From Streptomyces sp. NBC_01262 (GTDB lineage: Bacteria; Actinomycetota; Actinomycetes; Streptomycetales; Streptomycetaceae), in NCBI RefSeq assembly GCF_036226365.1, contig NZ_CP108462.1:8912501-8976500 (forward strand): 64,000 nt of DNA, read 5' to 3'. The stretch's first letter is position 1; every line of letters starts with the position of its first letter. A model generated the notes under the pieces. The model made no database searches. It was given only the letters and a program-made list of their open reading frames with translations, and had not been told where the DNA came from. This document shows, piece by piece, positions 1 to 64,000 of this stretch. A program made the position numbers and the translations under genes.

Positions 1-23
1 TGTGGGGGAGGGTTCGTTGCTTG

Positions 24-47
24 AGAACTGCATAGTGGACGCGAGCA
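24..47 (+). other. 23S rRNA processing stem, 5' arm
   Basis: This segment is complementary over 24 bases to 3182-3205 beyond the 3' end of the 23S rRNA, with only two G-U pairs (30-3199 and 33-3196). Such a stem closing the 23S precursor is the usual RNase III substrate. The complementarity is seen directly; the processing role is inferred from bacterial rRNA operons generally. Confidence 0.8.
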
Positions 48-52
48 TCTGT

Positions 53-3177
<3,125 letters not shown>

Positions 3178-3181
3178 CAGT

Positions 3182-3205
3182 TGCTCGCGTCCACTGTGTA
3201 GTTCT
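3182..3205 (+). other. 23S rRNA processing stem, 3' arm
   Basis: Pairs with 24-47 to close the 23S precursor into a long stem, starting four bases after the mature 3' end. Probable RNase III site. Confidence 0.8.
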
Positions 3206-3248
3206 GAAGTAACGAACTGTGTTGTTCCGGTTCGGATATCTTCATAGT

Positions 3249-3367
3249 GTTTCGGTGGTCATTGCGTTAGGGAAACGCCCGGTTACATTCCGAACCCGGA
3301 AGCTAAGCCTTTCAGCGCCGATGGTACTGCAGGGGGGACCCTGTGGGAGAGTAGGACGCCGCCGAAC
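3249..3367 (+). rRNA. rrf: 5S ribosomal RNA
   Basis: 119-base 5S rRNA beginning GTTTCGGTGG and ending CCGCCGAAC; these termini pair to form helix I. The central CGAACCCGGAAGCTAAG segment is the conserved loop region. It follows the 23S by about 70 bases in the same transcript and is followed at once by a strong terminator. Confidence 0.97.
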
Positions 3368-3379
3368 AATTCTTCATAG

Positions 3380-3419
3380 GGCCTTGCCCCGGATCCTGGA
3401 TCCGGGGCAAGGCCTTTTT
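3380..3419 (+). terminator. rRNA operon terminator
   Basis: A near-perfect inverted repeat (arms 3381-3396 and 3398-3413; the tip must open to form a loop) is followed by CCTTTTTG. This is a classical intrinsic terminator directly after the 5S rRNA and marks the end of the rRNA operon. Confidence 0.93.
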
Positions 3420-3486
3420 GCTGCCTGGGGTAGGGTCCAGGTGGCATCGACAGAATCCCGCAGGTACACACACAGGAGGGGCCCCG

Positions 3487-4095
3487 GTGGAGGTCCAGGA
3501 GACACGGGTGCAGACGGATCGGATCATGACGATCCCCAACATCCTGAGCATGGCGCGTCTCGTCGGCGTGCCGGTGTTCCTGTGGCTGATCCTGCGCCCC
3601 GAGTTCGGGCAGTCGAAGGCCGACGGATGGGCACTGCTCGTACTGATGCTGAGCGGTATCAGTGACTACCTGGACGGCAAGCTCGCACGCCGGTGGAATC
3701 AGGTCAGCAGCCTGGGGCGAATCCTGGACCCGGCGGCGGATCGCCTGTACATCCTGTCGACGCTTGTAGGCCTTACGTGGCGGGAGATTCTGCCCTGGTG
3801 GATCACGGGGCTTCTGCTGGCCCGTGAGGCCGTGCTGGGGGTGATGATCCTGGTCCTGCGCAAGCACGGCTTTGGTCCGCCGCAGGTCAACTTCATGGGG
3901 AAGGCTGCGACCTTCAACCTCATGTACGCGTTTCCGCTGCTCCTTCTGAGTGACGGCAACGGGTGGCTCAGTACGCTCGCTGCTATTTTCGGATGGGCAT
4001 TCGCAGGATGGGGTACAACTCTGTACTGGTGGGCAGGGATCCTCTATGTGGTCCAGGTTCGCCGGCTCGTCAGGGCGGATGCCATGGCTGATTGA
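3487..4095 (+). CDS. clsA: CDP-alcohol phosphatidyltransferase, probable eukaryote-type cardiolipin synthase
   Basis: 202-residue integral membrane enzyme of the CDP-alcohol phosphatidyltransferase family. It carries the complete signature D60-x2-D63-G64-x2-A67-R68-x8-G77-x3-D81-x3-D85, which binds the metal and the CDP-linked substrate. Several hydrophobic segments follow. The GTG start is chosen because AGGAGGGG lies seven bases upstream. The homologous S. coelicolor gene next to a mannose-1-phosphate guanylyltransferase gene is the eukaryote-like cardiolipin synthase, which joins CDP-diacylglycerol to phosphatidylglycerol; the same neighbour follows here. A phosphatidylglycerophosphate or inositol-phosphate synthase cannot be excluded from the motif alone. 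It is the first gene after the rRNA terminator and 146 bases before the next gene. Confidence 0.85.
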   Translation: MEVQETRVQTDRIMTIPNILSMARLVGVPVFLWLILRPEFGQSKADGWALLVLMLSGISDYLDGKLARRWNQVSSLGRILDPAADRLYILSTLVGLTWREILPWWITGLLLAREAVLGVMILVLRKHGFGPPQVNFMGKAATFNLMYAFPLLLLSDGNGWLSTLAAIFGWAFAGWGTTLYWWAGILYVVQVRRLVRADAMAD

Positions 4096-4241
4096 GCCCG
4101 TGCGCCCCCGGTAGTCCTGGGACCGGCCGACCTAGGTGCCCGCAGCGAGCCCAGTGGTCCAAGCGACAGACGATGGTCCGGGTGGACGTTGACGGGTGAG
4201 GTCGGCAAGACAGTCGTCTCTTCGAGGAGGACGCTTCCGAC

Positions 4242-6737
4242 ATGAAGGCCGTCGTGATGGCCGGAGGCGAAGGCACCCGCCTCCGCCCGATGACCTCAAG
4301 CATGCCCAAGCCGTTGCTGCCGGTGGTGAACCAGCCGATCATGCAGCACGTGCTGACTCTGCTCAAGCGGCACGGTCTCACCGAGACCGTGGTGACTGTG
4401 CAGTTTCTCGCCTCCCTCGTCAAGAACTACTTTGGCGATGGCGAGGAGCTCGGCATGGATCTCACCTACGCGAATGAGGAGAAGCCGCTGGGAACAGCGG
4501 GAAGCGTAAAGAACGCCGAGGAGGCACTCAAGGACGACTCGTTCCTGGTGATCTCCGGCGATGCGCTGACCGACTTCGATCTGACCGAGCTGATCAATTT
4601 CCACAAGGAGAAGGGCGGCCTGGTCACGGTCTGCCTGACCCGGGTGCCGAATCCACTGGAATTCGGTATCACCATCGTGGACGAGCACGGCAAGGTCGAG
4701 CGCTTCCTGGAGAAGCCGACCTGGGGCCAGGTGTTCTCCGACACCGTCAACACGGGCATCTACGTCATGGAGCCCGAAGTATTCGACTATGTCGAGCCGG
4801 ATGTGCCGGTGGACTGGTCGGGCGATGTGTTCCCGCAGCTCATGAAGGAGGGGAAGCCGATCTACGGCTTCATCGCCGAGGGCTACTGGGAGGACGTGGG
4901 CACCCACGAGAGCTATCTGAAGGCCCAGGCGGACGTCCTGGAGGGCAAGGTCGACGTCGATATCGAAGGCTTCGAGATCTCGCCCGGTGTGTGGGTGGCG
5001 GAGGGTGCGGAGGTGCACCCGGACGCGATACTGCGCGGCCCGTTGTTCATCGGGGACTACGCGAAGGTCGAGGCCGGCGCCGAGATCCGCGAGCACTCGG
5101 TCATCGGGTCGAATGTCGTCGTCAAATCCGGGGCCTTTCTCCACAAGGCCGTAGTGCACGACAATGTCTATGTCGGGCAGCAGACCAATCTGCGCGGCTG
5201 CGTCATCGGAAAGAACACCGATGTGATGCGGGCGGCCCGGATCGACGATGGTGCGGTCATCGGTGACGAGTGCCTGATCGGCGAGGAGTCGATCATCGCG
5301 GGCAATGTCCGGGTGTATCCGTTCAAGACCATTGAGGCGGGCGCATTCGTCAATACGTCCGTCATCTGGGAGTCCCGCGGGCAGGCACATCTGTTCGGTG
5401 CCCGTGGCGTGTCCGGGATCATCAATGTCGAGATCACACCCGAGCTCGCCGTGCGCCTCGCGGGCGCGTACGCGACGACCCTGAAGAAGGGCGCGACCGT
5501 CACCACGGCCCGCGACCATTCCCGGGGCGCGCGGGCGCTGAAGCGGGCGGTGATCTCGGCGCTGCAGACCAGCGCCATCGAGGTCCGTGACCTGGAGAAC
5601 GTGCCGATGCCGGTGGCGCGCCAGCAGACCGCGCGCGGCAGTGCGGGCGGCATCATGATCCGTACGACGCCGGGGACGCCGGACTCGGTCGACATCATGT
5701 TCTTCGACGAGCGCGGCGCGGATCTGTCGGCGAACGGACAGCGCAAGCTCGACCGGGTGTACGCGCGCCAGGAGTACCGGAGGGCGTTCCCCGGGGAGAT
5801 CGGGGATCTGCACTTCCCGGCGAGTGTCTTCGACTCGTACACCGGGGCGCTGCTGAGGGCCGTTGACACCTCCGGGATCGCGGATTCCGGCATGAAGGTG
5901 GTCGTGGACGCGGCGAACGGCAGCGCGGGCCTGGTGCTGCCCAGCTTGCTGGGCCGGCTCGGGGTGGACGCGCTGACGATCAATCCCGGGCTCGACGAGT
6001 CCCGGCCCACGGAGACGGCCGACAGCCGCCGGGCCGGGCTGGTGCGGCTCGGGGAGATCGTGTCGTCGTCGCGGGCGGCCTTCGGGGTGCGGTTCGACCC
6101 GGTGGGCGAGCGGCTGTCGCTGGTGGACGAGCGGGGCCGGATCATCGAGGACGACCGGGCGCTGCTGGTGCTGCTGGACCTGGTGGCGGCCGAGCGCCGT
6201 AGCGGGCGGGTGGCGCTGCCGGTGACCACGACGCGGATCGCCGAGCAGGTGGCGGCCTACCACGGCACTCAGGTGGAGTGGACGACCACCTCGCCGGACG
6301 ATCTGACCCGGGTCGGCAGGTCCGAGTCGACGATCTTCGGCGGTGACGGCAAGGGCGGCTTCATCGTGCCCGAGTTCAGCAGTGTCTTCGACGGTTCGGC
6401 GGCCTTCGTACGGCTGATCGGCCTGGTGGCGCGTACGCAGCTCACACTCAGCCAGATCGACGCGCGGATCCCGGGCGCCCATGTCCTCAAGCGGGACCTG
6501 GCGACGCCGTGGGCCGTCAAGGGCCTGGTGATGCGCCGGGTGGTCGAGGAGGCCGGCGACCGGTCGGTGGACACCACGGACGGCGTACGGGTCGTGGAGG
6601 CCGACGGCCGCTGGGTGATGGTGCTGCCGGACCCGGCGGAGGCCGTGACGCATCTGTGGGCCGAGGGGCCCGACGACGCCTCGGCGCAGGCGCTGCTGGA
6701 CGAATGGTCGGCGATCGTGGACAGCGCCGGCCGCTGA
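4242..6737 (+). CDS. Mannose-1-phosphate guanylyltransferase-like NDP-sugar pyrophosphorylase fused to a degenerate phosphohexomutase domain
   Basis: 831 residues in three parts. Residues 1-235 are a nucleotidyltransferase domain with the nucleotide-binding loop G8-G9-E-G-T-R-L-R-P and the later GDALTDFD metal site, so this half looks active. Residues about 250-375 are left-handed beta-helix hexapeptide repeats. Residues about 385-831 align with phosphomannomutase/phosphoglucomutase, but the phosphoserine motif TASHNP is absent near 470-485, the DGDGDR metal loop reads DPVGER at 619-624, and the GEESGH sugar loop reads GDGKGGF near 701. The mutase half is therefore probably not catalytic. AGGAGGACG precedes the ATG. 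The likely role is making GDP-mannose or a similar sugar nucleotide for envelope glycans; substrate identity is inferred. Confidence 0.88.
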
Positions 6738-6738
6738 C

Positions 6739-6790
6739 CGAAGGTACGGCCCCAAGGAACGGTCCGAAGGTACGGCTCGAAGGCACGGCC
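6739..6790 (+). repeat. Three short direct repeats after the pyrophosphorylase stop
   Basis: Imperfect copies of CGAAGGTACGGC occur at about 6739, 6771 and (CGAAGGCACGGC) 6778 just past the stop codon, leading into the terminator hairpin. No function is evident. Confidence 0.5.
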
Positions 6791-6828
6791 CCCTCCCGAC
6801 GCGCAACGGCGCGCCGGGAGGGGGCCGT
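6785..6828 (+). terminator. Hairpin terminator
   Basis: Arms of 14 bases (6785-6798 and 6815-6828) pair perfectly around a GC-rich loop that can itself pair (GCGC/GCGC). The run after it is short (TTCG), so termination is inferred from stem strength and position between two genes. Confidence 0.65.
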
Positions 6829-6865
6829 TCGAGTGTTGCGCCGCCGACGTGCGACGATGTGCGTC

Positions 6866-7795
6866 ATGCCGCAGGAGCACCCCGATCGGAGCAGCGCGAG
6901 CCGCAAGGCCCCGCTGCGGCGTCCTGATGCCTCCATGTCGCTGTTGACCAACGTCATGGAGCACAGCCTCGACGACGGTTACGCGGAGGCCGCGGCACGC
7001 CGCGGCGAGACCGGAACCTCGCGCATGCCGCGTACGCCGCGCGGGAAACTGACCCTGGCCGTGGGCCTCGTGCTGGCCGCCGTGGTGGTCACGCTGGGCG
7101 GCGCGCAGGCACAGGTCGCGGCGCCGACGCTGGCCAAGGAGCGGCAGAAGCTGATCGACCGTATCGAGTCGGAGACCGCCGCGGCGGACGGGCTGCAGAA
7201 GAGCGTGGACAAGCTGCGCGACGACGTGAGCGCGCGGCAGCGTGAGGCGCTGAAGGACCAGGGTGTCCCGGGCGCCGAGCTGGTGTCGTTGCTGGCCGGC
7301 GCAACCGCGGTGACCGGTCCCGGCGTCAAGCTGGTGGTGGACGACGCGAAGGAAGCCACTTCGGGTGGCGGCAGCAATCCCCGTACCAGCAGCGACTTCT
7401 CGGACACCGGACGGGTCAGGGACCGTGACATGCAGCGGGTCGTCAACGGGCTGTGGTCCTCGGGCGCCGAGGCGATCTCCGTCAACGGCCAGCGGCTGAC
7501 GGCCTTGTCGGCGATCCGTGCCGCGGGTGACGCCATACTGGTCGACAACAAACCGCTGGCGCCGCCGTACACGGTGCTGGCGATCGGGGACGGGCAGCGG
7601 CTGAGCACCGCGTTCCAGGACAGTGACGACGGGCAGTATCTGCACGTCCTGGAGGAGAACTACGGGATCCGGGCGAGCATCTCGGCCCAGAGCAGGCTCG
7701 AACTGCCGGCGGCCCCGAGTCTGATCGTACGATCCGCGAGCCCGGCCCCGAGCGCCGGGAAGAGCGCAGCCAAAACAGGGAAGGGCACGAATTGA
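6866..7795 (+). CDS. DUF881 family membrane protein (first copy)
   Basis: 309-residue protein with a cytoplasmic N-terminus, one transmembrane segment at about residues 55-75 (LTLAVGLVLAAVVVTLGGAQ), a coiled-coil stretch rich in Lys/Glu/Arg, then the extracytoplasmic DUF881 domain containing the GPGVKLVVDDA and NGLWSSGAEAISVNGQRL motifs. A second ATG nine bases upstream (6857) is possible; 6866 is preferred because GACGAT lies seven bases before it, fitting a leaderless promoter. The stop overlaps the start of the next gene by four bases. DUF881 genes occur beside cell-division or cell-wall genes in Gram-positives; the molecular role is unknown. Confidence 0.85.
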   Translation: MPQEHPDRSSASRKAPLRRPDASMSLLTNVMEHSLDDGYAEAAARRGETGTSRMPRTPRGKLTLAVGLVLAAVVVTLGGAQAQVAAPTLAKERQKLIDRIESETAAADGLQKSVDKLRDDVSARQREALKDQGVPGAELVSLLAGATAVTGPGVKLVVDDAKEATSGGGSNPRTSSDFSDTGRVRDRDMQRVVNGLWSSGAEAISVNGQRLTALSAIRAAGDAILVDNKPLAPPYTVLAIGDGQRLSTAFQDSDDGQYLHVLEENYGIRASISAQSRLELPAAPSLIVRSASPAPSAGKSAAKTGKGTN

Positions 7796-8124
7796 TCGCC
7801 GTACTGGGCCTCGTCGTAGGAGTCGTGGTGGGCCTTTTGGTCCGCCCGGTGGTGCCTACGGTGGTCGAGCCGTACCTCCCGATCGCGGTGGTCGCCGCGC
7901 TGGACGCCGTGTTCGGCGGACTGCGGGCGATGCTCGACGGGATCTTCGACGACAAGGTCTTCGTAGTGTCCTTCCTCTCCAACGTCGTGGTCGCGGCGCT
8001 GATCGTCTTCCTGGGCGACAAGCTCGGGGTCGGCTCGCAGCTGTCCACCGGCGTGGTGGTCGTCCTGGGCATCCGGATCTTCTCCAACGCGGCGGCCATC
8101 CGCCGCCATGTCTTCCGGGCGTGA
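7792..8124 (+). CDS. sbp: Small basic protein (Sbp/DUF1290), membrane
   Basis: 110 residues, almost all hydrophobic helices: two N-terminal segments (IAVLGLVVGVVVGLLVRPVV and the segment from about 28), a hairpin with the conserved FGGLRAMLDGIFDD motif, and two more segments ending in GIRIFSNAAAIRRHVF. This is the family signature of Sbp, encoded beside DUF881/YlxW genes in Bacillus and here between two DUF881 genes. It starts at TTG, overlapping the preceding stop by four bases, which implies translational coupling. Function is unknown; the neighbourhood points to an envelope complex. Confidence 0.87.
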   Translation: MIAVLGLVVGVVVGLLVRPVVPTVVEPYLPIAVVAALDAVFGGLRAMLDGIFDDKVFVVSFLSNVVVAALIVFLGDKLGVGSQLSTGVVVVLGIRIFSNAAAIRRHVFRA

Positions 8125-8935
8125 CGGCACGATGAGCGACGACAGCGATGACAAGGGCCGCGATGACAACGGCAAGGAGCCGCTGGCCCTGCCCCCGGCT
8201 CCGGCCCCGGCGGCGTCGAGCGGCAGGCAGCGGCTGAAGGCCGGCCTGTGGCCCCTTCGGGTGACCCGGGCGCAGCTGATCGTGGCGCTGCTGCTCTTCG
8301 TCCTCGGTCTGGGCCTGGCCATCCAGGTCCGTTCCACCAGCGACAGCAGCGCGCTGCGCGGGGCGCGCCAGGAGGACCTGGTACGGATCCTGGACGAGCT
8401 GGACAACCGTACGCAGCGCCTGGAGGACGAGAAGCGGGGCCTGGAGAACCAGCGGACGGAGCTGGAGAACAGCTCCGACCAGGCCGAGGAGGCCCGCAGA
8501 CAGACCGAGCAGAAGGCCCAGCAGCTGGCTGTGCTGGCCGGCACGGTCGCCGCGCAGGGTCCGGGGATCACGCTGACGATCAGCGACCCGAAGGGCACCG
8601 TGGAGTCCGACACGCTGCTGGACACGCTCCAGGAGCTGCGGGCGGCGGGCGCGGAGGCGATCCAGATCAACGATGTGCGGGTGGTCGCCGACACGTACTT
8701 CACGCAGAGCGGCAGCTCGGTGGAGATCGACGGGAAGAAGATCTCACAGCCGTACCGCTTCAAAGTCATCGGTAATCCACAGGACCTGGAGCCGGCGCTG
8801 AACATCCCCGGCGGAGTGGTGCAGACTTTGGAGAAGGAGCAGGCCACAGCGGATGTGGCGCGATCGCAGAAGATCGTTGTGGATGCCTTGCGGCCGTCGA
8901 AGGCGCCTGACTACGCTCAGTCGTCATCCCAGTGA
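8108..8935 (+). CDS. DUF881 family membrane protein (second copy)
   Basis: 275 residues: a charged N-terminus, one transmembrane segment at about 57-75 (LIVALLLFVLGLGLAIQV), a long coiled coil (LEDEKRGLENQRTELENSSD onward), then DUF881 with GPGITLTISDP and ELRAAGAEAIQINDVRV. The first ATG overlaps the sbp gene by 17 bases; a second in-frame ATG at 8132 is an alternative and neither has a strong ribosome site. It is paralogous to the gene at 6866 and probably assembles with it and Sbp. Confidence 0.85.
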   Translation: MSSGRDGTMSDDSDDKGRDDNGKEPLALPPAPAPAASSGRQRLKAGLWPLRVTRAQLIVALLLFVLGLGLAIQVRSTSDSSALRGARQEDLVRILDELDNRTQRLEDEKRGLENQRTELENSSDQAEEARRQTEQKAQQLAVLAGTVAAQGPGITLTISDPKGTVESDTLLDTLQELRAAGAEAIQINDVRVVADTYFTQSGSSVEIDGKKISQPYRFKVIGNPQDLEPALNIPGGVVQTLEKEQATADVARSQKIVVDALRPSKAPDYAQSSSQ

Positions 8936-9090
8936 GAGCTGGACGAGTGGGGGTACCCGGGGGAGGGCATGAGAAAGCGGGGGGTCGCCGCCCGTTGCGG
9001 GTGGTGTGTGAGGGAAACTGTGTTGTTGGCCGTGACTGAGGGTTCGTCCTGCCCCACGGGCGGGTCTGTTTCGTTCAAGGGGAATCGCCC

Positions 9091-9870
9091 GTGAAGTTGT
9101 TCGGAAAGTTGTTCGGAAAGAGTGCGCGGCAGGAGCGTGAGGCCGCCACAGCGCGTCACCGTGCTCCGCGGCATGCGCAGGAGGACGGTGCGGGCGACGA
9201 ACGCCCGCTGTTCCGCAATGAGCCCGCCGGGCCCGGCGGAGACATTTCGGGTGGTCCTGGCGTGGCTTCTGTTGACCCTGCCGCGTCCGGGCGCATAGGT
9301 TTCGAGTCACCATCAACCTCAAATGCGGGTGGAGGGTCCTTGCCGGTCTGTACGAGGTGCGGGCACCGCAATGCCGAGGCGAGCCGCTTCTGCTCCAACT
9401 GCGGCGCGCCGCTGCGCGGGGGAGCCCCGTCCGAGAGGCCGTCGGAGACCACGTCGACGATCTCCATTTCCGGCCTTGAGGCGTACGAGGCGGAGGTCAC
9501 CGGCCAGACCGTGATCCCGTCGCTGTCCGCCGAGGCGCAGGCCGCGGTGGACGCGCTCCCGCCGGGTTCGGCACTGCTGATCGTCCGGCGCGGTCCGAAC
9601 TCGGGCAGCCGCTTCCTGCTGGACGGGGAGCTGACCACGGCCGGCCGTCACCCGCAGAGCGACATCTTCCTGGACGACGTGACCGTCTCGCGGCGGCATG
9701 TGGACTTCCGGCGCGAGCCGGACGGCGGCTTCACGGTCGCCGACGTCGGCAGCCTGAACGGCACGTACGTCAACCGGGAGCGGATCGACTCGGTGCCGCT
9801 GGCCAATGGCGACGAGGTGCAGATCGGCAAATACCGGCTGGTCTTCTACGCGAGCCAGCGGGGCATCTGA
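9091..9870 (+). CDS. garA: FHA-domain regulator GarA/OdhI with zinc ribbon
   Basis: 259 residues. The C-terminal FHA domain (about 165-255) has the phosphothreonine-binding motifs GRHPQSDIFLDD, SRRHVDF and GSLNGTYVNRERI. Upstream sits an ETTS motif (about 126), the site phosphorylated by Ser/Thr kinases in mycobacterial GarA and corynebacterial OdhI. Before it is a C-x2-C...C-x2-C zinc ribbon (CTRCGHRNAEASRFCSNCG), absent from the short mycobacterial proteins. In those relatives the unphosphorylated protein binds 2-oxoglutarate dehydrogenase and glutamate dehydrogenase. GTG start with AAGGGGAA upstream. The following MerR, DUF151 and MerR genes match the mycobacterial order. Confidence 0.88.
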   Translation: MKLFGKLFGKSARQEREAATARHRAPRHAQEDGAGDERPLFRNEPAGPGGDISGGPGVASVDPAASGRIGFESPSTSNAGGGSLPVCTRCGHRNAEASRFCSNCGAPLRGGAPSERPSETTSTISISGLEAYEAEVTGQTVIPSLSAEAQAAVDALPPGSALLIVRRGPNSGSRFLLDGELTTAGRHPQSDIFLDDVTVSRRHVDFRREPDGGFTVADVGSLNGTYVNRERIDSVPLANGDEVQIGKYRLVFYASQRGI

Positions 9871-9896
9871 CCCACCTGAGCCGCTAGGGAAGGTCC

Positions 9897-10637
9897 ATGC
9901 TGCGTACACCGTCGGGCGGTGCCGGGAACGGCACCGCCACCGCGGACGGCAGGCTGCTGAGCATCGGGGCGGTGCTCAACCAGCTGCGTGACGAATTCCC
10001 CGAGGTCACCATCTCCAAGATCCGTTTCCTGGAGGCGGAGGGCCTGGTGGAGCCGCAGCGGACCCCTTCCGGGTACCGCAAGTTCGCGGTCCGGGATGTC
10101 GAGCGGCTCGGACACGTCCTGCGCATGCAGCGCGACCACTACCTTCCGCTCAAGGTCATCCGCGAGCATCTGGACGCCCTGGACCGGGGCGAACCGATTC
10201 CGCTGCCCGCGCCCGCCGACCAGCCGCCCCGTGACCTCCTGGACGGTCCGGCGGAGCCGGAGGCGCCCGGGCTGCGGATCGGCCGGGCGGAGCTCCTCGC
10301 TGCCACCGGGGCGGACGAGGAGGAACTGGTGCAGTGGGAGTCGTACGGACTGGTGGAACCGGGCCCGGACGGCGACTATGACGCCGAATCGGTGAACATC
10401 GCCAAGATCGTCGCCGACCTCGGCCGCTTCGGTCTGGAGCCGCGCCACCTGCGGGCCGTCAAGGCCGCGGCGGAGCGCGAGGCGGGCCTGGTCGAACAGG
10501 TGGTCGCACCCTTGCGCCGTCATCGCAACCCGCAGACCAGGGCGCACGCCGAGAGCACCGCCCGGGAACTGGCCGCGCTGTCGGTGCGGCTGCACGCGGC
10601 ACTGGTCCAGTCGGCGCTGCGCGTGCGGCTTTTCTGA
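9897..10637 (+). CDS. ftsR: MerR-type transcriptional regulator, FtsR family
   Basis: 246 residues. The N-terminal winged helix-turn-helix (about 20-90) has the MerR pattern SIGAVLNQLRDEFPEVTISK...LVEPQRTPSGYRKF...DVERL. A linker and a second helical domain follow (about 120-246). It starts 26 bases after garA and is probably co-transcribed; AGGGAAGG precedes the ATG. The gene immediately after odhI/garA in Corynebacterium and Mycobacterium is FtsR, a regulator of ftsZ, so the same role is likely. Target genes cannot be seen here. Confidence 0.85.
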   Translation: MLRTPSGGAGNGTATADGRLLSIGAVLNQLRDEFPEVTISKIRFLEAEGLVEPQRTPSGYRKFAVRDVERLGHVLRMQRDHYLPLKVIREHLDALDRGEPIPLPAPADQPPRDLLDGPAEPEAPGLRIGRAELLAATGADEEELVQWESYGLVEPGPDGDYDAESVNIAKIVADLGRFGLEPRHLRAVKAAAEREAGLVEQVVAPLRRHRNPQTRAHAESTARELAALSVRLHAALVQSALRVRLF

Positions 10638-10703
10638 GGCCGTGAGGGCCCCGCCGGGACCGGCGGGTTCCTCCCCGACTACCCAAACCGGCCGGGCAAG
10701 TCC

Positions 10704-10709
10704 TAGGGT
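10704..10709 (+). promoter_or_regulatory. -10 element, leaderless start of the DUF151 gene
   Basis: TAGGGT, then six bases, then the GTG at 10716. The transcript would begin at or one base before the start codon. No Shine-Dalgarno sequence is present. Confidence 0.6.
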
Positions 10710-10715
10710 TGCTGT

Positions 10716-11189
10716 GTGAACGAGCTCGATGTCGTGGGTGTCCGGGTCGAAATGCCCTCCAATCAGCCAATCGTGCTCTTGCGCGAGGTGGGGGGCGACC
10801 GCTACCTGCCCATCTGGATCGGGCCCGGTGAGGCCACTGCCATCGCGTTCGCGCAGCAGGGAATGACGCCCGCGCGGCCGCTGACCCATGATCTGTTCAA
10901 GGATGTGCTGGAGGCCGTAGGCCAGACCCTGTCCGAGGTCCGCATCACGGACCTGCGCGAGGGCGTGTTCTACGCCGAACTGGTGTTCGCCAGCGGCGTC
11001 GAGGTCAGCGCCCGTCCCTCCGACGCCATAGCGCTGGCACTGCGCACCGGTACCCCGATCTACGGGAGCGACGGCGTGCTGGACGACGCGGGGATCGCCA
11101 TCCCGGACGAGCAGGAGGACGAGGTCGAGAAGTTCCGCGAGTTCCTCGACCAGATCTCGCCCGAGGACTTCGGCAGCAGCAGCCAGTAG
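10716..11189 (+). CDS. Bifunctional nuclease family protein (DUF151)
   Basis: 157 residues matching the DUF151/BFN fold across the whole length: VVGVRVEMPSNQPIVLLRE, LPIWIGPGEATAIA, RPLTHDLFKDVLEAVG and RPSDAIALALRTGTPIY. The plant member has RNase and DNase activity; the bacterial role is not established. In mycobacteria the homologue (Rv1829 position) also lies between two MerR genes downstream of garA. The GTG start is supported by the adjacent -10 box. Confidence 0.87.
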   Translation: MNELDVVGVRVEMPSNQPIVLLREVGGDRYLPIWIGPGEATAIAFAQQGMTPARPLTHDLFKDVLEAVGQTLSEVRITDLREGVFYAELVFASGVEVSARPSDAIALALRTGTPIYGSDGVLDDAGIAIPDEQEDEVEKFREFLDQISPEDFGSSSQ

Positions 11190-11313
11190 AACCTGGCCGG
11201 GACCTCGCCGCCGCTGTCCGGCTTGCGACCATTCAGCCAGCCTTACCCCTGCTTCGGACACGCGAAACCACTCTTGGGGTGGATATCACTCGGCGTGCCG
11301 AGCGTGGCGATCG

Positions 11314-11342
11314 TTGACGCACCCGGAGTGACTGCCTACCGT
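11314..11342 (+). promoter_or_regulatory. Housekeeping-type promoter for the MerR gene
   Basis: TTGACG and TACCGT are separated by exactly 17 bases, a good match to the vegetative consensus. Transcription would start near 11349, giving a leader of about 58 bases before the GTG at 11407. Confidence 0.75.
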
Positions 11343-11361
11343 CGTGAAGGAAAGTCCCGAT

Positions 11362-11377
11362 GGCACGTGCACGTGCC
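11362..11377 (+). promoter_or_regulatory. 16-bp perfect palindrome in the MerR leader, candidate operator
   Basis: GGCACGTGCACGTGCC is perfectly self-complementary and lies about 13 bases after the predicted transcription start. It is a likely binding site for a dimeric regulator, possibly the MerR protein encoded next. Confidence 0.6.
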
Positions 11378-11406
11378 CGCAGGGACGAGAAGGGACGGAG
11401 GTCGGC

Positions 11407-12030
11407 GTGATCAGCACCGGCGACGGAATGGCCGCGGGCGGCCCGTATCCGCTGCGTGGGGCCCTGGCCCGGCACTCCGCCATGGCGGCGGGCGGGGGCG
11501 GCGGTGAGCCCCCCGCGCACGCCCCTGAGGGCGCCTCCGAGACCATCGGCTACCGCGGGCCCACGGCCTGCGCGGCCACCGGCATCACCTACCGCCAACT
11601 GGACTACTGGGCCCGCACCGGACTCGTCGAGCCGAGCATCCGGCCCGCGTACGGATCGGGCACCCAGCGGCTGTACAGCTTCCGGGACGTGGTCGTCCTC
11701 AAGATCGTCAAGCGGCTGCTCGACACGGGCGTATCGCTGCAGAACATCCGCAACGCCGTCCAGCACCTGCGCTCCTGCGGGCCCGCCGAGCTGGCCCGGA
11801 TGACGCTGATGAGCGACGGCGCCACGGTCTACGAGTGCTCGTCCCCCGAAGAGGTGGTCTCGCTGCTCCAGGGCGGGCAGGGGATCTTCGGAATCGCCGT
11901 CGGCGTGGTCTGGCGCGATGTCGAGAGCACGCTCGCCCAGCTGCACGGCGAGCGGGTCGACACCGGCGAGACCATGGCGGGCCACAATCCGGCCGATGAA
12001 CTGGCGAGGCGGCGCAACCGCGCGGGATAG
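11407..12030 (+). CDS. MerR-type transcriptional regulator (second, Rv1830-like)
   Basis: 207 residues with a MerR helix-turn-helix: IGYRGPTACAATGITYRQLDYWARTGLVEPS, then GTQRLYSFRDVVVLKIVKRLLDTGVSLQNIR. A poorly conserved N-terminal 45 residues precede it. GTG at 11407 is chosen because GGAG lies six bases upstream. It corresponds in position to the second MerR gene of the mycobacterial garA-gcvB block. The C-terminal half has no recognised effector domain. Its promoter and palindrome suggest it is transcribed separately from the upstream genes. Confidence 0.84.
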   Translation: MISTGDGMAAGGPYPLRGALARHSAMAAGGGGGEPPAHAPEGASETIGYRGPTACAATGITYRQLDYWARTGLVEPSIRPAYGSGTQRLYSFRDVVVLKIVKRLLDTGVSLQNIRNAVQHLRSCGPAELARMTLMSDGATVYECSSPEEVVSLLQGGQGIFGIAVGVVWRDVESTLAQLHGERVDTGETMAGHNPADELARRRNRAG

Positions 12031-12091
12031 CCCGTGCGGTTGCGCGACCGCGACGGCGCGACATGCCCCGTACCGTACTGGTGTACGGCGA

Positions 12092-12114
12092 TTGTCAGTG
12101 GCGTAGGGCAGCAT
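12092..12114 (+). promoter_or_regulatory. RecA-independent DNA-damage promoter of dinB (PafBC-type)
   Basis: TTGTCAGTG, eight bases, then CAGCAT fits the actinobacterial damage promoter TTGTCRGTG-N8-TANNNT apart from C for T in the first -10 position. The start codon follows after seven bases, so the transcript is probably leaderless. Confidence 0.75.
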
Positions 12115-12121
12115 CGGTGGT

Positions 12122-13444
12122 GTGAGAAGCGCGCCGACGATCCTGCACCTCGACATGGACGCGTTCTTCGCTGCCGTCGAGCAGGCGTCCAAGCCGAGTC
12201 TGCGGGGGAAGCCGGTGGTCGTCGGCGGCCTCGGCCCGCGCGGGGTGGTCGCCACGGCCTCGTACGAGGCGCGGGTGCACGGGGTGCACTCGGCGATGGC
12301 CATGGCGCACGCGCGGCGGCTGTGCCCGAACGCCGCGTACCTGATCCCGCGCTTCGGGCTCTACCGGCAGGTCAGCGATGTGGTGATGGGGCTGCTGGGG
12401 GAGCTGTCCCCGCTGGTGGAGCCGCTGAGCCTGGACGAGGCCTTCGTCGACCTGGAGGCGGGCGGCATCGGGGACGATCCGCGCGGCGTCGCGGAGAAGT
12501 TGCGGGCGGACATCAAAGCAGCGACGGGGCTCACGGCATCGGTGGGGCTGGCGGCGTCGAAGCTCATCGCCAAGATCGCCTCGGAGGAGGCCAAGCCGGA
12601 CGGGCTGGTCGTGGTCGAGCCCGGCACCGAGCGCGAGCTGCTCGACCCCATGCCGGTGCGCACGCTGCCGGGCGTCGGCCCGGCCACGGCCGAGCACCTG
12701 CGGCGGGCCGGGATCGGCACGATCGTGGAGGTGCGGCATATGGGGGAGGCGGAGCTCGTACGGCTGCTGGGCAAGGCGCACGGCGCGTCGCTCCATGCGA
12801 TGGCGTCGGGGCTGGACGACCGGCCGGTGGTCGCGGAGCGGGAGAGCAAGTCGATCTCGGTCGAGGACACCTTCGACGTGGACCTGACGGACCGGATCCG
12901 GGTGCGGACCGAGCTCGACCGGCTGGCCGACCGGTGTGTGAAGCGGCTGCGGGACGCGGGGCGGTCCGGGCGGACGGTGGTGATCAAGGTCCGCCGGTAC
13001 GACTTCAGCACGCTGACGCGGTCCGAGACGCTGCAGGGGCCGACGGATGACCCGGTGGTGGTGCGGGAGACGGCGGGCCGGCTGATCGAGGCCGTCGACA
13101 CAACGGGTGGGGTCCGGCTGCTGGGCGTGGGCGTGGCGGGGCTGGCGGACTTCACCCAGGAGGATCTGTTCGCGCAGGCGGCGGGTTCCGCCCTCGCGGA
13201 CGAGCCGGCCGACGGCGCCGAGCCGGTGGTGGTGCGGGAGGAGCCGGCCGCACCCGCGCGTCGCTGGATGCCCGGCCAGGACGTGCGGCACACGGAGTAC
13301 GGGGCCGGGTGGGTGCAGGGCAGCGGGGTGGGGCGGGTGACGGTGCGGTTCGAGGAACCGGCGTCGCTGGTGCCGGGGCGGGTGCGGACCTTCGCGGTGG
13401 AGGATCCGGAGCTGGAGCCGTCGGATCCGTTGCCGCTGGTGTAG
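12122..13444 (+). CDS. dinB: DNA polymerase IV (Y family)
   Basis: 440 residues. The palm domain has the metal-binding LDMDAFFAAVE and SLDEAFVDL motifs; the helix-hairpin-helix LPGVGPATAEHLRRAGI and the little-finger domain (ESKSISVEDTF) follow. Near residue 347 QEDLF resembles the beta-clamp binding pentapeptide. A C-terminal extension of about 70 residues (RRWMPGQDVRHTEYGAGWVQ onward) is typical of the streptomycete and mycobacterial forms. The enzyme copies past DNA lesions with low fidelity. The GTG start is set by the damage promoter. It converges with the PRC-barrel gene with one base between the stops. Confidence 0.94.
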   Translation: MRSAPTILHLDMDAFFAAVEQASKPSLRGKPVVVGGLGPRGVVATASYEARVHGVHSAMAMAHARRLCPNAAYLIPRFGLYRQVSDVVMGLLGELSPLVEPLSLDEAFVDLEAGGIGDDPRGVAEKLRADIKAATGLTASVGLAASKLIAKIASEEAKPDGLVVVEPGTERELLDPMPVRTLPGVGPATAEHLRRAGIGTIVEVRHMGEAELVRLLGKAHGASLHAMASGLDDRPVVAERESKSISVEDTFDVDLTDRIRVRTELDRLADRCVKRLRDAGRSGRTVVIKVRRYDFSTLTRSETLQGPTDDPVVVRETAGRLIEAVDTTGGVRLLGVGVAGLADFTQEDLFAQAAGSALADEPADGAEPVVVREEPAAPARRWMPGQDVRHTEYGAGWVQGSGVGRVTVRFEEPASLVPGRVRTFAVEDPELEPSDPLPLV

Positions 13445-13445
13445 G

Positions 13446-13811
13446 TCAGTCGTCGGTCGCCAGTTTGCCGAAGTCGTGGTCGGGCCGGGCGGTCGCGGGC
13501 GGGAGTTCCAGGCCGTAGTGGTGGTAGAGCTGGAGCTCCTGCTCGGGGGAGAGGTGGCGGCCGACGCCGAAGTCGGGGGCGTCCTTGATCAAGGCCTTGT
13601 CGAAGGGGACGACCAGGTGGTCCTCGACGAAGGCGCTGGGCTCCAGGGGGACGAAGGCGTCGCGGCTGAAGAGGCCGGTGCGGACGGCGGCCCATTCGGG
13701 TTCGCCGGTGGCGTCGTCGAGGTAGACCTCGTCGACGGTGCCGATCTTGACTCCGTTGATGTCGAAGGCCCTGCGGCCGATGAGGCTGCGCGGATCGATA
13801 CCGGTCTGCAC
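13446..13811 (-). CDS. PRC-barrel domain protein
   Basis: 121 residues. The PRC beta-barrel occupies about 5-80 (LIGRRAFDINGVKIGTVDEVYLDD, AAVRTGLFSRDAFVPLEPSAF, LVVPFDKALIKDAPDF). The C-terminal tail ends with YHHYGLELPP. Such proteins are common in actinobacteria; PRC barrels mediate protein contacts in photosynthetic and RNA-processing complexes, but the role here is unknown. It is convergent with dinB and divergent from the riboswitch-gcvP unit. Confidence 0.85.
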   Translation of the reverse strand: MQTGIDPRSLIGRRAFDINGVKIGTVDEVYLDDATGEPEWAAVRTGLFSRDAFVPLEPSAFVEDHLVVPFDKALIKDAPDFGVGRHLSPEQELQLYHHYGLELPPATARPDHDFGKLATDD

Positions 13812-13870
13812 GGTTCCTCCAACTGATCGTGATTGATCCTATTTAGTCATGAAAGACACCTTCTGTCACA

Positions 13871-13900
13871 TGTCGGCGTCAGGAGTCGCGCTGGTAGGCT
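13871..13900 (+). promoter_or_regulatory. Possible promoter of the glycine riboswitch
   Basis: TAGGCT at 13895 is a good -10 element; TGTCGG 18 bases upstream is a weak -35. Transcription would begin about ten bases before the aptamer. Confidence 0.45.
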
Positions 13901-13916
13901 GGCAGCGGCCGCAGAC

Positions 13917-14142
13917 CCCATGCGGGAGAGTCCCGGCAGTGCAGGTCAGCCGGGCGCCGAAGGAGCAAATCCTCCCCGGAATCTCTCAGGCATCCGTACC
14001 GCACGGGTGAGGTCACTCTGGAAAGCAGGAAGGGTCCGAGGGCAGCGTCGCCCCGGGTGCTGCCTCACCGACGGTGAAAGCCGTTCCGTGGATTCACGCG
14101 GGACGGTGAAGCTCTCAGGTTCAGATGACAGAGGGGGAGGCC
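13917..14142 (+). ncRNA. Tandem glycine riboswitch
   Basis: Two glycine aptamers in series. The first runs from GGGAGAGTCC through GCCGAAGGAGCAA and GGAATCTCTCAGGC to ACTCTGGAAAGCAGG (about 13923-14031). The second contains CGACGGTGAAAGCC and GGTGAAGCTCTCAGGTTCAGATGACAGAGGGGG in pieces from about 14069 to 14138. The family switches on glycine-cleavage genes when glycine is abundant. About 45 bases separate it from the gcvP start. Confidence 0.92.
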
Positions 14143-14185
14143 CAATGGAGTCAGACCAGCGCGTCAGACCAGGAGGCCTCCGCAG

Positions 14186-17071
<2,886 letters not shown>

Positions 17072-17141
17072 CACGCCTGCGTACGGGCAGGCCCCGCCGC
17101 TCAGTTGGGGCGGGGTCGGCCCGGTGTCACGTCGGGCGGTG

Positions 17142-17348
17142 TCAGGCGGCCGTCACGATGAGCTCGATCCCCAGCGGCCGGTGCGGTGCGATGATCTGCC
17201 CGTTGGGCAGGAGTTCGCCGGTGTCCTCGAAGAGCAGGACGCCGTTGCACAGCAGGCTCCAGCCCTGCTCCGGGTGGTGGGCCACTACCTGGGCGGCGTC
17301 CCGGTCGGGGCTCTCGGCGGAGGGGCACTGGCTCTGGTGCTGGCACAT
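17142..17348 (-). CDS. DUF5999 family small protein
   Basis: 68 residues beginning MCQHQSQCPSAESPD, with conserved VVAHHPEQGWSLLCNGVLLFEDTG. The Cys/His-rich N-terminus could bind metal. This tiny family is restricted to streptomycetes and relatives and has no known function. An in-frame ATG 63 bases upstream exists, but the family begins at MCQH, so the shorter form is chosen. It is convergent with gcvP. Confidence 0.8.
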   Translation of the reverse strand: MCQHQSQCPSAESPDRDAAQVVAHHPEQGWSLLCNGVLLFEDTGELLPNGQIIAPHRPLGIELIVTAA

Positions 17349-17542
17349 TGACGGCGTCTTTCGCTGCTGTAGGTGTGACGTACGGCCGGATGGGGTAGAT
17401 ACCTGGGTCATGACCGCGCCCCCGTTTCAGTCGGTCGGGTCCAGTGTTGCTCTAGTCACGTGATTCCGCAGGCATTTCGTGTGAGCTTTTCTTGTTAGTT
17501 GGGGACGCATTCACCCGAGCGGTCGGTTGCTCGCACAAAGCA

Positions 17543-17574
17543 ACACCCCCGTGACCGTAAGGTCACGAGGGTGT
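17543..17574 (-). terminator. Hairpin terminator
   Basis: ACACCCCCGTGACC and GGTCACGAGGGTGT form a 14-bp stem with one mismatch and a four-base loop. On the minus strand it is followed by TTGCTTTG. It lies 25 bases after the stop of the minus-strand gene at 17600. Confidence 0.75.
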
Positions 17575-17599
17575 CCGCTTTGCCGCCCTGAGGGCTCCG

Positions 17600-18205
17600 T
17601 CAGGCGAGTGTCCCCAGCAGCGGGGCGGGAGCCAGTCGGTGGGTGAGGACCGGGACCAGGTCCGACAGGCGGTGCATGCGGTGCGCTGCGATGCCGGGCG
17701 GCGCCGGGGCCAGTGGGATCAGCAGGTCGGCCGCGGCCGGCTGCGCGGTGGCCGCGTCGGCCGTGGGATCGCTGTGCAGCCACAGGGTCAGCATGTACAG
17801 GCCCGGCACCGACAGCAGATGCGGCTGGTAGGCGGCGGCGAGGGCGTCGGCCTGCCGCAGTGCGCGCTCGGTGGACATCAGATACGGGCCCTCGCAGAAG
17901 TGCGAGAAGGTCCAGCCGTCCGCGGTGCGGACCGTCTCGCCCGCCGCGGCGACCCTCTCGCCCGCCCGGATGTGGAAGCGCCAGCCGGTGAGCCGGGCTC
18001 CCGGCAGTCCCCGTCCGGCGACCGCCCCGGCCGCCGGGCTCGGGGGCTCCAGGACATGGACGGGCAGCGGGTGCTCGGCTACCAGCGGTCCGGCGGAGGA
18101 GCGCAGCGATGGTGTGCGGGCCTCACGGACGGCGCTGGGTGAGCTCAGGGCGGCAAGGACGCTCCGCAGAGCGGGAGCGGGGGCTGGGGGGACCTGCAGC
18201 GGCAT
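17600..18205 (-). CDS. Hypothetical streptomycete protein
   Basis: 201 residues with no recognised domain. Proline/alanine-rich ends flank a conserved-looking core, GWRFHIRAGERVAAAGETV, GWTFSHFCEGPYLMSTERAL and PGLYMLTLWLHSD. No signal peptide or membrane segment is evident. The ATG at 18205 is chosen because GAGAGG lies nine bases upstream; GTG at 18232 is an alternative. Third-position GC is as high as in neighbours, so it is likely a real gene. Monocistronic, with its own terminator. Confidence 0.65.
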   Translation of the reverse strand: MPLQVPPAPAPALRSVLAALSSPSAVREARTPSLRSSAGPLVAEHPLPVHVLEPPSPAAGAVAGRGLPGARLTGWRFHIRAGERVAAAGETVRTADGWTFSHFCEGPYLMSTERALRQADALAAAYQPHLLSVPGLYMLTLWLHSDPTADAATAQPAAADLLIPLAPAPPGIAAHRMHRLSDLVPVLTHRLAPAPLLGTLA

Positions 18206-18232
18206 GGTGGGCGGCCTCTCATCGGGAGACAC

Positions 18233-18750
18233 GATGGTGCTCGGCGGGTGCGGACGGCACTGTCAGCGTTGCGACCAGGGCAGGAGGCAACGGACCCGGC
18301 ACTGAGTGCCAGTGGGGGCGGGGGCGCGCGGAATCGGCTGTGGCATGCGGATCCCTTCCCATGGCCGGACGCCTGCGGGGCGCTTCCGGCGGGTCGCGGA
18401 GTCTCTGCCTTGTGAGCGGAGTTTATACGAAGTGTGTTCGCGCAGTGTTTCGTCTAGCCGTCTTCGGGATTACGGGCAAGGCGCTATTCCGCCGTCCTCG
18501 CCAGCTAATTACTCCGCATTTACGGTGTATTGCCCACGCCTCATCAGGGCTTCCCGGGCTACTGCGGATGGCTGATTCTCGTCGGTGTTTTTCACGAGCC
18601 AGCCCCACCGCGCGGCCGTCACGTCTTGCCAACGGAATGTGCCCGCGTAACACACTGGGTCAGCATAGCGGCTGCGGGGCCCGCGCGGGGCGTTATCGAT
18701 CTTAAGGGTGGGCATCATCCGATCACCGACCATTCGAGGAGGGACGCCTC
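18233..18750. other. Non-coding stretch of about 520 bases
   Basis: Less GC-rich than the surrounding genes, especially 18430-18600. Open frames are short and lack streptomycete codon bias. A small inverted repeat GGCACTGAGTGCC lies at about 18298-18310. It presumably holds the promoters of the divergent genes at 18205 and 18751. No RNA gene is recognised. Confidence 0.5.
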
Positions 18751-20241
18751 ATGGGGGAAAAGGTCGTGGCCACCGGGTTCGACCTGTCCGACCGCCTGCG
18801 GTACCGCCGGAAGCTGCGGCAGTGCCTCATGGGGCTGGAGCGGCTCCTGGACGAGAAGCGGTTCGACCGCCCGCGCAATCTCATGGGGCTGGAGATCGAG
18901 CTGAATCTCACGGATTCGGACGGGCTGCCGCGCATGATGAACGAAGAGGTGCTGGAGCGCATCGCGAGCCGCGATTTCCAGACCGAGCTGGCGCAGTTCA
19001 ATATTGAAGTTAATATCGCCCCGCACCGCCTCGGGGGCCGGGTCCTGGACCGGCTGGCCGAAGAGCTGCGTATCGCATTGGGATATGCCGACCGCAAATC
19101 CCAGGAGGTCGGCGCGCATATCGTCATGGTCGGCATCCTGCCGACGCTGGGCGCCCAGGACCTGGTGTCCGCCAACCTCTCCCGCGCCGACCGTTACATG
19201 CTGCTCAACGACCGCATACTCGCCGCCCGGGGAGAGGCCATCAGCCTCGACATCGCCGGCGTCGAGCGGCTCACCACCACCTCCGCCTCCATCGCCCCCG
19301 AGGCCGCCTGCACCTCCATGCAGATGCACCTGCAGGTCACCCCGGCCCGCTTCGCGGCGGTGTGGAACGCCGCGCAGGTCGCCGTGGCGCCGCAGATCGC
19401 GATGGGGGCCAACTCCCCGTTCCTGTTCGGCCGCGAGCTGTGGAGCGAGACCCGGATACCGCTGTTCCTGCAGGCCACCGACACCCGGCCGGAGGAGCTG
19501 CGGGTGCAGGGCGTACGCCCGATCACCTGGTTCGGCGAGCGCTGGATCAACGGCGCGTACGACCTCTTCGAGGAGAACGTACGGTACTTCCCCTCCCTGC
19601 TGCCGATCTGCGAGGACGAGGACCCGCTGCGGGTGCTCGACGAGGGCGGGGTGCCCCGGCTCAAGGAGCTCACCCTGCACAACGGCACCGTGTACCGCTG
19701 GAACCGGCCTGTCTACGCGGTAGTGGACGGTGTGCCGCACCTGCGTGTCGAGAACCGGGTGATGCCCGCCGGGCCCACGGTGGCCGACGTGATCGCCAAC
19801 GCGGCCTTCTACTACGGCCTGGTACGCGCCCTGGCCGAGGCGCAGCGCCCGGTCTGGGGCCGGCTGCCGTTCGCCGTCGCCGAGGCGAACTTCGACACCG
19901 CGTGCCGCGACGGCATCGACGCCGTGCTGCGCTGGCCCAGGGGCGCCCGTGGCGGCTCCCTCGCCGAGATCTCCGCCGTGGACCTGGTGCGCGACGAACT
20001 GCTGCCGCTGGCCGCCGCCGGGCTCGACGCCTGGGGCATCGACCCGGTGGACCGGGACCACTACCTGGGCATCATCGAGGGCCGCTGCGCCCGCCGCACC
20101 AACGGGGCGCGCTGGCAGCGGGACGCCTTCCACCGTGAGCTGGGGCGCGGCCCGGACCGGCAGCGGGCACTGGCCGCGATGACCGTGCGCTACTGCGAGT
20201 TGATGCACTCCGGTGTCCCGGTCCACGAGTGGCCGGACTAG
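18751..20241 (+). CDS. Glutamate-cysteine ligase-like (GCS2 family) carboxylate-amine ligase
   Basis: 496 residues. The N-terminal part has the LMGLEIELNLTD motif, where glutamates bind metal in the glutamate-cysteine ligase fold, followed by FQTELAQFNIEVN and the SMQMHLQV strand; later RVENRVMPAGPT is also conserved. It would ligate an amine to the gamma-carboxylate of glutamate or a related substrate. Streptomycetes use mycothiol rather than glutathione, so the true substrate is uncertain. GGAGGGA lies eight bases before the ATG. It is a single gene, convergent with the VWA gene. Confidence 0.8.
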   Translation: MGEKVVATGFDLSDRLRYRRKLRQCLMGLERLLDEKRFDRPRNLMGLEIELNLTDSDGLPRMMNEEVLERIASRDFQTELAQFNIEVNIAPHRLGGRVLDRLAEELRIALGYADRKSQEVGAHIVMVGILPTLGAQDLVSANLSRADRYMLLNDRILAARGEAISLDIAGVERLTTTSASIAPEAACTSMQMHLQVTPARFAAVWNAAQVAVAPQIAMGANSPFLFGRELWSETRIPLFLQATDTRPEELRVQGVRPITWFGERWINGAYDLFEENVRYFPSLLPICEDEDPLRVLDEGGVPRLKELTLHNGTVYRWNRPVYAVVDGVPHLRVENRVMPAGPTVADVIANAAFYYGLVRALAEAQRPVWGRLPFAVAEANFDTACRDGIDAVLRWPRGARGGSLAEISAVDLVRDELLPLAAAGLDAWGIDPVDRDHYLGIIEGRCARRTNGARWQRDAFHRELGRGPDRQRALAAMTVRYCELMHSGVPVHEWPD

Positions 20242-20260
20242 CGGTGGATGTCCTCAGTCC

Positions 20261-22045
20261 TCAGGACGCGGTCGCTCCCGAGGAGGCGGCGACCACGGCC
20301 TTGAGCAGCACGGCGTGGATCTCGGTGGGGTCGTTGACCCGGTAGGCGGCGCCGCCCGTGGCTTTCGCGATGCGGTCGCACGCGGCCTTGTCGGCGTCGG
20401 GGCCGATGGCGATGGCGATCAGCGGGACGGGGCGCTGGGGGTCGGCGAGCTTCTTGAGCTTGGAAGCGAGGGCGCCCAGCGAGATGCTGCCGGGGTCCTG
20501 GTTGGCGCCGTCGGTGAGGATGACGACCGCGTTGAACTCGTTCGCCTCGTAGGTCCTGAGGGCGTTCTGATAGATCGCCAGCGCCGAGTCGTACAGGCCG
20601 GTCGCCCCGTCCGGCACCGGCTGGAGGGAGCCGAAGGCCGAGGTCAGCCGGGCACGCTGGGTGACGCCCTTCGCGGTGCTGTCGCCGAGCCGGCCTGCGG
20701 GGACCAGCTCCTTGTAGTCGCGGGCGCCGTCGAGCTTGGCGGCGAACTCGTACAGACCGATCTCGTCGTTCTCGGTGAACTGCGACAGGGCCTGCAGCAG
20801 CGAGGCCTTGGTGACCTCCATCCGCGACTGGCCGCCGGAGCCGGGCACGGTCTGGGCCATGGAGAAGGAGACGTCCACGACGGTGATCAGCCGGGCGTTC
20901 TGCACGGTGATCTGCCAGAGCGTGCGCACCCGCCTCAGCTCCGCCGTCGCCGGCAGGTCGGCGGCCCGCTCGTCCACCGGCTGCGGAGTCCGGCCGCCAG
21001 CCTTCGCCAGCACCGCGGCCACCGGATCGCCCTCCGGGGGCCGGAACCCGTGCGCGGCCAACTGCCGCAGGCCGCCGGAGCTCTGGAGCAGCGCCAGGAA
21101 ACGCGTGGCGCCCCGCTCGACCTCCGTGCTCGCCCCGTCGGGGTCGACCAGGGTGTACGGGTAGTCCAGGACCGCGGTGCCGTCCTTGGGGTAGAAGAGG
21201 TCGAGGTCCGGTGCGTCGCCGTCGGTGGTGTTGTGCTCGTACGCGGCCTGCTCGGACAGGACGAGCGCCTGGACGCGTTGCGGGTTGCCCACCTCGCCTT
21301 TCGTGGCGTCGCCCGGCAGCGTCGCGATGACCGCCTCGTCGCCGGGCGCGGAGTGCTGGGCGAGCAGTTTGGCGACGGCGGCGGTACGGGTGTCGGCGTC
21401 CCCGCCCTGCTTGGCGATGGAGGCGTTCATCATGGCGAGCGACAGCAGCCCGGTGGCGCTGCGGGCCGGGTCCGCGGCGCCGAGCCGCAGGTTCGCCCCG
21501 GTGGCGGAGGCGGTGAGCCCGGCCCAGGTGTAGGTCTTTTTCGGCCAGCCGAGCAGCTTCGCCTGCGCCTGCAGCGCGCCCACCACGACCGGGGACGAGG
21601 CGATGGTGCCGATCTCTGTGACCTGCGTACTTTCCTGGCCGGCGTCGGCCAGGCCGATCCAGGCGCTGGAATCGGGGACCCACACCTCGAAGTCCGAGCT
21701 GTCGGAGCTGCCGGCCCCCAGCGACGCGGAGACCTCCGAGGCGGCCCGCGCGGTGACCTTCACATCGAGGCACTGGCCGTCCGACTTCACCGCGTCGCGG
21801 CGGGCCCGGGCCGCCAGCAGCGTCAGGGTGGGCGCGATGTCCGGCGCCGCGACGACCCGAAGCCGTACGGTGCCGTCGCGGCACGTGCCGCCGAAGGGGA
21901 GGAGGCCACTGCGCACGGCGGCGAACGTCCCGGCGCCCATGGTCAGTACGAGCGTGGCCGCGATCCCGACCGTGCGGCGGCGGGCCCGGCGTGAAGCGGG
22001 CACGTCGGTCATGGTCGAATCAACGGGGACTCGGTGACGTCCCAT
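20261..22045 (-). CDS. Solute-binding-like and VWA-domain extracytoplasmic protein
   Basis: 594 residues. An Arg-rich N-terminus and one transmembrane segment (about 27-48, VGIAATLVLTMGAGTFAAV) anchor it. Residues 55-370 resemble a periplasmic-type solute-binding domain (RVVAAPDIAPTLTLLAA, FEVWVPDSSAWIGLA, DYPYTLVDP). Residues about 385-590 form a von Willebrand A domain with an intact MIDAS: DVSFS, a downstream Thr, and ILTDGANQD. It probably binds a ligand or protein partner at the cell surface. GGGGGAAG lies five bases before the chosen ATG. No lipobox is seen. Function unknown. Confidence 0.8.
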   Translation of the reverse strand: MGRHRVPVDSTMTDVPASRRARRRTVGIAATLVLTMGAGTFAAVRSGLLPFGGTCRDGTVRLRVVAAPDIAPTLTLLAARARRDAVKSDGQCLDVKVTARAASEVSASLGAGSSDSSDFEVWVPDSSAWIGLADAGQESTQVTEIGTIASSPVVVGALQAQAKLLGWPKKTYTWAGLTASATGANLRLGAADPARSATGLLSLAMMNASIAKQGGDADTRTAAVAKLLAQHSAPGDEAVIATLPGDATKGEVGNPQRVQALVLSEQAAYEHNTTDGDAPDLDLFYPKDGTAVLDYPYTLVDPDGASTEVERGATRFLALLQSSGGLRQLAAHGFRPPEGDPVAAVLAKAGGRTPQPVDERAADLPATAELRRVRTLWQITVQNARLITVVDVSFSMAQTVPGSGGQSRMEVTKASLLQALSQFTENDEIGLYEFAAKLDGARDYKELVPAGRLGDSTAKGVTQRARLTSAFGSLQPVPDGATGLYDSALAIYQNALRTYEANEFNAVVILTDGANQDPGSISLGALASKLKKLADPQRPVPLIAIAIGPDADKAACDRIAKATGGAAYRVNDPTEIHAVLLKAVVAASSGATAS

Positions 22046-22135
22046 GGTGCTTCCCCCAGGAAGGCATGCGCGATTTCCGCGTTCTTCGTACGTTTTTTCG
22101 AGACCTTAGTGGCGCGGGATCCGGCGTGAGGCAGG

Positions 22136-22942
22136 ATGGCGAAAATGGAGGTTTATGTGCACGGAGAGTCAGTCGGGACCGGTGCTCCGCTCGAACCCCG
22201 CACCCTGCGCAGCGAGACGTTGCTGGTGCTCGCCCTGTCGCTCGGCGCGAGCGCGCTCGCCGCGCTGATCAGTTTTGTTGGTTCGATCACCAGACCTGGA
22301 GCGCTGAAGAACCAGGCCGCCACCCTCGTCTCCTCGCAGGCCCCTGGCCGGCCCTGGCTCGATCTCGCCTGGCAGCTCTTCGGCATCGCCAGCGCGCTGG
22401 TCCCGGTCGCGCTGGTCGCGCATCTGCTGACCCGTGAGGGCAGCGGCATGCGGGCCATCGGATTCGACCTGCGCAGGCCGCGCCGGGACCTGGGCCTCGG
22501 TGTGTGCGTCGCGGCGGCGATCGGCGGCACCGGGCTGGCGTTCTACCTCGCGGTGCGCGCGGCGGGCGCGAACCTGACCGTCGTGCCGGAGTCGCTGCCC
22601 GACGTGTGGTGGAAGATCCCCGTACTGATCCTCTCGGCCGTGCAGAACGCCGTCCTGGAGGAAGTGATCGTCGTCGGCTACCTGCTGCGCCGGCTCGGCC
22701 AGCTCGGCTGGACGCCGATCGCCGCGCTGGCCGCGAGCGCGGTGCTGCGCGGCTCGTACCACCTCTACCAGGGCATCGGCGGGCTGCTCGGCAACATGGC
22801 GATGGGCGTGGTCTTCGTCCTGCTCTACCGGCGCTGGGGGCGGGTGGGGCCGCTGGTGGCGGCCCACTCGCTGATCGACATCGTGGCCTTCGTGGGATAC
22901 GCGCTGCTCGCGGGCAAGGTCGGCTGGCTGCCGACGGCGTAG
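22136..22942 (+). CDS. CPBP-family membrane protein (Abi/CAAX-like protease)
   Basis: 268 residues with about seven hydrophobic helices. Motifs of the CPBP intramembrane protease fold are LEEVIVVGYLLRRL, RGSYHLYQG and AAHSLIDI. The glutamate pair and histidines are present, but the Arg of the classical EExxxR motif is Val here, as in many actinobacterial members. The substrate is unknown. It is divergent from the VWA gene, with 90 bases between them holding both promoters. Confidence 0.82.
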   Translation: MAKMEVYVHGESVGTGAPLEPRTLRSETLLVLALSLGASALAALISFVGSITRPGALKNQAATLVSSQAPGRPWLDLAWQLFGIASALVPVALVAHLLTREGSGMRAIGFDLRRPRRDLGLGVCVAAAIGGTGLAFYLAVRAAGANLTVVPESLPDVWWKIPVLILSAVQNAVLEEVIVVGYLLRRLGQLGWTPIAALAASAVLRGSYHLYQGIGGLLGNMAMGVVFVLLYRRWGRVGPLVAAHSLIDIVAFVGYALLAGKVGWLPTA

Positions 22943-22976
22943 GGCGGGGCGCGGGGCGCGTGGCGGCGCGTACGCG

Positions 22977-23798
22977 CTACGCGTGCAGCTCGCCGTCGAT
23001 GACGGTGACCGCCGTGCCGGTGAGCAGCACGCGGTCACCCCGCAGTCCGGTGCGCACGATCCCCGCGCGGGCCGAGGCCTGGAGCCCGGTGAGGTCCTCG
23101 CGGCCGAGGCGGGCCGACCAGAAGGGCGCGAGGGCGGTGTGGGCGCTGCCGGTGACCGGGTCCTCGGGAATGCCCTGGTTGGGGAAGAAGCAGCGGGTCA
23201 CGAAGTCGTAGCCCCGCGAGGGGTCCTCGGCCAGAGCCGTCACGATCAGGCCGCGCCGCGAGGCGAGCCCGGCGACCGCCGCCATGTCCGGCTCCAGGGC
23301 CCGTACGGTCTTCTCGTCGGCCACCTCGACCAGCAGGTCGCCGACGTTCTCGCCCGTGTCGTGCACCGAGAGCGGCTCGGCGCCGATGGCCGGGGCTATG
23401 TCCGCGGGTACGGCGATCCGGGTGAGCGGGGCTGCCGGGAAGTCCAGCGTGATGGCACCGTCGCCGGCGGTTTCGGCGGCCCCGGCAGTTCCGGCGGTGA
23501 GGATGCCGCTGTGAACCGTACGGAACCGTGCCGGGGTCCCCACGATGTGCGCGGCGGCGAGCGTCGCGTGGCCGCAGAGCCTGACCTCGGTCGTCGGCGT
23601 GAACCAGCGCAGCGCCCAGTCTGCCTCCGGGTCGTCCGGCAGCGGCGTCAGAAAGGAGGTCTCCGCCTGGTTCACCTCGGCCGCGACCTGCTGGAGCCAG
23701 CGGTCCTCGGGGAAGCGGGGCGAGTCCAGCACGAGGACTCCGGCGGGGTTCCCCGCGAAGGGCCGGTCGGTGAATGCGTCAACGATTCGGATTCGCAT
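22977..23798 (-). CDS. PhzF family isomerase/epimerase
   Basis: 273 residues with the diaminopimelate-epimerase-like PhzF fold. MRIRIVDAFTDRPFAGNPAGV opens the protein; NQAETSFL carries the catalytic glutamate; RWFTPTTEVRLCGHATLAAA and FFPNQGIPEDPVTGSAHTAL are further signatures. The family includes the phenazine enzyme PhzF and many uncharacterised isomerases; no phenazine genes are nearby, so the substrate is unknown. The start was set at the family N-terminus; a longer frame upstream lacks similarity. Confidence 0.85.
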   Translation of the reverse strand: MRIRIVDAFTDRPFAGNPAGVLVLDSPRFPEDRWLQQVAAEVNQAETSFLTPLPDDPEADWALRWFTPTTEVRLCGHATLAAAHIVGTPARFRTVHSGILTAGTAGAAETAGDGAITLDFPAAPLTRIAVPADIAPAIGAEPLSVHDTGENVGDLLVEVADEKTVRALEPDMAAVAGLASRRGLIVTALAEDPSRGYDFVTRCFFPNQGIPEDPVTGSAHTALAPFWSARLGREDLTGLQASARAGIVRTGLRGDRVLLTGTAVTVIDGELHA

Positions 23799-24019
23799 GC
23801 CTGTGAGCGTAGACAGGACGCACGTGCGGACCATAGCCACTTTCGAGGCGGTGGCCCGGAACCCGGTTCGCCTCTTCCTTTTCGTTCCCTCGGCGGGCTC
23901 CTGCACCAGTCGCGCGGTGATCACGAGTCCGGCCCGGCTAGACCCTCGGCCGCCCCGACGCGCAGCAGATCAATGTCGTGAGCACCCGGGAGGTGCGGGC
24001 GGTCGCCCCGCCCGCACCT

Positions 24020-24400
24020 CGGCGTCAGGACCTGGATCTTCCAGGACGGCCACCTCGGCCTGGTACGCGCCCGGGTTCCTGCGAACGCTCCACGGGCGGT
24101 TCGGCCTCATTGAAGGCGGCCCCGCGCCTGGGCCGCCACCGTCGCCGCAGACCTGCGGTGCCGTCGCCCGGCACCAGCTCCAGGAGATCGCGCTGCACAC
24201 GTACGACGCCCAGATCACCCTGGGCGCCCCGCAGTTGCTGCCGGGGGAGGCGGCACTCAACGGTGTCGAGGAACTCTCCGCCGACGGCGCACGGACCGCC
24301 CGCCTCCCTCAACTTCTACGGCCGGATCCCGATCGACTCCCTGCAACCCGACGGCGACCGGCTTCTGTTCGACCAGCTCATCGCCTGGGACCCGGACTGA
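24020..24400 (+). pseudogene. Decayed mycothiol-dependent maleylpyruvate isomerase-family gene
   Basis: Pieces of the family lie in order but in three frames: TWIFQDGHLGLVRA from about 24030, RHQLQEIALHTYDAQITLG from about 24170 continuing to ELSADGARTARLP, then YGRIPIDSLQPDGD...DQLIAWDPD from about 24320 to 24400. The N-terminal half is missing and internal segments are deleted. At least two frameshifts separate the pieces. The intact family uses mycothiol as cofactor. A broken copy here fits the other decayed genes nearby. Confidence 0.75.
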
Positions 24401-24430
24401 CCGGGACAGGACCCAGCGGCGCCGTCGTCG

Positions 24431-24811
24431 TCACAGCGGGTCGATGCGGGGCTTGAGCAGGCAGAACTCGTTGCCTTCGGGATCGGCGAGGACGTGCCAG
24501 GACGCCTCCGCGGGCTGACCGATGTCGACGAGTACGGCGCCGGCGGCCAGGAGGCGTTCGAGCTCGGCGTCCTGATCGCGGTCGGTCGCGTTGACGTCGA
24601 TGTGCAGCCGGGCATGCCCGTTCTTCGGCGCGTCGTCGCGGATCAGGAAGATCGTCGGCTGCGGGCCGCCGAACCCTTCGCGCGGCCCGATCTCGATGCA
24701 GCCCTCCGCCTCGCGATCGAGCACCGTGAAGTCCAGGACCTCGCACCAGAACCGCGCCAGCACCTCGGGGTCGTGGCACTTGAGCACGAGCTCACTGATA
24801 CGGCATGCCAT
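24431..24811 (-). CDS. VOC superfamily (glyoxalase-like) protein
   Basis: 126 residues with the beta-alpha-beta-beta-beta pattern of the vicinal oxygen chelate fold. It begins ISELVLKCHDPEVLARFW and ends SWHVLADPEGNEFCLLKP, where the DPEGNEFCL strand supplies a metal-site glutamate and HARLHIDV a metal-site histidine. Members are dioxygenases, glyoxalases or resistance proteins; the specific role is not determined. No strong ribosome site precedes the ATG. Confidence 0.83.
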   Translation of the reverse strand: MACRISELVLKCHDPEVLARFWCEVLDFTVLDREAEGCIEIGPREGFGGPQPTIFLIRDDAPKNGHARLHIDVNATDRDQDAELERLLAAGAVLVDIGQPAEASWHVLADPEGNEFCLLKPRIDPL

Positions 24812-24910
24812 TGATGAAACCTGCTCTCAGCGTGGGAACTTCCGGAGTGGCGACCGTACCGCGGGTCCCCATGTCGGCTTGCCGCTGGGCTGTCCTGAGG
24901 GCGAGGCTCC

Positions 24911-25100
24911 TCAGGGCAGCCCGCCTCGTGCGCGCACCCACGCAGCCGCGAGATCGTCCGCCGGATCGCCTACGCACATGTCGCCGAAGTCGATCACGCC
25001 CGAGAGCGTCCCGTCCGAGACGACGACATTCGCTGGGTGAAGGTCGTCGTGCAGCCACAGCGGCGGGCCCTTTGAGGGGAACGCCGCACACCGGACGATG
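24911..25100 (-). pseudogene. Fragment of an aminoglycoside-phosphotransferase-like kinase
   Basis: Only the catalytic core survives: PLWLHDDLHPANVVV (with the catalytic Asp; the usual Gly before DLHP is Asp), then LSGVIDFGDMCVGDPADDLAAAWV, containing the metal-binding IDFGD. The frame ends in a stop eight residues later. The N-terminal lobe and the C-terminal helices, about 200 residues, are absent. It is therefore a remnant rather than a working kinase. Confidence 0.75.
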
Positions 25101-25232
25101 CCGCCTTCAGCCGGTGCTCCACCAGGGCCGAAAGCCATGCAGTCACCAGTGACAACGCCACACGCGAGCCTCCAGCGGACTCTGTCAGGATGCCGGCCCA
25201 GCCGTCAGATAGCCGGACTACTGTGTCGGAGC

Positions 25233-25877
25233 ATGAACCCGGACGGCTGGTTGGCGGACACCCGCACTTCATACGACACGGTCGCGGTGAGCTACTCCGA
25301 CCAGCTGCGCGGGGTTCTGGGCGGCAAGCCGTACCTCCGGGCGGCGCTGGCGCTTTTCGCCGACGCGGTCAGTGACTCCGGCGGTGGGCCAGTGGCGGAT
25401 GTGGGATGCGGACCGGGCCACGTCACCGCCTATCTGCACAACCTGGGCGTCGACGCTTTCGGCATCGATGTCTCCCCCGGGATGGTCGAGGTGGCTCGCA
25501 GTGAGCACCCTGAGCTCCGGTTCGAGGTGGGCTCGATGACGGCTCTCGACCTTGCCGACGAGTCGATCGCCGGTGTGCTCGCGTTCTGGTCGTTGATTCA
25601 CGTCCCCGATGAGGCGGTCCCGACGGTCCTCTCCGGCTTCGAGCGGGTGCTCCGCCCTGGTGCACCGCTGCTGATCGGGTTTCACGTGGGTGACGAGTCG
25701 CGCCTGAAGACGCAGGGCTACGGCGGCCACCCGATGAAGGTCCACGTCCACTGGCGCCGGCCCGCCCGGGTGAGCGCCTGGCTGCGCGAGGGCGGATTCA
25801 CGGTCGAGACCGAGATGCTGCTCGACCCCGAGGGGAATGCGCCGGGAGCGATCCTCTTCGCACGCCGTCGGTCGTAG
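25233..25877 (+). CDS. SAM-dependent methyltransferase
   Basis: 214 residues of class I methyltransferase fold. Motif I is VADVGCGPGHVTAYL at about 53-67, followed by the acidic residue in FGIDVSPGMVEVAR, motif II in IAGVLAFWSLIHVPD, and motif III in RVLRPGAPLLIGFHVG. The ATG at 25233 follows TACTGT by eight bases, so a short or absent leader is possible. An open frame extends upstream into the kinase remnant but lacks similarity there. The substrate is unknown. It stands between the kinase remnant and the transposase remnant. Confidence 0.84.
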   Translation: MNPDGWLADTRTSYDTVAVSYSDQLRGVLGGKPYLRAALALFADAVSDSGGGPVADVGCGPGHVTAYLHNLGVDAFGIDVSPGMVEVARSEHPELRFEVGSMTALDLADESIAGVLAFWSLIHVPDEAVPTVLSGFERVLRPGAPLLIGFHVGDESRLKTQGYGGHPMKVHVHWRRPARVSAWLREGGFTVETEMLLDPEGNAPGAILFARRRS

Positions 25878-25880
25878 CGG

Positions 25881-26120
25881 TCATGCCGCTACGAAGGTCC
25901 GGTGGTCTCGTATGAGGGCTCGCAGAACGGTGAGGCGGCGCCTGGCGAGGGCGACCACGTTGCCTTAGCCGTTCATCCACGAATGCGTGCGCTCGACGGG
26001 CCGGCGCCTGCTGGCCTGGATCGGATGCAGCCGTTCACCGAGATCTCGCCGAGGTCGGGGCCGATCATCCGGTCGTAGGCGTTCAGGGCGAGAGCGTGCA
26101 GCGCGGGCACGGCCGTCCTT
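25881..26120 (-). pseudogene. Remnant of an IS5-family transposase
   Basis: On the minus strand, from about 26117 down, AVPALHALALNAYDRMIGPDLGEISVNGC matches the start of the transposase catalytic region in two pieces. It then jumps, with a frame change, to RPVERTHSWMNG near the C-terminus, where a stop follows, and the tail LTVLRALIRDHRTF continues to about 25885. About 100 internal residues are missing. No terminal inverted repeats were identified. This is a dead insertion-sequence scar. Confidence 0.75.
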
Positions 26121-26200
26121 CGTGATCACTGAGCGTGGAGATTACGAGCATGAGGTACGCGCAGGGCGGTGGGTCGACCGGCCCTGAGTTCAGGGCGGGT

Positions 26201-26893
26201 TCACCACGGGAGGTTCCCGGATCGGTCGATGAACTGTCCCGTCGGCCCGTCCGGGCCGATCGTCGCGAGGGTCACGATGGACTCTGCGCCGTCGGTGACG
26301 CTGTGTCCGAGGCCGCCGGTGAAGTCGGTCGCGGTCTGCCCGGGGTCTGCGGCGTTGACCTTTACGTCCTTGAGTTCCTTGGCGTACTGCGTCGTGAGCA
26401 TCGTGACCGCGGCCTTCGAGGCGCAGTAGAGGGGCAGGGCGTATTGCGACTCGATCCGCGCCGGGTCCTGGGTCATGTGGAAGGAGCCCATTCCGCTGGA
26501 CACGTTGACGATGACGGGGTTCGGCGACGTGCGCAGCAGCGGGAGGAAGGCGTGCGTGACGCGCACGATCCCGACGACGTTCACGTCGAGCACGGCGCTC
26601 ACGTCGGCTGCGGTGTACTCCTCGACGGGGCCGAGCTTGCCGAGGACGCCGGCGTTGTTGACCAGGACGTCGATCGTTCCCTCATGCGCGGCGACGTCCG
26701 CGGCCGCGGCCTGGACCGAGGCGTCGTCGGTCACGTCCATCTGAACGAACCGGGCGCCGAGCGACTCGGCCGCGGCCAGGCCGCGTTCACGGTGGCGGGC
26801 ACCGAGGAGGACGGTGTGCCCCGCCTCGACGAGGCGACGGGCGGTTTCAAAACCGAGGGACTTGTTCGCCCCGGTGATGAATGTGGTGGTCAT
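26201..26893 (-). CDS. SDR family NAD(P)-dependent oxidoreductase
   Basis: 230 residues with the classical short-chain dehydrogenase layout. TFITGANKSLGFETAR is the nucleotide-binding TGxxxGxG motif, LVNNAGVLG the NNAG motif, NVSSGMGS carries the catalytic serine, and YCASKAA the catalytic YxxxK. GGAGGAG stands six bases before the ATG. It lies 164 bases downstream of the XRE regulator on the same strand, and the gap contains a copy of the candidate operator, so that regulator may control it. The substrate is unknown. Confidence 0.88.
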   Translation of the reverse strand: MTTTFITGANKSLGFETARRLVEAGHTVLLGARHRERGLAAAESLGARFVQMDVTDDASVQAAAADVAAHEGTIDVLVNNAGVLGKLGPVEEYTAADVSAVLDVNVVGIVRVTHAFLPLLRTSPNPVIVNVSSGMGSFHMTQDPARIESQYALPLYCASKAAVTMLTTQYAKELKDVKVNAADPGQTATDFTGGLGHSVTDGAESIVTLATIGPDGPTGQFIDRSGNLPW

Positions 26894-26966
26894 GCGGGCT
26901 CCTCCTGGTCCGTACAGCACGGTCGTGCGCTGTTCACGCACTCCATGCTGGGTGCCCGGGAGGGTT

Positions 26967-27012
26967 GGCGGGAGCTACGGGACTTCCTGGTACGGCGCGT
27001 ACCACCCAGCAG
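26967..27012 (+). repeat. 46-bp inverted repeat, left copy, with 17-bp palindrome
   Basis: Matches the reverse complement of 27919-27964 at 41 of 46 positions. Within it, 26988-27004 is TGGTACG-GCG-CGTACCA, a perfect 7-3-7 palindrome and a candidate operator between the regulator and the SDR gene. Confidence 0.7.
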
Positions 27013-27057
27013 CCCGGTCCACCGGATGGTCCACCGGTCGAGGCGGAACGCGGGCTG

Positions 27058-27891
27058 TCAGTTCTGCGGAGACATCCTCTGGACCCCGATGGCGGCAAGG
27101 AGTTCGAGTTTGCTGCGGGCGTCGGTGCCTGGCTGCGGCGTGTACACCACGAGGCGGAGGTTCGTGTCCTGGGTGTTGAGGATGTCGGTGTTCATGGCGA
27201 TGTCTCCGACATCGGGGTGCTGGACGATTTTGTGCGCACTCTGGTGACCGCCCACCGCTCGGCGGCTCCACAACTCGCGGAACCGTGGGCTGAGGTTCAG
27301 CCTCGATACCAAGGCAGCGAGGTCGGGATCGTCGGGGTACCGGCTCGTCGTCGCGCGCAGGTCGGCGACGAGGGACTCCTCGAACGCCGCCCGCTCGGCC
27401 GCCGTCTGCCGGACCCGGGGCAGCTCACCCAGGAACTGCCAGACCAGGACGTTGCGGTCTCCCACACCGCGGACCGTGGGATCGCCGAAGGTGGCCGCGA
27501 ACAGCGGATTCCAGTGCAGCAACTGCCAGGTGGCGTCGTAGACCGCCAGCGGGTTGCCGGCGAGCTGGTCCACGATCCGGTACAGGCTCCCTGGAATCAT
27601 TCGCGGAACCCGGGCCGGATCCGCCGCGTGACCGGCCATGCGCAAAAGGTGAGCGTGCTCGTCGTCGGACAGGTGCAGGGCGCGAGCCAGGGCCGAGCAG
27701 ACCTGCGCCGAGGGCGTCGCCACCCGTCCCTGCTCCAGCCGGACCACGTACTCGACCGAGATGCCGGCCAGCGTCGCCAGCTCCGCGCGTCGCAGACCGG
27801 GGACCCGACGGGGTGAGCCGTGTGCGAAGCCCACCGTCGCGGGATCCAGCCGGTCCCGCCACGCCCGGAGCGCGGCACCGAGTTGATCCAT
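27058..27891 (-). CDS. XRE/MmyB-type transcriptional regulator
   Basis: 277 residues. The N-terminal helix-turn-helix (about 8-75, LGAALRAWRDRLDPATVGF then RAELATLAGISVEYVVRLEQGR) is followed by a MmyB-like ligand-binding domain (IVDQLAGNPLAVYDATWQLLHWNPLFAATFGDP; RFRELW). Regulators of this type often control an adjacent SDR gene, which is present downstream. ATG at 27891 is preferred because GCGAGG lies nine bases upstream; ATG at 27900 is also possible. It is flanked by the inverted repeat copies, suggesting autoregulation. Confidence 0.86.
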   Translation of the reverse strand: MDQLGAALRAWRDRLDPATVGFAHGSPRRVPGLRRAELATLAGISVEYVVRLEQGRVATPSAQVCSALARALHLSDDEHAHLLRMAGHAADPARVPRMIPGSLYRIVDQLAGNPLAVYDATWQLLHWNPLFAATFGDPTVRGVGDRNVLVWQFLGELPRVRQTAAERAAFEESLVADLRATTSRYPDDPDLAALVSRLNLSPRFRELWSRRAVGGHQSAHKIVQHPDVGDIAMNTDILNTQDTNLRLVVYTPQPGTDARSKLELLAAIGVQRMSPQN

Positions 27892-27918
27892 GCGCACCAT
27901 CCTCGCGCACACTCCGCC

Positions 27919-27964
27919 CTGCTGGGTGGTACGCGCTGTGCCACGAAGCCCCGTGGCTCCCGCC
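27919..27964 (-). repeat. 46-bp inverted repeat, right copy, in the regulator promoter region
   Basis: Lies 28 bases upstream of the XRE regulator start. The palindrome here (27927-27943) is degenerate on one side, reading TGGCACA-GCG-CGTACCA on the minus strand. Confidence 0.7.
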
Positions 27965-28068
27965 GACGCTTCCCGGGGCTCAGTGTCGAGTCGTGAACGG
28001 CGCACAACGATGCTGTTCGGAGTCAGAGGAGCGAGCGATGACCACCACGTCGAACCCACTACGTCACC

Positions 28069-28362
28069 GTGTTGTGGGAAGCCCGGGCCAAATCCGGGAA
28101 GGAAGCCGCGATGAAGGCGTTCATGACAGCCGCCGTCACCGCATCACGCTACGACGCGGGCAACATCGACTACGAGGCTCACCAGGTCGAGGGAGAACCG
28201 GGCACGTTCGTCATCTTCGAGCGCTGGGAGAGCCGCGAGGCCCTCGAAGGCCACCTGCGGGCACCCCGCATGCAGGACCTGGTGCCCCAACTGCTGGAAC
28301 TGATGGACGGCGGCATCGAGGACGGGATTCGCTTCCTGCAGCCGTTCCGCCCGGCACGGTAG
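28069..28362 (+). CDS. ABM-domain (quinol monooxygenase-like) protein, N-terminus probably frameshifted
   Basis: 97 residues from a GTG, covering most of an antibiotic-biosynthesis-monooxygenase ferredoxin-like fold: SGKEAAMKAFMTAAVTASR, IDYEAHQVEGEPGTFVIFERWESREALEGHL. Family members start about ten residues earlier (…HYVTVLWEARA). In this window HYVT is encoded just upstream in the same frame, but that frame has a stop at 28039-28041. The ATG with a strong ribosome site (GAGGAGCGAGCG before 28038) is in another frame; a one-base change near 28055 would join them. Either the gene uses GTG 28069 or it is a recent frameshift mutant. Confidence 0.6.
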   Translation: MLWEARAKSGKEAAMKAFMTAAVTASRYDAGNIDYEAHQVEGEPGTFVIFERWESREALEGHLRAPRMQDLVPQLLELMDGGIEDGIRFLQPFRPAR

Positions 28363-28449
28363 CGACGTCCTGGTCGGCCACTCGCCGGAGGAGGCTGTCC
28401 GACTTCCTCCACCACCGCGCGCCCTCGCCAAGCCTTGACCTGCGGTAAC

Positions 28450-28959
28450 TCAGGCCGGATGCAGAACAGCCATGGCGATCTCGCGCACGCGGTCATGCGT
28501 GATCCCGGTGCGCTGTTCGATGGCGAGCGGGTGGTCGGTGGGCTCCAGCTCGATGAAAGGCCTCTTGCCGACCGGTCGCGTGTGGGCGTTGGTCTTCAGG
28601 TTGGTGGTGCCCGCGGAGTAGAGCGCGAGCTCGGTGCTGAGCCAGCCGAAGTACGGCCCCTCGGCCTCGCGGCCCTCCGTGTTCCACATCTCAAGGGCGC
28701 GGGCGAAGTTGTCCCTGCTCAGAGAGACCCAGGCGCCCCAAGAGAAGATGTCCTCGCTGCCGATCACAGGTATCTCGATCAGACCCCTGATGAAGAAGTG
28801 CTGGCCCTTGATCACGCACTGGTCGGACGACAGCATGCTGTCCGGATCACTCTCGAAGCTGGGATCCCAGACGTCAGGGGCCATGGTCAAGTAGCTCATG
28901 GGGAGCTCTGCGTGATGGTCGCCGCAGCATGAGCACGTGAAGCCGAGATCGTTGGACAT
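28450..28959 (-). CDS. DUF2199 domain protein
   Basis: 169 residues. It opens with a Cys-rich motif, FTCSCCGDHHAELPMSYLTMAPD, and continues with DQCVIKGQHFFIRGLIEIPVIG, FSWGAWVSLS and the C-terminal block EPTDHPLAIEQRTGIT. These are the conserved segments of DUF2199, often found near toxin-immunity loci but without known activity. The start at 28959 matches the family start; the longer frame adds an unrelated 47 residues. Confidence 0.83.
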   Translation of the reverse strand: MSNDLGFTCSCCGDHHAELPMSYLTMAPDVWDPSFESDPDSMLSSDQCVIKGQHFFIRGLIEIPVIGSEDIFSWGAWVSLSRDNFARALEMWNTEGREAEGPYFGWLSTELALYSAGTTNLKTNAHTRPVGKRPFIELEPTDHPLAIEQRTGITHDRVREIAMAVLHPA

Positions 28960-29081
28960 GGCGCCGAGCCTAGCGAGCCCCTGCGCAGTGGCTGCCTCGG
29001 GCCGTCCAACAGCCGCTGGTGGCACGCTGCCGCCATCAGTCAGCGGAAGCGCACTCAGGGGGCTTGCCATCCGATAGTTAG

Positions 29082-29106
29082 CGATATATCGTTGAGGCAT
29101 CGCGAT
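29082..29106 (+). promoter_or_regulatory. Paired palindromes upstream of padR, candidate autoregulatory operator
   Basis: CGATATATCG (29082-29091) and ATCGCGAT (29099-29106) are perfect palindromes in an A/T-rich patch 28-52 bases before the PadR start. ATAT-centred palindromes of this kind are typical PadR targets. Confidence 0.6.
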
Positions 29107-29133
29107 CGATCAAACTGTGAAAGGAACATCATC

Positions 29134-29766
29134 ATGCGATTCCAAGGAGAAGGACACGGACAGCGCGGGCCCGGCCACCACGGCCGTGGCGGACGCGACG
29201 AGCGACGGGCGGCCTTCGGTCCGTTCGGACCGCCCTTCGGGGGCGGTGGTGGCCCCTGGGGGCCTGGAGCGGGTCCCGGGTGGGGGCCAGGGCGCGGTGG
29301 AAGGGGCGGACATCGGGGGAGGGCGCGGCGCGGCGACGTGCGCGCGTCGATCCTGGCTCTGCTGAAGGACCAGCCGCGGCACGGCTACGAGATCATCCAG
29401 GAGATCGCCGAGCGCAGTGGCGGCGCGTGGAAGCCGAGCCCCGGCTCGGTCTACCCGACGCTGCAGCTGCTGGAGGACGAAGGGCTGATCAGCAGCGCGA
29501 CCGAGGGTGGCAAGAAGCTCTTCACCCTCACCGACACCGGCCGCACCGAGGCCGAAGCGGGGCCTGAGGCCCCGTGGGAAGAGGCTGGGCGCGGTGTCGA
29601 CTGGGACAGCCTGCACGAGATCCGCAAGGCGGGCGGCGGTCTGGTCGACGCCTTCCGTCAGGTGTGGGCCACCGGTACGCCGGCGCAGCGCGACAAGGCC
29701 CTCGCGGTGGTCAACGAGGCCCGCAAGAAGCTCTACCTGATCCTCGCCGACGAGGACGCCGAGTAG
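29134..29766 (+). CDS. PadR family transcriptional regulator with Gly-rich N-terminus
   Basis: 210 residues. The first 65 are Gly/Pro/Arg-rich low complexity (GPFGPPFGGGGGPWGPG and more). The winged helix domain follows at about 70-145: RRGDVRASILALLKDQPRHGYEIIQEI, WKPSPGSVYPTLQLLEDEGLI and GKKLFTLTDTGR. The C-terminal helical part mediates dimerisation. AAAGGA lies eight bases upstream of the ATG. It is probably autoregulated through the palindromes upstream. No effector is known for this subfamily. Confidence 0.88.
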   Translation: MRFQGEGHGQRGPGHHGRGGRDERRAAFGPFGPPFGGGGGPWGPGAGPGWGPGRGGRGGHRGRARRGDVRASILALLKDQPRHGYEIIQEIAERSGGAWKPSPGSVYPTLQLLEDEGLISSATEGGKKLFTLTDTGRTEAEAGPEAPWEEAGRGVDWDSLHEIRKAGGGLVDAFRQVWATGTPAQRDKALAVVNEARKKLYLILADEDAE

Positions 29767-29779
29767 AGCCCGTACGGAC

Positions 29780-29817
29780 GGCGGGGCGGTCGGGGATCTT
29801 TCCCCGGCCGCCCCGCC
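29780..29817 (+). terminator. Hairpin terminator after padR
   Basis: Arms GGCGGGGCGGTCGGGGA and TCCCCGGCCGCCCCGCC form a 17-bp stem, with one T-G pair, around a short TCTT loop. It separates padR from the acetyltransferase gene. Confidence 0.75.
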
Positions 29818-29826
29818 GTGTCGTGG

Positions 29827-29832
29827 GACGAT
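29827..29832 (+). promoter_or_regulatory. -10 element, leaderless start of the GNAT gene
   Basis: GACGAT is six bases before the ATG at 29839, and no Shine-Dalgarno sequence is present. Confidence 0.5.
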
Positions 29833-29838
29833 CCTGCG

Positions 29839-30330
29839 ATGACCGATGTGCTGACGGAGGTGGGGGTCCGGCCCCGCCGGGACGACGACCTGCCCGCCTG
29901 TGTCGAGGCGCTCTCCGCCGTGCACCGCACCGACGCCTACCCGGTGAACTGGCCCGCCGATCCCGGACTCTGGCTCACCCCGGACGGGTTGCTCGAAGCA
30001 TGGGTGGCGGCGGCCGGTCCCGAGGTGTTCGGGCATGTGGCGATCACGGGTGGGGTGGACGGCGGGCCGGTGTCGATGGCGCGGCTGTTCGTCACCTCGC
30101 GAGCCCGTCGGCGGGGTGTGGCCGGAGCGCTGCTCGACGCCGCGCGGGCGTGGGCGGCGGCGCGCGGGCTGGGGCTCGTGCTTGAGGTGGAGGACGGCGG
30201 CAGGGCCGCGATCGCGTTCTACGAACGCCATGGCTGGCGCCGCGTCGGCACCGCGGAGTCCGACTGGACGACGGCGGACGGGCGGACGGCGTTGATGCAC
30301 ACGTACGTGGCGCCCGCCGACGAGGTGTGA
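29839..30330 (+). CDS. GNAT family N-acetyltransferase
   Basis: 163 residues. The acetyl-CoA binding motif A is ARLFVTSRARRRGVAGALLDAA (about 75-95), with the pyrophosphate loop RxxGVAG. Motif B, AIAFYERHGWRRVGTAES, follows at about 120. It is expected to acetylate an amine or small molecule; the substrate cannot be deduced. The start is chosen from the spacing to a -10-like GACGAT; an earlier GTG at 29818 would include part of the upstream terminator stem. Confidence 0.85.
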   Translation: MTDVLTEVGVRPRRDDDLPACVEALSAVHRTDAYPVNWPADPGLWLTPDGLLEAWVAAAGPEVFGHVAITGGVDGGPVSMARLFVTSRARRRGVAGALLDAARAWAAARGLGLVLEVEDGGRAAIAFYERHGWRRVGTAESDWTTADGRTALMHTYVAPADEV

Positions 30331-30339
30331 GGTGACTAA

Positions 30340-30391
30340 TTGCCATACATGCGCATGACGTGTCCCACACCTTGACGGTATGTCATGGCAA
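30340..30391 (+). promoter_or_regulatory. Interrupted inverted repeat and possible promoter before the GH3 gene
   Basis: TTGCCAT (30340-30346) and ATGGCAA (30385-30391) are perfect complements 38 bases apart, and TTGACG at 30372 could be a -35 box. The arrangement suggests regulated expression, perhaps by a LacI- or GntR-type sugar regulator encoded elsewhere. Confidence 0.4.
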
Positions 30392-30451
30392 CGACAAAGC
30401 TTTCGGGCGGCAGAAGCCGATAACGCTTGAGTCGGGACAGGACAGGACGGG

Positions 30452-32788
30452 ATGCCTGCGATGCCTAAGACGCCAACGACGCCTGAGATGCCTGCGGTGC
30501 CTTCGAAATCACCGCGGTTACCGAGCTCGCACTTGAGGAGACTCGCCACCCTTGCGACCGCCGCGGCTTGTGTCGCCGCGGTCGCCACCGTTCCGGCCCG
30601 GGCGGACGGGCCGCTCTACACCCGGGCCGGGGCCTCCGTGGAACAGCGGGTGAACGACCTGCTGAAGCGGATGACGCTCGCTGAGAAGATCGGGCAGATG
30701 GACCAGATCGCCGTCGCGCGCGTGCAGGGCGACTGCGAATGGAGCGGGGGCGCGCTCAACCAGGCGTGCCTGAAGAACGTGCTCGTGGACAACGCGGCCG
30801 GATCGGTTCTGTCCGGCGGTGGCATGGGGCCCGCCGCGAACACCCCGGGGGACTGGGCGGCCATGGTCAACGCCGTGCAGAAGTACGCGGTCGACAACTC
30901 GCGGCTGCACATCCCCGTCCTCTACGGCGTGGACGCGGTGCACGGGCACAACAACGTGCTCGGCGCGACCGTCTTCCCGCACCAGATCGGCCTGGGCGCG
31001 ACCTGGGACCCGGCCACCGTCAAGGCCGCGGGCGCCTCCACCGCCCGGTCCGTCGCGGCGACCGGCATCGACTGGAACTTCGCGCCGGTGGCCGACCTCG
31101 CGCGCGACCAGCGCTGGGGCCGCTACTACGAGACGTACGCCGAGGACCCGCTGCTCGCCGGCACGCTGGCGGCGGCGAGCGTCAACGGCATCGAGGGCGC
31201 GGACGGGGCCAAGCGCGTGGCGGCCACCGTCAAGCACTTCGGCGGCTACTCGGAGCCGTCCAACGGCCATGACCGGGTGCCGGCCGATGTCTCCCTGCGC
31301 TATCTGCAGGACACCCTCCTGCCGTCGTACAAGCAGGCGGTCCAGGCCGGTGCGGACACGGTGATGGTCAACTCCGGCGCGGTCAACGGCGTTCCGGCGA
31401 CCTCGTCGAAGTACCTGCTCACCAAGGTGCTGCGCGAGCAGTGGGGCTTCAAGGGCGTCACGGTCAGCGACTGGGAGGACGTACGGGCCCTGCAGACCCG
31501 CTACCGGATCGCCGCCGACTACCCGGAGGCGATCGCGCTCGCGGTGAACGCGGGCCTGGACATGGCCATGGAGCCGTACTACGCCACGGCGTGGAGCGAG
31601 GGGCTGAAGGCGGCCGTCGACCGGGGGCTGGTGACCGTCAAACGCATCGACCAGTCGGTGAGCCGGATCCTGGCGCTGAAGTTCAGGCTCGGGCTCTTCG
31701 AGCACCCGTACGTCGACGCGTCCAAGGCCGACGCGGCCGTGCTCGGCGCCGACGCCGCGCTTGCGCGCAAGGCGGCCGCCGAGTCGCAGGTGCTGCTGCG
31801 CAACGAGGGAAACACGCTGCCCATTGCCGCGTCCGCGAAGAAGATCGTGGTCGCGGGCTCGTACGCCGATGACATCAACGACCAGGCGGGCGGCTGGACC
31901 ATCGGCTGGCAGGGCGTGCCGGACGGTGTGGCTCTGCCCGGCACGACCGTCCTGGCCGGCATCCGGGAGGCCGCTCCGGCGGGCACCGAGGTGGTGCGGG
32001 CGAAGACGGACGACGAGGCGGTCGCGCAGGCGGCCGACGCGGATGTGACGGTCGTCGTGGTCGGCGAGAAGGCGGCCGCCGAGGGCTCGGCGGACAGCCC
32101 GAGGCCCGAGCTCTCGGCCGGGCAGCAGGCGCTGGTCAAGGCACTCAAGGCCACCGGCAAGCCGGTCGTCACGGTCGTGATCGCGGGCCGGCCGCTGGTG
32201 CTGGGCGACGCCGCCGGGACGGACGCGCTGCTCATGTCGTGGCTGCCGGGCACCGAGGGCGGCCACGCGGTGGCCGACGTGCTGTTCGGCAAAGTGAACC
32301 CCAGCGGCCGGCTGCCGGTGTCCTGGCCGAAGGACCTGGGCAACGAGCCGCTGTACTACCAGCAGTTGCCGGGCACGAACGGCGGACCGGAGTCCTCGTA
32401 CGACGCGCTGTACGCCTTCGGCGCCGGGCTGTCGTACACGACCTACGGCTTCGACGCGATCACCGCGGACAAGGCCACGGTGGGCACCGGCAGCACGGTC
32501 GGCCTGCGCGTGACGGTTTCCAACACCGGCACCAGGGACGGCGATCTGGTGGTGCCCGTCTATGTGTCGCGGCCGACCAGTGATGTGCTGGCGCCCGACC
32601 GCAAGCTGGTCGCCTTCACCAGGGTCGCGCTGAAGGCGGGGGAGACGCGGACGGTACGCCTGCGCGTGCCGCCCGGCGTGCTCGCGGTGACGCCGGGCGA
32701 CATCGACGGCTCGGCGAAGCAGGCGGTCGAGCGGGGCGCGTACACCTTCACGGCGGGGCAGAAGTCGGTGGCGGTGACGGTCCGGTAA
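30452..32788 (+). CDS. Secreted glycoside hydrolase family 3 beta-glucosidase-type enzyme
   Basis: 778 residues. A positively charged stretch and hydrophobic core (LATLATAAACVAAVATVPARA, positions about 31-51) form a signal peptide ending ARA-DG. The GH3 barrel contains IPVLYGVDAVHGHNN, KHFGGYSEPSNGHD and the nucleophile D340 in VSDWEDV. The second GH3 domain has LLRNEGNTLPI and GKVNPSGRLPVSWP, followed by a fibronectin-like C-terminal domain. It should release terminal beta-linked glucose or a similar sugar outside the cell. AGGACGGG overlaps the start region; ATG at 30461 is an alternative. Confidence 0.92.
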   Translation: MPAMPKTPTTPEMPAVPSKSPRLPSSHLRRLATLATAAACVAAVATVPARADGPLYTRAGASVEQRVNDLLKRMTLAEKIGQMDQIAVARVQGDCEWSGGALNQACLKNVLVDNAAGSVLSGGGMGPAANTPGDWAAMVNAVQKYAVDNSRLHIPVLYGVDAVHGHNNVLGATVFPHQIGLGATWDPATVKAAGASTARSVAATGIDWNFAPVADLARDQRWGRYYETYAEDPLLAGTLAAASVNGIEGADGAKRVAATVKHFGGYSEPSNGHDRVPADVSLRYLQDTLLPSYKQAVQAGADTVMVNSGAVNGVPATSSKYLLTKVLREQWGFKGVTVSDWEDVRALQTRYRIAADYPEAIALAVNAGLDMAMEPYYATAWSEGLKAAVDRGLVTVKRIDQSVSRILALKFRLGLFEHPYVDASKADAAVLGADAALARKAAAESQVLLRNEGNTLPIAASAKKIVVAGSYADDINDQAGGWTIGWQGVPDGVALPGTTVLAGIREAAPAGTEVVRAKTDDEAVAQAADADVTVVVVGEKAAAEGSADSPRPELSAGQQALVKALKATGKPVVTVVIAGRPLVLGDAAGTDALLMSWLPGTEGGHAVADVLFGKVNPSGRLPVSWPKDLGNEPLYYQQLPGTNGGPESSYDALYAFGAGLSYTTYGFDAITADKATVGTGSTVGLRVTVSNTGTRDGDLVVPVYVSRPTSDVLAPDRKLVAFTRVALKAGETRTVRLRVPPGVLAVTPGDIDGSAKQAVERGAYTFTAGQKSVAVTVR

Positions 32789-32802
32789 GGCGCGTGCTGA
32801 GA

Positions 32803-32832
32803 GGGGCCGCCGCCGCATCGGGCGGCGGCCCC
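32803..32832. terminator. Bidirectional hairpin terminator
   Basis: GGGGCCGCCGCC and GGCGGCGGCCCC form a perfect 12-bp stem with a six-base loop between the convergent GH3 and SRPBCC genes. Confidence 0.7.
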
Positions 32833-32839
32833 GCGCAAA

Positions 32840-33268
32840 CTATTCGAGGAGCGCGGCCAGCTTGCGCAGCGACTCGTTCAGCGCGGCGGTGGCCGAGTCC
32901 TTGAGCTTCCCGGCCATGAGGGCCACGGCCGCGCCGTTGAAGGAGCCGTCGATACGGAGCTCGGTGGCGTCGCCGTCCGGGGTGAGGGTGTACTGGGTGC
33001 GCAGGTCGACGGCCATCGGGCCCTTGCCCGTAATGGCGAACTGCCGCCCCGGGTCGAGGGTTTCCACCGTCCAGCTCACCTCGGCGGGGAAGCCCATGAG
33101 CTTCATGTTCTCCTGGTAGGTGGCCCCGGCCGCCAGTGGTTCCGGGCCGCCCTTCGGGTAGCCGGTGTGGGTGGTGCTCCACTCGGTGTGCGAGCTGAAG
33201 TCGGTGAGCCTGGCCCAGACTTTCTCGGCCGGAGCCGCGATGCGGGCCTGTGCGGAGACCTCGGCCAT
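32840..33268 (-). CDS. SRPBCC superfamily protein
   Basis: 142 residues of START/polyketide-cyclase-like fold: SAQARIAAPAEKVWARLTDF at the start, EWSTTHTGYPKGGPEP, and a C-terminal helix KDSATAALNESLRKLAALL. Relatives are lipid- or ligand-binding proteins; some are labelled Rv0910-type toxins, but no antitoxin gene is adjacent. A strong ribosome site (AAGGAGG) lies eight bases before the ATG, so it is probably translated on its own. The reading frame is nevertheless open upstream into the HAD ORF (see 32840-33856). Confidence 0.82.
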   Translation of the reverse strand: MAEVSAQARIAAPAEKVWARLTDFSSHTEWSTTHTGYPKGGPEPLAAGATYQENMKLMGFPAEVSWTVETLDPGRQFAITGKGPMAVDLRTQYTLTPDGDATELRIDGSFNGAAVALMAGKLKDSATAALNESLRKLAALLE

Positions 33269-33856
33269 GCGACCACTCCTCCTTGTATGTGGGCGGGTGG
33301 TACGGAACGTAAGCGCCGGAGCCCCAACATTCAATACTGATGAAGTGTCAGATTTACGTTTGGCGGCGGCCGCCGGTGGATGCCTGAGCAGCCGTTCCAC
33401 ATGGCCCCGGTCCAGCCCGTGGGCGGGATCGACCGGCAGCAGCAGCCGGTCGCGGCGGAAGCGGGCCCGCCGCACCAGCCCGTCGGGTATGACGTCGTCG
33501 AAACAGGCGAAGGGACGGCCCGCCGAATACCGCAGGATCGGCGCCCACTTCCGCCCCGGGAAGGTCTCCGCCGCCGGCAGCCGGGGATCGTCCGGGCGGG
33601 GCCGGTAGGCACTGAACTCGACCACGGGCAGCGGCGGCAGGCCGAGGCGGGGAGCGATGTGCTTGTTCGCGTCGTGCTCCCAGGTGGTGGCCCATACGAG
33701 GTCGTAGACGCGGGAGAGCTCGCGCAGCCAGGCGCTGTGCGACCTGGTGGCGAGCAGCACGGTGTACTCGAGGATGTCGTACGGCAGGAATCCCGGCGTG
33801 GGCAGGACGGGATTGAGGACGCCGTCGATTTCGAGGAAGAGCAGAGGTCTGGCCAT
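32840..33856 (-). CDS. HAD-like domain ORF that runs in frame into the SRPBCC gene
   Basis: A single open frame of 338 codons. Its first 160 codons encode a HAD-type protein: LLFLEIDGVLNP (catalytic motif with Glu at the usual first Asp), WATTWEHDANKHIAP, RPFACFDDVIPDG and GLDRGHVERLLRHP. There is no stop codon before the SRPBCC start at 33268; about 35 codons of weak coding bias (AKRKSDTSSVLNVG onward) join them. The product could be a HAD-SRPBCC fusion, or a HAD gene that lost its stop. The internal ribosome site suggests both forms may be made. Confidence 0.6.
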   Translation of the reverse strand: MARPLLFLEIDGVLNPVLPTPGFLPYDILEYTVLLATRSHSAWLRELSRVYDLVWATTWEHDANKHIAPRLGLPPLPVVEFSAYRPRPDDPRLPAAETFPGRKWAPILRYSAGRPFACFDDVIPDGLVRRARFRRDRLLLPVDPAHGLDRGHVERLLRHPPAAAAKRKSDTSSVLNVGAPALTFRTTRPHTRRSGRMAEVSAQARIAAPAEKVWARLTDFSSHTEWSTTHTGYPKGGPEPLAAGATYQENMKLMGFPAEVSWTVETLDPGRQFAITGKGPMAVDLRTQYTLTPDGDATELRIDGSFNGAAVALMAGKLKDSATAALNESLRKLAALLE

Positions 33857-33984
33857 GTGTCTCCTTGCGCCTTGCGCCTTGCTCCCTGCGCCTTCGCCGT
33901 CTGTCGACTCTGAGGGACGGTCCGCCGCCCGGCGGCGGTTGCGTCAGGGGCGCGTACCGGGCGGCCGCACGCCGGGCGCTGTGT

Positions 33985-33990
33985 GAGGAT
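33985..33990 (+). promoter_or_regulatory. -10 element, leaderless start of the flavin-fold gene
   Basis: GAGGAT followed by six bases and GTG at 33997; no ribosome site. Confidence 0.5.
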
Positions 33991-33996
33991 CGGTGC

Positions 33997-34704
33997 GTGA
34001 CCGACCGAGAGGCCCCCGATCCCGCGCCCTCCCCTGTGACCGCGGCTTCGCTGCTGCGGCGGATGCGCGCGGCGACCGTACTGGCCGGACCCCTGCCGCC
34101 ATTCGACCCGGCCACCGCAGGCCCGGCGCCGGGACCGCTGTTCGCCGAGTGGCTCGCGTACGCCCTGGACGACGGCGTGCTCGAGCCGCATGTGATGACC
34201 CTGAGCACGGTGGCCGCCGACGGCCGCCCCTCGGCGCGGGTGCTGATGCTGCGCGGCGTCGACCTGGAGCGCTGTGCCTTCGTGTTCGCCTCGGAGGCCG
34301 GGAGCCGCAAGGGCCTCGAACTGGCGGCCAATCCGCAGGCGGCGCTGACCTCGTACTGGCCGCGCCACGGCCGGCAGATCCGGATGGCGGGGCCGGTGCG
34401 CGCCCTGGACGCGGATGCCGCGCGCAGCGATTTCCTGGGGCGCCGCGAGCGGTCCCGGATCGCGGGCTTCACGGGGCTGATGAGCGCCCCGCTGGACGGC
34501 CCGGAGGCGTACGAGGAGGAGCGGCGGCTTGCGAGCGCCCGGGTGGCCGCCGAGCCGGAGGCCGTACCGCAGGGGCACACGGTCTACGAACTGACCGCCA
34601 CCGAGGCCGAGTTCTTCCAGGGGGACACCGGCGGCTTCCACCGGCGACTGCGCTATACGCGAGAGGCCGACGGCGGTTGGAGCCGCGGGCTGCTGTTCCC
34701 GTAG
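33997..34704 (+). CDS. Pyridoxamine 5'-phosphate oxidase family protein
   Basis: 235 residues with the PdxH split-barrel layout: FAEWLAYALDDGVLEPHVMTLSTV, RPSARVLMLRGVDLE (FMN phosphate-binding), EAGSRKGLELAANPQAALTSYW, RQIRMAGPVRALD and the C-terminal HRRLRYTREADGGW. Length and C-terminal region match PdxH-like enzymes that oxidise pyridoxamine phosphate, but the C-terminal RLHDR-type signature is replaced by HRRLRYT, so a different flavin substrate is possible. GTG is chosen from the -10 spacing; a longer frame upstream has poor coding character. Confidence 0.8.
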   Translation: MTDREAPDPAPSPVTAASLLRRMRAATVLAGPLPPFDPATAGPAPGPLFAEWLAYALDDGVLEPHVMTLSTVAADGRPSARVLMLRGVDLERCAFVFASEAGSRKGLELAANPQAALTSYWPRHGRQIRMAGPVRALDADAARSDFLGRRERSRIAGFTGLMSAPLDGPEAYEEERRLASARVAAEPEAVPQGHTVYELTATEAEFFQGDTGGFHRRLRYTREADGGWSRGLLFP

Positions 34705-34829
34705 GGGTGGCTTGATCTGCCGTCATCCCTCAGGAGGAGGGGGCGGGCGTGTGCGCCCGTCTTTTGAGGGACGCAGGGATGGCTCCCCGAGCGGATGTGG
34801 TGCGGCCCGCCGCCTGATGAAGTGGAACC

Positions 34830-35354
34830 GTGCACAGCGAGACCATGGACGAAGCGCGGATCGGCGGGGAGCTGCGCGCGGTGGCCGCCGGTGCGCGCCG
34901 CCGCGCGGCCCGGGACGGGGACCGGCAGGCCGACACCGCACATCTGCTGCATTCACTGCTGGAGAACGACCCCCGGGCGCGGGCGGCGGTGGGGGAGCGA
35001 CAGCTCATACGCGTTCTGGGATACCTGGTGCAGCGCAGCATCGGCTACGGCATGCGATGGCACGGGTCGGTCGAGGAGCCGGGGCCGGGTTCGGGGCCGG
35101 GGCCGGGAACCGTTCCGGGGGCAGCCGGATCCGGGTGGAGCCCGTCGGCCGCCGCAGCGATCAGCGGCGCTGCCGCGCGGGCGCGGGACCGGGGTGTGGC
35201 GCAGCCCAACGGCACCGATCTGCTGGCCGCGCTCGCCTCGGATCCCCAGAGCAGGGCGGCGGAAGTGCTGCGCCGCACAGGGACGGACCCGCGGCGGCTG
35301 CTGGCCGGGCTGCCGGACCAGCGTCCGCCCCGCCCACGTGATGTCAGTTGCTAA
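34830..35354 (+). CDS. Clp N-terminal-domain-like protein
   Basis: 174 residues with two repeat-like helical segments resembling the Clp N domain: ADTAHLLHSLLENDPRARAAVGERQLIRVLGYLVQR, then QPNGTDLLAALASDPQSRAAEVLRRTGTDPRRLLAGL. A Gly-Pro linker (EPGPGSGPGPGTVPGA) separates them. No ATPase domain is present, so it is a stand-alone adaptor or peptide-binding module. GTG 34830 is chosen; ATG 34845 is an alternative. Leaves 39 bases to the next gene. Confidence 0.72.
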   Translation: MHSETMDEARIGGELRAVAAGARRRAARDGDRQADTAHLLHSLLENDPRARAAVGERQLIRVLGYLVQRSIGYGMRWHGSVEEPGPGSGPGPGTVPGAAGSGWSPSAAAAISGAAARARDRGVAQPNGTDLLAALASDPQSRAAEVLRRTGTDPRRLLAGLPDQRPPRPRDVSC

Positions 35355-35381
35355 AGAGGTGACGGTACTGTCGCGAGCTGA

Positions 35382-35387
35382 CATCAT
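35382..35387 (+). promoter_or_regulatory. -10 element, leaderless start of the first EamA gene
   Basis: CATCAT, six bases, then ATG at 35394. Confidence 0.45.
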
Positions 35388-35393
35388 GGCCCG

Positions 35394-36386
35394 ATGCATC
35401 AGTCGCACGTCACCCAGGGGAGGAACGCCGGCCTCGGGCTCGCCCTCGTGTCCGCGTTCGCGTTCGGCGGTTCGGGGGTCGCGGCCAAGCCGCTGATCGA
35501 GGCCGGGCTGGATCCGCTGCACGTGGTGTGGCTGCGGGTGGCGGGGGCGGCGCTGATTCTGCTGCCCGTCGCCTGGCGGCACCGTGCGCTGGTGCTGCGA
35601 CGCCCCGCGCTGCTGCTCGGCTTCGGGCTGCTCGGCGTCGCGGGAGTGCAGGCCCTCTACTTCGCCGCGATCTCCCGGATCCCGGTCGGTGTCGCGATTC
35701 TCGTGGAGTTCCTCGGCCCCGCGCTGTTGCTGGGCTGGGTGCGCTTCGTGCAGCGCAAGCCGGTGACCCGGGCGGCGGCCGTCGGTGTCGTCCTCGCGGT
35801 CGGCGGCATGGCATCCGTCGTCGAGATCTGGTCCGGGCTGGCCTTCGACGCTCTCGGCCTGCTTCTCGCCTTCGGTGCGGCGGTCTGCCAGGTCAGCTAC
35901 TTCGTCCTGGCCGACCACGGCAGCCAGGGCGACGACGCGCCCGACCCGTTCGCCGTCATCGCGTACGGCCTGCTGGTCGGCGCCGTCGCCCTCACCCTCG
36001 TCTCCCGCCCCTGGGACATGGACTGGTCCGTCCTCGCCGGACAGGCCGCCCTGGGCACGCGGGACGTGCCCGCGTGGGTCCTGCTCGGCTGGGTGGTGCT
36101 GGTCGCCACCGTCGTCGCCTATCTGACCGGCGTGCTCGCGGTACGGCGGCTGTCGCCGCAGATCGCGGGGGTCGTGGCCTGCCTGGAGGCGGTCGTCGGC
36201 ACCGTCTTCGCGTGGGTGCTGCTGGGCGAACACCTCGCGCTGCCGCAGATCGTGGGCGGTGTGCTGGTGCTCGCCGGGGCGTTCGTCGCGCAGACGGCCA
36301 AGCCGGGCTCCGCGGCCTCCGCGCATGCGGCGGAGCCGGTCATCGACCCGATCCCCGAGCCGGTCGCCGGGCGCGAGCACGTATAG
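35394..36386 (+). CDS. EamA/RhtA-type drug/metabolite exporter
   Basis: 330 residues with ten hydrophobic segments in two EamA repeats. Diagnostic pieces are FGGSGVAAKPLIEAGLDP, ISRIPVGVAILVEFLGPA and RLSPQIAGVVACLEAVVGTVFAWVLLGE. Such DMT carriers export amino acids or other small metabolites. The C-terminus is a cytoplasmic proline/alanine tail. Its TAG stop lies inside the -10 hexamer of the following leader ORF, tying the two units closely. Confidence 0.85.
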   Translation: MHQSHVTQGRNAGLGLALVSAFAFGGSGVAAKPLIEAGLDPLHVVWLRVAGAALILLPVAWRHRALVLRRPALLLGFGLLGVAGVQALYFAAISRIPVGVAILVEFLGPALLLGWVRFVQRKPVTRAAAVGVVLAVGGMASVVEIWSGLAFDALGLLLAFGAAVCQVSYFVLADHGSQGDDAPDPFAVIAYGLLVGAVALTLVSRPWDMDWSVLAGQAALGTRDVPAWVLLGWVVLVATVVAYLTGVLAVRRLSPQIAGVVACLEAVVGTVFAWVLLGEHLALPQIVGGVLVLAGAFVAQTAKPGSAASAHAAEPVIDPIPEPVAGREHV

Positions 36387-36396
36387 GGTGCTGAGC

Positions 36397-36438
36397 ATGC
36401 CTTCGCAATACGGCGTTCTGCCGCCTCCCGCCGCCTGA
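36397..36438 (+). CDS. Leaderless 13-codon leader ORF upstream of the second EamA gene
   Basis: Encodes MPSQYGVLPPPAA. TAGGGT (36384-36389) is a -10 element seven bases before the ATG, so the transcript should start at or next to this codon. Three consecutive prolines near the end are ribosome-slowing. Its codons include CTCCCGC (36425-36431), complementary to the ribosome site of the downstream transporter. It is likely a regulatory leader peptide rather than a functional product. Confidence 0.5.
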   Translation: MPSQYGVLPPPAA

Positions 36439-36543
36439 CGCGGGCGGCGAACCCACGCAAGACCGGAACCCGGGTGCTGCCCGGGTCGGTTGCCGCTGCC
36501 CGCATACGGGACCAGGCGACCCTTTCTTGTCTTCCGCGGGAGA
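36425..36543 (+). promoter_or_regulatory. Structured leader with competing pairings before the second EamA gene
   Basis: CGCCGCC (36429-36435) can pair with GGCGGCG (36443-36449). The latter region can instead form the base of a downstream stem: 36440-36449 with 36494-36503, capped by ACCCGGG/CCCGGGT at 36468-36486. Separately, CTCCCGC (36425-36431) is the exact complement of the ribosome site GCGGGAG (36536-36542). Confidence 0.5.
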
Positions 36544-36549
36544 ACATCC

Positions 36550-37509
36550 GTGTCGAATCACCATGCCCTGTCCGTCGGACGGGGGCTGCTCTACGTCACC
36601 TTCGCCGCCACCGCCTGGGGGACCGCGGGCGCGGCCGCCTCGCTGCTGTACGCCGGCAGCGGCCTCGGCCCGCTGGCCCTCACCTTCTGGCGCTCGGCCG
36701 GCGGTGCCCTGCTGCTGTTCGCGGCTCTTCGGCTCGGGCGGGGACGCCGTCGAGTCCGGGCGTCCTCCGCTCCGGTGGGGCAGATCCTTGTCACCGGCCT
36801 CGGGCTCACCGTCTTCCAGGCCGCGTACTTCTGCTCCGTCGCGGCGACCGGGCTCACCGTGGCCACCGTCGTCACGCTGGGCTCCGGGCCCGTACTCATC
36901 GCCCTCGGCGCCCGGCTCACCCTGGGCGAACGTCTCGGCCGGGGCGGGCTGACGGCCGTCGGCGGCGCGCTGGCCGGGCTCGCGGTGCTCGTGCTGGGCG
37001 GTGACGGTGGTGCGGACGGGCAGGTCCGTCCGGCCGGTGTCGCGCTCGCGCTGCTTTCCGCCGCCGGGTACGCCTGCGTCACCGTGGTGACCCGGCGCAC
37101 GGGGCGTGCGGGCGGGGACTTCGACCCCTTGCTCATGTCGCTGTGGTCGTTCGCGATCTGCGCGGTGTGCGTTCTGCCGTTCGCGGTGGGGGAGGGGCTG
37201 CTTCCCCAGGCGCACGGGCTCGGGCGGACCGCCGTCCTGCTCGCGTACCTCGCGGCTGTGCCGACGGCTCTGGCCTACGGGCTCTACTTCGCGGGGGCGG
37301 CGGTGGTCCGGGCCGCCACGGTCTCCGTGGTGGCGCTGATCGAGCCGGTCTCGGCGGCGGTTCTGGCGGTTTCCGTGCTCGGCGAGCGGCTGGTCGGCGC
37401 GACCGTCCTCGGCACGGTCGTCCTGCTTTCGGCGGTGGCCGTCCTGGGCCTCCAGGAGGCCCGCCAGGGGGCGGGGGCGACGGCGGAGGCCGGGACCGCC
37501 CGGCCGTAG
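36550..37509 (+). CDS. EamA-family transporter behind a leader ORF
   Basis: 319 residues, ten hydrophobic helices, two EamA repeats: [55 protein letters not shown] and [24 protein letters not shown]. It is expected to export a small metabolite. GTG at 36550 is set by GGGAG eight bases upstream. Its leader contains a short translated ORF and competing hairpins, which suggests control at the translation step. It is only about 37% of the way from the other EamA genes in local pattern, not a recent duplicate. Confidence 0.83.
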
Positions 37510-37521
37510 GGGACCCCGATG

Positions 37522-37556
37522 ACGCCGGACGGGCTGAATTGCAGCCCGTCCGGCGT
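37522..37556. terminator. Bidirectional hairpin terminator carrying a streptomycete repeat core
   Basis: ACGCCGGACGGGCTG and CAGCCCGTCCGGCGT form a perfect 15-bp stem with an AATTG loop between convergent genes. The 16-mer CAGCCCGTCCGGCGTT (37542-37557) recurs at 59254-59269. Confidence 0.8.
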
Positions 37557-37562
37557 TCGGCG

Positions 37563-38213
37563 TCAGGAGTCCGTGGCGGCGAGGCGGCGCAGTTGGTGGG
37601 CGCGGGCGGCGGGGTCGCCGGGGGCGGAGCGGGAGGCGAGGCGGTCGGCGACGGCGCGTCGCATGGCGCGGGGCTTGTTGCCGCCGTACTTGAACTTGGC
37701 GCGGACGTCGGTGACTTCCAGCCGGAGGCCGCGGATCCCGGGGAGCATGCGGCCGTACGGCTCCGCGCCGGGGGCGACGAGGGCGTGGTCGCCGGCGGGC
37801 TGGAAGTGGGCGAGCTGGCGGTGGAGGAGGGCGGCCTTGGCGTCGGGATCATCGATGACGTGGGCCACGCAGCGCAGCTGCACGGCGGCGTAGAAGCTGG
37901 TGGGGGTGCCGTGTTCGGGCGGGGCGCCCTCGGGGGCGTGCCAGGGGCCGGGGATGAAGGTGTAGTCGTCGACGACGCTGAGCGTGACCTGCGGGGAGGC
38001 GGATATCGCGGCCCAGATGGGGTTGGGGCGGGCCAGGTGGGTGACGACTTCGCCGTGGTCGCCGCGCTCCGGGTCGTACGCGAAGTGCAGGGGCTGGACG
38101 AACGGCGGCTCGCCGCCGGGGCCGTTGACGCAGAGCTGGCCGAAGTCGTGGGAGGCGAGCCAGGTCTGCCACTCGGAGTCGTCGAGAGCGGCGTCCCAGG
38201 GATGGATGAGCAT
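37563..38213 (-). CDS. PaiB-type FMN-binding protein
   Basis: 216 residues. PaiB family features: MLIHPWDAALDDSEWQTWL, FVQPLHFAYDP, HLARPNPIWAAI, PGPWHAP and TDVRAKFKYGGNKP. The Bacillus protein is a negative regulator of sporulation and protease genes; others are FMN-binding oxidoreductase-like proteins. It lies 14 bases after the flavin-fold gene at 38228 on the same strand, so the two form an operon. The divergent MocR regulator probably controls both. Confidence 0.84.
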   Translation of the reverse strand: MLIHPWDAALDDSEWQTWLASHDFGQLCVNGPGGEPPFVQPLHFAYDPERGDHGEVVTHLARPNPIWAAISASPQVTLSVVDDYTFIPGPWHAPEGAPPEHGTPTSFYAAVQLRCVAHVIDDPDAKAALLHRQLAHFQPAGDHALVAPGAEPYGRMLPGIRGLRLEVTDVRAKFKYGGNKPRAMRRAVADRLASRSAPGDPAARAHQLRRLAATDS

Positions 38214-38227
38214 GGTGCTCCTCGGGA

Positions 38228-38875
38228 TCAGGCGAGGTAGGCGGGGACGGGAACGGCGGGGTCGAGGTCGTCGGAGGGGACGAGGGCGCCGTAGGTACGG
38301 GAGACGGGGAGGACGCCGGCCCAGTGGGGGAGGGCGAGGTCCTCGGGGTCGTCGTTGGGGCCGCCGGTGCGGACCTTGGCGGAGAGCTCGTCGAGGTCGA
38401 GGCTGACGACGGCGGTGGCGGCGAGCTCCTTGGCGTTGGCGCGGCGGGAGTCGGCGGCGCGGCCGGGGACGATGTGGTCGACGATGGCGTCGAGGGCCTG
38501 CGCGCGCTCGGCCGGGTCGGTGACCTGGTAGGCGGTGCCGTGCACGACGACCGAGCGGTAGTTGATGGAGTGGTGGAAGGCGGAACGGGCCAGCACGATG
38601 CCGTCGACATGGGTGACGGTCAGGCACACCGCGAGCCCGTCGTCCTGCTTCGCACCCCGCAGGGGCCGCGATCCGGTGGAGCCGTGCACGTAGAGCCGTT
38701 GGCCGACCCGGGCGTAGAGCGTCGGCAGGACGACCGGGGCGCCGTCGCGGACGAAGCCGAGGTGGCAGATGTAGGACTCGTCGAGGATCGAGTGCACCAG
38801 GTCGTGGTCGTACGACGCACGGTCGGCGCTGCGGGTGGGGACGGTGCGTTCGGTGGCTTGGTAGGTGACGGCCAT
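38228..38875 (-). CDS. Pyridoxamine 5'-phosphate oxidase family protein (NimA-like)
   Basis: 215 residues with the split-barrel flavin fold: LDESYICHLGFVRDGAPVVLPTLYARVGQRLYVHGSTGSR, AFHHSINYRSVVVHGTAYQV and EDLALPHWAGVLPVSRTYG. Distantly related to nitroimidazole-resistance protein NimA. It is the first gene of a two-gene operon with the PaiB-type gene and is divergent from the MocR regulator across only 35 bases. Confidence 0.84.
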   Translation of the reverse strand: MAVTYQATERTVPTRSADRASYDHDLVHSILDESYICHLGFVRDGAPVVLPTLYARVGQRLYVHGSTGSRPLRGAKQDDGLAVCLTVTHVDGIVLARSAFHHSINYRSVVVHGTAYQVTDPAERAQALDAIVDHIVPGRAADSRRANAKELAATAVVSLDLDELSAKVRTGGPNDDPEDLALPHWAGVLPVSRTYGALVPSDDLDPAVPVPAYLA

Positions 38876-38890
38876 GGCGCGATCCTTTGA

Positions 38891-38917
38891 ACTAGTGCAT
38901 AATAGTGTTTGTGCTAG
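38891..38917. promoter_or_regulatory. Shared 35-bp promoter region of the MocR and flavin-fold genes
   Basis: CATAAT (38898-38903) is a -10 element seven bases before GTG 38911. ACTAGTGCATAATAGTG contains the direct repeat AGTG...AGTG and a CTAG at both ends (38892-38895, 38914-38917). MocR proteins bind direct repeats of this sort. The overlap with the -10 suggests autorepression. Confidence 0.5.
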
Positions 38918-40260
38918 GAGAATATACGATCGCCGGCCGTGGCGCAGCGGATATCGCAGCCAGCGTCGAACGGGCCGTCGCCCAGGGCGCGTTGCCGCCC
39001 GGCGCCGCCCTGCCGCCGCTGCGCGACCTCGCCGGAGAGCTGGGCGTGAACCCCAACACGGTCGCCGCGGCCTACCGGCTGCTGCGCGACCGGGGGGTGA
39101 TCGAGACCGCGGGCCGCCGCGGCAGCAGGGTCCTGGCCCGTCCGGCGACCAGCGCGCGGGACGAGATCCGGATCGAGGTGCCGCCGGGCGTACGGAATCT
39201 GGCCACGGGCAACCCGGATCTGGCGCTGCTGCCTCCGCTGGGCGAGGCGCTCGCGGCCGCCGCGGCCCGGCACGCGGAGCGCCCGATGCTGTACGGCGGC
39301 GGGGCCGTGGACGAGGAGCTGGGCAGGCTGGCCCGCGAGGCGTTCGACGCCGACGGGGTGCCGGACGGGCCGATCGGGGTGACCTCGGGCTCGCTGGACG
39401 CCATCGAGCGGGCGCTGACCGCGCACCTGCGTCCCGGCGACGCGGTGGCCGTGGAGGACCCGGGCTGGGGCAGCGTCTTCGACATCGTGCCGGCGCTGGG
39501 ACTGCGGCCGGTGCCCTTCGGGGTGGACGACGAGGGGCCGCTGCCCGGCGAGGTCGAGCGCGCGCTGCGGCAGGGCGCGCGGGCGCTGGTGGTCACCGAC
39601 CGGGGGCAGAATCCGACGGGCGCGGTGATCTCCGCCGCCCGGGCGGCCGAACTGCGCGCGGTGCTGGCCGCGCACCCCGGCGTACTGGTCATCGACGACG
39701 ACCACGTCCACGGCCTGGTGGAACTGCCGCTGCACCCCCTGGCCGGAAGCACCCGGCACTGGATGCTCGTACGCTCCACCGCCAAGGCGTACGGGCCCGA
39801 TCTGCGGCTGTCGGTGCTCACCGGCGACCCCGTCACCGTGGACCGCGTCCGGGGCCGCCACCGGCTCGGTCCCGGCTGGGTCAGCCATCTCCTCCAGCAG
39901 GCGGTGGTGCACCTGTGGCGGACCGGCGCCGTGGACACCGGGGCGGTCGCGGCGGCCTACGCGGCGCGGCGCGACGGCCTGGTGCGGGCGCTGGCGCAGC
40001 GGGGCGTGCCCGCGCACGGACGCAGCGGAATGAACGTGTGGATCCCGGTGCCCGACGAGACCGGAGTGGTCGCCCGGCTGCTCCAGTCCGGCTGGGCCGT
40101 CGCACCGGGCGCCCGCTTCCGGATGAACTCCTCGCCCGGCGTGCGGCTCACCGTGTCACCGCTGGACGTCGGCGAGGTGCCCGCGCTGGCGGACGCCGTC
40201 GCCGACGCCGTACGCCCCTACCGGGACGGGGCGGGCGCGGGGGCCGGGCGCTTCGGGTGA
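38911..40260 (+). CDS. MocR/PdxR-type GntR-aminotransferase regulator
   Basis: 449 residues. The GntR helix-turn-helix (about 10-75, ALPPLRDLAGELGVNPNTVAAAYRLLRDRGVIE) is joined to a fold-type I aminotransferase domain. That domain has GVTSGSLDAIERAL, DRGQNPTGAV, DDDHVHGL and the pyridoxal phosphate lysine K292 in TAKAYGPDLRL. Regulators of this family sense pyridoxal phosphate or an amino compound. Two flavin-fold genes diverge from it, so vitamin B6 metabolism is a reasonable guess. GTG 38911 is chosen from the -10 spacing. Its 3' end overlaps the convergent EamA gene by 43 bases. Confidence 0.87.
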   Translation: MLGEYTIAGRGAADIAASVERAVAQGALPPGAALPPLRDLAGELGVNPNTVAAAYRLLRDRGVIETAGRRGSRVLARPATSARDEIRIEVPPGVRNLATGNPDLALLPPLGEALAAAAARHAERPMLYGGGAVDEELGRLAREAFDADGVPDGPIGVTSGSLDAIERALTAHLRPGDAVAVEDPGWGSVFDIVPALGLRPVPFGVDDEGPLPGEVERALRQGARALVVTDRGQNPTGAVISAARAAELRAVLAAHPGVLVIDDDHVHGLVELPLHPLAGSTRHWMLVRSTAKAYGPDLRLSVLTGDPVTVDRVRGRHRLGPGWVSHLLQQAVVHLWRTGAVDTGAVAAAYAARRDGLVRALAQRGVPAHGRSGMNVWIPVPDETGVVARLLQSGWAVAPGARFRMNSSPGVRLTVSPLDVGEVPALADAVADAVRPYRDGAGAGAGRFG

Positions 40261-41195
40261 GCCCGGCGCTGGGTCAGGGCCGCGCCGGCCAGTACGACGA
40301 CCGCGCCGACCGGCTCGTTCCAGCTCAGATGCTCGCCGAGCAGGGCGACACCGGCGGCGGTGGCGATGACCGGGATGAGGTAGGTGACCATGGTCGCGAT
40401 GGTCGGGCCCTTCTCGGCGACGAGGCGGTACTGCAGGAGGAAGGCGAAGCCGGTGCCCAGCGCGCCCAGCGCCACCACCGCGAGCAGCGGGAGGGCGGGC
40501 ACGGAGCCGGGCAGTGAGGTGAACAGCGGGGTGATGACGGCCAGTTGGACGGTGGCGAGGGTCAGCTGGAGAGCCGACATCGACAGGGCGGAGTTGCCGC
40601 TGTCGCTCAGCGTCCGGCGGACGTAGATCCAGCCGACGGCGTAGCTCGCCGAGGCGGCCAGAGCCATTCCGGTGCCGGCCGGGTCCTGCCCGGAGAAGCC
40701 CTGCCAGGCGCCGAGGACGGTCAGTACGCCGATGAAGCCGATGCCGACCCCGGCGACCCGCTGCCGGGTCGGCCGGTCCTCGGAGAAGGCGACGACGGAC
40801 AGCGCCATGCTCCACAGCGGCGTGGTGGCGTTGCAGATCCCGGCGAGGCTGGAGGGGATGGTCATCTCGGAGTACGAGAAGAGTGACATCGGCAGTGTGT
40901 TGAGCAGGACCGCGGCCACGGCCAGATGCCCCCAGGTGCGCGCCTCGCGCGGGAACCGCTCCCGCTTGACGGCGACCGCGGCGACGAGCACCGCCGTGCC
41001 GAAGACCATCCGGCCCAGGGTGACCTGGAGCGGGGCGAAGGCCTGGGTGCCGATCTTGATGAAGAGGAAGCTGAATCCCCAGATGAGCGCGAGTACGGTC
41101 CACCGGATCCGCCAGTCCAGGGCGGGGCGGCGGCGGGGGGCTGCGGTCGGTTCGGTGGCGGAGAGATCGGCGGGGCGTGCGGTCGTTGCGCTCAT
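40218..41195 (-). CDS. EamA-family transporter (DMT superfamily)
   Basis: 325 residues with a hydrophilic N-terminus and ten hydrophobic helices: LIWGFSFLFIKIGTQAFAPLQVTLGRMVFG, SEMTIPSSLAGICNATTPLWSMAL and TIATMVTYLIPVIATAAGVALLGEHL. Probable exporter. It is divergent from a LysR gene across 74 bases that hold a dyad, so LysR control is likely. It is the third EamA gene within six kilobases. Confidence 0.86.
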   Translation of the reverse strand: MSATTARPADLSATEPTAAPRRRPALDWRIRWTVLALIWGFSFLFIKIGTQAFAPLQVTLGRMVFGTAVLVAAVAVKRERFPREARTWGHLAVAAVLLNTLPMSLFSYSEMTIPSSLAGICNATTPLWSMALSVVAFSEDRPTRQRVAGVGIGFIGVLTVLGAWQGFSGQDPAGTGMALAASASYAVGWIYVRRTLSDSGNSALSMSALQLTLATVQLAVITPLFTSLPGSVPALPLLAVVALGALGTGFAFLLQYRLVAEKGPTIATMVTYLIPVIATAAGVALLGEHLSWNEPVGAVVVLAGAALTQRRAHPKRPAPAPAPSR

Positions 41196-41216
41196 GACGT
41201 ATACCTTCGCTTGGCG

Positions 41217-41239
41217 AATCTCTTAGGACAAGCGAGATT
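41217..41239. promoter_or_regulatory. LysR box between the EamA and LysR genes
   Basis: AATCTC-N11-GAGATT is a perfect 6-bp dyad with the 11-base spacing of the LysR T-N11-A consensus. The arms start 22 bases from the EamA start. Confidence 0.7.
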
Positions 41240-41256
41240 TGATAAGAGCGACCGCG

Positions 41257-41262
41257 TAGAAT
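41257..41262 (+). promoter_or_regulatory. -10 element, leaderless start of the LysR gene
   Basis: TAGAAT, seven bases, then ATG at 41270. Confidence 0.65.
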
Positions 41263-41269
41263 CACTTAC

Positions 41270-42178
41270 ATGTTGAACCTGGAGCGGCTCCGCATCCTCC
41301 ACGCGATCGCGACCTACGGCTCCGTGAGCGCGGCGGCCGACGTGCTGCATGTGACCACCTCCGCCGTGTCCCAGCAGATGACCAAGCTGGAGCGCGAGAC
41401 CGGGCAGCAACTGCTCGCCAAGAACGGACGCGGCGTGCGGCTCACCGACGCGGGCAAGCTGCTGTCCGGGCACGCCGGGCGCATCCTGTCGCTGGTCGAG
41501 CTCGCCCACTCGGACCTGGAGGCGCACCGGGGGGCGCCGGTTGGGGAGCTGCGCATGGGCGCCTTTCCGACCGCCGTGCGCGGCCTGTTCCCGCAGGCCC
41601 TGGTCGCGATGCGGCGGGACTACCCCGGCCTGCGGGCGATGGTCCACGAGATGGAGCCGGAGCCCGCACTGGTCCGGCTCGCGCGCGGGGACATCGACCT
41701 CGCGGTCGTCCTCGACTGGTACAACAAGCCGATGTCCCTGCCCGGCGGGCTTGCCAAGGAGCCGTTGCTGGACGATCTCGCCGACGTGATGCTGCCGCCC
41801 GGCCACCCGCTGGCCGACCGCGACGAGGTGGAGCTGGGCGAGCTCGCCGACGACGACTGGATCGCCTGGCCCGACGGCGGCTTCTGCCAGGAATGGCTGC
41901 TCTTCACGCTGCGCGGCAAGGGCGTGGAGCCCCGCATCGCGCACCACGCGGAGGAGCATCCCACCGTCCTCGCCCTGGTCGCCGCCGGGCTGGGCGTGGC
42001 CGTCGCGCCGCGCCTGGGGCGCGGCCCGCTGCCGGACGGCGTACGGGCGGTGCCGGTGCGGCACACCATGAAGCGGCACATCTACGCGGTCTGGCGCTCC
42101 GACGCGGACCGCCGGCCGGCGATCCGGGTGGCGGTGGAGGCGTTGCGGCGGGCGGGGGAGGCGGTTGCCGCAGGCTGA
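41270..42178 (+). CDS. LysR family transcriptional regulator
   Basis: 302 residues. N-terminal helix-turn-helix: LERLRILHAIATYGSVSAAADVLHVTTSAVSQQMTKLE in its usual position (3-65). The effector domain follows at about 90-300 (GELRMGAFPTAVRGLFPQALVAM, DIDLAVVLDWY, LGVAVAPRLG). It is divergent from the EamA transporter and the dyad between them fits a LysR box, so it probably activates the exporter and represses itself. It is convergent with the flavin-fold gene at 42181 with two bases between stops. Confidence 0.9.
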   Translation: MLNLERLRILHAIATYGSVSAAADVLHVTTSAVSQQMTKLERETGQQLLAKNGRGVRLTDAGKLLSGHAGRILSLVELAHSDLEAHRGAPVGELRMGAFPTAVRGLFPQALVAMRRDYPGLRAMVHEMEPEPALVRLARGDIDLAVVLDWYNKPMSLPGGLAKEPLLDDLADVMLPPGHPLADRDEVELGELADDDWIAWPDGGFCQEWLLFTLRGKGVEPRIAHHAEEHPTVLALVAAGLGVAVAPRLGRGPLPDGVRAVPVRHTMKRHIYAVWRSDADRRPAIRVAVEALRRAGEAVAAG

Positions 42179-42180
42179 GC

Positions 42181-42648
42181 TCAGCTCTGCGGGATCTTGC
42201 GGAAGTCCCAGGAGGTGACGGCGTCCGGGGTGAGCCGCAGCCAGGCGTGCCGGCCGTCGTGGAACATCTCCTCCAGGCCGAAGTTCTTCGCGGCGAACAG
42301 CCGCTCGGGCGCTTCGAGTGCGGGATGCGGCTCACCGGTGCGCGGGGCCTCGCCGACGAACTCGACGCTGCCGGAGAGCTCGACCCCGCGCAGTTCGCCG
42401 TACTGCTCCCCGTCGTCCACGACGACCGCGATCCTGGGATCGTTGCGCAGGTCGGCCCAGCGCTTGCTGCGCGTGATCGAGTACAGCCACAGGGAGGTGC
42501 CGTCCCAGGCGAACCAGAGCGCCCCGACGTGCGGTCTGCCGTCCTTGGACACGGTGGCCACCCGGCAGGTGCGCCGCTCGCGCAGGAAGGCGTCGATCTC
42601 GTCCGGGGTCATCATGATGCGGCGTCCCCGCCGCTGTGTGACGGTCAT
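42181..42648 (-). CDS. Pyridoxamine 5'-phosphate oxidase family protein
   Basis: 155 residues of the compact PPOX class: FLRERRTCRVATVSKDGRPHVGALWFAWDGTSLWLYSITRSKRWADLRNDPRIAVVVDD is the family core, here described only by its ends and the VGALWF and RSKRW segments. Such proteins often use F420 or FMN in actinobacteria. GGAGGGG stands about ten bases before the ATG. A second start, MMTPDE at 42615, is possible. It is divergent from the isochorismatase-fold gene. Confidence 0.8.
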   Translation of the reverse strand: MTVTQRRGRRIMMTPDEIDAFLRERRTCRVATVSKDGRPHVGALWFAWDGTSLWLYSITRSKRWADLRNDPRIAVVVDDGEQYGELRGVELSGSVEFVGEAPRTGEPHPALEAPERLFAAKNFGLEEMFHDGRHAWLRLTPDAVTSWDFRKIPQS

Positions 42649-42741
42649 CCCGCGACCCCTCCGCCCTTTCGATCTGACGTTGCGTCAGATACGGTCGACG
42701 TCACCGTAGACGCCCATCGTGCGGGGGACAAGGGGGCCGTT

Positions 42742-43365
42742 GTGCTGCTCGATCCGGCGGTCACCGCGCTGCTCACCGTCGAATGCCAGCGCGGAGTCGT
42801 CGGCCCCGGCAGCGCGCTTCCCGAACTGGCCGACGCCGTACGCGCGTCCGGCACCCTGGACCGGATCGCCGCTCTGGTCGCCGCCGCCCGCGAGGCCGGT
42901 AGCCCGGTGCTGCACGCCATCGCGGAGCAGCGCCCGGACGGGCGCGGCGGGAATCGGAACGCCCGGCTGTTCCGGGCCGCCGGACGCATGCGCGTGCAGC
43001 AGACCGCGGGCACCGGCGCCACCGAGATCGCGCCCGAGATCTCCGTCGCAGACAGCGATTTCGTCCTGCGCAGGCTACACGGGCTCTCCCCGCTCGCCGG
43101 CACGGGCGCGGACGCCCTGCTGCGCAACCTCGGGATACGTACGCTGGTCATCACCGGCGTCTCGGCGAATGTGGCGGTGCCCAACGCCGTCTTCGACGCG
43201 GTGAACCTCGGCTACGAGGCCGTGGTGCCGGCGGACGCCATCGCCGGGGTGCCGGACGACTACGCGCGGGCCGTCGTCCGGCACACCCTGGCGCTGGTCT
43301 CGACGGTCACCACCGCCGAGGAGGTGCTCGGCGCGCTCAGGCGAGCGTCACCGAGTCACCGCTGA
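42742..43365 (+). CDS. Isochorismatase-fold protein lacking the catalytic triad
   Basis: 207 residues. The fold is clear from LLTVECQRGVVG, AAREAGSPVLHAIAEQRPDG, LRNLGIRTLVITGVSANVAV and VNLGYEAVVPADAIAGV. However, the Asp of the usual VxDxQ motif is E14, the expected Lys is absent near R110-R111, and the Cys of TNVCV is A145. It is therefore unlikely to act as a normal cysteine hydrolase. AAGGGGG lies five bases before the GTG. Its 3' end overlaps the convergent Rieske gene by 29 bases. Confidence 0.8.
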   Translation: MLLDPAVTALLTVECQRGVVGPGSALPELADAVRASGTLDRIAALVAAAREAGSPVLHAIAEQRPDGRGGNRNARLFRAAGRMRVQQTAGTGATEIAPEISVADSDFVLRRLHGLSPLAGTGADALLRNLGIRTLVITGVSANVAVPNAVFDAVNLGYEAVVPADAIAGVPDDYARAVVRHTLALVSTVTTAEEVLGALRRASPSHR

Positions 43366-43816
43366 CGGTGATGCTGGCCGCCGCCAGCGGCTGGGTTGCG
43401 GGCCCGGAGGCGACGCTGCCGTCGGCGATCTTGAACTTGCTGTTGTGGCAGGGACAGTTGATCGTGCCGTCGGACACCGAGGTCACCGCGCAGCCCTGGT
43501 GGGTGCAGACCGCGGAGAATGCCTTGAACTCACCCGCGGTCGGCTGGGTCACCACGACCTTCTGGTCGGCGAAGATCGTGCCGCCGCCTTCCGGGATGTC
43601 GCTGGTCTTGGCAAGCTCCGAGCCGGTCCCGGCGGCGGCCGACGAAGCGTCTCCGCCCTGCGAGCTCTGCGTGGGAGAGGTCTGTGCCGTCCCGGAGCCT
43701 GCCGCGTCAGCGGACTCGCCGCACGCGGCCAGCGCGGCGGCGAGCCCGGCCGCACCCACCCCCGCCACGACGGTACGGCGGTTCGGCGAACCTGAGATGA
43801 GGGGCGTCTCGGTCAT
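43337..43816 (-). CDS. Rieske [2Fe-2S] domain lipoprotein
   Basis: 159 residues. The N-terminus has twin arginines (NRRTVVAGVG) and a lipobox (LAAC, Cys at about 32), implying Tat export and lipid anchoring. After a Ser/Gly/Ala-rich linker, the Rieske domain has both ligand boxes, CTHQGC and CPCHNSKF. It would carry electrons outside the membrane; the partner is unknown. Divergent from nothing nearby; overlaps the end of the isochorismatase-fold gene. Confidence 0.9.
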   Translation of the reverse strand: MTETPLISGSPNRRTVVAGVGAAGLAAALAACGESADAAGSGTAQTSPTQSSQGGDASSAAAGTGSELAKTSDIPEGGGTIFADQKVVVTQPTAGEFKAFSAVCTHQGCAVTSVSDGTINCPCHNSKFKIADGSVASGPATQPLAAASITVSGDSVTLA

Positions 43817-43927
43817 GCGTCACTTCCTGTGCCTTGGTCGGACCGGGCGACGAGTTGGGGGAAGGGCCGCCCGGCAGGGCGTAGTGATCAGCCTTGATCT
43901 CACATACGGATCTCCCCGCCGCCGGGT

Positions 43928-46042
43928 TCAGGATTTCCCGGAATTCGTCTCCGGCCGCGCCGGTACGGCCGGCACACCGAGCGCCTCGCGCAGAAAGCCG
44001 AGCTGGTGCCGCAGCAGCGCGGACACGACCGTCTCGTCGGTCGGCATGTGCGTTGTGGACGGCAGTGGCAGCACGCTGTGCGGGCGGCCGGCGGCCAGCA
44101 GCGCGGCCGACAGGCGCAGGGTGTGGGCGGCGACGACGTTGTCGTCGGCCAGGCCGTGGACCAGCAGCAGGGGCCGGGCCAAGGACGGCGCCGCCGCGAC
44201 CAGCGAGGACCGCTGATAGTTCTCCGGCTCCTCGTCGGGGTGGCCGTGGAAGCGCTCGGTCCATTGCGTTTCGTACAGCCAGGGGTCCGTGGCCGGAGCG
44301 CCCGCCACCGCCGCGTGGAAGACATCGGGCCTGTGCATGACGGCCAGTGCGGCCAGGCTGCCGCCGTACGACCACCCCCGGACCCCGACGCGGGTCAGGT
44401 CCAGGTCGGGGCAGTGCTCCGCCGCCGCGTGCAGCGACGCGACCTGGTCCTCCAGTACGGGCCGGTACTTGTCGCCGCGCACCGACCTTTCCCACTCGGG
44501 CCCGCGCCCCGGCGTTCCGCGCCCGTCCGCGATCACCACCGCGAAGCCGCACTCGGCGAACCACTGCGCCTCGCACAGCCCCGCGTGCCGGGCCCGGACC
44601 ACGAGCTGCATCGCCGGGCCGCTGTACGGGGCCATCAGCACCGGCAGCCGCTGCCCCGGCTCGTACCAGGACGGCAGCAGCAGGGCCGAGCGCACGCCGT
44701 GCTCACCCGCGCTGAACCACGTGATGCGCGGTGCGACCAGCGGCTCGGCCTGCAGCGAGGCGATCGCGCCGACCGGCCCGCCCTTGCGCAGGACGGATAC
44801 GGCGTGGCCGTTCGCGGTATGCGCATGGTGGACCAGTGTGCCGCCCGCCGCGGCGCCCGAGTGCAGGCCGGGTTCCTCGCTGATCCGTAGGAGGCCGTTT
44901 GCGGGCTCGTACGACCACAGGTGCGTCTCCGTGGGCTCCTCGCTCGCGGTGAAGAGCACCGACTCCTCCCGCGAGCCCAGCACTTCGCGGACCTGGAGCC
45001 CGGGCGGGGTCACCGGCTTACCGCCGACCAGCAGCCGCCGTGTGTCCGAGCCGTCCGCGTCGGATGTCCTCACCAGGGCGCCGGACGCGGTGCGCAGGGG
45101 AAGCCCGGGCGCGATGTCGACCCAGTGCCGGTCCCGCTCCTCGTGCAGGACCGTGGTCGCGCCGGTGTCCGGATCCGCGGCCAGCACGCGCAGGACGCGT
45201 TGGTCCCGGCTCTGCACGGTCAGCAGCGGGCCGTGCGCATCCCAGGCCACGGTGACCAGGTACTCGAAGGCCACCCGGTCCCAGACCACCTCGGTACGGC
45301 TGCCGTCGAGCCGGACGACGTGCAGCGACACGTCCGCGTTGGCGGTCCCCGCCGCCGGGTAACGGATCTCCTGCGGCGGCTTGTCCGGATTCGCCGGGTC
45401 GGCGATCCACCAGCGCCGCACGGGGGAGTTGTCGACCCGCGCGACCAGCAGCCGCTCCCCGTCCGGCGCCCACCAATAGCCGCGCGACCGGTGTATGGAC
45501 TCGGCGGCGATATGCTCCGGCAGGCCGTACGACACCTCGGGGCCGTCGGGCTCCACGATCGCCCGGTCCGGCCCGCCGTCCAGCTCGACGACCCGCAGGG
45601 CACCTCCGCTGACGTACGCGACCCGCCGCCCCGCCCCGTCCGGCCGGGGGTCGACCACGGGCCCGGGTGTGGGGACGGCCCGGGGCGCGCTCCCGTCCGT
45701 GCCGACCGTCCACAGCCCCGCGTCCAGCCCGAAGACCACGAGCCGCACGTCCGCGTCGGTCGCGTACGCGACCACCCCGCTCGCGCGTTCCCGGGCCCGC
45801 TCGCGGCGTATGCGCTCCTCCTCCGGCAGCGGACCGCAATCCCCGCCCAGCAGGAGCGGGTCGGCGAGCAGCCGCTCCTCGCCGTGCTGCCACAGCCACA
45901 GGCAGGTGACCGGGTCCTCGCCGCCCCGCGTGCGCAGGAAGAGCACCCGCTCGCCGTCGGGCGAGACCGAGAACGTCCTCGGGGCGCCGAGGCTGAAGCG
46001 CCGGGTACGGGCCAACTGCCGGGGAATCTCCGTGAAGTCCAT
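43928..46042 (-). CDS. S9-family serine peptidase (dipeptidyl/prolyl oligopeptidase type)
   Basis: 704 residues. The N-terminal two thirds form a propeller-like domain (TFSVSPDGERVLFLRTR, SRGYWWAPDGERLLVARVDNS). The C-terminal hydrolase domain has the nucleophile S558 in RGWSYGGSLAA, the acid in HGLADDNVVAAHT and the histidine in TTHMPTDE. It probably trims dipeptides from peptide N-termini. No signal peptide is seen, so it is likely cytoplasmic. Divergent from the HipA-like gene. Confidence 0.88.
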   Translation of the reverse strand: MDFTEIPRQLARTRRFSLGAPRTFSVSPDGERVLFLRTRGGEDPVTCLWLWQHGEERLLADPLLLGGDCGPLPEEERIRRERARERASGVVAYATDADVRLVVFGLDAGLWTVGTDGSAPRAVPTPGPVVDPRPDGAGRRVAYVSGGALRVVELDGGPDRAIVEPDGPEVSYGLPEHIAAESIHRSRGYWWAPDGERLLVARVDNSPVRRWWIADPANPDKPPQEIRYPAAGTANADVSLHVVRLDGSRTEVVWDRVAFEYLVTVAWDAHGPLLTVQSRDQRVLRVLAADPDTGATTVLHEERDRHWVDIAPGLPLRTASGALVRTSDADGSDTRRLLVGGKPVTPPGLQVREVLGSREESVLFTASEEPTETHLWSYEPANGLLRISEEPGLHSGAAAGGTLVHHAHTANGHAVSVLRKGGPVGAIASLQAEPLVAPRITWFSAGEHGVRSALLLPSWYEPGQRLPVLMAPYSGPAMQLVVRARHAGLCEAQWFAECGFAVVIADGRGTPGRGPEWERSVRGDKYRPVLEDQVASLHAAAEHCPDLDLTRVGVRGWSYGGSLAALAVMHRPDVFHAAVAGAPATDPWLYETQWTERFHGHPDEEPENYQRSSLVAAAPSLARPLLLVHGLADDNVVAAHTLRLSAALLAAGRPHSVLPLPSTTHMPTDETVVSALLRHQLGFLREALGVPAVPARPETNSGKS

Positions 46043-46085
46043 GTACGGGACACTCGCATGTGCGGATCGGCCCTCGCAGCCGGAT

Positions 46086-46091
46086 TAGTCT
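46086..46091 (+). promoter_or_regulatory. -10 element, leaderless start of the HipA-like gene
   Basis: TAGTCT, six bases, then ATG at 46098; no ribosome site. Confidence 0.6.
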
Positions 46092-46097
46092 GGTGCG

Positions 46098-46919
46098 ATG
46101 CTCACCGAAGTTACCGGGACCCGGTACGTGACCCCCTTGCGCGAGGGGGGATCCGTGCCGGGCCTCATCGAGGCCGATGACCTCGGCACCTATGTCGTGA
46201 AATTCATCGGCGCCGCGCAGGGCCGCAAAGCGCTCGTCGCGGAGGTGATCGCCGGGGAGCTGGCGAGGCGGCTCGGGTTGCGCGTGCCGGATCTGGTGCG
46301 GTTCCAGTTCGATCCGGTGATCGCGCTCGGGGAGCCGGACCAGGAGGTCCAGGATCTCCTGAAGGCCAGCGGCGGCCTCAACCTCGGGATGGACTTCCTG
46401 CCGGGCTCGCTCGGCTTCGACCCGCTGGTCTTCGATGTGGACCCGGCCGAGGCGGGCCGCGTCATCTGGTTCGACGCACTGATCGGCAACGTCGACCGCT
46501 CCTGGCGCAACCCCAACATGCTGGTCTGGCACAAGGACCTCTGGCTGATCGACCACGGCGCCTCGCTGATCTTCCATCACAGCTGGCGCGGCGTGGACCA
46601 GGCCGCAGGCAAGCCCTACGACGCTTCCGACCACGCCCTGTCCCGCTTCTCCCCGGACATCGCCGCCGCTGCCGCCGCCCTGGCGCCCCGGGTCACCCCC
46701 GAGCTGCTGCGCGAGGTCACCGCCCTCGTCCCCGACGAGTGGCTGGCCGACGAGCCGGGCTTCGAGAGCCCCGACGAGGTCCGCCGGGCGTACGAGAAGG
46801 TGCTCGCCGCCCGCGCCGGATCCGTCCACGGGCGGATCGAGCTCGCGCCGGAGCAGAAGGAGAAGCAGCCGCCGCCGGAGTGGCTGCGCACCTGGGTCGA
46901 GGGGAAGGCCGCGAAGTGA
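46098..46919 (+). CDS. HipA-like kinase-fold protein (HipA_2 family)
   Basis: 273 residues. Kinase-like features are a Gly/Lys segment TYVVKFIGAAQGRKALVAE, a helix GELARRLGLRVPDL, a catalytic-loop counterpart LIGNVDRSWRNPN with Asp and Asn, and a metal-binding IDHGASLIFHH. It resembles the HipA_2 group, related to HipA but lacking the HipB partner. The next gene overlaps it by four bases and encodes DUF3037. The pair is co-inherited in many bacteria; neither protein's substrate is known. Possibly a phosphorylation-based toxin or regulator. Confidence 0.8.
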   Translation: MLTEVTGTRYVTPLREGGSVPGLIEADDLGTYVVKFIGAAQGRKALVAEVIAGELARRLGLRVPDLVRFQFDPVIALGEPDQEVQDLLKASGGLNLGMDFLPGSLGFDPLVFDVDPAEAGRVIWFDALIGNVDRSWRNPNMLVWHKDLWLIDHGASLIFHHSWRGVDQAAGKPYDASDHALSRFSPDIAAAAAALAPRVTPELLREVTALVPDEWLADEPGFESPDEVRRAYEKVLAARAGSVHGRIELAPEQKEKQPPPEWLRTWVEGKAAK

Positions 46920-47308
46920 GCGTGCGCAGCGAGCGTGATGTGTTCGAGTACGCGCTGGTGCGCGTCGTCCCGAGCATCGAGCGCGGCGAGCAGATCAACG
47001 CCGGGGTGCTGGTGTACTGCCGCGCCAAGTCCTTCGTCGGTGCCCGGGTGCACCTGGACGAGGCCCGGCTGCGGTGCCTGGACGCCGAGGTGGACGTGGA
47101 CGGCGTACGGGCCGCGCTGCGCGGGTACGAGGGCATCTGCGCGGGCGGCGAGCGGGCCGGCCAGGCGTCCGGGGACGACCCGGGCCGGCGGTTCCGGTGG
47201 CTGACCGCGCCGCGCAGCACCATCGTGCAGCCGGGGCCGATCCACACCGGTCTGACGGCCGACCCGGCCGCCGAGGTGGACCGGCTGCTGGATCTGCTGG
47301 TGCGCTGA
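46916..47308 (+). CDS. DUF3037 family protein
   Basis: 130 residues: VFEYALVRVVPSIERGEQINAGVLVYC, ARVHLDEARLRCLD, RFRWLTAPRSTIVQPGPIHTGL, a full match to DUF3037. GTG overlaps the HipA-like stop as GTGA, which indicates translational coupling; GTG 46922 is a second possible start. Function unknown; it may be the partner or controller of the kinase. Confidence 0.85.
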   Translation: MSVRSERDVFEYALVRVVPSIERGEQINAGVLVYCRAKSFVGARVHLDEARLRCLDAEVDVDGVRAALRGYEGICAGGERAGQASGDDPGRRFRWLTAPRSTIVQPGPIHTGLTADPAAEVDRLLDLLVR

Positions 47309-47355
47309 GCCGGTGCCCTGAGCCGGTGCGCTGGGCCACATCGGGCGCGCTGGCG

Positions 47356-47384
47356 TTGACACAGGGTCACGGCGCTCCTACGGT
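47356..47384 (+). promoter_or_regulatory. Housekeeping-type promoter for the SDR pair
   Basis: TTGACA, 17 bases, TACGGT: an excellent vegetative promoter. Transcription would start near 47391, giving a leader of about 60 bases before 47454. Confidence 0.85.
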
Positions 47385-47453
47385 TTCGACTACGGGACGT
47401 ACTAAGCGGTCGCTCATGTCGCGGCGGCCGAACCAGAGGGCTGAGGAGAACAG

Positions 47454-48215
47454 ATGTCGACCACCGAGCAGCGCGTAGCGATCGTCACCGGGGCCGCGCG
47501 TGGCATCGGCGCCGCCGCCGCCGTACGCCTGGCCGCCGAGGGCCGCGCCGTCGCCGTGCTGGACCTCGACGAGAGCGCGTGCAAGGACACCGTCGAGCAG
47601 ATCACCGCGGCGGGCGGCCGGGCCATCGCGGTCGGCGCCGACGTGGCCGACGAGGCGCAGGTCGAGGCCGCGGTCACCCGTATCGCCGAGGAGCTGGGCG
47701 CGCCCACGATCCTGGTCAACAACGCGGGCGTGCTCCGCGACAACCTGCTCTTCAAGATGAGCACGTCCGACTGGGACACGGTCATGAACGTGCACCTGCG
47801 CGGCTCCTTCCTCATGACCCGCGCCGTCCAGAAGTACATGGTCGAGGCCAAGTTCGGCCGCGTCGTCAACCTGTCCTCCTCCTCGGCCCTGGGCAACCGC
47901 GGCCAGGTCAACTACTCCGCCGCCAAGGCCGGTCTGCAGGGCTTCACCAAGACCCTCGCCTTCGAGCTCGGCAAGTTCGGCGTCACCGCCAACGCCGTCG
48001 CCCCCGGCTTCATCGTCACCGACATGACCGCCGCCACCGCCGCCCGCGTCGGCATGGGCTTCGAGGAGTTCCAGGCCGCCGCCGCCACCCAGATCCCGGT
48101 CCAGCGGGTCGGCAAGCCCGACGACATCGCCAACGCCATCGCCTTCTTCACCGGCGACGCCGCCGGCTTCGTCTCCGGTCAGGTCCTGTACGTGGCCGGC
48201 GGCCCGCTCAACTGA
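47454..48215 (+). CDS. fabG: 3-oxoacyl-ACP reductase-like SDR
   Basis: 253 residues with all classical SDR motifs: IVTGAARGIGAAAA, ILVNNAGVLRDN, NLSSSSALGNRGQ, YSAAKAGLQGF and a C-terminal GQVLYVAGGPLN. Close in pattern to FabG-type ketoacyl reductases, often called FabG4-like in actinobacteria. GAGGAGAACAG precedes the ATG. First gene of a two-gene unit with the SDR at 48241. Confidence 0.88.
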   Translation: MSTTEQRVAIVTGAARGIGAAAAVRLAAEGRAVAVLDLDESACKDTVEQITAAGGRAIAVGADVADEAQVEAAVTRIAEELGAPTILVNNAGVLRDNLLFKMSTSDWDTVMNVHLRGSFLMTRAVQKYMVEAKFGRVVNLSSSSALGNRGQVNYSAAKAGLQGFTKTLAFELGKFGVTANAVAPGFIVTDMTAATAARVGMGFEEFQAAAATQIPVQRVGKPDDIANAIAFFTGDAAGFVSGQVLYVAGGPLN

Positions 48216-48240
48216 CGACGCGTACAGGAGACACACCACC

Positions 48241-48999
48241 ATGAGCACCCCCCAGCCCGACTCCGGCCGCGTCGCCATCGTCACCGGCGCCAGCCGCGGC
48301 ATCGGCTACGCCATCGCCGAAGCCCTCGTCGCCCGTGGCGACCGCGTCACCATCACCGGCCGCAGCGAGGACGCCCTCAAGGAGGCCGTCGACAGGCTCG
48401 GCTCCGACCGCGTCCTCGGCATCGCGGGCAAGGCCCACGACGAGGCCCACCAGGCCGAGACCGTCGAGCGCACCATCGAGGCCTTCGGCCGCGTCGACTT
48501 CCTCGCCAACAACGCCGGTACGAACCCGGTCTTCGGCCCGATCGCCGAGCTCGACCTCGGCGTCGCCCGCAAGGTCTTCGAGACCAACGTCATCTCCGCG
48601 CTCGGCTTCGCGCAGCAGACCTACAAGGCCTGGCAGAAGGAGCACGGCGGCGCGATCGTCAACATCTCCTCGGTCTCCGGGCTCAGCGCCGCCCCCTTCA
48701 TCGGCGCCTACGGCATCAGCAAGGCCGCCATGGTCAACCTCACCCAGCAGCTCGCCGCCGAGATGGCCCCGGGCATCCGCGTCAACGCCATCGCGCCGGC
48801 GGTCGTCAAGACCAAGTTCGCAGCCGCCCTCTACGAGGGCCGCGAGGAGGAGGCGGCCGCCGCCTACCCCCTCAAGCGCCTCGGCGTCCCCGAGGACATC
48901 GGCGGCGCCGCCGCGTTCCTGCTCTCCGACGCGGCCGCCTGGATCACCGGCCAGACACTGGTCATCGACGGCGGCATGTTCCTCAACGCGTTCGTCTGA
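48241..48999 (+). CDS. SDR family oxidoreductase
   Basis: 252 residues: IVTGASRGIGYAIAEAL, FLANNAGTNPV, NISSVSGLSAAP, YGISKAAMVNL and a C-terminal WITGQTLVIDGGMF. It starts 25 bases after the fabG-like gene and is probably in the same transcript; the ribosome site AGGAGA is inside the spacer. Substrate unknown. Confidence 0.87.
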   Translation: MSTPQPDSGRVAIVTGASRGIGYAIAEALVARGDRVTITGRSEDALKEAVDRLGSDRVLGIAGKAHDEAHQAETVERTIEAFGRVDFLANNAGTNPVFGPIAELDLGVARKVFETNVISALGFAQQTYKAWQKEHGGAIVNISSVSGLSAAPFIGAYGISKAAMVNLTQQLAAEMAPGIRVNAIAPAVVKTKFAAALYEGREEEAAAAYPLKRLGVPEDIGGAAAFLLSDAAAWITGQTLVIDGGMFLNAFV

Positions 49000-49044
49000 G
49001 CCGACGGGAGCCGACGTGGGAGGGCTTGCCCTCGTCCGTACTCC

Positions 49045-49088
49045 AAGGTGCACAGTCCCTGACACAGGCACAGGGACTGTGCACCTTT
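49045..49088 (+). terminator. 17-bp perfect hairpin between the SDR and aldo-keto reductase genes
   Basis: AAGGTGCACAGTCCCTG and CAGGGACTGTGCACCTT pair perfectly around a nine-base loop, followed by TTCCCG. It ends 20 bases before the ribosome site of the next gene. It could terminate the SDR transcript or serve as an operator. Confidence 0.6.
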
Positions 49089-49116
49089 CCCGTTTCCCGC
49101 ACGAGGAGTACGCACC

Positions 49117-50100
49117 ATGCGCTTCCGCCCGCTCGCCGGCGCCACCGGACCCCAGGTCAGCGACCTCTGCCTCGGCATCATGTACTTCGGCACCACCGTC
49201 GACGAGGAGACCTCCTTCGCCATCCTCGACCGCTTCGCCGAGGCCGGCGGGACCTTCCTGGACACCGCGAACAACTACCCCTGCTGGCTGGACGGCAGCA
49301 CCGGCGACGAGGCCGAACTGGCCCTCGGACGCTGGCTGGACAGCCGCCGGGCCCGTGACCGGATGGTCATCGCCACCAAGGTCGGAGCCCGCCCCGACCC
49401 CGCCCGAGGCACCCGCTGGATCAGCGACGACGGCGACCTCGGCAACGCCGAGGGGCTCGCCGCCAAGACCATCCGCCAGGGCCTCGAAAGCAGCCTGCGG
49501 CGCCTGGGCACCGACCGGCTCGACCTCTACTACGCCCACATCGAGGACCGGCGCGTCCCCCTGGACGAAACGGTCGGGGCATTCGCCGAACTGGTCGCCG
49601 AGGGCGCCGTCGGCACACTCGGGGTCAGCAACCACGCCACCTGGCGGATCGCCGAGGCCCGCCGCCTCGCCGCCGAGCGCGGCCTGCCCGGCTACCAGGT
49701 CGTGCAGCAGAAGCACACCTATCTCAAGCCCCACCAGGGCGCCCACTTCGGCTGCCAGCGGCACGTGGACGACGAACTGCTCGACTACGCGGGCACCCAG
49801 GACGACCTGACCGTCCTCGGCTACTCCACGCTCATGGCCGGCGCCTACACCCGCGACGACAAACCCCTCCTTGCGCAGTACGCGCACGACGGATCCCCGG
49901 CCCGCCTGCGCACGCTGCGCGAAGTCGCCGACCAGACCGGCGCCACCCCCAACCAGGTCGTGCTCGCCTGGCTGCTGGGCGGCACCGTCCCGGTGCTGCC
50001 GGTCATCGCGGTCAGCAGCGTCGCCCAGCTCGAAGAGCTGCTCCCGGCCGCCGAACTGGACCTGGCCCCCGAGCTGAGGGCCCGGCTCGACGCCGCGTGA
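49117..50100 (+). CDS. Aldo/keto reductase
   Basis: 327 residues of TIM-barrel fold. The catalytic tetrad motifs are DTANNYPCWL (Asp and Tyr), VIATKVG (Lys) and LYYAHIED (His). C-terminal NADP-binding segment: LLGGTVPVLPVIAVSSVAQLEEL. GAGGAG stands ten bases before the ATG. It would reduce or oxidise sugars or carbonyls with NADPH. The hairpin in its leader may regulate it. Confidence 0.9.
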   Translation: MRFRPLAGATGPQVSDLCLGIMYFGTTVDEETSFAILDRFAEAGGTFLDTANNYPCWLDGSTGDEAELALGRWLDSRRARDRMVIATKVGARPDPARGTRWISDDGDLGNAEGLAAKTIRQGLESSLRRLGTDRLDLYYAHIEDRRVPLDETVGAFAELVAEGAVGTLGVSNHATWRIAEARRLAAERGLPGYQVVQQKHTYLKPHQGAHFGCQRHVDDELLDYAGTQDDLTVLGYSTLMAGAYTRDDKPLLAQYAHDGSPARLRTLREVADQTGATPNQVVLAWLLGGTVPVLPVIAVSSVAQLEELLPAAELDLAPELRARLDAA

Positions 50101-50104
50101 GCGA

Positions 50105-50127
50105 TTGTCAGTGGCCCCCGGTACGTT
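50105..50127 (+). promoter_or_regulatory. RecA-independent DNA-damage promoter of ung (PafBC-type)
   Basis: TTGTCAGTG, eight bases, TACGTT: an exact match to TTGTCRGTG-N8-TANNNT. It begins four bases after the upstream stop codon, and the leader is about 32 bases long with a normal ribosome site. Confidence 0.82.
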
Positions 50128-50165
50128 CTCTCCTAGTAACGGATCGCGTACCGGAGGTTCCTGAC

Positions 50166-50846
50166 GTGCCCAGCATGCTGCCCGAGTCCTGGCAGGCCGT
50201 CCTCGGTGAGGAGTTGGACAAGCCCTACTTCAAGGAGCTCACCGAGTTCGTCGAGGCCGAGCGCGCCGAGCACAAGATCTTCCCGCCCCGGGACGAGGTC
50301 TTCGCGGCGCTCGAAGCCACCCCCTACGACCAGGTCAAGGTGCTGGTCCTGGGCCAGGACCCCTACCACGGCGAGGGCCAGGGACACGGCCTGTGCTTCT
50401 CGGTGCGGCCCGGCGTGAAGACCCCGCCCTCGCTGCGCAACATCTACAAGGAGATGAAGGAGGAGTTCGGCTACCCGGTCCCCGACAACGGCTACCTGAT
50501 GCCGTGGGCCCACCAGGGCGTCCTGCTCCTCAACGCGGTGCTCACCGTCCGCGAGGGCGAGGCCAACTCCCACAAGGGCAAGGGCTGGGAGAAGTTCACC
50601 GACGCCGTGATCAAGGCCGTCGCCGAGCGCCCCGACCCCGCCGTCTTCGTCCTGTGGGGCAACTACGCGAAGAAGAAGCTGCCCCTCATCGACACCTCCC
50701 GGCACGCCGTAGTCCAGGGCGCGCACCCCTCGCCCCTCTCGGCCAAGCTCTTCCTCGGCAGCCGGCCCTTCACCCAGATCGACGAGGCCGTCAAGGCCCA
50801 GGGCCACGACCCGATCGACTGGCGGATCCCGGACCTGGCCCAGTAG
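50166..50846 (+). CDS. ung: Uracil-DNA glycosylase (family 1)
   Basis: 226 residues. Water-activating motif GQDPYHG with D65, uracil-recognition strand LLLNAVLTV, FVLWGNYAKKK, and HPSPLSAK with the catalytic His. It removes uracil from DNA. GTG 50166 follows GGAGG by eight bases; a longer frame upstream overlaps the promoter. Its promoter carries the same DNA-damage signature as dinB. Confidence 0.95.
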   Translation: MPSMLPESWQAVLGEELDKPYFKELTEFVEAERAEHKIFPPRDEVFAALEATPYDQVKVLVLGQDPYHGEGQGHGLCFSVRPGVKTPPSLRNIYKEMKEEFGYPVPDNGYLMPWAHQGVLLLNAVLTVREGEANSHKGKGWEKFTDAVIKAVAERPDPAVFVLWGNYAKKKLPLIDTSRHAVVQGAHPSPLSAKLFLGSRPFTQIDEAVKAQGHDPIDWRIPDLAQ

Positions 50847-50883
50847 CCGGGTAATTGTGTTGCCGGGCGGGGGGTGCGGATTC

Positions 50884-50889
50884 GATCAT
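50884..50889 (+). promoter_or_regulatory. -10-like element, leaderless start of the methyltransferase gene
   Basis: GATCAT, six bases, then ATG at 50896. Confidence 0.4.
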
Positions 50890-50895
50890 CGGTGG

Positions 50896-51681
50896 ATGGT
50901 GGAACTCGACTCACGTGTCCTCGCCTACTACGAGCAGGGCAAGGAGGACAGCCGGCTGCGCGATGGCGTCAACCGGCTCGAATTCTGGCGTACCCAAGAT
51001 GTCCTTCGGCGCTCGCTTCCGCCCGCCCCGGCTCGTGTGCTCGATGTGGGCGGGGGCAGCGGCGTGCACGCCGAATGGCTGGCCGCGGACGGATACGAGA
51101 CCGAGGTTCTCGATCCCGTGCCGTTGCACGTCCAGCAAGCTGCGCGGTGTACAGGGGTCACCGCGAGGCTTGGGGACGCGCGCGAGCTGCCGTACGAGGA
51201 CGGCTCCTATGATGCCGTGCTGCTGATGGGGCCGCTCTATCACCTCCCCGACCGGTCCGACCGGGTCCGGGCCCTGGCCGAGGCCCGCCGGGTGGCCCGG
51301 CCCGGCGGGCTGGTCGCGGCGGCCTCCATCAGCCGGTACGCGGCGCTGCACGACCACTGGCGCACGGGAGTCTTCGCCGAGCCGGGCGTGCACGACCGGA
51401 TGCTGCGCCTGCTGACGATGGGCGTACTCCACCAGGCGGATCTGTTCACCACGGCGTACTTCCACGAGCCCGACGAACTGCTCGCCGAGTTCGCCGACGC
51501 CGGGCTCGCCGACCCGCTCCGCCATGGCCTGGAAGCGGCCGCCTGGCTCGTCGGGGGCATGGACGGCCATCTCGACGACGCCGGGCGCCGTGCCATGGTC
51601 CTGGAGGCGCTGATGGCGATGGGCACCGAACCGTCACTGCTGGGGGTCAGCGGCCATCTGCTGACCGTGGCACGCGCCTGA
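50896..51681 (+). CDS. SAM-dependent methyltransferase
   Basis: 261 residues with motif I RVLDVGGGSGVHAEWLA, EVLDPVPLHV, the ARLGDARELPYEDGSYDAVLLMGPLYHLPD segment (motifs II and post-I) and RRVARPGGLVAAASI. Similar proteins are annotated as small-molecule methyltransferases without known substrate. An upstream GTG-type extension has no similarity. Six bases separate GATCAT from its ATG. Confidence 0.84.
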   Translation: MVELDSRVLAYYEQGKEDSRLRDGVNRLEFWRTQDVLRRSLPPAPARVLDVGGGSGVHAEWLAADGYETEVLDPVPLHVQQAARCTGVTARLGDARELPYEDGSYDAVLLMGPLYHLPDRSDRVRALAEARRVARPGGLVAAASISRYAALHDHWRTGVFAEPGVHDRMLRLLTMGVLHQADLFTTAYFHEPDELLAEFADAGLADPLRHGLEAAAWLVGGMDGHLDDAGRRAMVLEALMAMGTEPSLLGVSGHLLTVARA

Positions 51682-51687
51682 CGCAGA

Positions 51688-51710
51688 TTGTCACACCGGG
51701 CGTATAGCTT
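51688..51710 (+). promoter_or_regulatory. Degenerate damage-type promoter before the gene at 51718
   Basis: TTGTCACAC, eight bases, TAGCTT: matches the damage promoter at TTGTC and TANNNT but not at the second half of the -35 box. Seven bases to the GTG. Confidence 0.45.
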
Positions 51711-51717
51711 GGTCGTC

Positions 51718-52158
51718 GTGGTGAATGACGAGGTCATGACGCGGATCGGCCAGGTCGTGATGCTGTTGCACGGCGGGGACCGTGAGGAGGCGCGCAATCG
51801 CTTCGCCGGCCTGTGGGAGCAGATCGGGGAGGAGGGGGACCCCCTCCACCGCTGCATGGTCGCGCACCACATGGCCGACACCCAGGACGATCCGGAGGAC
51901 GAACTGGACTGGGACGTACGGGCGCTGCGCGCCGCCTCCGGGATGAGCGGTGAGGTGGCGCGGGGCTTCTACCCCTCGCTGCACCTCAACCTCGCCGCGT
52001 CGTACTGGCGGGTCGGCGAGGAGCGCATGGCGATCAGCCACCTCGGCCGGGCCCGGGAGTCCTGCTCGGCGCTCGGGGAGGACGCGTACGGGGACCGGAT
52101 CCGGGCCGCTGTCGGCCGGATGGAGCTGCGGCTGACCGGGTCGGATCAGTTGCCGTAG
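51718..52158 (+). CDS. Conserved hypothetical helical (TPR-like) protein
   Basis: 146 residues, all helical. DEVMTRIGQVVMLLHGGDREEARNRFAGLWEQIG and FYPSLHLNLAASYWRVGEERMAISHLGRARES are both tetratricopeptide-like helix pairs. HHMADTQDDPEDELDWDVRAL lies between them. Found widely in streptomycetes, function unknown. GTG 51718 or GTG 51721 starts it; the former fits the -10 spacing. The 3' end overlaps the convergent lipoprotein gene by 13 bases. Confidence 0.7.
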   Translation: MVNDEVMTRIGQVVMLLHGGDREEARNRFAGLWEQIGEEGDPLHRCMVAHHMADTQDDPEDELDWDVRALRAASGMSGEVARGFYPSLHLNLAASYWRVGEERMAISHLGRARESCSALGEDAYGDRIRAAVGRMELRLTGSDQLP

Positions 52159-52589
52159 GCCCGGCCGCGGTAGGCCTGGCGGCAGATTCGCGCGGCGTCG
52201 CCCTGGCCCGCCCAGCCGCCGTATGCCTCGCCCATGTCGCAGACGTTGGCACCGCCGGTACCGGCCCTGGACACGGCGGCGCGGGGCCGAGGGCCGGCGG
52301 GCCCGGCCGCCGGGCGCTGGGGCCGGACCGGCGGCGCCACATGCCGCCGCGGGGCGGCCTTCGGCCGGGGCGAGTCGGCCGGCTCCGGCCGTACGCTGGC
52401 GAGCGCCTCATGGGCCGGCGCCTGGACGATCGGCGCCGGGCCGCCCGCCGCCGACGGCGCCAGCTGCCCGGAGATCAGCCCGCCCCCGGGGCCGGCGGCG
52501 GGCTGGGACACGGTCACACATCCGGAGACGGCCGAGGCCGCCGCCAGGATCACCACTGCTGTGAGTCGACGCACCCGGACAACTCTCAC
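52146..52589 (-). CDS. Proline-rich lipoprotein
   Basis: About 147 residues. A basic start and hydrophobic core end in a lipobox, LTAVVILAAASAVSGC, so it should be exported and lipid-anchored. A long Pro/Ala/Arg-rich stretch follows. The C-terminus has a compact conserved motif, NVCDMGEAYGGWAGQGDAARICRQAYRG, with two cysteines. Function unknown. GTG 52589 and GTG 52574 are both plausible starts. Confidence 0.7.
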   Translation of the reverse strand: MRVVRVRRLTAVVILAAASAVSGCVTVSQPAAGPGGGLISGQLAPSAAGGPAPIVQAPAHEALASVRPEPADSPRPKAAPRRHVAPPVRPQRPAAGPAGPRPRAAVSRAGTGGANVCDMGEAYGGWAGQGDAARICRQAYRGRAYGN

Positions 52590-52650
52590 GTACGGGGTGG
52601 ATGTTGGGAATGCCCCGCAAGAGTGATCCAAAGCGGCGCCGACAAGCGCC

Positions 52651-53163
52651 TCACTCGCCCGTGGCGCCGTCGATCCGCTCGCGGATCAGGTCGGCGTGGC
52701 CGTTGTGCCGCGCGTACTCCTCGATCATGTGGATGTAGATCCAGCGCAGCGAGTACTCCTGGCGCTCACCCCCGCGCACCCGGCTGCCGAGGTCGTCGAG
52801 GGAGCGGCCCTCCGCCAGCTTCCTGGAGTACGCCACCTCCGCCCGCCAGGTGCCGAACGACTCCTCCGTCACGGCCGCGTCGAGCCGGTGGAACTCGCCG
52901 TCAGGGTCCTCGTCGCTGTAATAGAGCGGCTTCGCCTCCTCCCCGGCGAGCACATGGCGGAACCAGCCTCGCTCGACCTCCGCCAGGTGCCGGACCAGGC
53001 CCAGCAGTGTCAGCTCCGACGGGGGCGCGGACGCCTCGCGCAGTTGCGCGTCCGTCAGCCCCTCGCATTTGAGGGCCAGGGTGTCGCGGTGGAAGTCCAG
53101 AAAGCCTTCCAGGAGAGTGCGTTCGTCGGCGACATTCGGCGGATCGGTTCGTTTCGTCGTCAT
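52651..53163 (-). CDS. DinB-superfamily (DUF664) protein
   Basis: 170 residues of four-helix DinB/YfiT type: ERTLLEGFLDFHRDTLALKCEGLTDAQLREASAPPSELTLLGLVRHLAEVERGWF (metal-site His in LVRHL), SLRWIYIHMIEEYARHNGHADLIRERIDG with two more histidines. Members include mycothiol-dependent transferases; despite the name it is unrelated to DNA polymerase IV. ATG at 53163 is chosen; ATGs at 53172 and 53175 are alternatives. Confidence 0.85.
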   Translation of the reverse strand: MTTKRTDPPNVADERTLLEGFLDFHRDTLALKCEGLTDAQLREASAPPSELTLLGLVRHLAEVERGWFRHVLAGEEAKPLYYSDEDPDGEFHRLDAAVTEESFGTWRAEVAYSRKLAEGRSLDDLGSRVRGGERQEYSLRWIYIHMIEEYARHNGHADLIRERIDGATGE

Positions 53164-53219
53164 GGCGGTCATCATCCGCTGTGGGGTCCGGCAACCGCGA
53201 GGCAATATCGGTATGCCCA

Positions 53220-53225
53220 TATGCT
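53220..53225 (+). promoter_or_regulatory. -10 element, leaderless start of the Gfo/Idh/MocA gene
   Basis: TATGCT, six bases, then ATG at 53232. Confidence 0.6.
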
Positions 53226-53231
53226 GAGCCC

Positions 53232-54146
53232 ATGAAGATCGGTGTGATCGGACTCGGCGACATCGCCCAGAAGGCCTACCTGCCGGTACTCACCGCCCAG
53301 CCCGGCCTGGAACTGCATCTGCACACCCGCAGCAGCGCCACCCTGGACCGGATCGGCGACGCACACCGGATCCCCCCGCCGCACCGCCACACCGCCCTCG
53401 ACAACCTGCTGGCCCAGGAACCCGACGCGGCCTTCGTGCACGCCCCGACCGAACACCATGTCGAGATCGCCGGGCGCCTGATCGAAGTCGGCGTCCCGGT
53501 CTACCTCGACAAACCCCTCGCCTCCGACCTTGCGGGCGCCGAGCACCTCGTACGGCTCGCGGAGCGGCACCGGGTCAGCCTCATGACGGGCTTCAACCGC
53601 CGTTACGCGCCCGCGTACACGCAGGTCCTGGAGCACCCGCGCGACCTGATCCTGATGCAGAAGAACCGGGTCGGACTCCCCGCGCCGGCCCGCGGATTCG
53701 TCTACGACGACTTCATCCATGTCGCCGACACGCTGCGCTTCCTGCTGCCCGGCGCGGTCGAGCACACCACGGTGCGGGCCAAGGTACGCGGCGGGCTGAC
53801 CCACCACATCGTGCTGGAGCTGTCCGGCGACGGCTTCACGGCCATCGGCGTCATGAACCGGATGAGCGGGTCCGCCGAGGAACGGCTCGAAGTGTCCGGC
53901 GACGACACCAAGCGCGAGGTCGTCAACATCGCCGACGTCATCGACCACAAGGGCCAGCCCACGGTGCGCCGCCGGGGCGACTGGGTCTCCGTCGCCCGGC
54001 AGCGCGGCTTCGAGCAGATCACCCAGACCTTCCTGGACGCCGTGCGCGCGGGCAAGCTGCTCGACGCACAGGACAGCCTGCGCACGCACGAACTGTGCGA
54101 ACGGATCGTCACCGAGATCACCCGGATCGGCGAGCGGACCGCCTGA
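53232..54146 (+). CDS. Gfo/Idh/MocA-family NAD(P)-dependent oxidoreductase
   Basis: 304 residues. N-terminal Rossmann domain MKIGVIGLGDIAQKAYLPVL, then HAPTEHHVEIAGRLIEVGVPVYLDKPLA with the conserved DKP lysine; the C-terminal domain has GFNRRYAP and YDDFIHVADTLRFL (active-site His). It probably oxidises or reduces a sugar or inositol. Overlaps the convergent lnt gene by 29 bases. Confidence 0.88.
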   Translation: MKIGVIGLGDIAQKAYLPVLTAQPGLELHLHTRSSATLDRIGDAHRIPPPHRHTALDNLLAQEPDAAFVHAPTEHHVEIAGRLIEVGVPVYLDKPLASDLAGAEHLVRLAERHRVSLMTGFNRRYAPAYTQVLEHPRDLILMQKNRVGLPAPARGFVYDDFIHVADTLRFLLPGAVEHTTVRAKVRGGLTHHIVLELSGDGFTAIGVMNRMSGSAEERLEVSGDDTKREVVNIADVIDHKGQPTVRRRGDWVSVARQRGFEQITQTFLDAVRAGKLLDAQDSLRTHELCERIVTEITRIGERTA

Positions 54147-55650
54147 CCGCCACCTCGTACGCCGCCGCGACGGCCAGCAGGAGCACGGCGAGCTTCACCA
54201 CCCAGTCCCCGTACCGGTCGTACGGGCTGCGCCCGTCGGCCAACGGAATGTCGTACACGGCGGCGGCGCTGCGCGAGGTCGCCAGCCGTGGGCCGATCTG
54301 GCGGCCCCGGGCGTCGTAGACCGCGGTGATGCCGGTCAGGGTGGCGTGCACCATCGGCCGCCAGGACTCCGCCGCGCGCAGGGCGGCCAGCGAGGCGTGC
54401 TGCGCGGGCGCCCAACTGTTCTGGAAGGACGAGGTCGAGGACTGCGCCACGAGCAGCTGGGCGCCCTTGTCCGTCAGATTGCGGCTCATGTCGGGGAACG
54501 CCGACTCGAAGCAGACCAGCGGCCCGATGCGCAGGTCGCCGGTGTCCATGATCACCTGATGGTCGCCGCGCCGCCGGTCCTCGCCGGCCGCCTTGCCCAC
54601 GGAGGTGACCCAGCCGAGCATCGAGCGCAGCGGGATGTACTCGCCGAAGGGCACCAGGCGCATCTTGTCGTAGCTCTCGCCGACCGGCCCGTCCGGGCCG
54701 ATCAGGACGGAGGTCTTGGAGATGCCGCGCCCGTCGGCGCGCCGGGCGTCGACATTGACCAGCACATCGGCGCCCACGTCCTGCGCAAGGGCGGCCAGCC
54801 GCTGCGCGATGTCCGGGCGCGAGGTCAGGTCGAAGCCGACGCTGCTCTCGCCCCACACCACCAGGTCCACGTCCCGGCCCGCGAGAGTGCGGGTCAGCGC
54901 CTCGCCCCGGTCGAATCGCGCCTGCGCACCGACGATCACCCCCGGCTGCACAACCGCCACCCGCACCGTCTCCCCGTCCCCGCCCGGCACCGGGGCCCAC
55001 CGCCAGGCCGCCGTCGTACCGGCCGCGGCCAGAGCCAGCGCCGTGCATGCGGGCATACGCCACCGGGGCACCGCGATCAGCACCGCCAGTGCCGTGTTCA
55101 CCGCGACCACCAACGCGCTCACCAGCCAGACCCCGCCCAGCGACGCCAGCCGCAGCGCCGGCCCCACCTGCCACTGGCTGGCGCCCAGCAGCCCCCACGG
55201 GCCGCCCAGGTACTCCCAGGAGCGGGCCAGCTCCACCATCAGCCAGCCGCACGGCACCAGCACCAGCGCGGCCGCAGCGGAGCGGCCCGACGGGACCCCG
55301 CCGAGCAGCCGGTGCACCAGCCAGCCCCACGGCGCCCACAGGGCCCCCAGGAGCAGCGCCAGCAACACGATGAAGACATGAAGGCTCGACCACAGCCAGT
55401 GGTGCACCGCGATCATGAACCCCGCCCCGCCCAGCCACCCGTCCAGCGCAGCGCGCCGCCCGGTCCCCGCCGACCTGACCAGCAGCAGCCAGGGCACCAG
55501 GGCCCCGTAGGCCAGCCACCACAGTGAAGGCGCCGGAAAAGCCAGCGCGGGCAGCGCGCCGGATGCCGCCGCCACCGCCCCCCGCGCCCAGGGCGAGGCC
55601 GGTCCCGAAGAGGTCCGGGTCACTGCCTTGCCACCGGTCGTCATCGTCAC
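54118..55650 (-). CDS. lnt: Apolipoprotein N-acyltransferase
   Basis: 510 residues. Six or so N-terminal membrane helices (SLWWLAYGALVPWLLLVRSA through LAVLIAVPRW) lead to a nitrilase domain. Its catalytic triad is visible: Glu in VVWGESSVGFD, Lys in YDKMRLVPFGEYIP, and Cys in PLVCFESAFPD. It adds the third acyl chain to exported lipoproteins. A further membrane helix closes the protein (VVKLAVLLLAVAAAYEV). Shares a divergent start region with the SpoIIE-type gene. Confidence 0.93.
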   Translation of the reverse strand: MTMTTGGKAVTRTSSGPASPWARGAVAAASGALPALAFPAPSLWWLAYGALVPWLLLVRSAGTGRRAALDGWLGGAGFMIAVHHWLWSSLHVFIVLLALLLGALWAPWGWLVHRLLGGVPSGRSAAAALVLVPCGWLMVELARSWEYLGGPWGLLGASQWQVGPALRLASLGGVWLVSALVVAVNTALAVLIAVPRWRMPACTALALAAAGTTAAWRWAPVPGGDGETVRVAVVQPGVIVGAQARFDRGEALTRTLAGRDVDLVVWGESSVGFDLTSRPDIAQRLAALAQDVGADVLVNVDARRADGRGISKTSVLIGPDGPVGESYDKMRLVPFGEYIPLRSMLGWVTSVGKAAGEDRRRGDHQVIMDTGDLRIGPLVCFESAFPDMSRNLTDKGAQLLVAQSSTSSFQNSWAPAQHASLAALRAAESWRPMVHATLTGITAVYDARGRQIGPRLATSRSAAAVYDIPLADGRSPYDRYGDWVVKLAVLLLAVAAAYEVAVRRSARRSG

Positions 55651-55813
55651 ACGCGCTCCTCACGATCGCCCTGCCCCAGTGTCGACGCTGGAGCACATTG
55701 TGCACAGGGCGCGACGCGCCGCTTGAGACTGGGCAGGCGAGGGATCATCCTGGGACTGATGACCCCGGTGTGCCGGTGAGACATGGCGTGGTGAGGAGAC
55801 GAAAGACCTGCCG

Positions 55814-58234
55814 ATGGCGACGGAGAGCGGTCAAGAGGCGCAAGGCGGAGCGGGAGACGGCCGCGGGCGTACGCAGCCCGTGGTCCCTGCCGTCGCGACC
55901 GACGACCGGGGGATCGTCACGGCCTGCGGCCCCACCGCCCTGCGCCCGCTCGGCCGGGAGGGCGCCGACGCCATCGGCCGCCCGGTCCGCGAGCTGCTCG
56001 CCGGCCCGCTTCCCGCCGCCGTCATGCGGGCCGCCGCCCGGCACGAGGCATGGGAGGCACTCCTGCCGCTCCGGCACCGCGACGGCAGCCGGGTCGACGT
56101 CACCGTCCACGCCTACCCGCTGCTGGACGCCCACGGCGCCGTCCAGTGGTTCCTGACCACCGGCACGCCCCCGGAACCGCTCCGGCCGCTCAGCGCCTGG
56201 ACCCTGGCCCAGCTCCCCATCCCGGTCGCGGTCTACGACCACGAAGTCCGCCTCGCCGGCTTCAACGCCGCGATGGAGCGGCAGCTCGGCATGCGCATGG
56301 ACGACAAGATCGGCCTCCGGCTGGCCGAGATGCCGGGCAGCCACCGCTTCGACGAGTTCGACAGGCTCCAGCAACAGGTCGTGGAAACCGGCGAGATGGT
56401 GCGCGTGGAGAACTACGCCCGCGCCCCCGGCGACACCCGCGAGCACGCCTGGTCCATGTACTTCTTCCCGCTCAAGGACGACGCCGGGCAGGTACAGGGC
56501 ATGTCCGCCGTCGTCTTCGACACCTCCGAGCAGTACTGGGCCCGCCAGCGCCTCGCCGTCGTCGCCGAGGCGAGCACCGCCATAGGCACCACCCTCGACG
56601 TCACCCGCACCGCCCAGGAGCTCACCGACCTCGCCGCCGGGCGGTTCGCCGACTTCGCCAGTGTCGACCTGCTCGACTCCATCTTCCAGGGCGAGGAACC
56701 GGCCGAGGCCGCTTCCGGCGGGGACGTGGTCTTCCGCCGCACCGCCCAGCAGTCCGTCCTCCCCGGCATCCCGGAGTCCGCGGCCGCCGTGGGCGATGTG
56801 GACCTCTACCCGGAGCACTCCCCGCCCGCCCGCGCCCTGGCCACCGGCAAGGCCACCCGGCACGTCGTCGACGACGCCGGCAGCAAGCGCTGGCTCGACG
56901 ACGACGCCGCCCGCGCCGAGCGGGTGCGCGCGACCGGGATCCACTCGATGATGGTCGTGCCGCTGCGCGCCCGCGGCACCACGCTCGGGCTCGCGCTCTT
57001 CCTGCGCCACCGCACCCCCGACGCCTTCGACGACGACGACCTGCTGCTGGCCGAGGAGATCGCCGCCCGCGCCGCCGTCTGCATCGACAACGCCCGCCGC
57101 TACTCCCGCGAGCGCACCACCGCCCTCACCCTCCAGCGCAGCATGCTCCCGCAGCGCATGCCCGACCAGGCCGCCGTCCAGGTCGCCTCCCGCTATCTGC
57201 CCGCCGGCTCCCAGGCCGGCGTCGGCGGCGACTGGTTCGACGTGATCCCGCTGTCCGGCGCCCGCGTCGCGCTGGTCGTCGGCGATGTCGTCGGTCACGG
57301 CGTCCATGCCTCGGCCACCATGGGCCGGCTGCGTACTGCGGTGCGCACCCTCGCCGACGTCGATCTGTCACCGGACGAACTGCTCACCCACCTCGATGAC
57401 CTGGTCATCCGCCTCCACCTCGAAGAAGGCCCCAAACCGGCGGACGAGCCCGGCAGACCCGCCGGCGAGATCGGCGCCACCTGCCTGTACGCCGTCTACG
57501 ACCCGGTGTCCCGGCGCTGCACGTTCGCCCGGGCCGGGCACCCGCTGCCCGCGGTGGTCTATCCCGACGGCCGCATCGAGTTCCCCGAACTGCCCGCCGG
57601 GCCCGCGCTGGGCCTGGGCGGCTTGCCGTTCGAGGCGGCGGAGCTGGAGCTTCCCGAGGGCACCCTGCTGGCCCTCTACACCGACGGCCTGGTCGGGTCC
57701 GCCGGACACGACGTCGACGCCGGACTCGCCCTCCTGGCCCGCGCGCTGACCCGCCCGGCCCGCTCGCTGGAGGAGACCTGCGACAACGTGCTCTACTCGC
57801 TGCTGCCGGACCGCCCCGCCGACGACATCGCGCTGCTCGTGGCCCGTACGCGGGCCCTTGACGCGAGTCATGTCGCCACGTGGGAGCTGCCGCCCGACCC
57901 GGCCGTCGTGGCCGAGGCGCGCAAGGAGGGCGCGGAGCAGCTGGAGAGGTGGGGACTGGGCGAACTGGTCTTCACCACCGAGCTGGTCGTCAGCGAACTC
58001 GTCACCAACGCCATCCGCTACGCCAGCGGCCCCATCCAGCTACGGCTGATCCGCGACGCCACCCTCATCTGCGAGGTGTCCGACACCAGCAGTACGGCTC
58101 CGCACCTGCGCCGCGCCCGGACCTTTGACGAGGGCGGGCGTGGGCTGCTGCTGGTTGCCGCTCTCACGCAGCGGTGGGGCACCCGGCAGACGGAGGCCGG
58201 GAAGACGATCTGGGCGGAGCAGGCGCTTCCCTGA
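55814..58234 (+). CDS. PAS-GAF-SpoIIE phosphatase with C-terminal HATPase domain
   Basis: 806 residues in four parts: two PAS-like domains (about 25-120 and 128-245, IPVAVYDHEVRLAGFNAAMERQLG), a GAF domain (about 250-425), a PP2C/SpoIIE phosphatase domain (about 430-650) with metal sites GVGGDWFDVI, VVGDVVGHG and DDIALLV, and a Bergerat kinase-like domain (about 670-800) with the N-box SELVTNAIRYA and DEGGRGLLLV. This architecture is abundant in streptomycetes and regulates anti-sigma/anti-anti-sigma switches. Signals sensed by the PAS and GAF domains are unknown. No sigma or anti-sigma gene lies beside it. Confidence 0.9.
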   Translation: MATESGQEAQGGAGDGRGRTQPVVPAVATDDRGIVTACGPTALRPLGREGADAIGRPVRELLAGPLPAAVMRAAARHEAWEALLPLRHRDGSRVDVTVHAYPLLDAHGAVQWFLTTGTPPEPLRPLSAWTLAQLPIPVAVYDHEVRLAGFNAAMERQLGMRMDDKIGLRLAEMPGSHRFDEFDRLQQQVVETGEMVRVENYARAPGDTREHAWSMYFFPLKDDAGQVQGMSAVVFDTSEQYWARQRLAVVAEASTAIGTTLDVTRTAQELTDLAAGRFADFASVDLLDSIFQGEEPAEAASGGDVVFRRTAQQSVLPGIPESAAAVGDVDLYPEHSPPARALATGKATRHVVDDAGSKRWLDDDAARAERVRATGIHSMMVVPLRARGTTLGLALFLRHRTPDAFDDDDLLLAEEIAARAAVCIDNARRYSRERTTALTLQRSMLPQRMPDQAAVQVASRYLPAGSQAGVGGDWFDVIPLSGARVALVVGDVVGHGVHASATMGRLRTAVRTLADVDLSPDELLTHLDDLVIRLHLEEGPKPADEPGRPAGEIGATCLYAVYDPVSRRCTFARAGHPLPAVVYPDGRIEFPELPAGPALGLGGLPFEAAELELPEGTLLALYTDGLVGSAGHDVDAGLALLARALTRPARSLEETCDNVLYSLLPDRPADDIALLVARTRALDASHVATWELPPDPAVVAEARKEGAEQLERWGLGELVFTTELVVSELVTNAIRYASGPIQLRLIRDATLICEVSDTSSTAPHLRRARTFDEGGRGLLLVAALTQRWGTRQTEAGKTIWAEQALP

Positions 58235-58257
58235 CGGGACAGCGTGGTGTGGTGGCT

Positions 58258-58902
58258 TCAGCGAATCCAGGTTCCGGTTGTGCCGTAGCCGCTTGCGCGG
58301 TGGCGGCCGGTCTGCCCCTGCTGGGCCTGCTGCGCGGCTCCGGCGCGCGCGACGGCTTCCTGCCAGTCGCCGCTGTCCCAGGTGCCGCTTGTGCGGGCGT
58401 GGCGGCCGCTGCCTGACGTTGCTGTGGTTGGGGCTGTGGCTGTGGTTGTGGTTGTCGAGGTGGCTGTCGAGGATGTTCCCGAGTTCTCCGTACGGGCCGA
58501 GATTGTTGTTGTGTGTACGGTGCTTTCGGCCTTCGCGCCCACCGCGGCGGCCGTTGCCTCCGGTTCGGGGGCAACCTGCGCGGTGTCCTCGGCCGAGGCC
58601 TTCAGCGGCTGATGGTCCGGTACGGCCGCGCCGTCCGACGATCCTCCGTGCGGCATCAGCAACGACAGCCCCGCCACCGCACCGGTCGCCGACAGCACCG
58701 CCGTACCCACCGAACCGGGTCCCGGACGCCTCAGCCGCGGGCCGCGGTGCCGCGCGGCACCAACTACCTCGCCGCTGATCACCCTTGACTCGTCGGCCCC
58801 ACTGCGGTCCAGCGGCTGCGGTCCCGGGATCACCTCGGTCGGGTCCAGCGCGCGTTCGGCCACGCCGTTCGCTCGGGCGGGCTTCGGGAGAGGGTCGGCC
58901 AT
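58258..58902 (-). CDS. Hypothetical membrane protein with a Thr-rich region
   Basis: 214 residues. Cytoplasmic N-terminus (1-63), one transmembrane helix (about 65-84, VGTAVLSATGAVAGLSLLM), then an extracytoplasmic Ala/Ser/Thr region with a run of threonines encoded by simple GTT/GTG repeats (58425-58470), and a C-terminal piece SGDWQEAVARAGAAQQAQQGQ. Known only from streptomycetes as far as can be judged; function unknown. CAGGGA overlaps the start. Confidence 0.65.
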   Translation of the reverse strand: MADPLPKPARANGVAERALDPTEVIPGPQPLDRSGADESRVISGEVVGAARHRGPRLRRPGPGSVGTAVLSATGAVAGLSLLMPHGGSSDGAAVPDHQPLKASAEDTAQVAPEPEATAAAVGAKAESTVHTTTISARTENSGTSSTATSTTTTTATAPTTATSGSGRHARTSGTWDSGDWQEAVARAGAAQQAQQGQTGRHRASGYGTTGTWIR

Positions 58903-59018
58903 GGTCCCTGATCATTCATGCCGGATCGTGCGATGTCCAGTTTTCCTGGTTAACGAACTGTGGCGGGTGGGAGGGGAGTTGCCGCCGGTTCGTTCTCCGG
59001 TGCCGGTCCGGGGCCTCC

Positions 59019-59123
59019 GGGGTGGGGGTCCTGGACCGACATATTTACGTGCATGGCGGGCAGTTCGCATCCTTGCCCGGCATGCCGCACACAAATATGC
59101 GGAGCGTCCAGGACCCCCACCCC
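59019..59123. repeat. 105-base intergenic cruciform
   Basis: An 18-bp perfect outer stem (59019-59036 with 59106-59123) contains, after an internal loop, CATATTT/AAATATG (59040-59046 with 59093-59099) and GCATG-CGGGCA pairing with TGCCCG-CATGC (59051-59062 with 59074-59085). The loop is 59063-59073. It stands about 235 bases upstream of the nei-type gene and is unlike an ordinary terminator. Confidence 0.75.
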
Positions 59124-59250
59124 TGCGACCCCGAACCTCCCGTCCATTGTCGGCGGACGGAGTCCGGCGCAGCCGCCCGAAGCCAGCGCAGCGCCCGCGA
59201 GGGTGGCGTTGAGGATCGGAATCCCCCACCCCTGCGACCCCGGCCCTCCC
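59114..59250 (+). repeat. 28-bp direct repeat pair
   Basis: The segments at 59114-59141 and 59223-59250 match at 26 of 28 positions (C5-ACCCCTGCGACCCC core). The first copy includes the right arm of the cruciform. Confidence 0.75.
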
Positions 59251-59320
59251 ATTCAGCCCGTCCGGCGTTTGAGGACACGCCCGTAGGGCGTTCGGGGTCT
59301 GGGGCGGAGCCACAGGGCCC
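59251..59320 (+). repeat. Streptomycete-type dispersed intergenic repeat
   Basis: Begins ATTCAGCCCGTCCGGCGTTT and continues with GAGGAC, a GGGCG/CGCCC inverted element and GGGGTCTGGGGCGG. This pattern is recalled from many streptomycete intergenic regions. Its 16-base core also occurs in the terminator at 37542. Confidence 0.6.
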
Positions 59321-59345
59321 CGGTGCGGCCCAGCGCAGCGTGCCG

Positions 59346-59351
59346 CACACT
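59346..59351 (+). promoter_or_regulatory. -10-like element of the nei-type gene
   Basis: CACACT, six bases, then ATG at 59358. Confidence 0.45.
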
Positions 59352-59357
59352 GGTCGT

Positions 59358-60227
59358 ATGCCGGAGCTGCCCGAGGTCGAAGCGCTGGCCGGGTTCCTGG
59401 CCGAGCGGCTGACCGGCCGGGTGATCGGGCGGGTGCTGCCGGTGGCGGTGAGCGTGCTGAAGACGTATGACCCGCCGCTGAGCGCGCTGGAGGGCCGGAG
59501 GGTCAGCGGGGTGGGGCGGTACGGGAAGTTCCTCGGCATCGGGACCGAGGACGGCCCGCATCTTGTTTTCCATCTTGCGCGTGCCGGGTGGCTGCAGTGG
59601 AAGGAGAAGCTGCCCGATGCGCCGCCCAAGCCGGGGAAGGGACCGCTGGCGCTGCGGGTGAGCCTGGTGGAGCCGTCAGGGTGGGGCTTCGACCTCACGG
59701 AGGCGGGTACGAGGAAGAGCCTGGCGGTGTACTGCGTCGCGGATCCGCAGGATGTCCCCGGGATCGCGCGACTCGGGCCGGACCCTCTGGACGCGGCGTT
59801 CACGGTGGAGGCGTTCAGGGGGCTGCTGGAGGGGGAACGCAGGCAGATCAAGGGTGTTCTGCGCGATCAGAGCACGATCGCGGGCATCGGCAATGCGTAC
59901 TCGGACGAGGTGCTGCACGTCGCGCGCATGTCGCCGTTCAAGCTCGCGGCGAGTTTCACGGAGGAGGAGAGCGCCCGGCTGTACGCGGCGATAGGAAGCA
60001 CCCTCGCCGAGGCCATCGAGCGCTCGCGGGGGATCGACGTGAGCAAGCTGAAGGCGGAGAAGAAAACCGGCCTGCGCGTGCACGGCAGGACCGGTGAGGC
60101 GTGCCCGGTGTGCGGGGACACCGTGCGGGAGGTCAGTTTCAGTGACTCCTCGCTGCAGTACTGCCCGACGTGCCAGACAGGCGGCAAGCCCCTCGCGGAC
60201 CGCCGCCTGTCCAGGCTCCTGAAGTGA
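59358..60227 (+). CDS. Fpg/Nei family DNA glycosylase
   Basis: 289 residues. MPELPEVE supplies the catalytic Pro2 and Glu3; the lysine in GRYGKFL is the beta-lyase partner; QSTIAGIGNAYSDEVL is the helix-two-turn-helix; a C-terminal zinc finger CPVCG...CPTC is complete. It excises oxidised bases. Distinguishing Fpg from Nei substrates is not possible from sequence. Convergent with opcA. Confidence 0.9.
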   Translation: MPELPEVEALAGFLAERLTGRVIGRVLPVAVSVLKTYDPPLSALEGRRVSGVGRYGKFLGIGTEDGPHLVFHLARAGWLQWKEKLPDAPPKPGKGPLALRVSLVEPSGWGFDLTEAGTRKSLAVYCVADPQDVPGIARLGPDPLDAAFTVEAFRGLLEGERRQIKGVLRDQSTIAGIGNAYSDEVLHVARMSPFKLAASFTEEESARLYAAIGSTLAEAIERSRGIDVSKLKAEKKTGLRVHGRTGEACPVCGDTVREVSFSDSSLQYCPTCQTGGKPLADRRLSRLLK

Positions 60228-60228
60228 G

Positions 60229-61158
60229 TCAGGCCGCTGTTTTCGCCTTTTCGGCGTGGCCGAGTGCCTCCGCGTAGGCCTCGTCGGGGTCGAGGCGGCG
60301 CAGTTCCTCGGCGATGAGCTCCGCGGTGGTGCGGACCTTGAGGGCGAGGTGGCGCTCGGGCTGGCCGGGGATGGAGAGTTTGGCGGAGACGCCTTCGGGG
60401 CGGTCGATGAGGACCTCGCCTTCGGCGGTGTTGAGCCGTACGGCGGTGACCACGGGTCCGTCGGTGACCACTCGTTCGACGGGGACCCGCAGCCGGGCGC
60501 CGAGCCAGCGGGCGAGCAGTTCGGCGCTGGGGTTGTCGGCCTCGCTCTCGACGGCGGCGGAGGTGACGGTGGCGCGGGCCTGGTCGAGGGCGGCGGCGAG
60601 CATGCTGCGCCAGGGGGTGAGGCGGGTCCAGGCCAGGTCGGTGTCGCCGGGGTGGTAGGAGCCGGCGCGCAGGGCCAGTTGCTTGAGCGGCTGTTCGACG
60701 GCGTAGGCGTCGGTGATCCGCCGCTGGGCGAGGGCGCCGAGCGGGTCCTGGGCCGGGTCGGCGGGGGCGTCGACCGGCCACCAGACGACGACCGGGGCGT
60801 CGGGGAGAAGCAGGGGCAGGACCACGCTGTGGGCGTGGTCGGCGAGTTCGCCGTGCAGGCGCAGCAGGACGGTCTCGCCGGTGCCGGTGTCGCCGCCGAC
60901 CCGGACTTCGGCGTCCAGGCGGGTGTTCTTGCGGTCGCGCTGGGTGCGTCCGGGCCGTTTGATGACGACCAGGATGCGGGAGGGGTGCTCCTTCGAGGCG
61001 TCGCTGGCGGCCTTGAGGGCGTCGTAGTGGTTGCCCTCGTCCGTGACGATGACGAGGGTGAGCACCATGCCGACGGCCGGGCTTCCGGCGGCCCTGCGCG
61101 CTTTGACCAGCGCTGAGTTGATCTTGCTCGATGTGGTCTGTGTCAGGTCGATGTTCAT
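60229..61158 (-). CDS. opcA: Glucose-6-phosphate dehydrogenase assembly protein OpcA
   Basis: 309 residues: MNIDLTQTTSSKINSALVKARRAAG opening (shown here in part), VLTLVIVTDEGNHYDALKAA, PDAPVVVWWPVDAPADP and DAYAVEQPLKQLALRAGSYHPGDTDLAWTRLTPWR, typical OpcA. It is needed for full activity of the dehydrogenase encoded before it, with which it overlaps by four bases. Confidence 0.93.
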   Translation of the reverse strand: MNIDLTQTTSSKINSALVKARRAAGSPAVGMVLTLVIVTDEGNHYDALKAASDASKEHPSRILVVIKRPGRTQRDRKNTRLDAEVRVGGDTGTGETVLLRLHGELADHAHSVVLPLLLPDAPVVVWWPVDAPADPAQDPLGALAQRRITDAYAVEQPLKQLALRAGSYHPGDTDLAWTRLTPWRSMLAAALDQARATVTSAAVESEADNPSAELLARWLGARLRVPVERVVTDGPVVTAVRLNTAEGEVLIDRPEGVSAKLSIPGQPERHLALKVRTTAELIAEELRRLDPDEAYAEALGHAEKAKTAA

Positions 61159-62696
61159 GGCCGACGCCAGCTCCTGCCGTCTCGTGCGAGCATCTCGTCC
61201 GCTGCCTTGGGGCCCCAGGTCCCGGAAATGTACTGCTCGGGCCTGCCGTGCTTCTCCCAGTAGTCCTCGATCGGGTCGAGGATCTTCCAGGACTCCTCCA
61301 CCTCCTGGTGGCGGGGGAAGAGATTGGTGTCACCGAGCAGCACGTCCAGGATGAGCCGCTCGTACGCCTCCGGGCTCGCCTCGGTGAAGGATTCGCCGTA
61401 TGCGAAGTCCATGGTCACGTCCCGGATCTCCATCGAGGTGCCGGGCACCTTGGAGCCGAAGCGGACGGTGATGCCCTCGTCCGGCTGGACCCGGATGACC
61501 AGGGCGTTCTGGCCCAGTTCCTGGGTGTCGGTGGTGTCGAAGGGGGAGTGGGGGGCGCGCTGGAAGACCACGGCGATCTCGGTGACGCGGCGTCCGAGGC
61601 GCTTGCCGGTACGGAGATAGAAGGGGACGCCCGCCCAACGGCGGTTGTCGATCTCCAGTTTGACGGCGGCGTAGGTGTCGGTCCTGGACCCCGGGTCGAT
61701 GCCCTCCTCCTGGAGGTAGCCCACGACCTGCTCGCCGCCCTGCCAGCCGCCCGCGTACTGGCCGCGCACGGTGTGCCTGCCCAGATCGGCGGGGAGTTTG
61801 GCGGCGCGCAGGACCTTGAGCTTCTCCTGCACCAGGGAGTCGGCGTCGAAGCCGGCCGGCTCCTCCATCGCGGTGAGGGCGAGGAGTTGGAGCAGGTGGT
61901 TCTGGATGACGTCGCGGGCGGCGCCGATGCCGTCGTAGTAGCCGGCCCGGCCGCCGATGCCGATGTCCTCGGCCATCGTGATCTGGATGTGGTCGACGTA
62001 ACTGCGGTTCCAGAGCGGCTCGAACATCGTGTTGGCGAACCGCAGCGCCAGGATGTTCTGGACCGTCTCCTTGCCCAGGTAGTGGTCGATGCGGAAGACG
62101 TCCTGCGGCGGGAAGACCTGGTGGACGACCTGGTTCAGCTCCTCTGCGCTCGCCAGGTCGTGGCCGAAGGGCTTCTCGATGACCGCGCGCCGCCAGGAGC
62201 CGGCCGGCGGGTCGGCCAGGCCGTGCTTCTTGAGCTGCTGGACGACCTTGGGGAAGAACTTGGGCGGTACGGAGAGGTAGAAGGCGAAGTTGCCGCCGGT
62301 GCCCTGCTCCTTGTCGAGCTCGCCGACCGCCGCGCGGAGCCGTTCGAAGGCCTGGTCGTCGTCGAACTCGCCGGGGATGAAGCGCATGCCCTCGGCGAGT
62401 TGCTGCCAGACCTCCTCGCGGAACTCGGTCCGCGAGTGCTCCTTGACGGAGTCGTGCACGACCTGCGCGAAGTCCTCGTCGGCCCAGTCGCGGCGGGCGA
62501 AGCCGAGCAGCGAGAAGCCGGGCGGGAGCAGGCCGCGGTTGGCGAGGTCGTAGATGGCCGGCATCAGTTTCTTGCGGGACAGGTCGCCGGTCACGCCGAA
62601 GATCACCAGGCCGGACGGGCCGGCGACGCGCGGCAGCCTGCGGTCGGAGGCGTCGCGCAGCGGGTTGCGCCACACCGCTCCGGTTGTCGTACTCAC
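61155..62696 (-). CDS. zwf: Glucose-6-phosphate 1-dehydrogenase
   Basis: 513 residues. NADP-binding IFGVTGDLSRKKLMPA; active-site block RIDHYLGKETVQNILALRFAN (Asp-His and Lys). It oxidises glucose-6-phosphate and feeds NADPH to metabolism. It forms an operon with opcA, but transaldolase and transketolase genes that often precede it are absent. Divergent from doxX. Confidence 0.97.
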   Translation of the reverse strand: MSTTTGAVWRNPLRDASDRRLPRVAGPSGLVIFGVTGDLSRKKLMPAIYDLANRGLLPPGFSLLGFARRDWADEDFAQVVHDSVKEHSRTEFREEVWQQLAEGMRFIPGEFDDDQAFERLRAAVGELDKEQGTGGNFAFYLSVPPKFFPKVVQQLKKHGLADPPAGSWRRAVIEKPFGHDLASAEELNQVVHQVFPPQDVFRIDHYLGKETVQNILALRFANTMFEPLWNRSYVDHIQITMAEDIGIGGRAGYYDGIGAARDVIQNHLLQLLALTAMEEPAGFDADSLVQEKLKVLRAAKLPADLGRHTVRGQYAGGWQGGEQVVGYLQEEGIDPGSRTDTYAAVKLEIDNRRWAGVPFYLRTGKRLGRRVTEIAVVFQRAPHSPFDTTDTQELGQNALVIRVQPDEGITVRFGSKVPGTSMEIRDVTMDFAYGESFTEASPEAYERLILDVLLGDTNLFPRHQEVEESWKILDPIEDYWEKHGRPEQYISGTWGPKAADEMLARDGRSWRRP

Positions 62697-62904
62697 CCTG
62701 ATCAGGGCTCCTTCCGAGTTGCTCTCTGTGCCAGCGAACCGAAGAGCGGAGGCTGTTTATTTCCGGGTTCAGCCCGGGTCCTTCCGGGTTTTCGTGCCGG
62801 GCCCGCCGTGGGGTCGTACCCGGGAACCCGGCCGAGATCACCTCCGGACCCGATCGGCTCAGCCCGGGCGGCGCGTCGGCGCGCGACGGCGAAGACTGGG
62901 GGGC

Positions 62905-63459
62905 ATGGCTGCTCACTTCCAGTACCACCGCAAGGACGTCGGACTGCTCGCGCTGCGCGTGGGACTCGGCGGCGTGCTGTTCGCCCATGGCGCGCAGAAG
63001 CTCTTCGGCTGGTTCGGCGGCCACGGGCCTGAGGGCACCGGCGCCGCCATGGAGCACATGGGCTTCGAGCCGGGCAAGCAGAGCGCGCTGGCCGCCGGGC
63101 TCGGTGAGGCGGGCGGCGGTGTCCTGCTCGCGCTCGGGCTGGCCACGCCGGCCGCCGGGGCGGCGGCGGCCGGAGCGATGGCGGGAGCCGTCGCCGTGCA
63201 CGCCCCCGCGGGCTTCTTCGCGATGTCCGGCGGATTCGAGCACCCGGCCTTCCTCGGCTACACCGCCGCCGGTATCGGTCTGGCGGGCCCCGGCCGCTAC
63301 TCCCTGGACCACCTGACCTGCCACGTCGTGGACCGCCCCTGGGTCGTCGCCGTGGCCTTCTCCGTGAGCGCCGTCGCCGCGGGCGTCGTCCTCACCCGCC
63401 GCGCCAAGGTCCTGGACAGCCGCGCCCGGGCCGCCGAGGGACAGGCGGAGACGGCCTAG
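62905..63459 (+). CDS. DoxX family membrane protein
   Basis: 184 residues with four to five hydrophobic helices. LLALRVGLGGVLFAHGAQKLFGWFGG is the DoxX signature; FEPGKQSALAAGLGEAGGGVLLALGL and ALVAVHAPAGFF follow, and a further helix near the C-terminus. DoxX proteins work with detoxification or quinone systems; the partner is unknown. AAGACT lies seven bases before the ATG. Confidence 0.83.
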   Translation: MAAHFQYHRKDVGLLALRVGLGGVLFAHGAQKLFGWFGGHGPEGTGAAMEHMGFEPGKQSALAAGLGEAGGGVLLALGLATPAAGAAAAGAMAGAVAVHAPAGFFAMSGGFEHPAFLGYTAAGIGLAGPGRYSLDHLTCHVVDRPWVVAVAFSVSAVAAGVVLTRRAKVLDSRARAAEGQAETA

Positions 63460-63514
63460 GGTCTGTCCGGCCGATCTTGGGCGGACCCGGCCAGGATCGG
63501 CCGGACAGGCCCTA
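63457..63514. repeat. 20-bp inverted repeat overlapping the doxX stop
   Basis: 63457-63476 and 63495-63514 pair at nearly all positions, starting with the TAG stop of doxX and ending two bases before the -10 box of the next gene. It may terminate doxX and regulate the following gene. Confidence 0.65.
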
Positions 63515-63515
63515 G

Positions 63516-63521
63516 TAGCCT
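63516..63521 (+). promoter_or_regulatory. -10 element, leaderless start of the last gene
   Basis: TAGCCT, six bases, then ATG at 63528. Confidence 0.6.
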
Positions 63522-63527
63522 GGCGGT

Positions 63528-64000
63528 ATGACCCTGCGCCTGGCGGTATTCGGAGCCACCGGCCACGTCGGCCGCCACCTGGTCGACCAGGCCCTCGCGG
63601 CTGGCCACGAGGTCACCGCCCTCGTACGCGACCCGGCCCGGCTGCCGGCCCGGGAGGGGCTGACTGTCGTTCCCGGCGCCGTACAGGATGCCGACGCGGT
63701 CGCGCGTACGGTGCGGGGCGCCGACGCGGTGCTCAGTGCGCTCGGCACGCGCAAGCTGTGGAGCGTCACCGTCTGCACGGACGGTATGCGCGCGGTCCTG
63801 CCGGCGATGAAGGAACACGGCGTGCGCAGGCTGGTTGCGGTCGGCTGCTACGGGACGGGCGAGGACCGCCGCAAGGATCTGTACTACTACGTGATGTCCC
63901 TGGCGATCCGTCAGCTCATGCTGGACAAGAACGGTCAGGACGCGCTCATCCGGGTGGCGGACGACGAGTGGACCATCGTCTGCCCGGCCGTCCTGGGCGG
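63528..64000 (+). CDS. NAD(P)-binding oxidoreductase, truncated by the window
   Basis: At least 157 residues. N-terminal Rossmann motif LAVFGATGHVGRHLVDQALAAG, then VTALVRDPARLP, GADAVLSALGT and RRLVAVGCYGTG, as in atypical SDRs (NmrA-like or flavin-reductase group). The C-terminus continues beyond base 64000. Substrate unknown. Confidence 0.83.
   Translation, partial: MTLRLAVFGATGHVGRHLVDQALAAGHEVTALVRDPARLPAREGLTVVPGAVQDADAVARTVRGADAVLSALGTRKLWSVTVCTDGMRAVLPAMKEHGVRRLVAVGCYGTGEDRRKDLYYYVMSLAIRQLMLDKNGQDALIRVADDEWTIVCPAVLG

Follow-up and report, generated by a model that had tools for sequence, protein, structure and literature searches.

The window, that is the whole 64,000-nucleotide stretch of Streptomyces sp. 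NBC_01262 analysed here, carries two EamA genes in tandem on its forward strand. The downstream gene (36550-37509, + strand, GTG start) encodes an EamA/DMT transporter of 319 amino acids, which matches PF00892 (E=8e-27) and TIGR00950 (E=4.3e-30, below the cut-off of that model, as are its NCBIfam matches) and for which no PDB relative was found by sequence. The upstream paralogue (35394-36386, + strand), which we used as a control gene, adjoins the leader of the transporter gene, and a tandem paralogue of at least 45% identity was found at 64 of 66 loci. Its stop codon, TAG at 36384-36386, lies within the -10 box TAGGGT (36384-36389, + strand), as a preliminary description of this DNA had stated, and 7 nt separate this box from the ATG (36397) of a leader ORF (uORF) encoding MPSQYGVLPPPAA, the 13-codon ORF of that description (36397-36438, + strand), which ends with TGA at 36436-36438 and is placed as if leaderless. 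The last part of the uORF, 36415-36438 on the + strand, holds the core V-L-P-P-P-A-A-stop, recognised as conserved from residue counts in 79 leaders and from codon variation. The leader of the window folds 3.2 standard deviations below its own shuffles, and the combination of a TANNNT box, 4-9 nt, ATG or GTG, and a short ORF carrying PP towards its C terminus is expected at only 0.6 per 128 kb of Markov-1 sequence, so the leader is more than a chance arrangement.

A counterpart of the leader ORF was found within 420 nt at 64 of the 66 streptomycete EamA loci, and in the other two the ORF is broken, without a stop in L040 and without a start in L048; with the distance limited to 350 nt, the same succession of TANNNT, spacer and PP ORF is seen before 63 of the 66 orthologues. 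The leader model R1 matched 216 of 297 genomes of the family (E<=0.01), a number that includes by construction the 45 leaders from which it was built, and in its own genome the ORF of the window was the sole credible match (E=1.8e-16). Outside the family, EamA was matched at E<=1e-30 in 17 genomes of other actinomycete families, and 16 of these have a short ORF with PP(P); the order-level draw of genomes overlaps the family draw of 297. Another search, reaching further out, recovered such an ORF at 19 of 30 loci by a strict rule and at 22 of 30 when L206, L228 and L229 are counted, with 8 of the 30 lacking a PP ORF; four of the five most distant loci outside the family recur among these 30. 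At the most distant loci PP(P) is kept and the box mostly so, while the GCGGGC/TGCCCGC strands behind the ORF are lost. The PP leader was found before none of six EamA homologues from outside the class, nor before the neighbouring EamA paralogue (0 of 64). These comparisons of sequence show that PP(P) ORFs of this kind have been retained alongside a single clade of EamA transporters across several actinomycete families. The preliminary description had offered non-conservation of the leader ORF as the outcome that would count against it; this was tested and did not refute it, a leader peptide placed as if leaderless and conserved over several families is supported, and the leader observation is confirmed at the level of sequence with a scope beyond the original one.

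For the comparison of leaders we used 79 distinct sequences, selected for a TANNNT box at a set spacing. Not among them are the leaders of the window itself (L001/L002), loci without EamA (L024-L027), loci with the same leaders as L003, L012, L006, L005 and L022 (L028-L031, L036), PP ORFs without TANNNT at that spacing (L004, L020), the broken ORFs (L040, L048), a Chloroflexi locus of 32% identity (L094) and a fragment (L095). We call Streptomyces-type the 47 leaders with a 13-residue uORF, except those of the window, L003, L052, L055 and L077; this grouping was made after the alignments had been seen. Of the 79 leaders, alignment A1 has 47, A2 has 28 and A3 has 45; L018, L052, L055 and L077 are in neither A1 nor A2. 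In this set, chosen for having the box, the distance from box end to start codon is 7 nt in 65 leaders and 6 nt in 12, and the box always ends 6-9 nt before the start, as in leaderless transcripts. In 47 of the 79 leaders the motif TTG[AT]C precedes the box by 18 nt (1 of 79 in the control), but it is absent at that position from the window. The conserved box places the predicted start of transcription on, or immediately beside, the first codon of the leader ORF.

The uORF has 10-14 codons in the 79 leaders and ends in V-L-[PS]-P-P-A-A-stop, with V in 78, L in 79, P or S in 76 and 3, P in 79, P in 79, A in 75 and A in 66; PP is found in all 79 and PPP in 76, the run of sensed codons that a classical amino-acid leader of the trpL/hisL type would have. 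Across leaders the core carries two to four consecutive proline codons, the first proline is replaced by serine or alanine in some, and the core also occurs as TPPPAL and SPPPAR. Codon heterozygosity at positions 1/2/3 is.02/0/.53 for V,.07/0/.58 for L, and.07/0/.21, 0/0/.44 and 0/0/.50 for the three prolines, so that the first two positions of VLPPP are almost invariant while the third varies, indicating that the peptide is selected. The proline codons, which the preliminary description had singled out, are indeed the conserved core.

Behind the peptide lie RNA strands with more than one potential partner. In the minimum free energy (MFE) structure of the window, segment 1, the end of the uORF (36429-36437, + strand), pairs with segment 2, GCGGGCGGCG (36440-36449, + strand), directly behind the uORF stop, and a spacer hairpin forms at 36468-36486 (+ strand). 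Segment 3, CGCTGCCCGC (36494-36503, + strand), would pair with segment 2 in an open state or with the Shine-Dalgarno (SD) strand in a closed state; the loop of a hairpin GGTTGCC/GGCGACC (36488-36521, + strand) holds most of it, and the T-rich stretch behind this hairpin (36522-36533, + strand) is a weak terminator candidate. Segment 4 is the SD of EamA, GCGGGAG (36536-36542, + strand), which, like CGCCGCC (36429-36435) and GGCGGCG (36443-36449), was located as first described. From uORF stop to EamA start we counted 109-313 nt in the leaders and 61-283 nt in 21 distant leaders.

Two rival pairings recur across leaders, one between the uORF end and the post-stop strand and the other between the post-stop strand and a downstream CTGCCCGC, which bears out the competing hairpins proposed for this leader; as the leaders are related by descent, the counts that follow are of non-independent events. 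The equivalent of the 1:2 hairpin is 95.7% paired in the 47 Streptomyces-type leaders, where the counterpart of the spacer hairpin has 2 pairs with double changes and the 2:3 helix is 99.6% paired yet nearly invariant. In the 28 diverse leaders of A2 the 2:3 helix is 96.1% paired, with a covariation score of.160 against.104 for shuffles, reached by 0 of 500 of them; a slide of -3 gave an equal score (.166) and 13 double-changed cells versus 6, but only 68% pairing. The 3:4 helix is 93.4% paired in the 47 leaders, with 2 pairs showing double changes (reached by 13 of 500 shuffles), and segment 3 pairs with the SD strand in 88.6% of the cells of A2. When the RNA was made only as far as segment 3, the probability of 2:3 was 0.90 with the uORF covered and 0.14 with it free (n=75, skipping L052, L055, L058 and L077), and it was higher with the uORF covered in 71 of 75 leaders; in the window the values were 1.00 and 0.59. 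A blind comparison of segment 2 with all downstream sequence beat shuffles in only 2/47, 16/32, 1/13, 2/15 and 0/6 leaders of five groups, and the complementarity is weak outside one of them.

Whether these pairings reach the SD is less clear. The preliminary description had noted CTCCCGC in the uORF as the exact complement of GCGGGAG; this holds in the window but is not specific among the 47 relatives, in which uORF and SD pair in 94.3% of cells (230 cells) versus 97.1% (140 cells) when slid by -2 columns, and we reject the uORF itself as a specific anti-SD strand. Complementarity between the counterpart of segment 3 and the SD region exceeds that of shuffles in 28/47 and 14/31 leaders, 42/78 together, and 36494-36503 is the better SD-side partner. 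As a general anti-SD outside the Streptomyces-type leaders, the strand immediately behind segment 2 was rejected (it beats shuffles in only 5/79); L188 and L190, neither of them in that 79-leader test, looked convincing for it. Equilibrium folding of whole leaders gave no difference at the SD whether the ribosome stalled (0.25) or terminated (0.27; n=79), and a shuffled segment 2 made no change either (0.26). Among the 28 other leaders, forcing 2:3 rather than 1:2 opened the SD in 17 (by more than 0.1) and closed it in 1; in the window the value was 0.30 against 0.01, but in the 47 Streptomyces-type leaders the SD did not open (0.22 vs 0.27; a rise in 11 and a fall in 19). SD masking is therefore only partly supported, covariation speaking for it and equilibrium folding not, and of the translation-attenuation device first proposed the layout stands while the release of the SD is not seen on folding Streptomyces-type leaders.

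A Pro-rich leader kept in so many actinomycetes suggests that the transporter is switched by the ease with which ribosomes pass the prolines, and we give roughly two chances in three that 36384-36549 is a ribosome-mediated attenuator that controls EamA by ribosome passage through Pro-Pro. Ribosomes would load straight onto the start codon of the leader. One that reaches the stop would cover or refold segment 2 and leave segment 3 free to pair toward the SD, with EamA off, whereas one slowed at Pro-Pro would cover segment 1 only, so that the free segment 2 could capture segment 3 during transcription, leaving the SD strand open and EamA on. The trigger could be anything that slows Pro-Pro bond formation, be it a shortage of EF-P, uncharged tRNA-Pro or a compound acting on the ribosome, and in the last case EamA may export that compound. 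We hypothesise, as a tentative and rather doubtful extension, that in an actinomycete circuit the minimal nascent peptide (VL[PS]PPAA, TPPPAL or SPPPAR) acts as receptor of some compound or stress preventing Pro-Pro bond formation, and that EamA, once switched on by it, exports the compound, in a dedicated polyproline-stress efflux; candidate signals would be a failure of EF-P, an analogue of proline, a polyamine or a natural product that acts on the ribosome.

Other explanations share parts of this evidence. The conserved run of two to four proline codons would suit a sensor of proline itself, with ribosomes stalled by uncharged tRNA-Pro as in classical amino-acid attenuators and with EamA as a carrier of proline or of a metabolite linked to it, possibly inwards, and some EamA-like proteins do carry amino acids (TIGR00950, here matched below cut-off). 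Leaders of the hisL kind hold the number of sensed codons high, while here serine or alanine can stand at the first proline; characterised relatives of EamA are mostly exporters, and export would be the wrong direction under starvation, so we consider such a sensor unlikely. Somewhat less improbable, though still not what we expect, is that the same leader and sensing act through termination of transcription between uORF and EamA, intrinsic or Rho-dependent according to species. The absence of SD opening in Streptomyces-type leaders fits this, as do the hairpin at 36488-36521 followed by CTTTCTTGTCTT in the window, a TTTCTTTT near the same place in L003, and the transcriptional action that passages on known actinobacterial leaders (trp, ilv, wblC/whiB7) describe (PMC8079986, PMC1262725, PMC13236596). 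However, no terminator was called in 36300-36650, the interval from uORF stop to gene start holds a T-rich stretch (5 of 8) in only 2/47 Streptomyces-type and 8/32 other leaders (10/79 in total), unlike the intrinsic terminator with U tract that opposes an antiterminator in trpL/hisL-type leaders, and the complementarity of segment 3 to the SD region in 42/78 leaders also speaks against it.

The strong conservation of the RNA strands behind the ORF could also mean that a ligand-binding RNA is the conserved unit and the ORF incidental. This riboswitch reading is very improbable, given codons that vary at position 3 and hardly at positions 1 and 2, and the loss of GCGGGC/TGCCCGC where PP(P) stays. 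Furthermore, Rfam release 15 gave six matches at E<=10 and none at gathering score in 36300-36650, and over the whole window only rRNA and a glycine riboswitch, both elsewhere, so that an Rfam-known element was rejected. Equally hard to credit is an ORF that merely feeds re-initiating ribosomes to EamA: re-initiation has been proposed for leader genes near structural genes, but passages of the same source place its peak at 10-11 nt (PMC4833913), far below the distances measured here, and a feeder ORF would not need a PP core.

Among known systems, the attenuator proposed here comes close to mgtL/mgtP of the Salmonella Mg2+ transporter genes, also short leader ORFs with proline codons before a transporter gene, in which, according to the available passages, slowing at proline codons that EF-P relieves selects alternative stems and raises mRNA levels (PMC6460261). 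In that account the mgtA ORF lies within a 264-nt leader, attenuation is transcriptional and the transporters are unrelated, whereas the present ORF opens the predicted transcript, has VL[PS]PPAA as its last residues and is followed by terminator tails that are not conserved. Mutually exclusive pairings of uORF end and downstream strands are found here as in ermC/toiL-type leaders, and stalling on toiL before E. coli topAI alters the RBS structure of the next gene, with output at the level of translation; the gene is another, several antibiotic classes stall ribosomes at different positions, and abstract and outline mention no PP core (PMC12121999). The LEU element, whose codon run pairs with the SD, and other actinobacterial, often leaderless leader peptides share the run of sensed codons, and one of them, metL, stands before the operon of a transporter, the Met importer; those described in the portions consulted concern Leu, Trp, Ile/Val, Ala, Thr, Met and Cys and genes of biosynthesis, tRNA charging or import, and the words proline and EamA are absent from the main texts (PMC1262725, PMC8079986). 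The CruR RAPP uORF and uA_LPPP likewise place a C-terminal PP motif before the next gene, with arrest by that motif thought to occur in CruR, where loss of EF-P had no effect, and shown for uA_LPPP; as excerpted, these proteins are long and bear an export signal or a Cu-binding motif, and the gene that follows is secA or one for a TonB transporter (PMC9426467, PMC10987492), while a peptide of 10-14 residues is too short for an N-terminal sensor of the SecM/ApdA/CruR type. Finally, the whiB7/wblC attenuator is likewise an actinobacterial uORF, responding to stress on translation by turning on a regulator of resistance; it acts by transcription attenuation before a regulator gene and is not described as PP-specific in the passages at hand (PMC12421871, PMC13236596).

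In titles, abstract beginnings and passages of the open-access literature we did not find this leader described, the strings VLPPPAA and TPPPAL did not occur in the literature searched, and no title on the element appeared among the matches listed for EamA with leader or exporter. The leader would be a new variant of ribosome-mediated attenuation. Leader peptides usually precede genes of biosynthesis or resistance with a known input; here the Pro-Pro sensor codons are kept over several actinomycete families while the other residues of the peptide and the letters of the RNA drift. The element is a handle on whether actinomycetes use EF-P-dependent stalling as a signal and on what the EamA carriers of this clade move, and it could serve as a reporter of Pro-Pro stalling in Streptomyces.

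The source genome (G000, 9.74 Mb in one contig) carries two tandem EamA genes at 35394-36386 and 36550-37509 of the window, and the leader occupies the 163 bases that separate them. The nearest named relative at the locus is Actinacidiphila soli (L028), with an EamA identity of 75%. The TAG of the -10 box TAGGGT (36384-36389) is also the stop codon that closes the first EamA gene, and 7 nt behind the box lies the ATG of a short upstream ORF (uORF) that ends at 36438 and encodes MPSQYGVLPPPAA. Folded from this ATG onward, the RNA is 3.2 sd more stable than its dinucleotide-shuffled versions. The window also contains a glycine riboswitch (Rfam RF00504) at 13913-14011 and, at its beginning, 23S and 5S rRNA genes (53-3367).

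A scan with the EamA protein returned 68 loci, two of which were unusable (L094, a 32% Chloroflexi match, and L095, a fragment). In 64 of the 66 usable loci we found a short ORF with a Pro-Pro pair (PP ORF) at most 420 nt from EamA and with a TANNNT box in front; the exceptions are L048, where the uORF start codon is lost, and L040, where the stop is lost. In L048 the element upstream of EamA is otherwise intact, and the missing start is either a sequencing error or decay. The upstream EamA paralogue sits directly 5' in 64/66 loci, with a median of 10 nt between its stop and the uORF start, so its end would carry the promoter of the leader. Across 79 distinct leaders (scan loci pooled with loci of the genus), the -10 box ends 7 nt ahead of the start codon in 65 and 6 nt ahead of it in 12. 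The motif TTG[AT]C lies 18 nt 5' of the box in 47/79, versus 1/79 for a control stretch placed 100 nt upstream; it was not found at that distance in the window's own leader. By chance, a box followed after 4-9 nt by a start and a short ORF with PP close to its end turns up 0.6 times per 128 kb of Markov-1 sequence; the window has two such ORFs, one of them the leader itself. The 66 loci, 761,160 strand-bases in all, contain 68 short ORFs with such a box in front, and 64 of them have PP, all at the leader, while the tandem EamA paralogue has a PP leader in 0/64 of the same loci.

The uORF has 13 residues in 51 of the 79 leaders and 11 in 23. Its N-terminal half is variable (e.g. MHSDAL, MPSNAL, MHARAL, MHLT, MPQT), and its core reads V (78), L (79), P (76) or S (3), P (79), P (79), A (75), A (66), stop. 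At the first, second and third codon positions of the core, V has heterozygosities of.02/0/.53, L of.07/0/.58 and the three P of.07/0/.21, 0/0/.44 and 0/0/.50, a pattern indicating that selection acts on the peptide. Rare T-ending codons are also strongly over-represented in the leader ORFs of relatives: GTT makes up 50/78 core Val codons, CTT 45/79 core Leu codons and CCT 57/79 second Pro codons, whereas the EamA genes of these loci use them at 1.4%, 1.3% and 3.0%. The window's own uORF has GTT and CCT, but its Leu codon is CTG. This excess may slow decoding, keep the 5' end open or favour pairing; in E. coli, as excerpted from PMC8129111, the slow diproline codons are CCC and CCU.

Behind the uORF end (segment 1) follow segment 2 (36440-36449), segment 3 (36494-36503) and the Shine-Dalgarno (SD) site of EamA (segment 4). 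In the 47 Streptomyces-type leaders we compared a set of four helices, namely the middle of the uORF paired with the strand ahead of segment 3, helix 1:2, a hairpin in the spacer and helix 3:4. Jointly these are 93.8% paired, and 7 pairs show double changes, compared with 2.5 after shuffling and no more than 5 in slid registers; alone, helix 3:4 has 2 such pairs (13/500 shuffles), and the helix of the uORF middle has 11 double-changed cells (5/500 shuffles). Helix 2:3 is 99.6% paired there and proves little, because it is almost invariant. In 28 more diverse leaders, 2:3 is the only consensus helix found by RNAalifold, 96.1% paired and with covariation above all 500 shuffles, although a register slid by -3 equals its covariation score with more double-changed cells and 68% pairing. 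Helix 3:4 is 88.6% paired in these leaders, and its three double-changed cells come from L043, L045 and L014; L043 and L045 are poorly aligned there, and the three cells were given no weight. A Streptomyces subgroup (L040, L052, L055, L077) has rearranged leaders with segment 2 displaced; L040 has lost its uORF stop, yet retains a CTGCCCGC strand and EamA. The preliminary description had proposed a stretch inside the uORF as a possible anti-SD strand, a role for which the comparison gives no specific support: in the 47 leaders this pairing amounts to C-runs against G-runs, 94.3% paired in place, 97.1% when slid by -2 and 88.7% when slid by +2 (both on fewer cells). Segment 3 replaces it as the candidate strand.

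Folding of RNA ending just past segment 3 shows, in the model, that 1:2 and 2:3 compete. The probability of 2:3 was 0.90 with the uORF covered and 0.14 with it free (1.00 and 0.59 in the window), and higher when covered in 71/75 leaders, a rise that is partly built in, because covering the uORF removes the competitor. When the best partner was picked blindly, 21/47, 26/32, 10/13, 15/15 and 4/6 leaders in five groups changed in the same direction by >0.1. A ribosome of the usual footprint that has the second Pro codon in its P site would shield the RNA as far as roughly the stop codon and so leave segment 2 free, whereas one standing on the stop codon would cover that segment; slowing at Pro-Pro would therefore favour 2:3. 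Forcing 2:3 instead of 1:2 made the SD more open in 17/28 other leaders and less in 1/28, and did not open it overall in the 47 Streptomyces-type leaders (up 11, down 19). Whole-leader equilibrium folding showed no effect of a stalled versus a terminating ribosome on the SD, either in Streptomyces-type leaders (0.27 vs 0.33) or in the others (0.21 vs 0.19), where the sole effect was a rise relative to the free uORF (0.09). T-rich terminator tails are scarce (10/79 leaders), and a translation-level output is therefore rated as likelier than a transcription-level one.

A sequence-only model of the leader (R1), which starts at the -10 box and extends 14 nt past the uORF stop, has one credible match in the source genome (E 1.8e-16; next best 0.3), and its matches in that genome with E above 0.3 (L097-L099) have no EamA beside them. 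It matched 216/297 family genomes and 10/17 genera at E ≤ 0.01, and, at E ≤ 0.001, 80/119 genomes of an order draw that overlaps the family draw and 25/246 of a class draw. All 49 family matches retrieved (L100-L148) have EamA (for L111 and L115 the distance given is to the upstream paralogue), and a PP ORF was recognised in 48, the exception being L147. G073, a family genome lacking a match at these thresholds, still has the PP ORF MNAALVTVSPPPA (L186). Among the seven class-draw matches outside the family, L154-L156 and L158/L200 precede an EamA; L157, L159 and L160 have none behind them and were taken as chance. In the family genome G110, a second, distant EamA (L225) has its own leaderless-looking triple-Pro ORF, MHARRHICPPPRF, and may form a second, paralogous circuit there.

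A search of the class with the EamA protein (E ≤ 1e-30) gave 17 genomes outside the family, and inspection of all 17 upstream regions revealed a short PP ORF in 16 (L154-L156, L180, L188-L195, L196-L198, L200) and none upstream of EamA in G465 (L199). The peptides include MTPFIVSPPPAR, MPLIVSPPPAR, MSSTVLSPPAA, MTFTALAPPAA, MHRLFPVTPPPAL and MHRTFPITPPPAF, as well as MTPQPRLLPPPAA in L200, which is without a canonical box. The EamA proteins of the last five of these 17 genomes are just 35-39% identical to the window's, and a second class search with one such distant homologue gave 56 matches. Among the best 30 of these 56, 19 meet a strict leader rule, L206, L228 and L229 carry a PP ORF that falls short of this rule, and 8 have no PP ORF; nor was one seen with six EamA homologues belonging to other classes of the phylum (0/6). 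Mapped onto a tree of 49 EamA rows, the leader takes 6 changes, compared with a mean of 8.5 after shuffling (4/500 shuffles as low), which suggests that it is old, with losses or repeated gains.

By their logic, the nearest known systems in the portions of the sources cited are the Salmonella leaders mgtL/mgtP, whose proline-codon ORFs precede Mg2+ transporter genes, depend on EF-P and act on transcription (PMC6460261), and toiL, a uORF opening a ribosome-binding site (PMC12121999). For other amino acids, leaderless leader peptides have been described in Actinobacteria, one of them preceding a Met importer (PMC8079986, PMC1262725; partial texts), and the words proline and EamA are absent from the main texts of both. 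CruR and uA_LPPP are PP-ending uORFs that, in the excerpts available, encode long proteins (PMC9426467, PMC10987492), unlike the EamA leader peptides of 10-14 residues. In the open-access literature, mostly titles and the beginnings of abstracts, we found no published description of the element. Judged by these comparisons, the leader is real and conserved across several actinomycete families, and the preliminary description rightly read it as a leader-peptide device before a putative EamA transporter.
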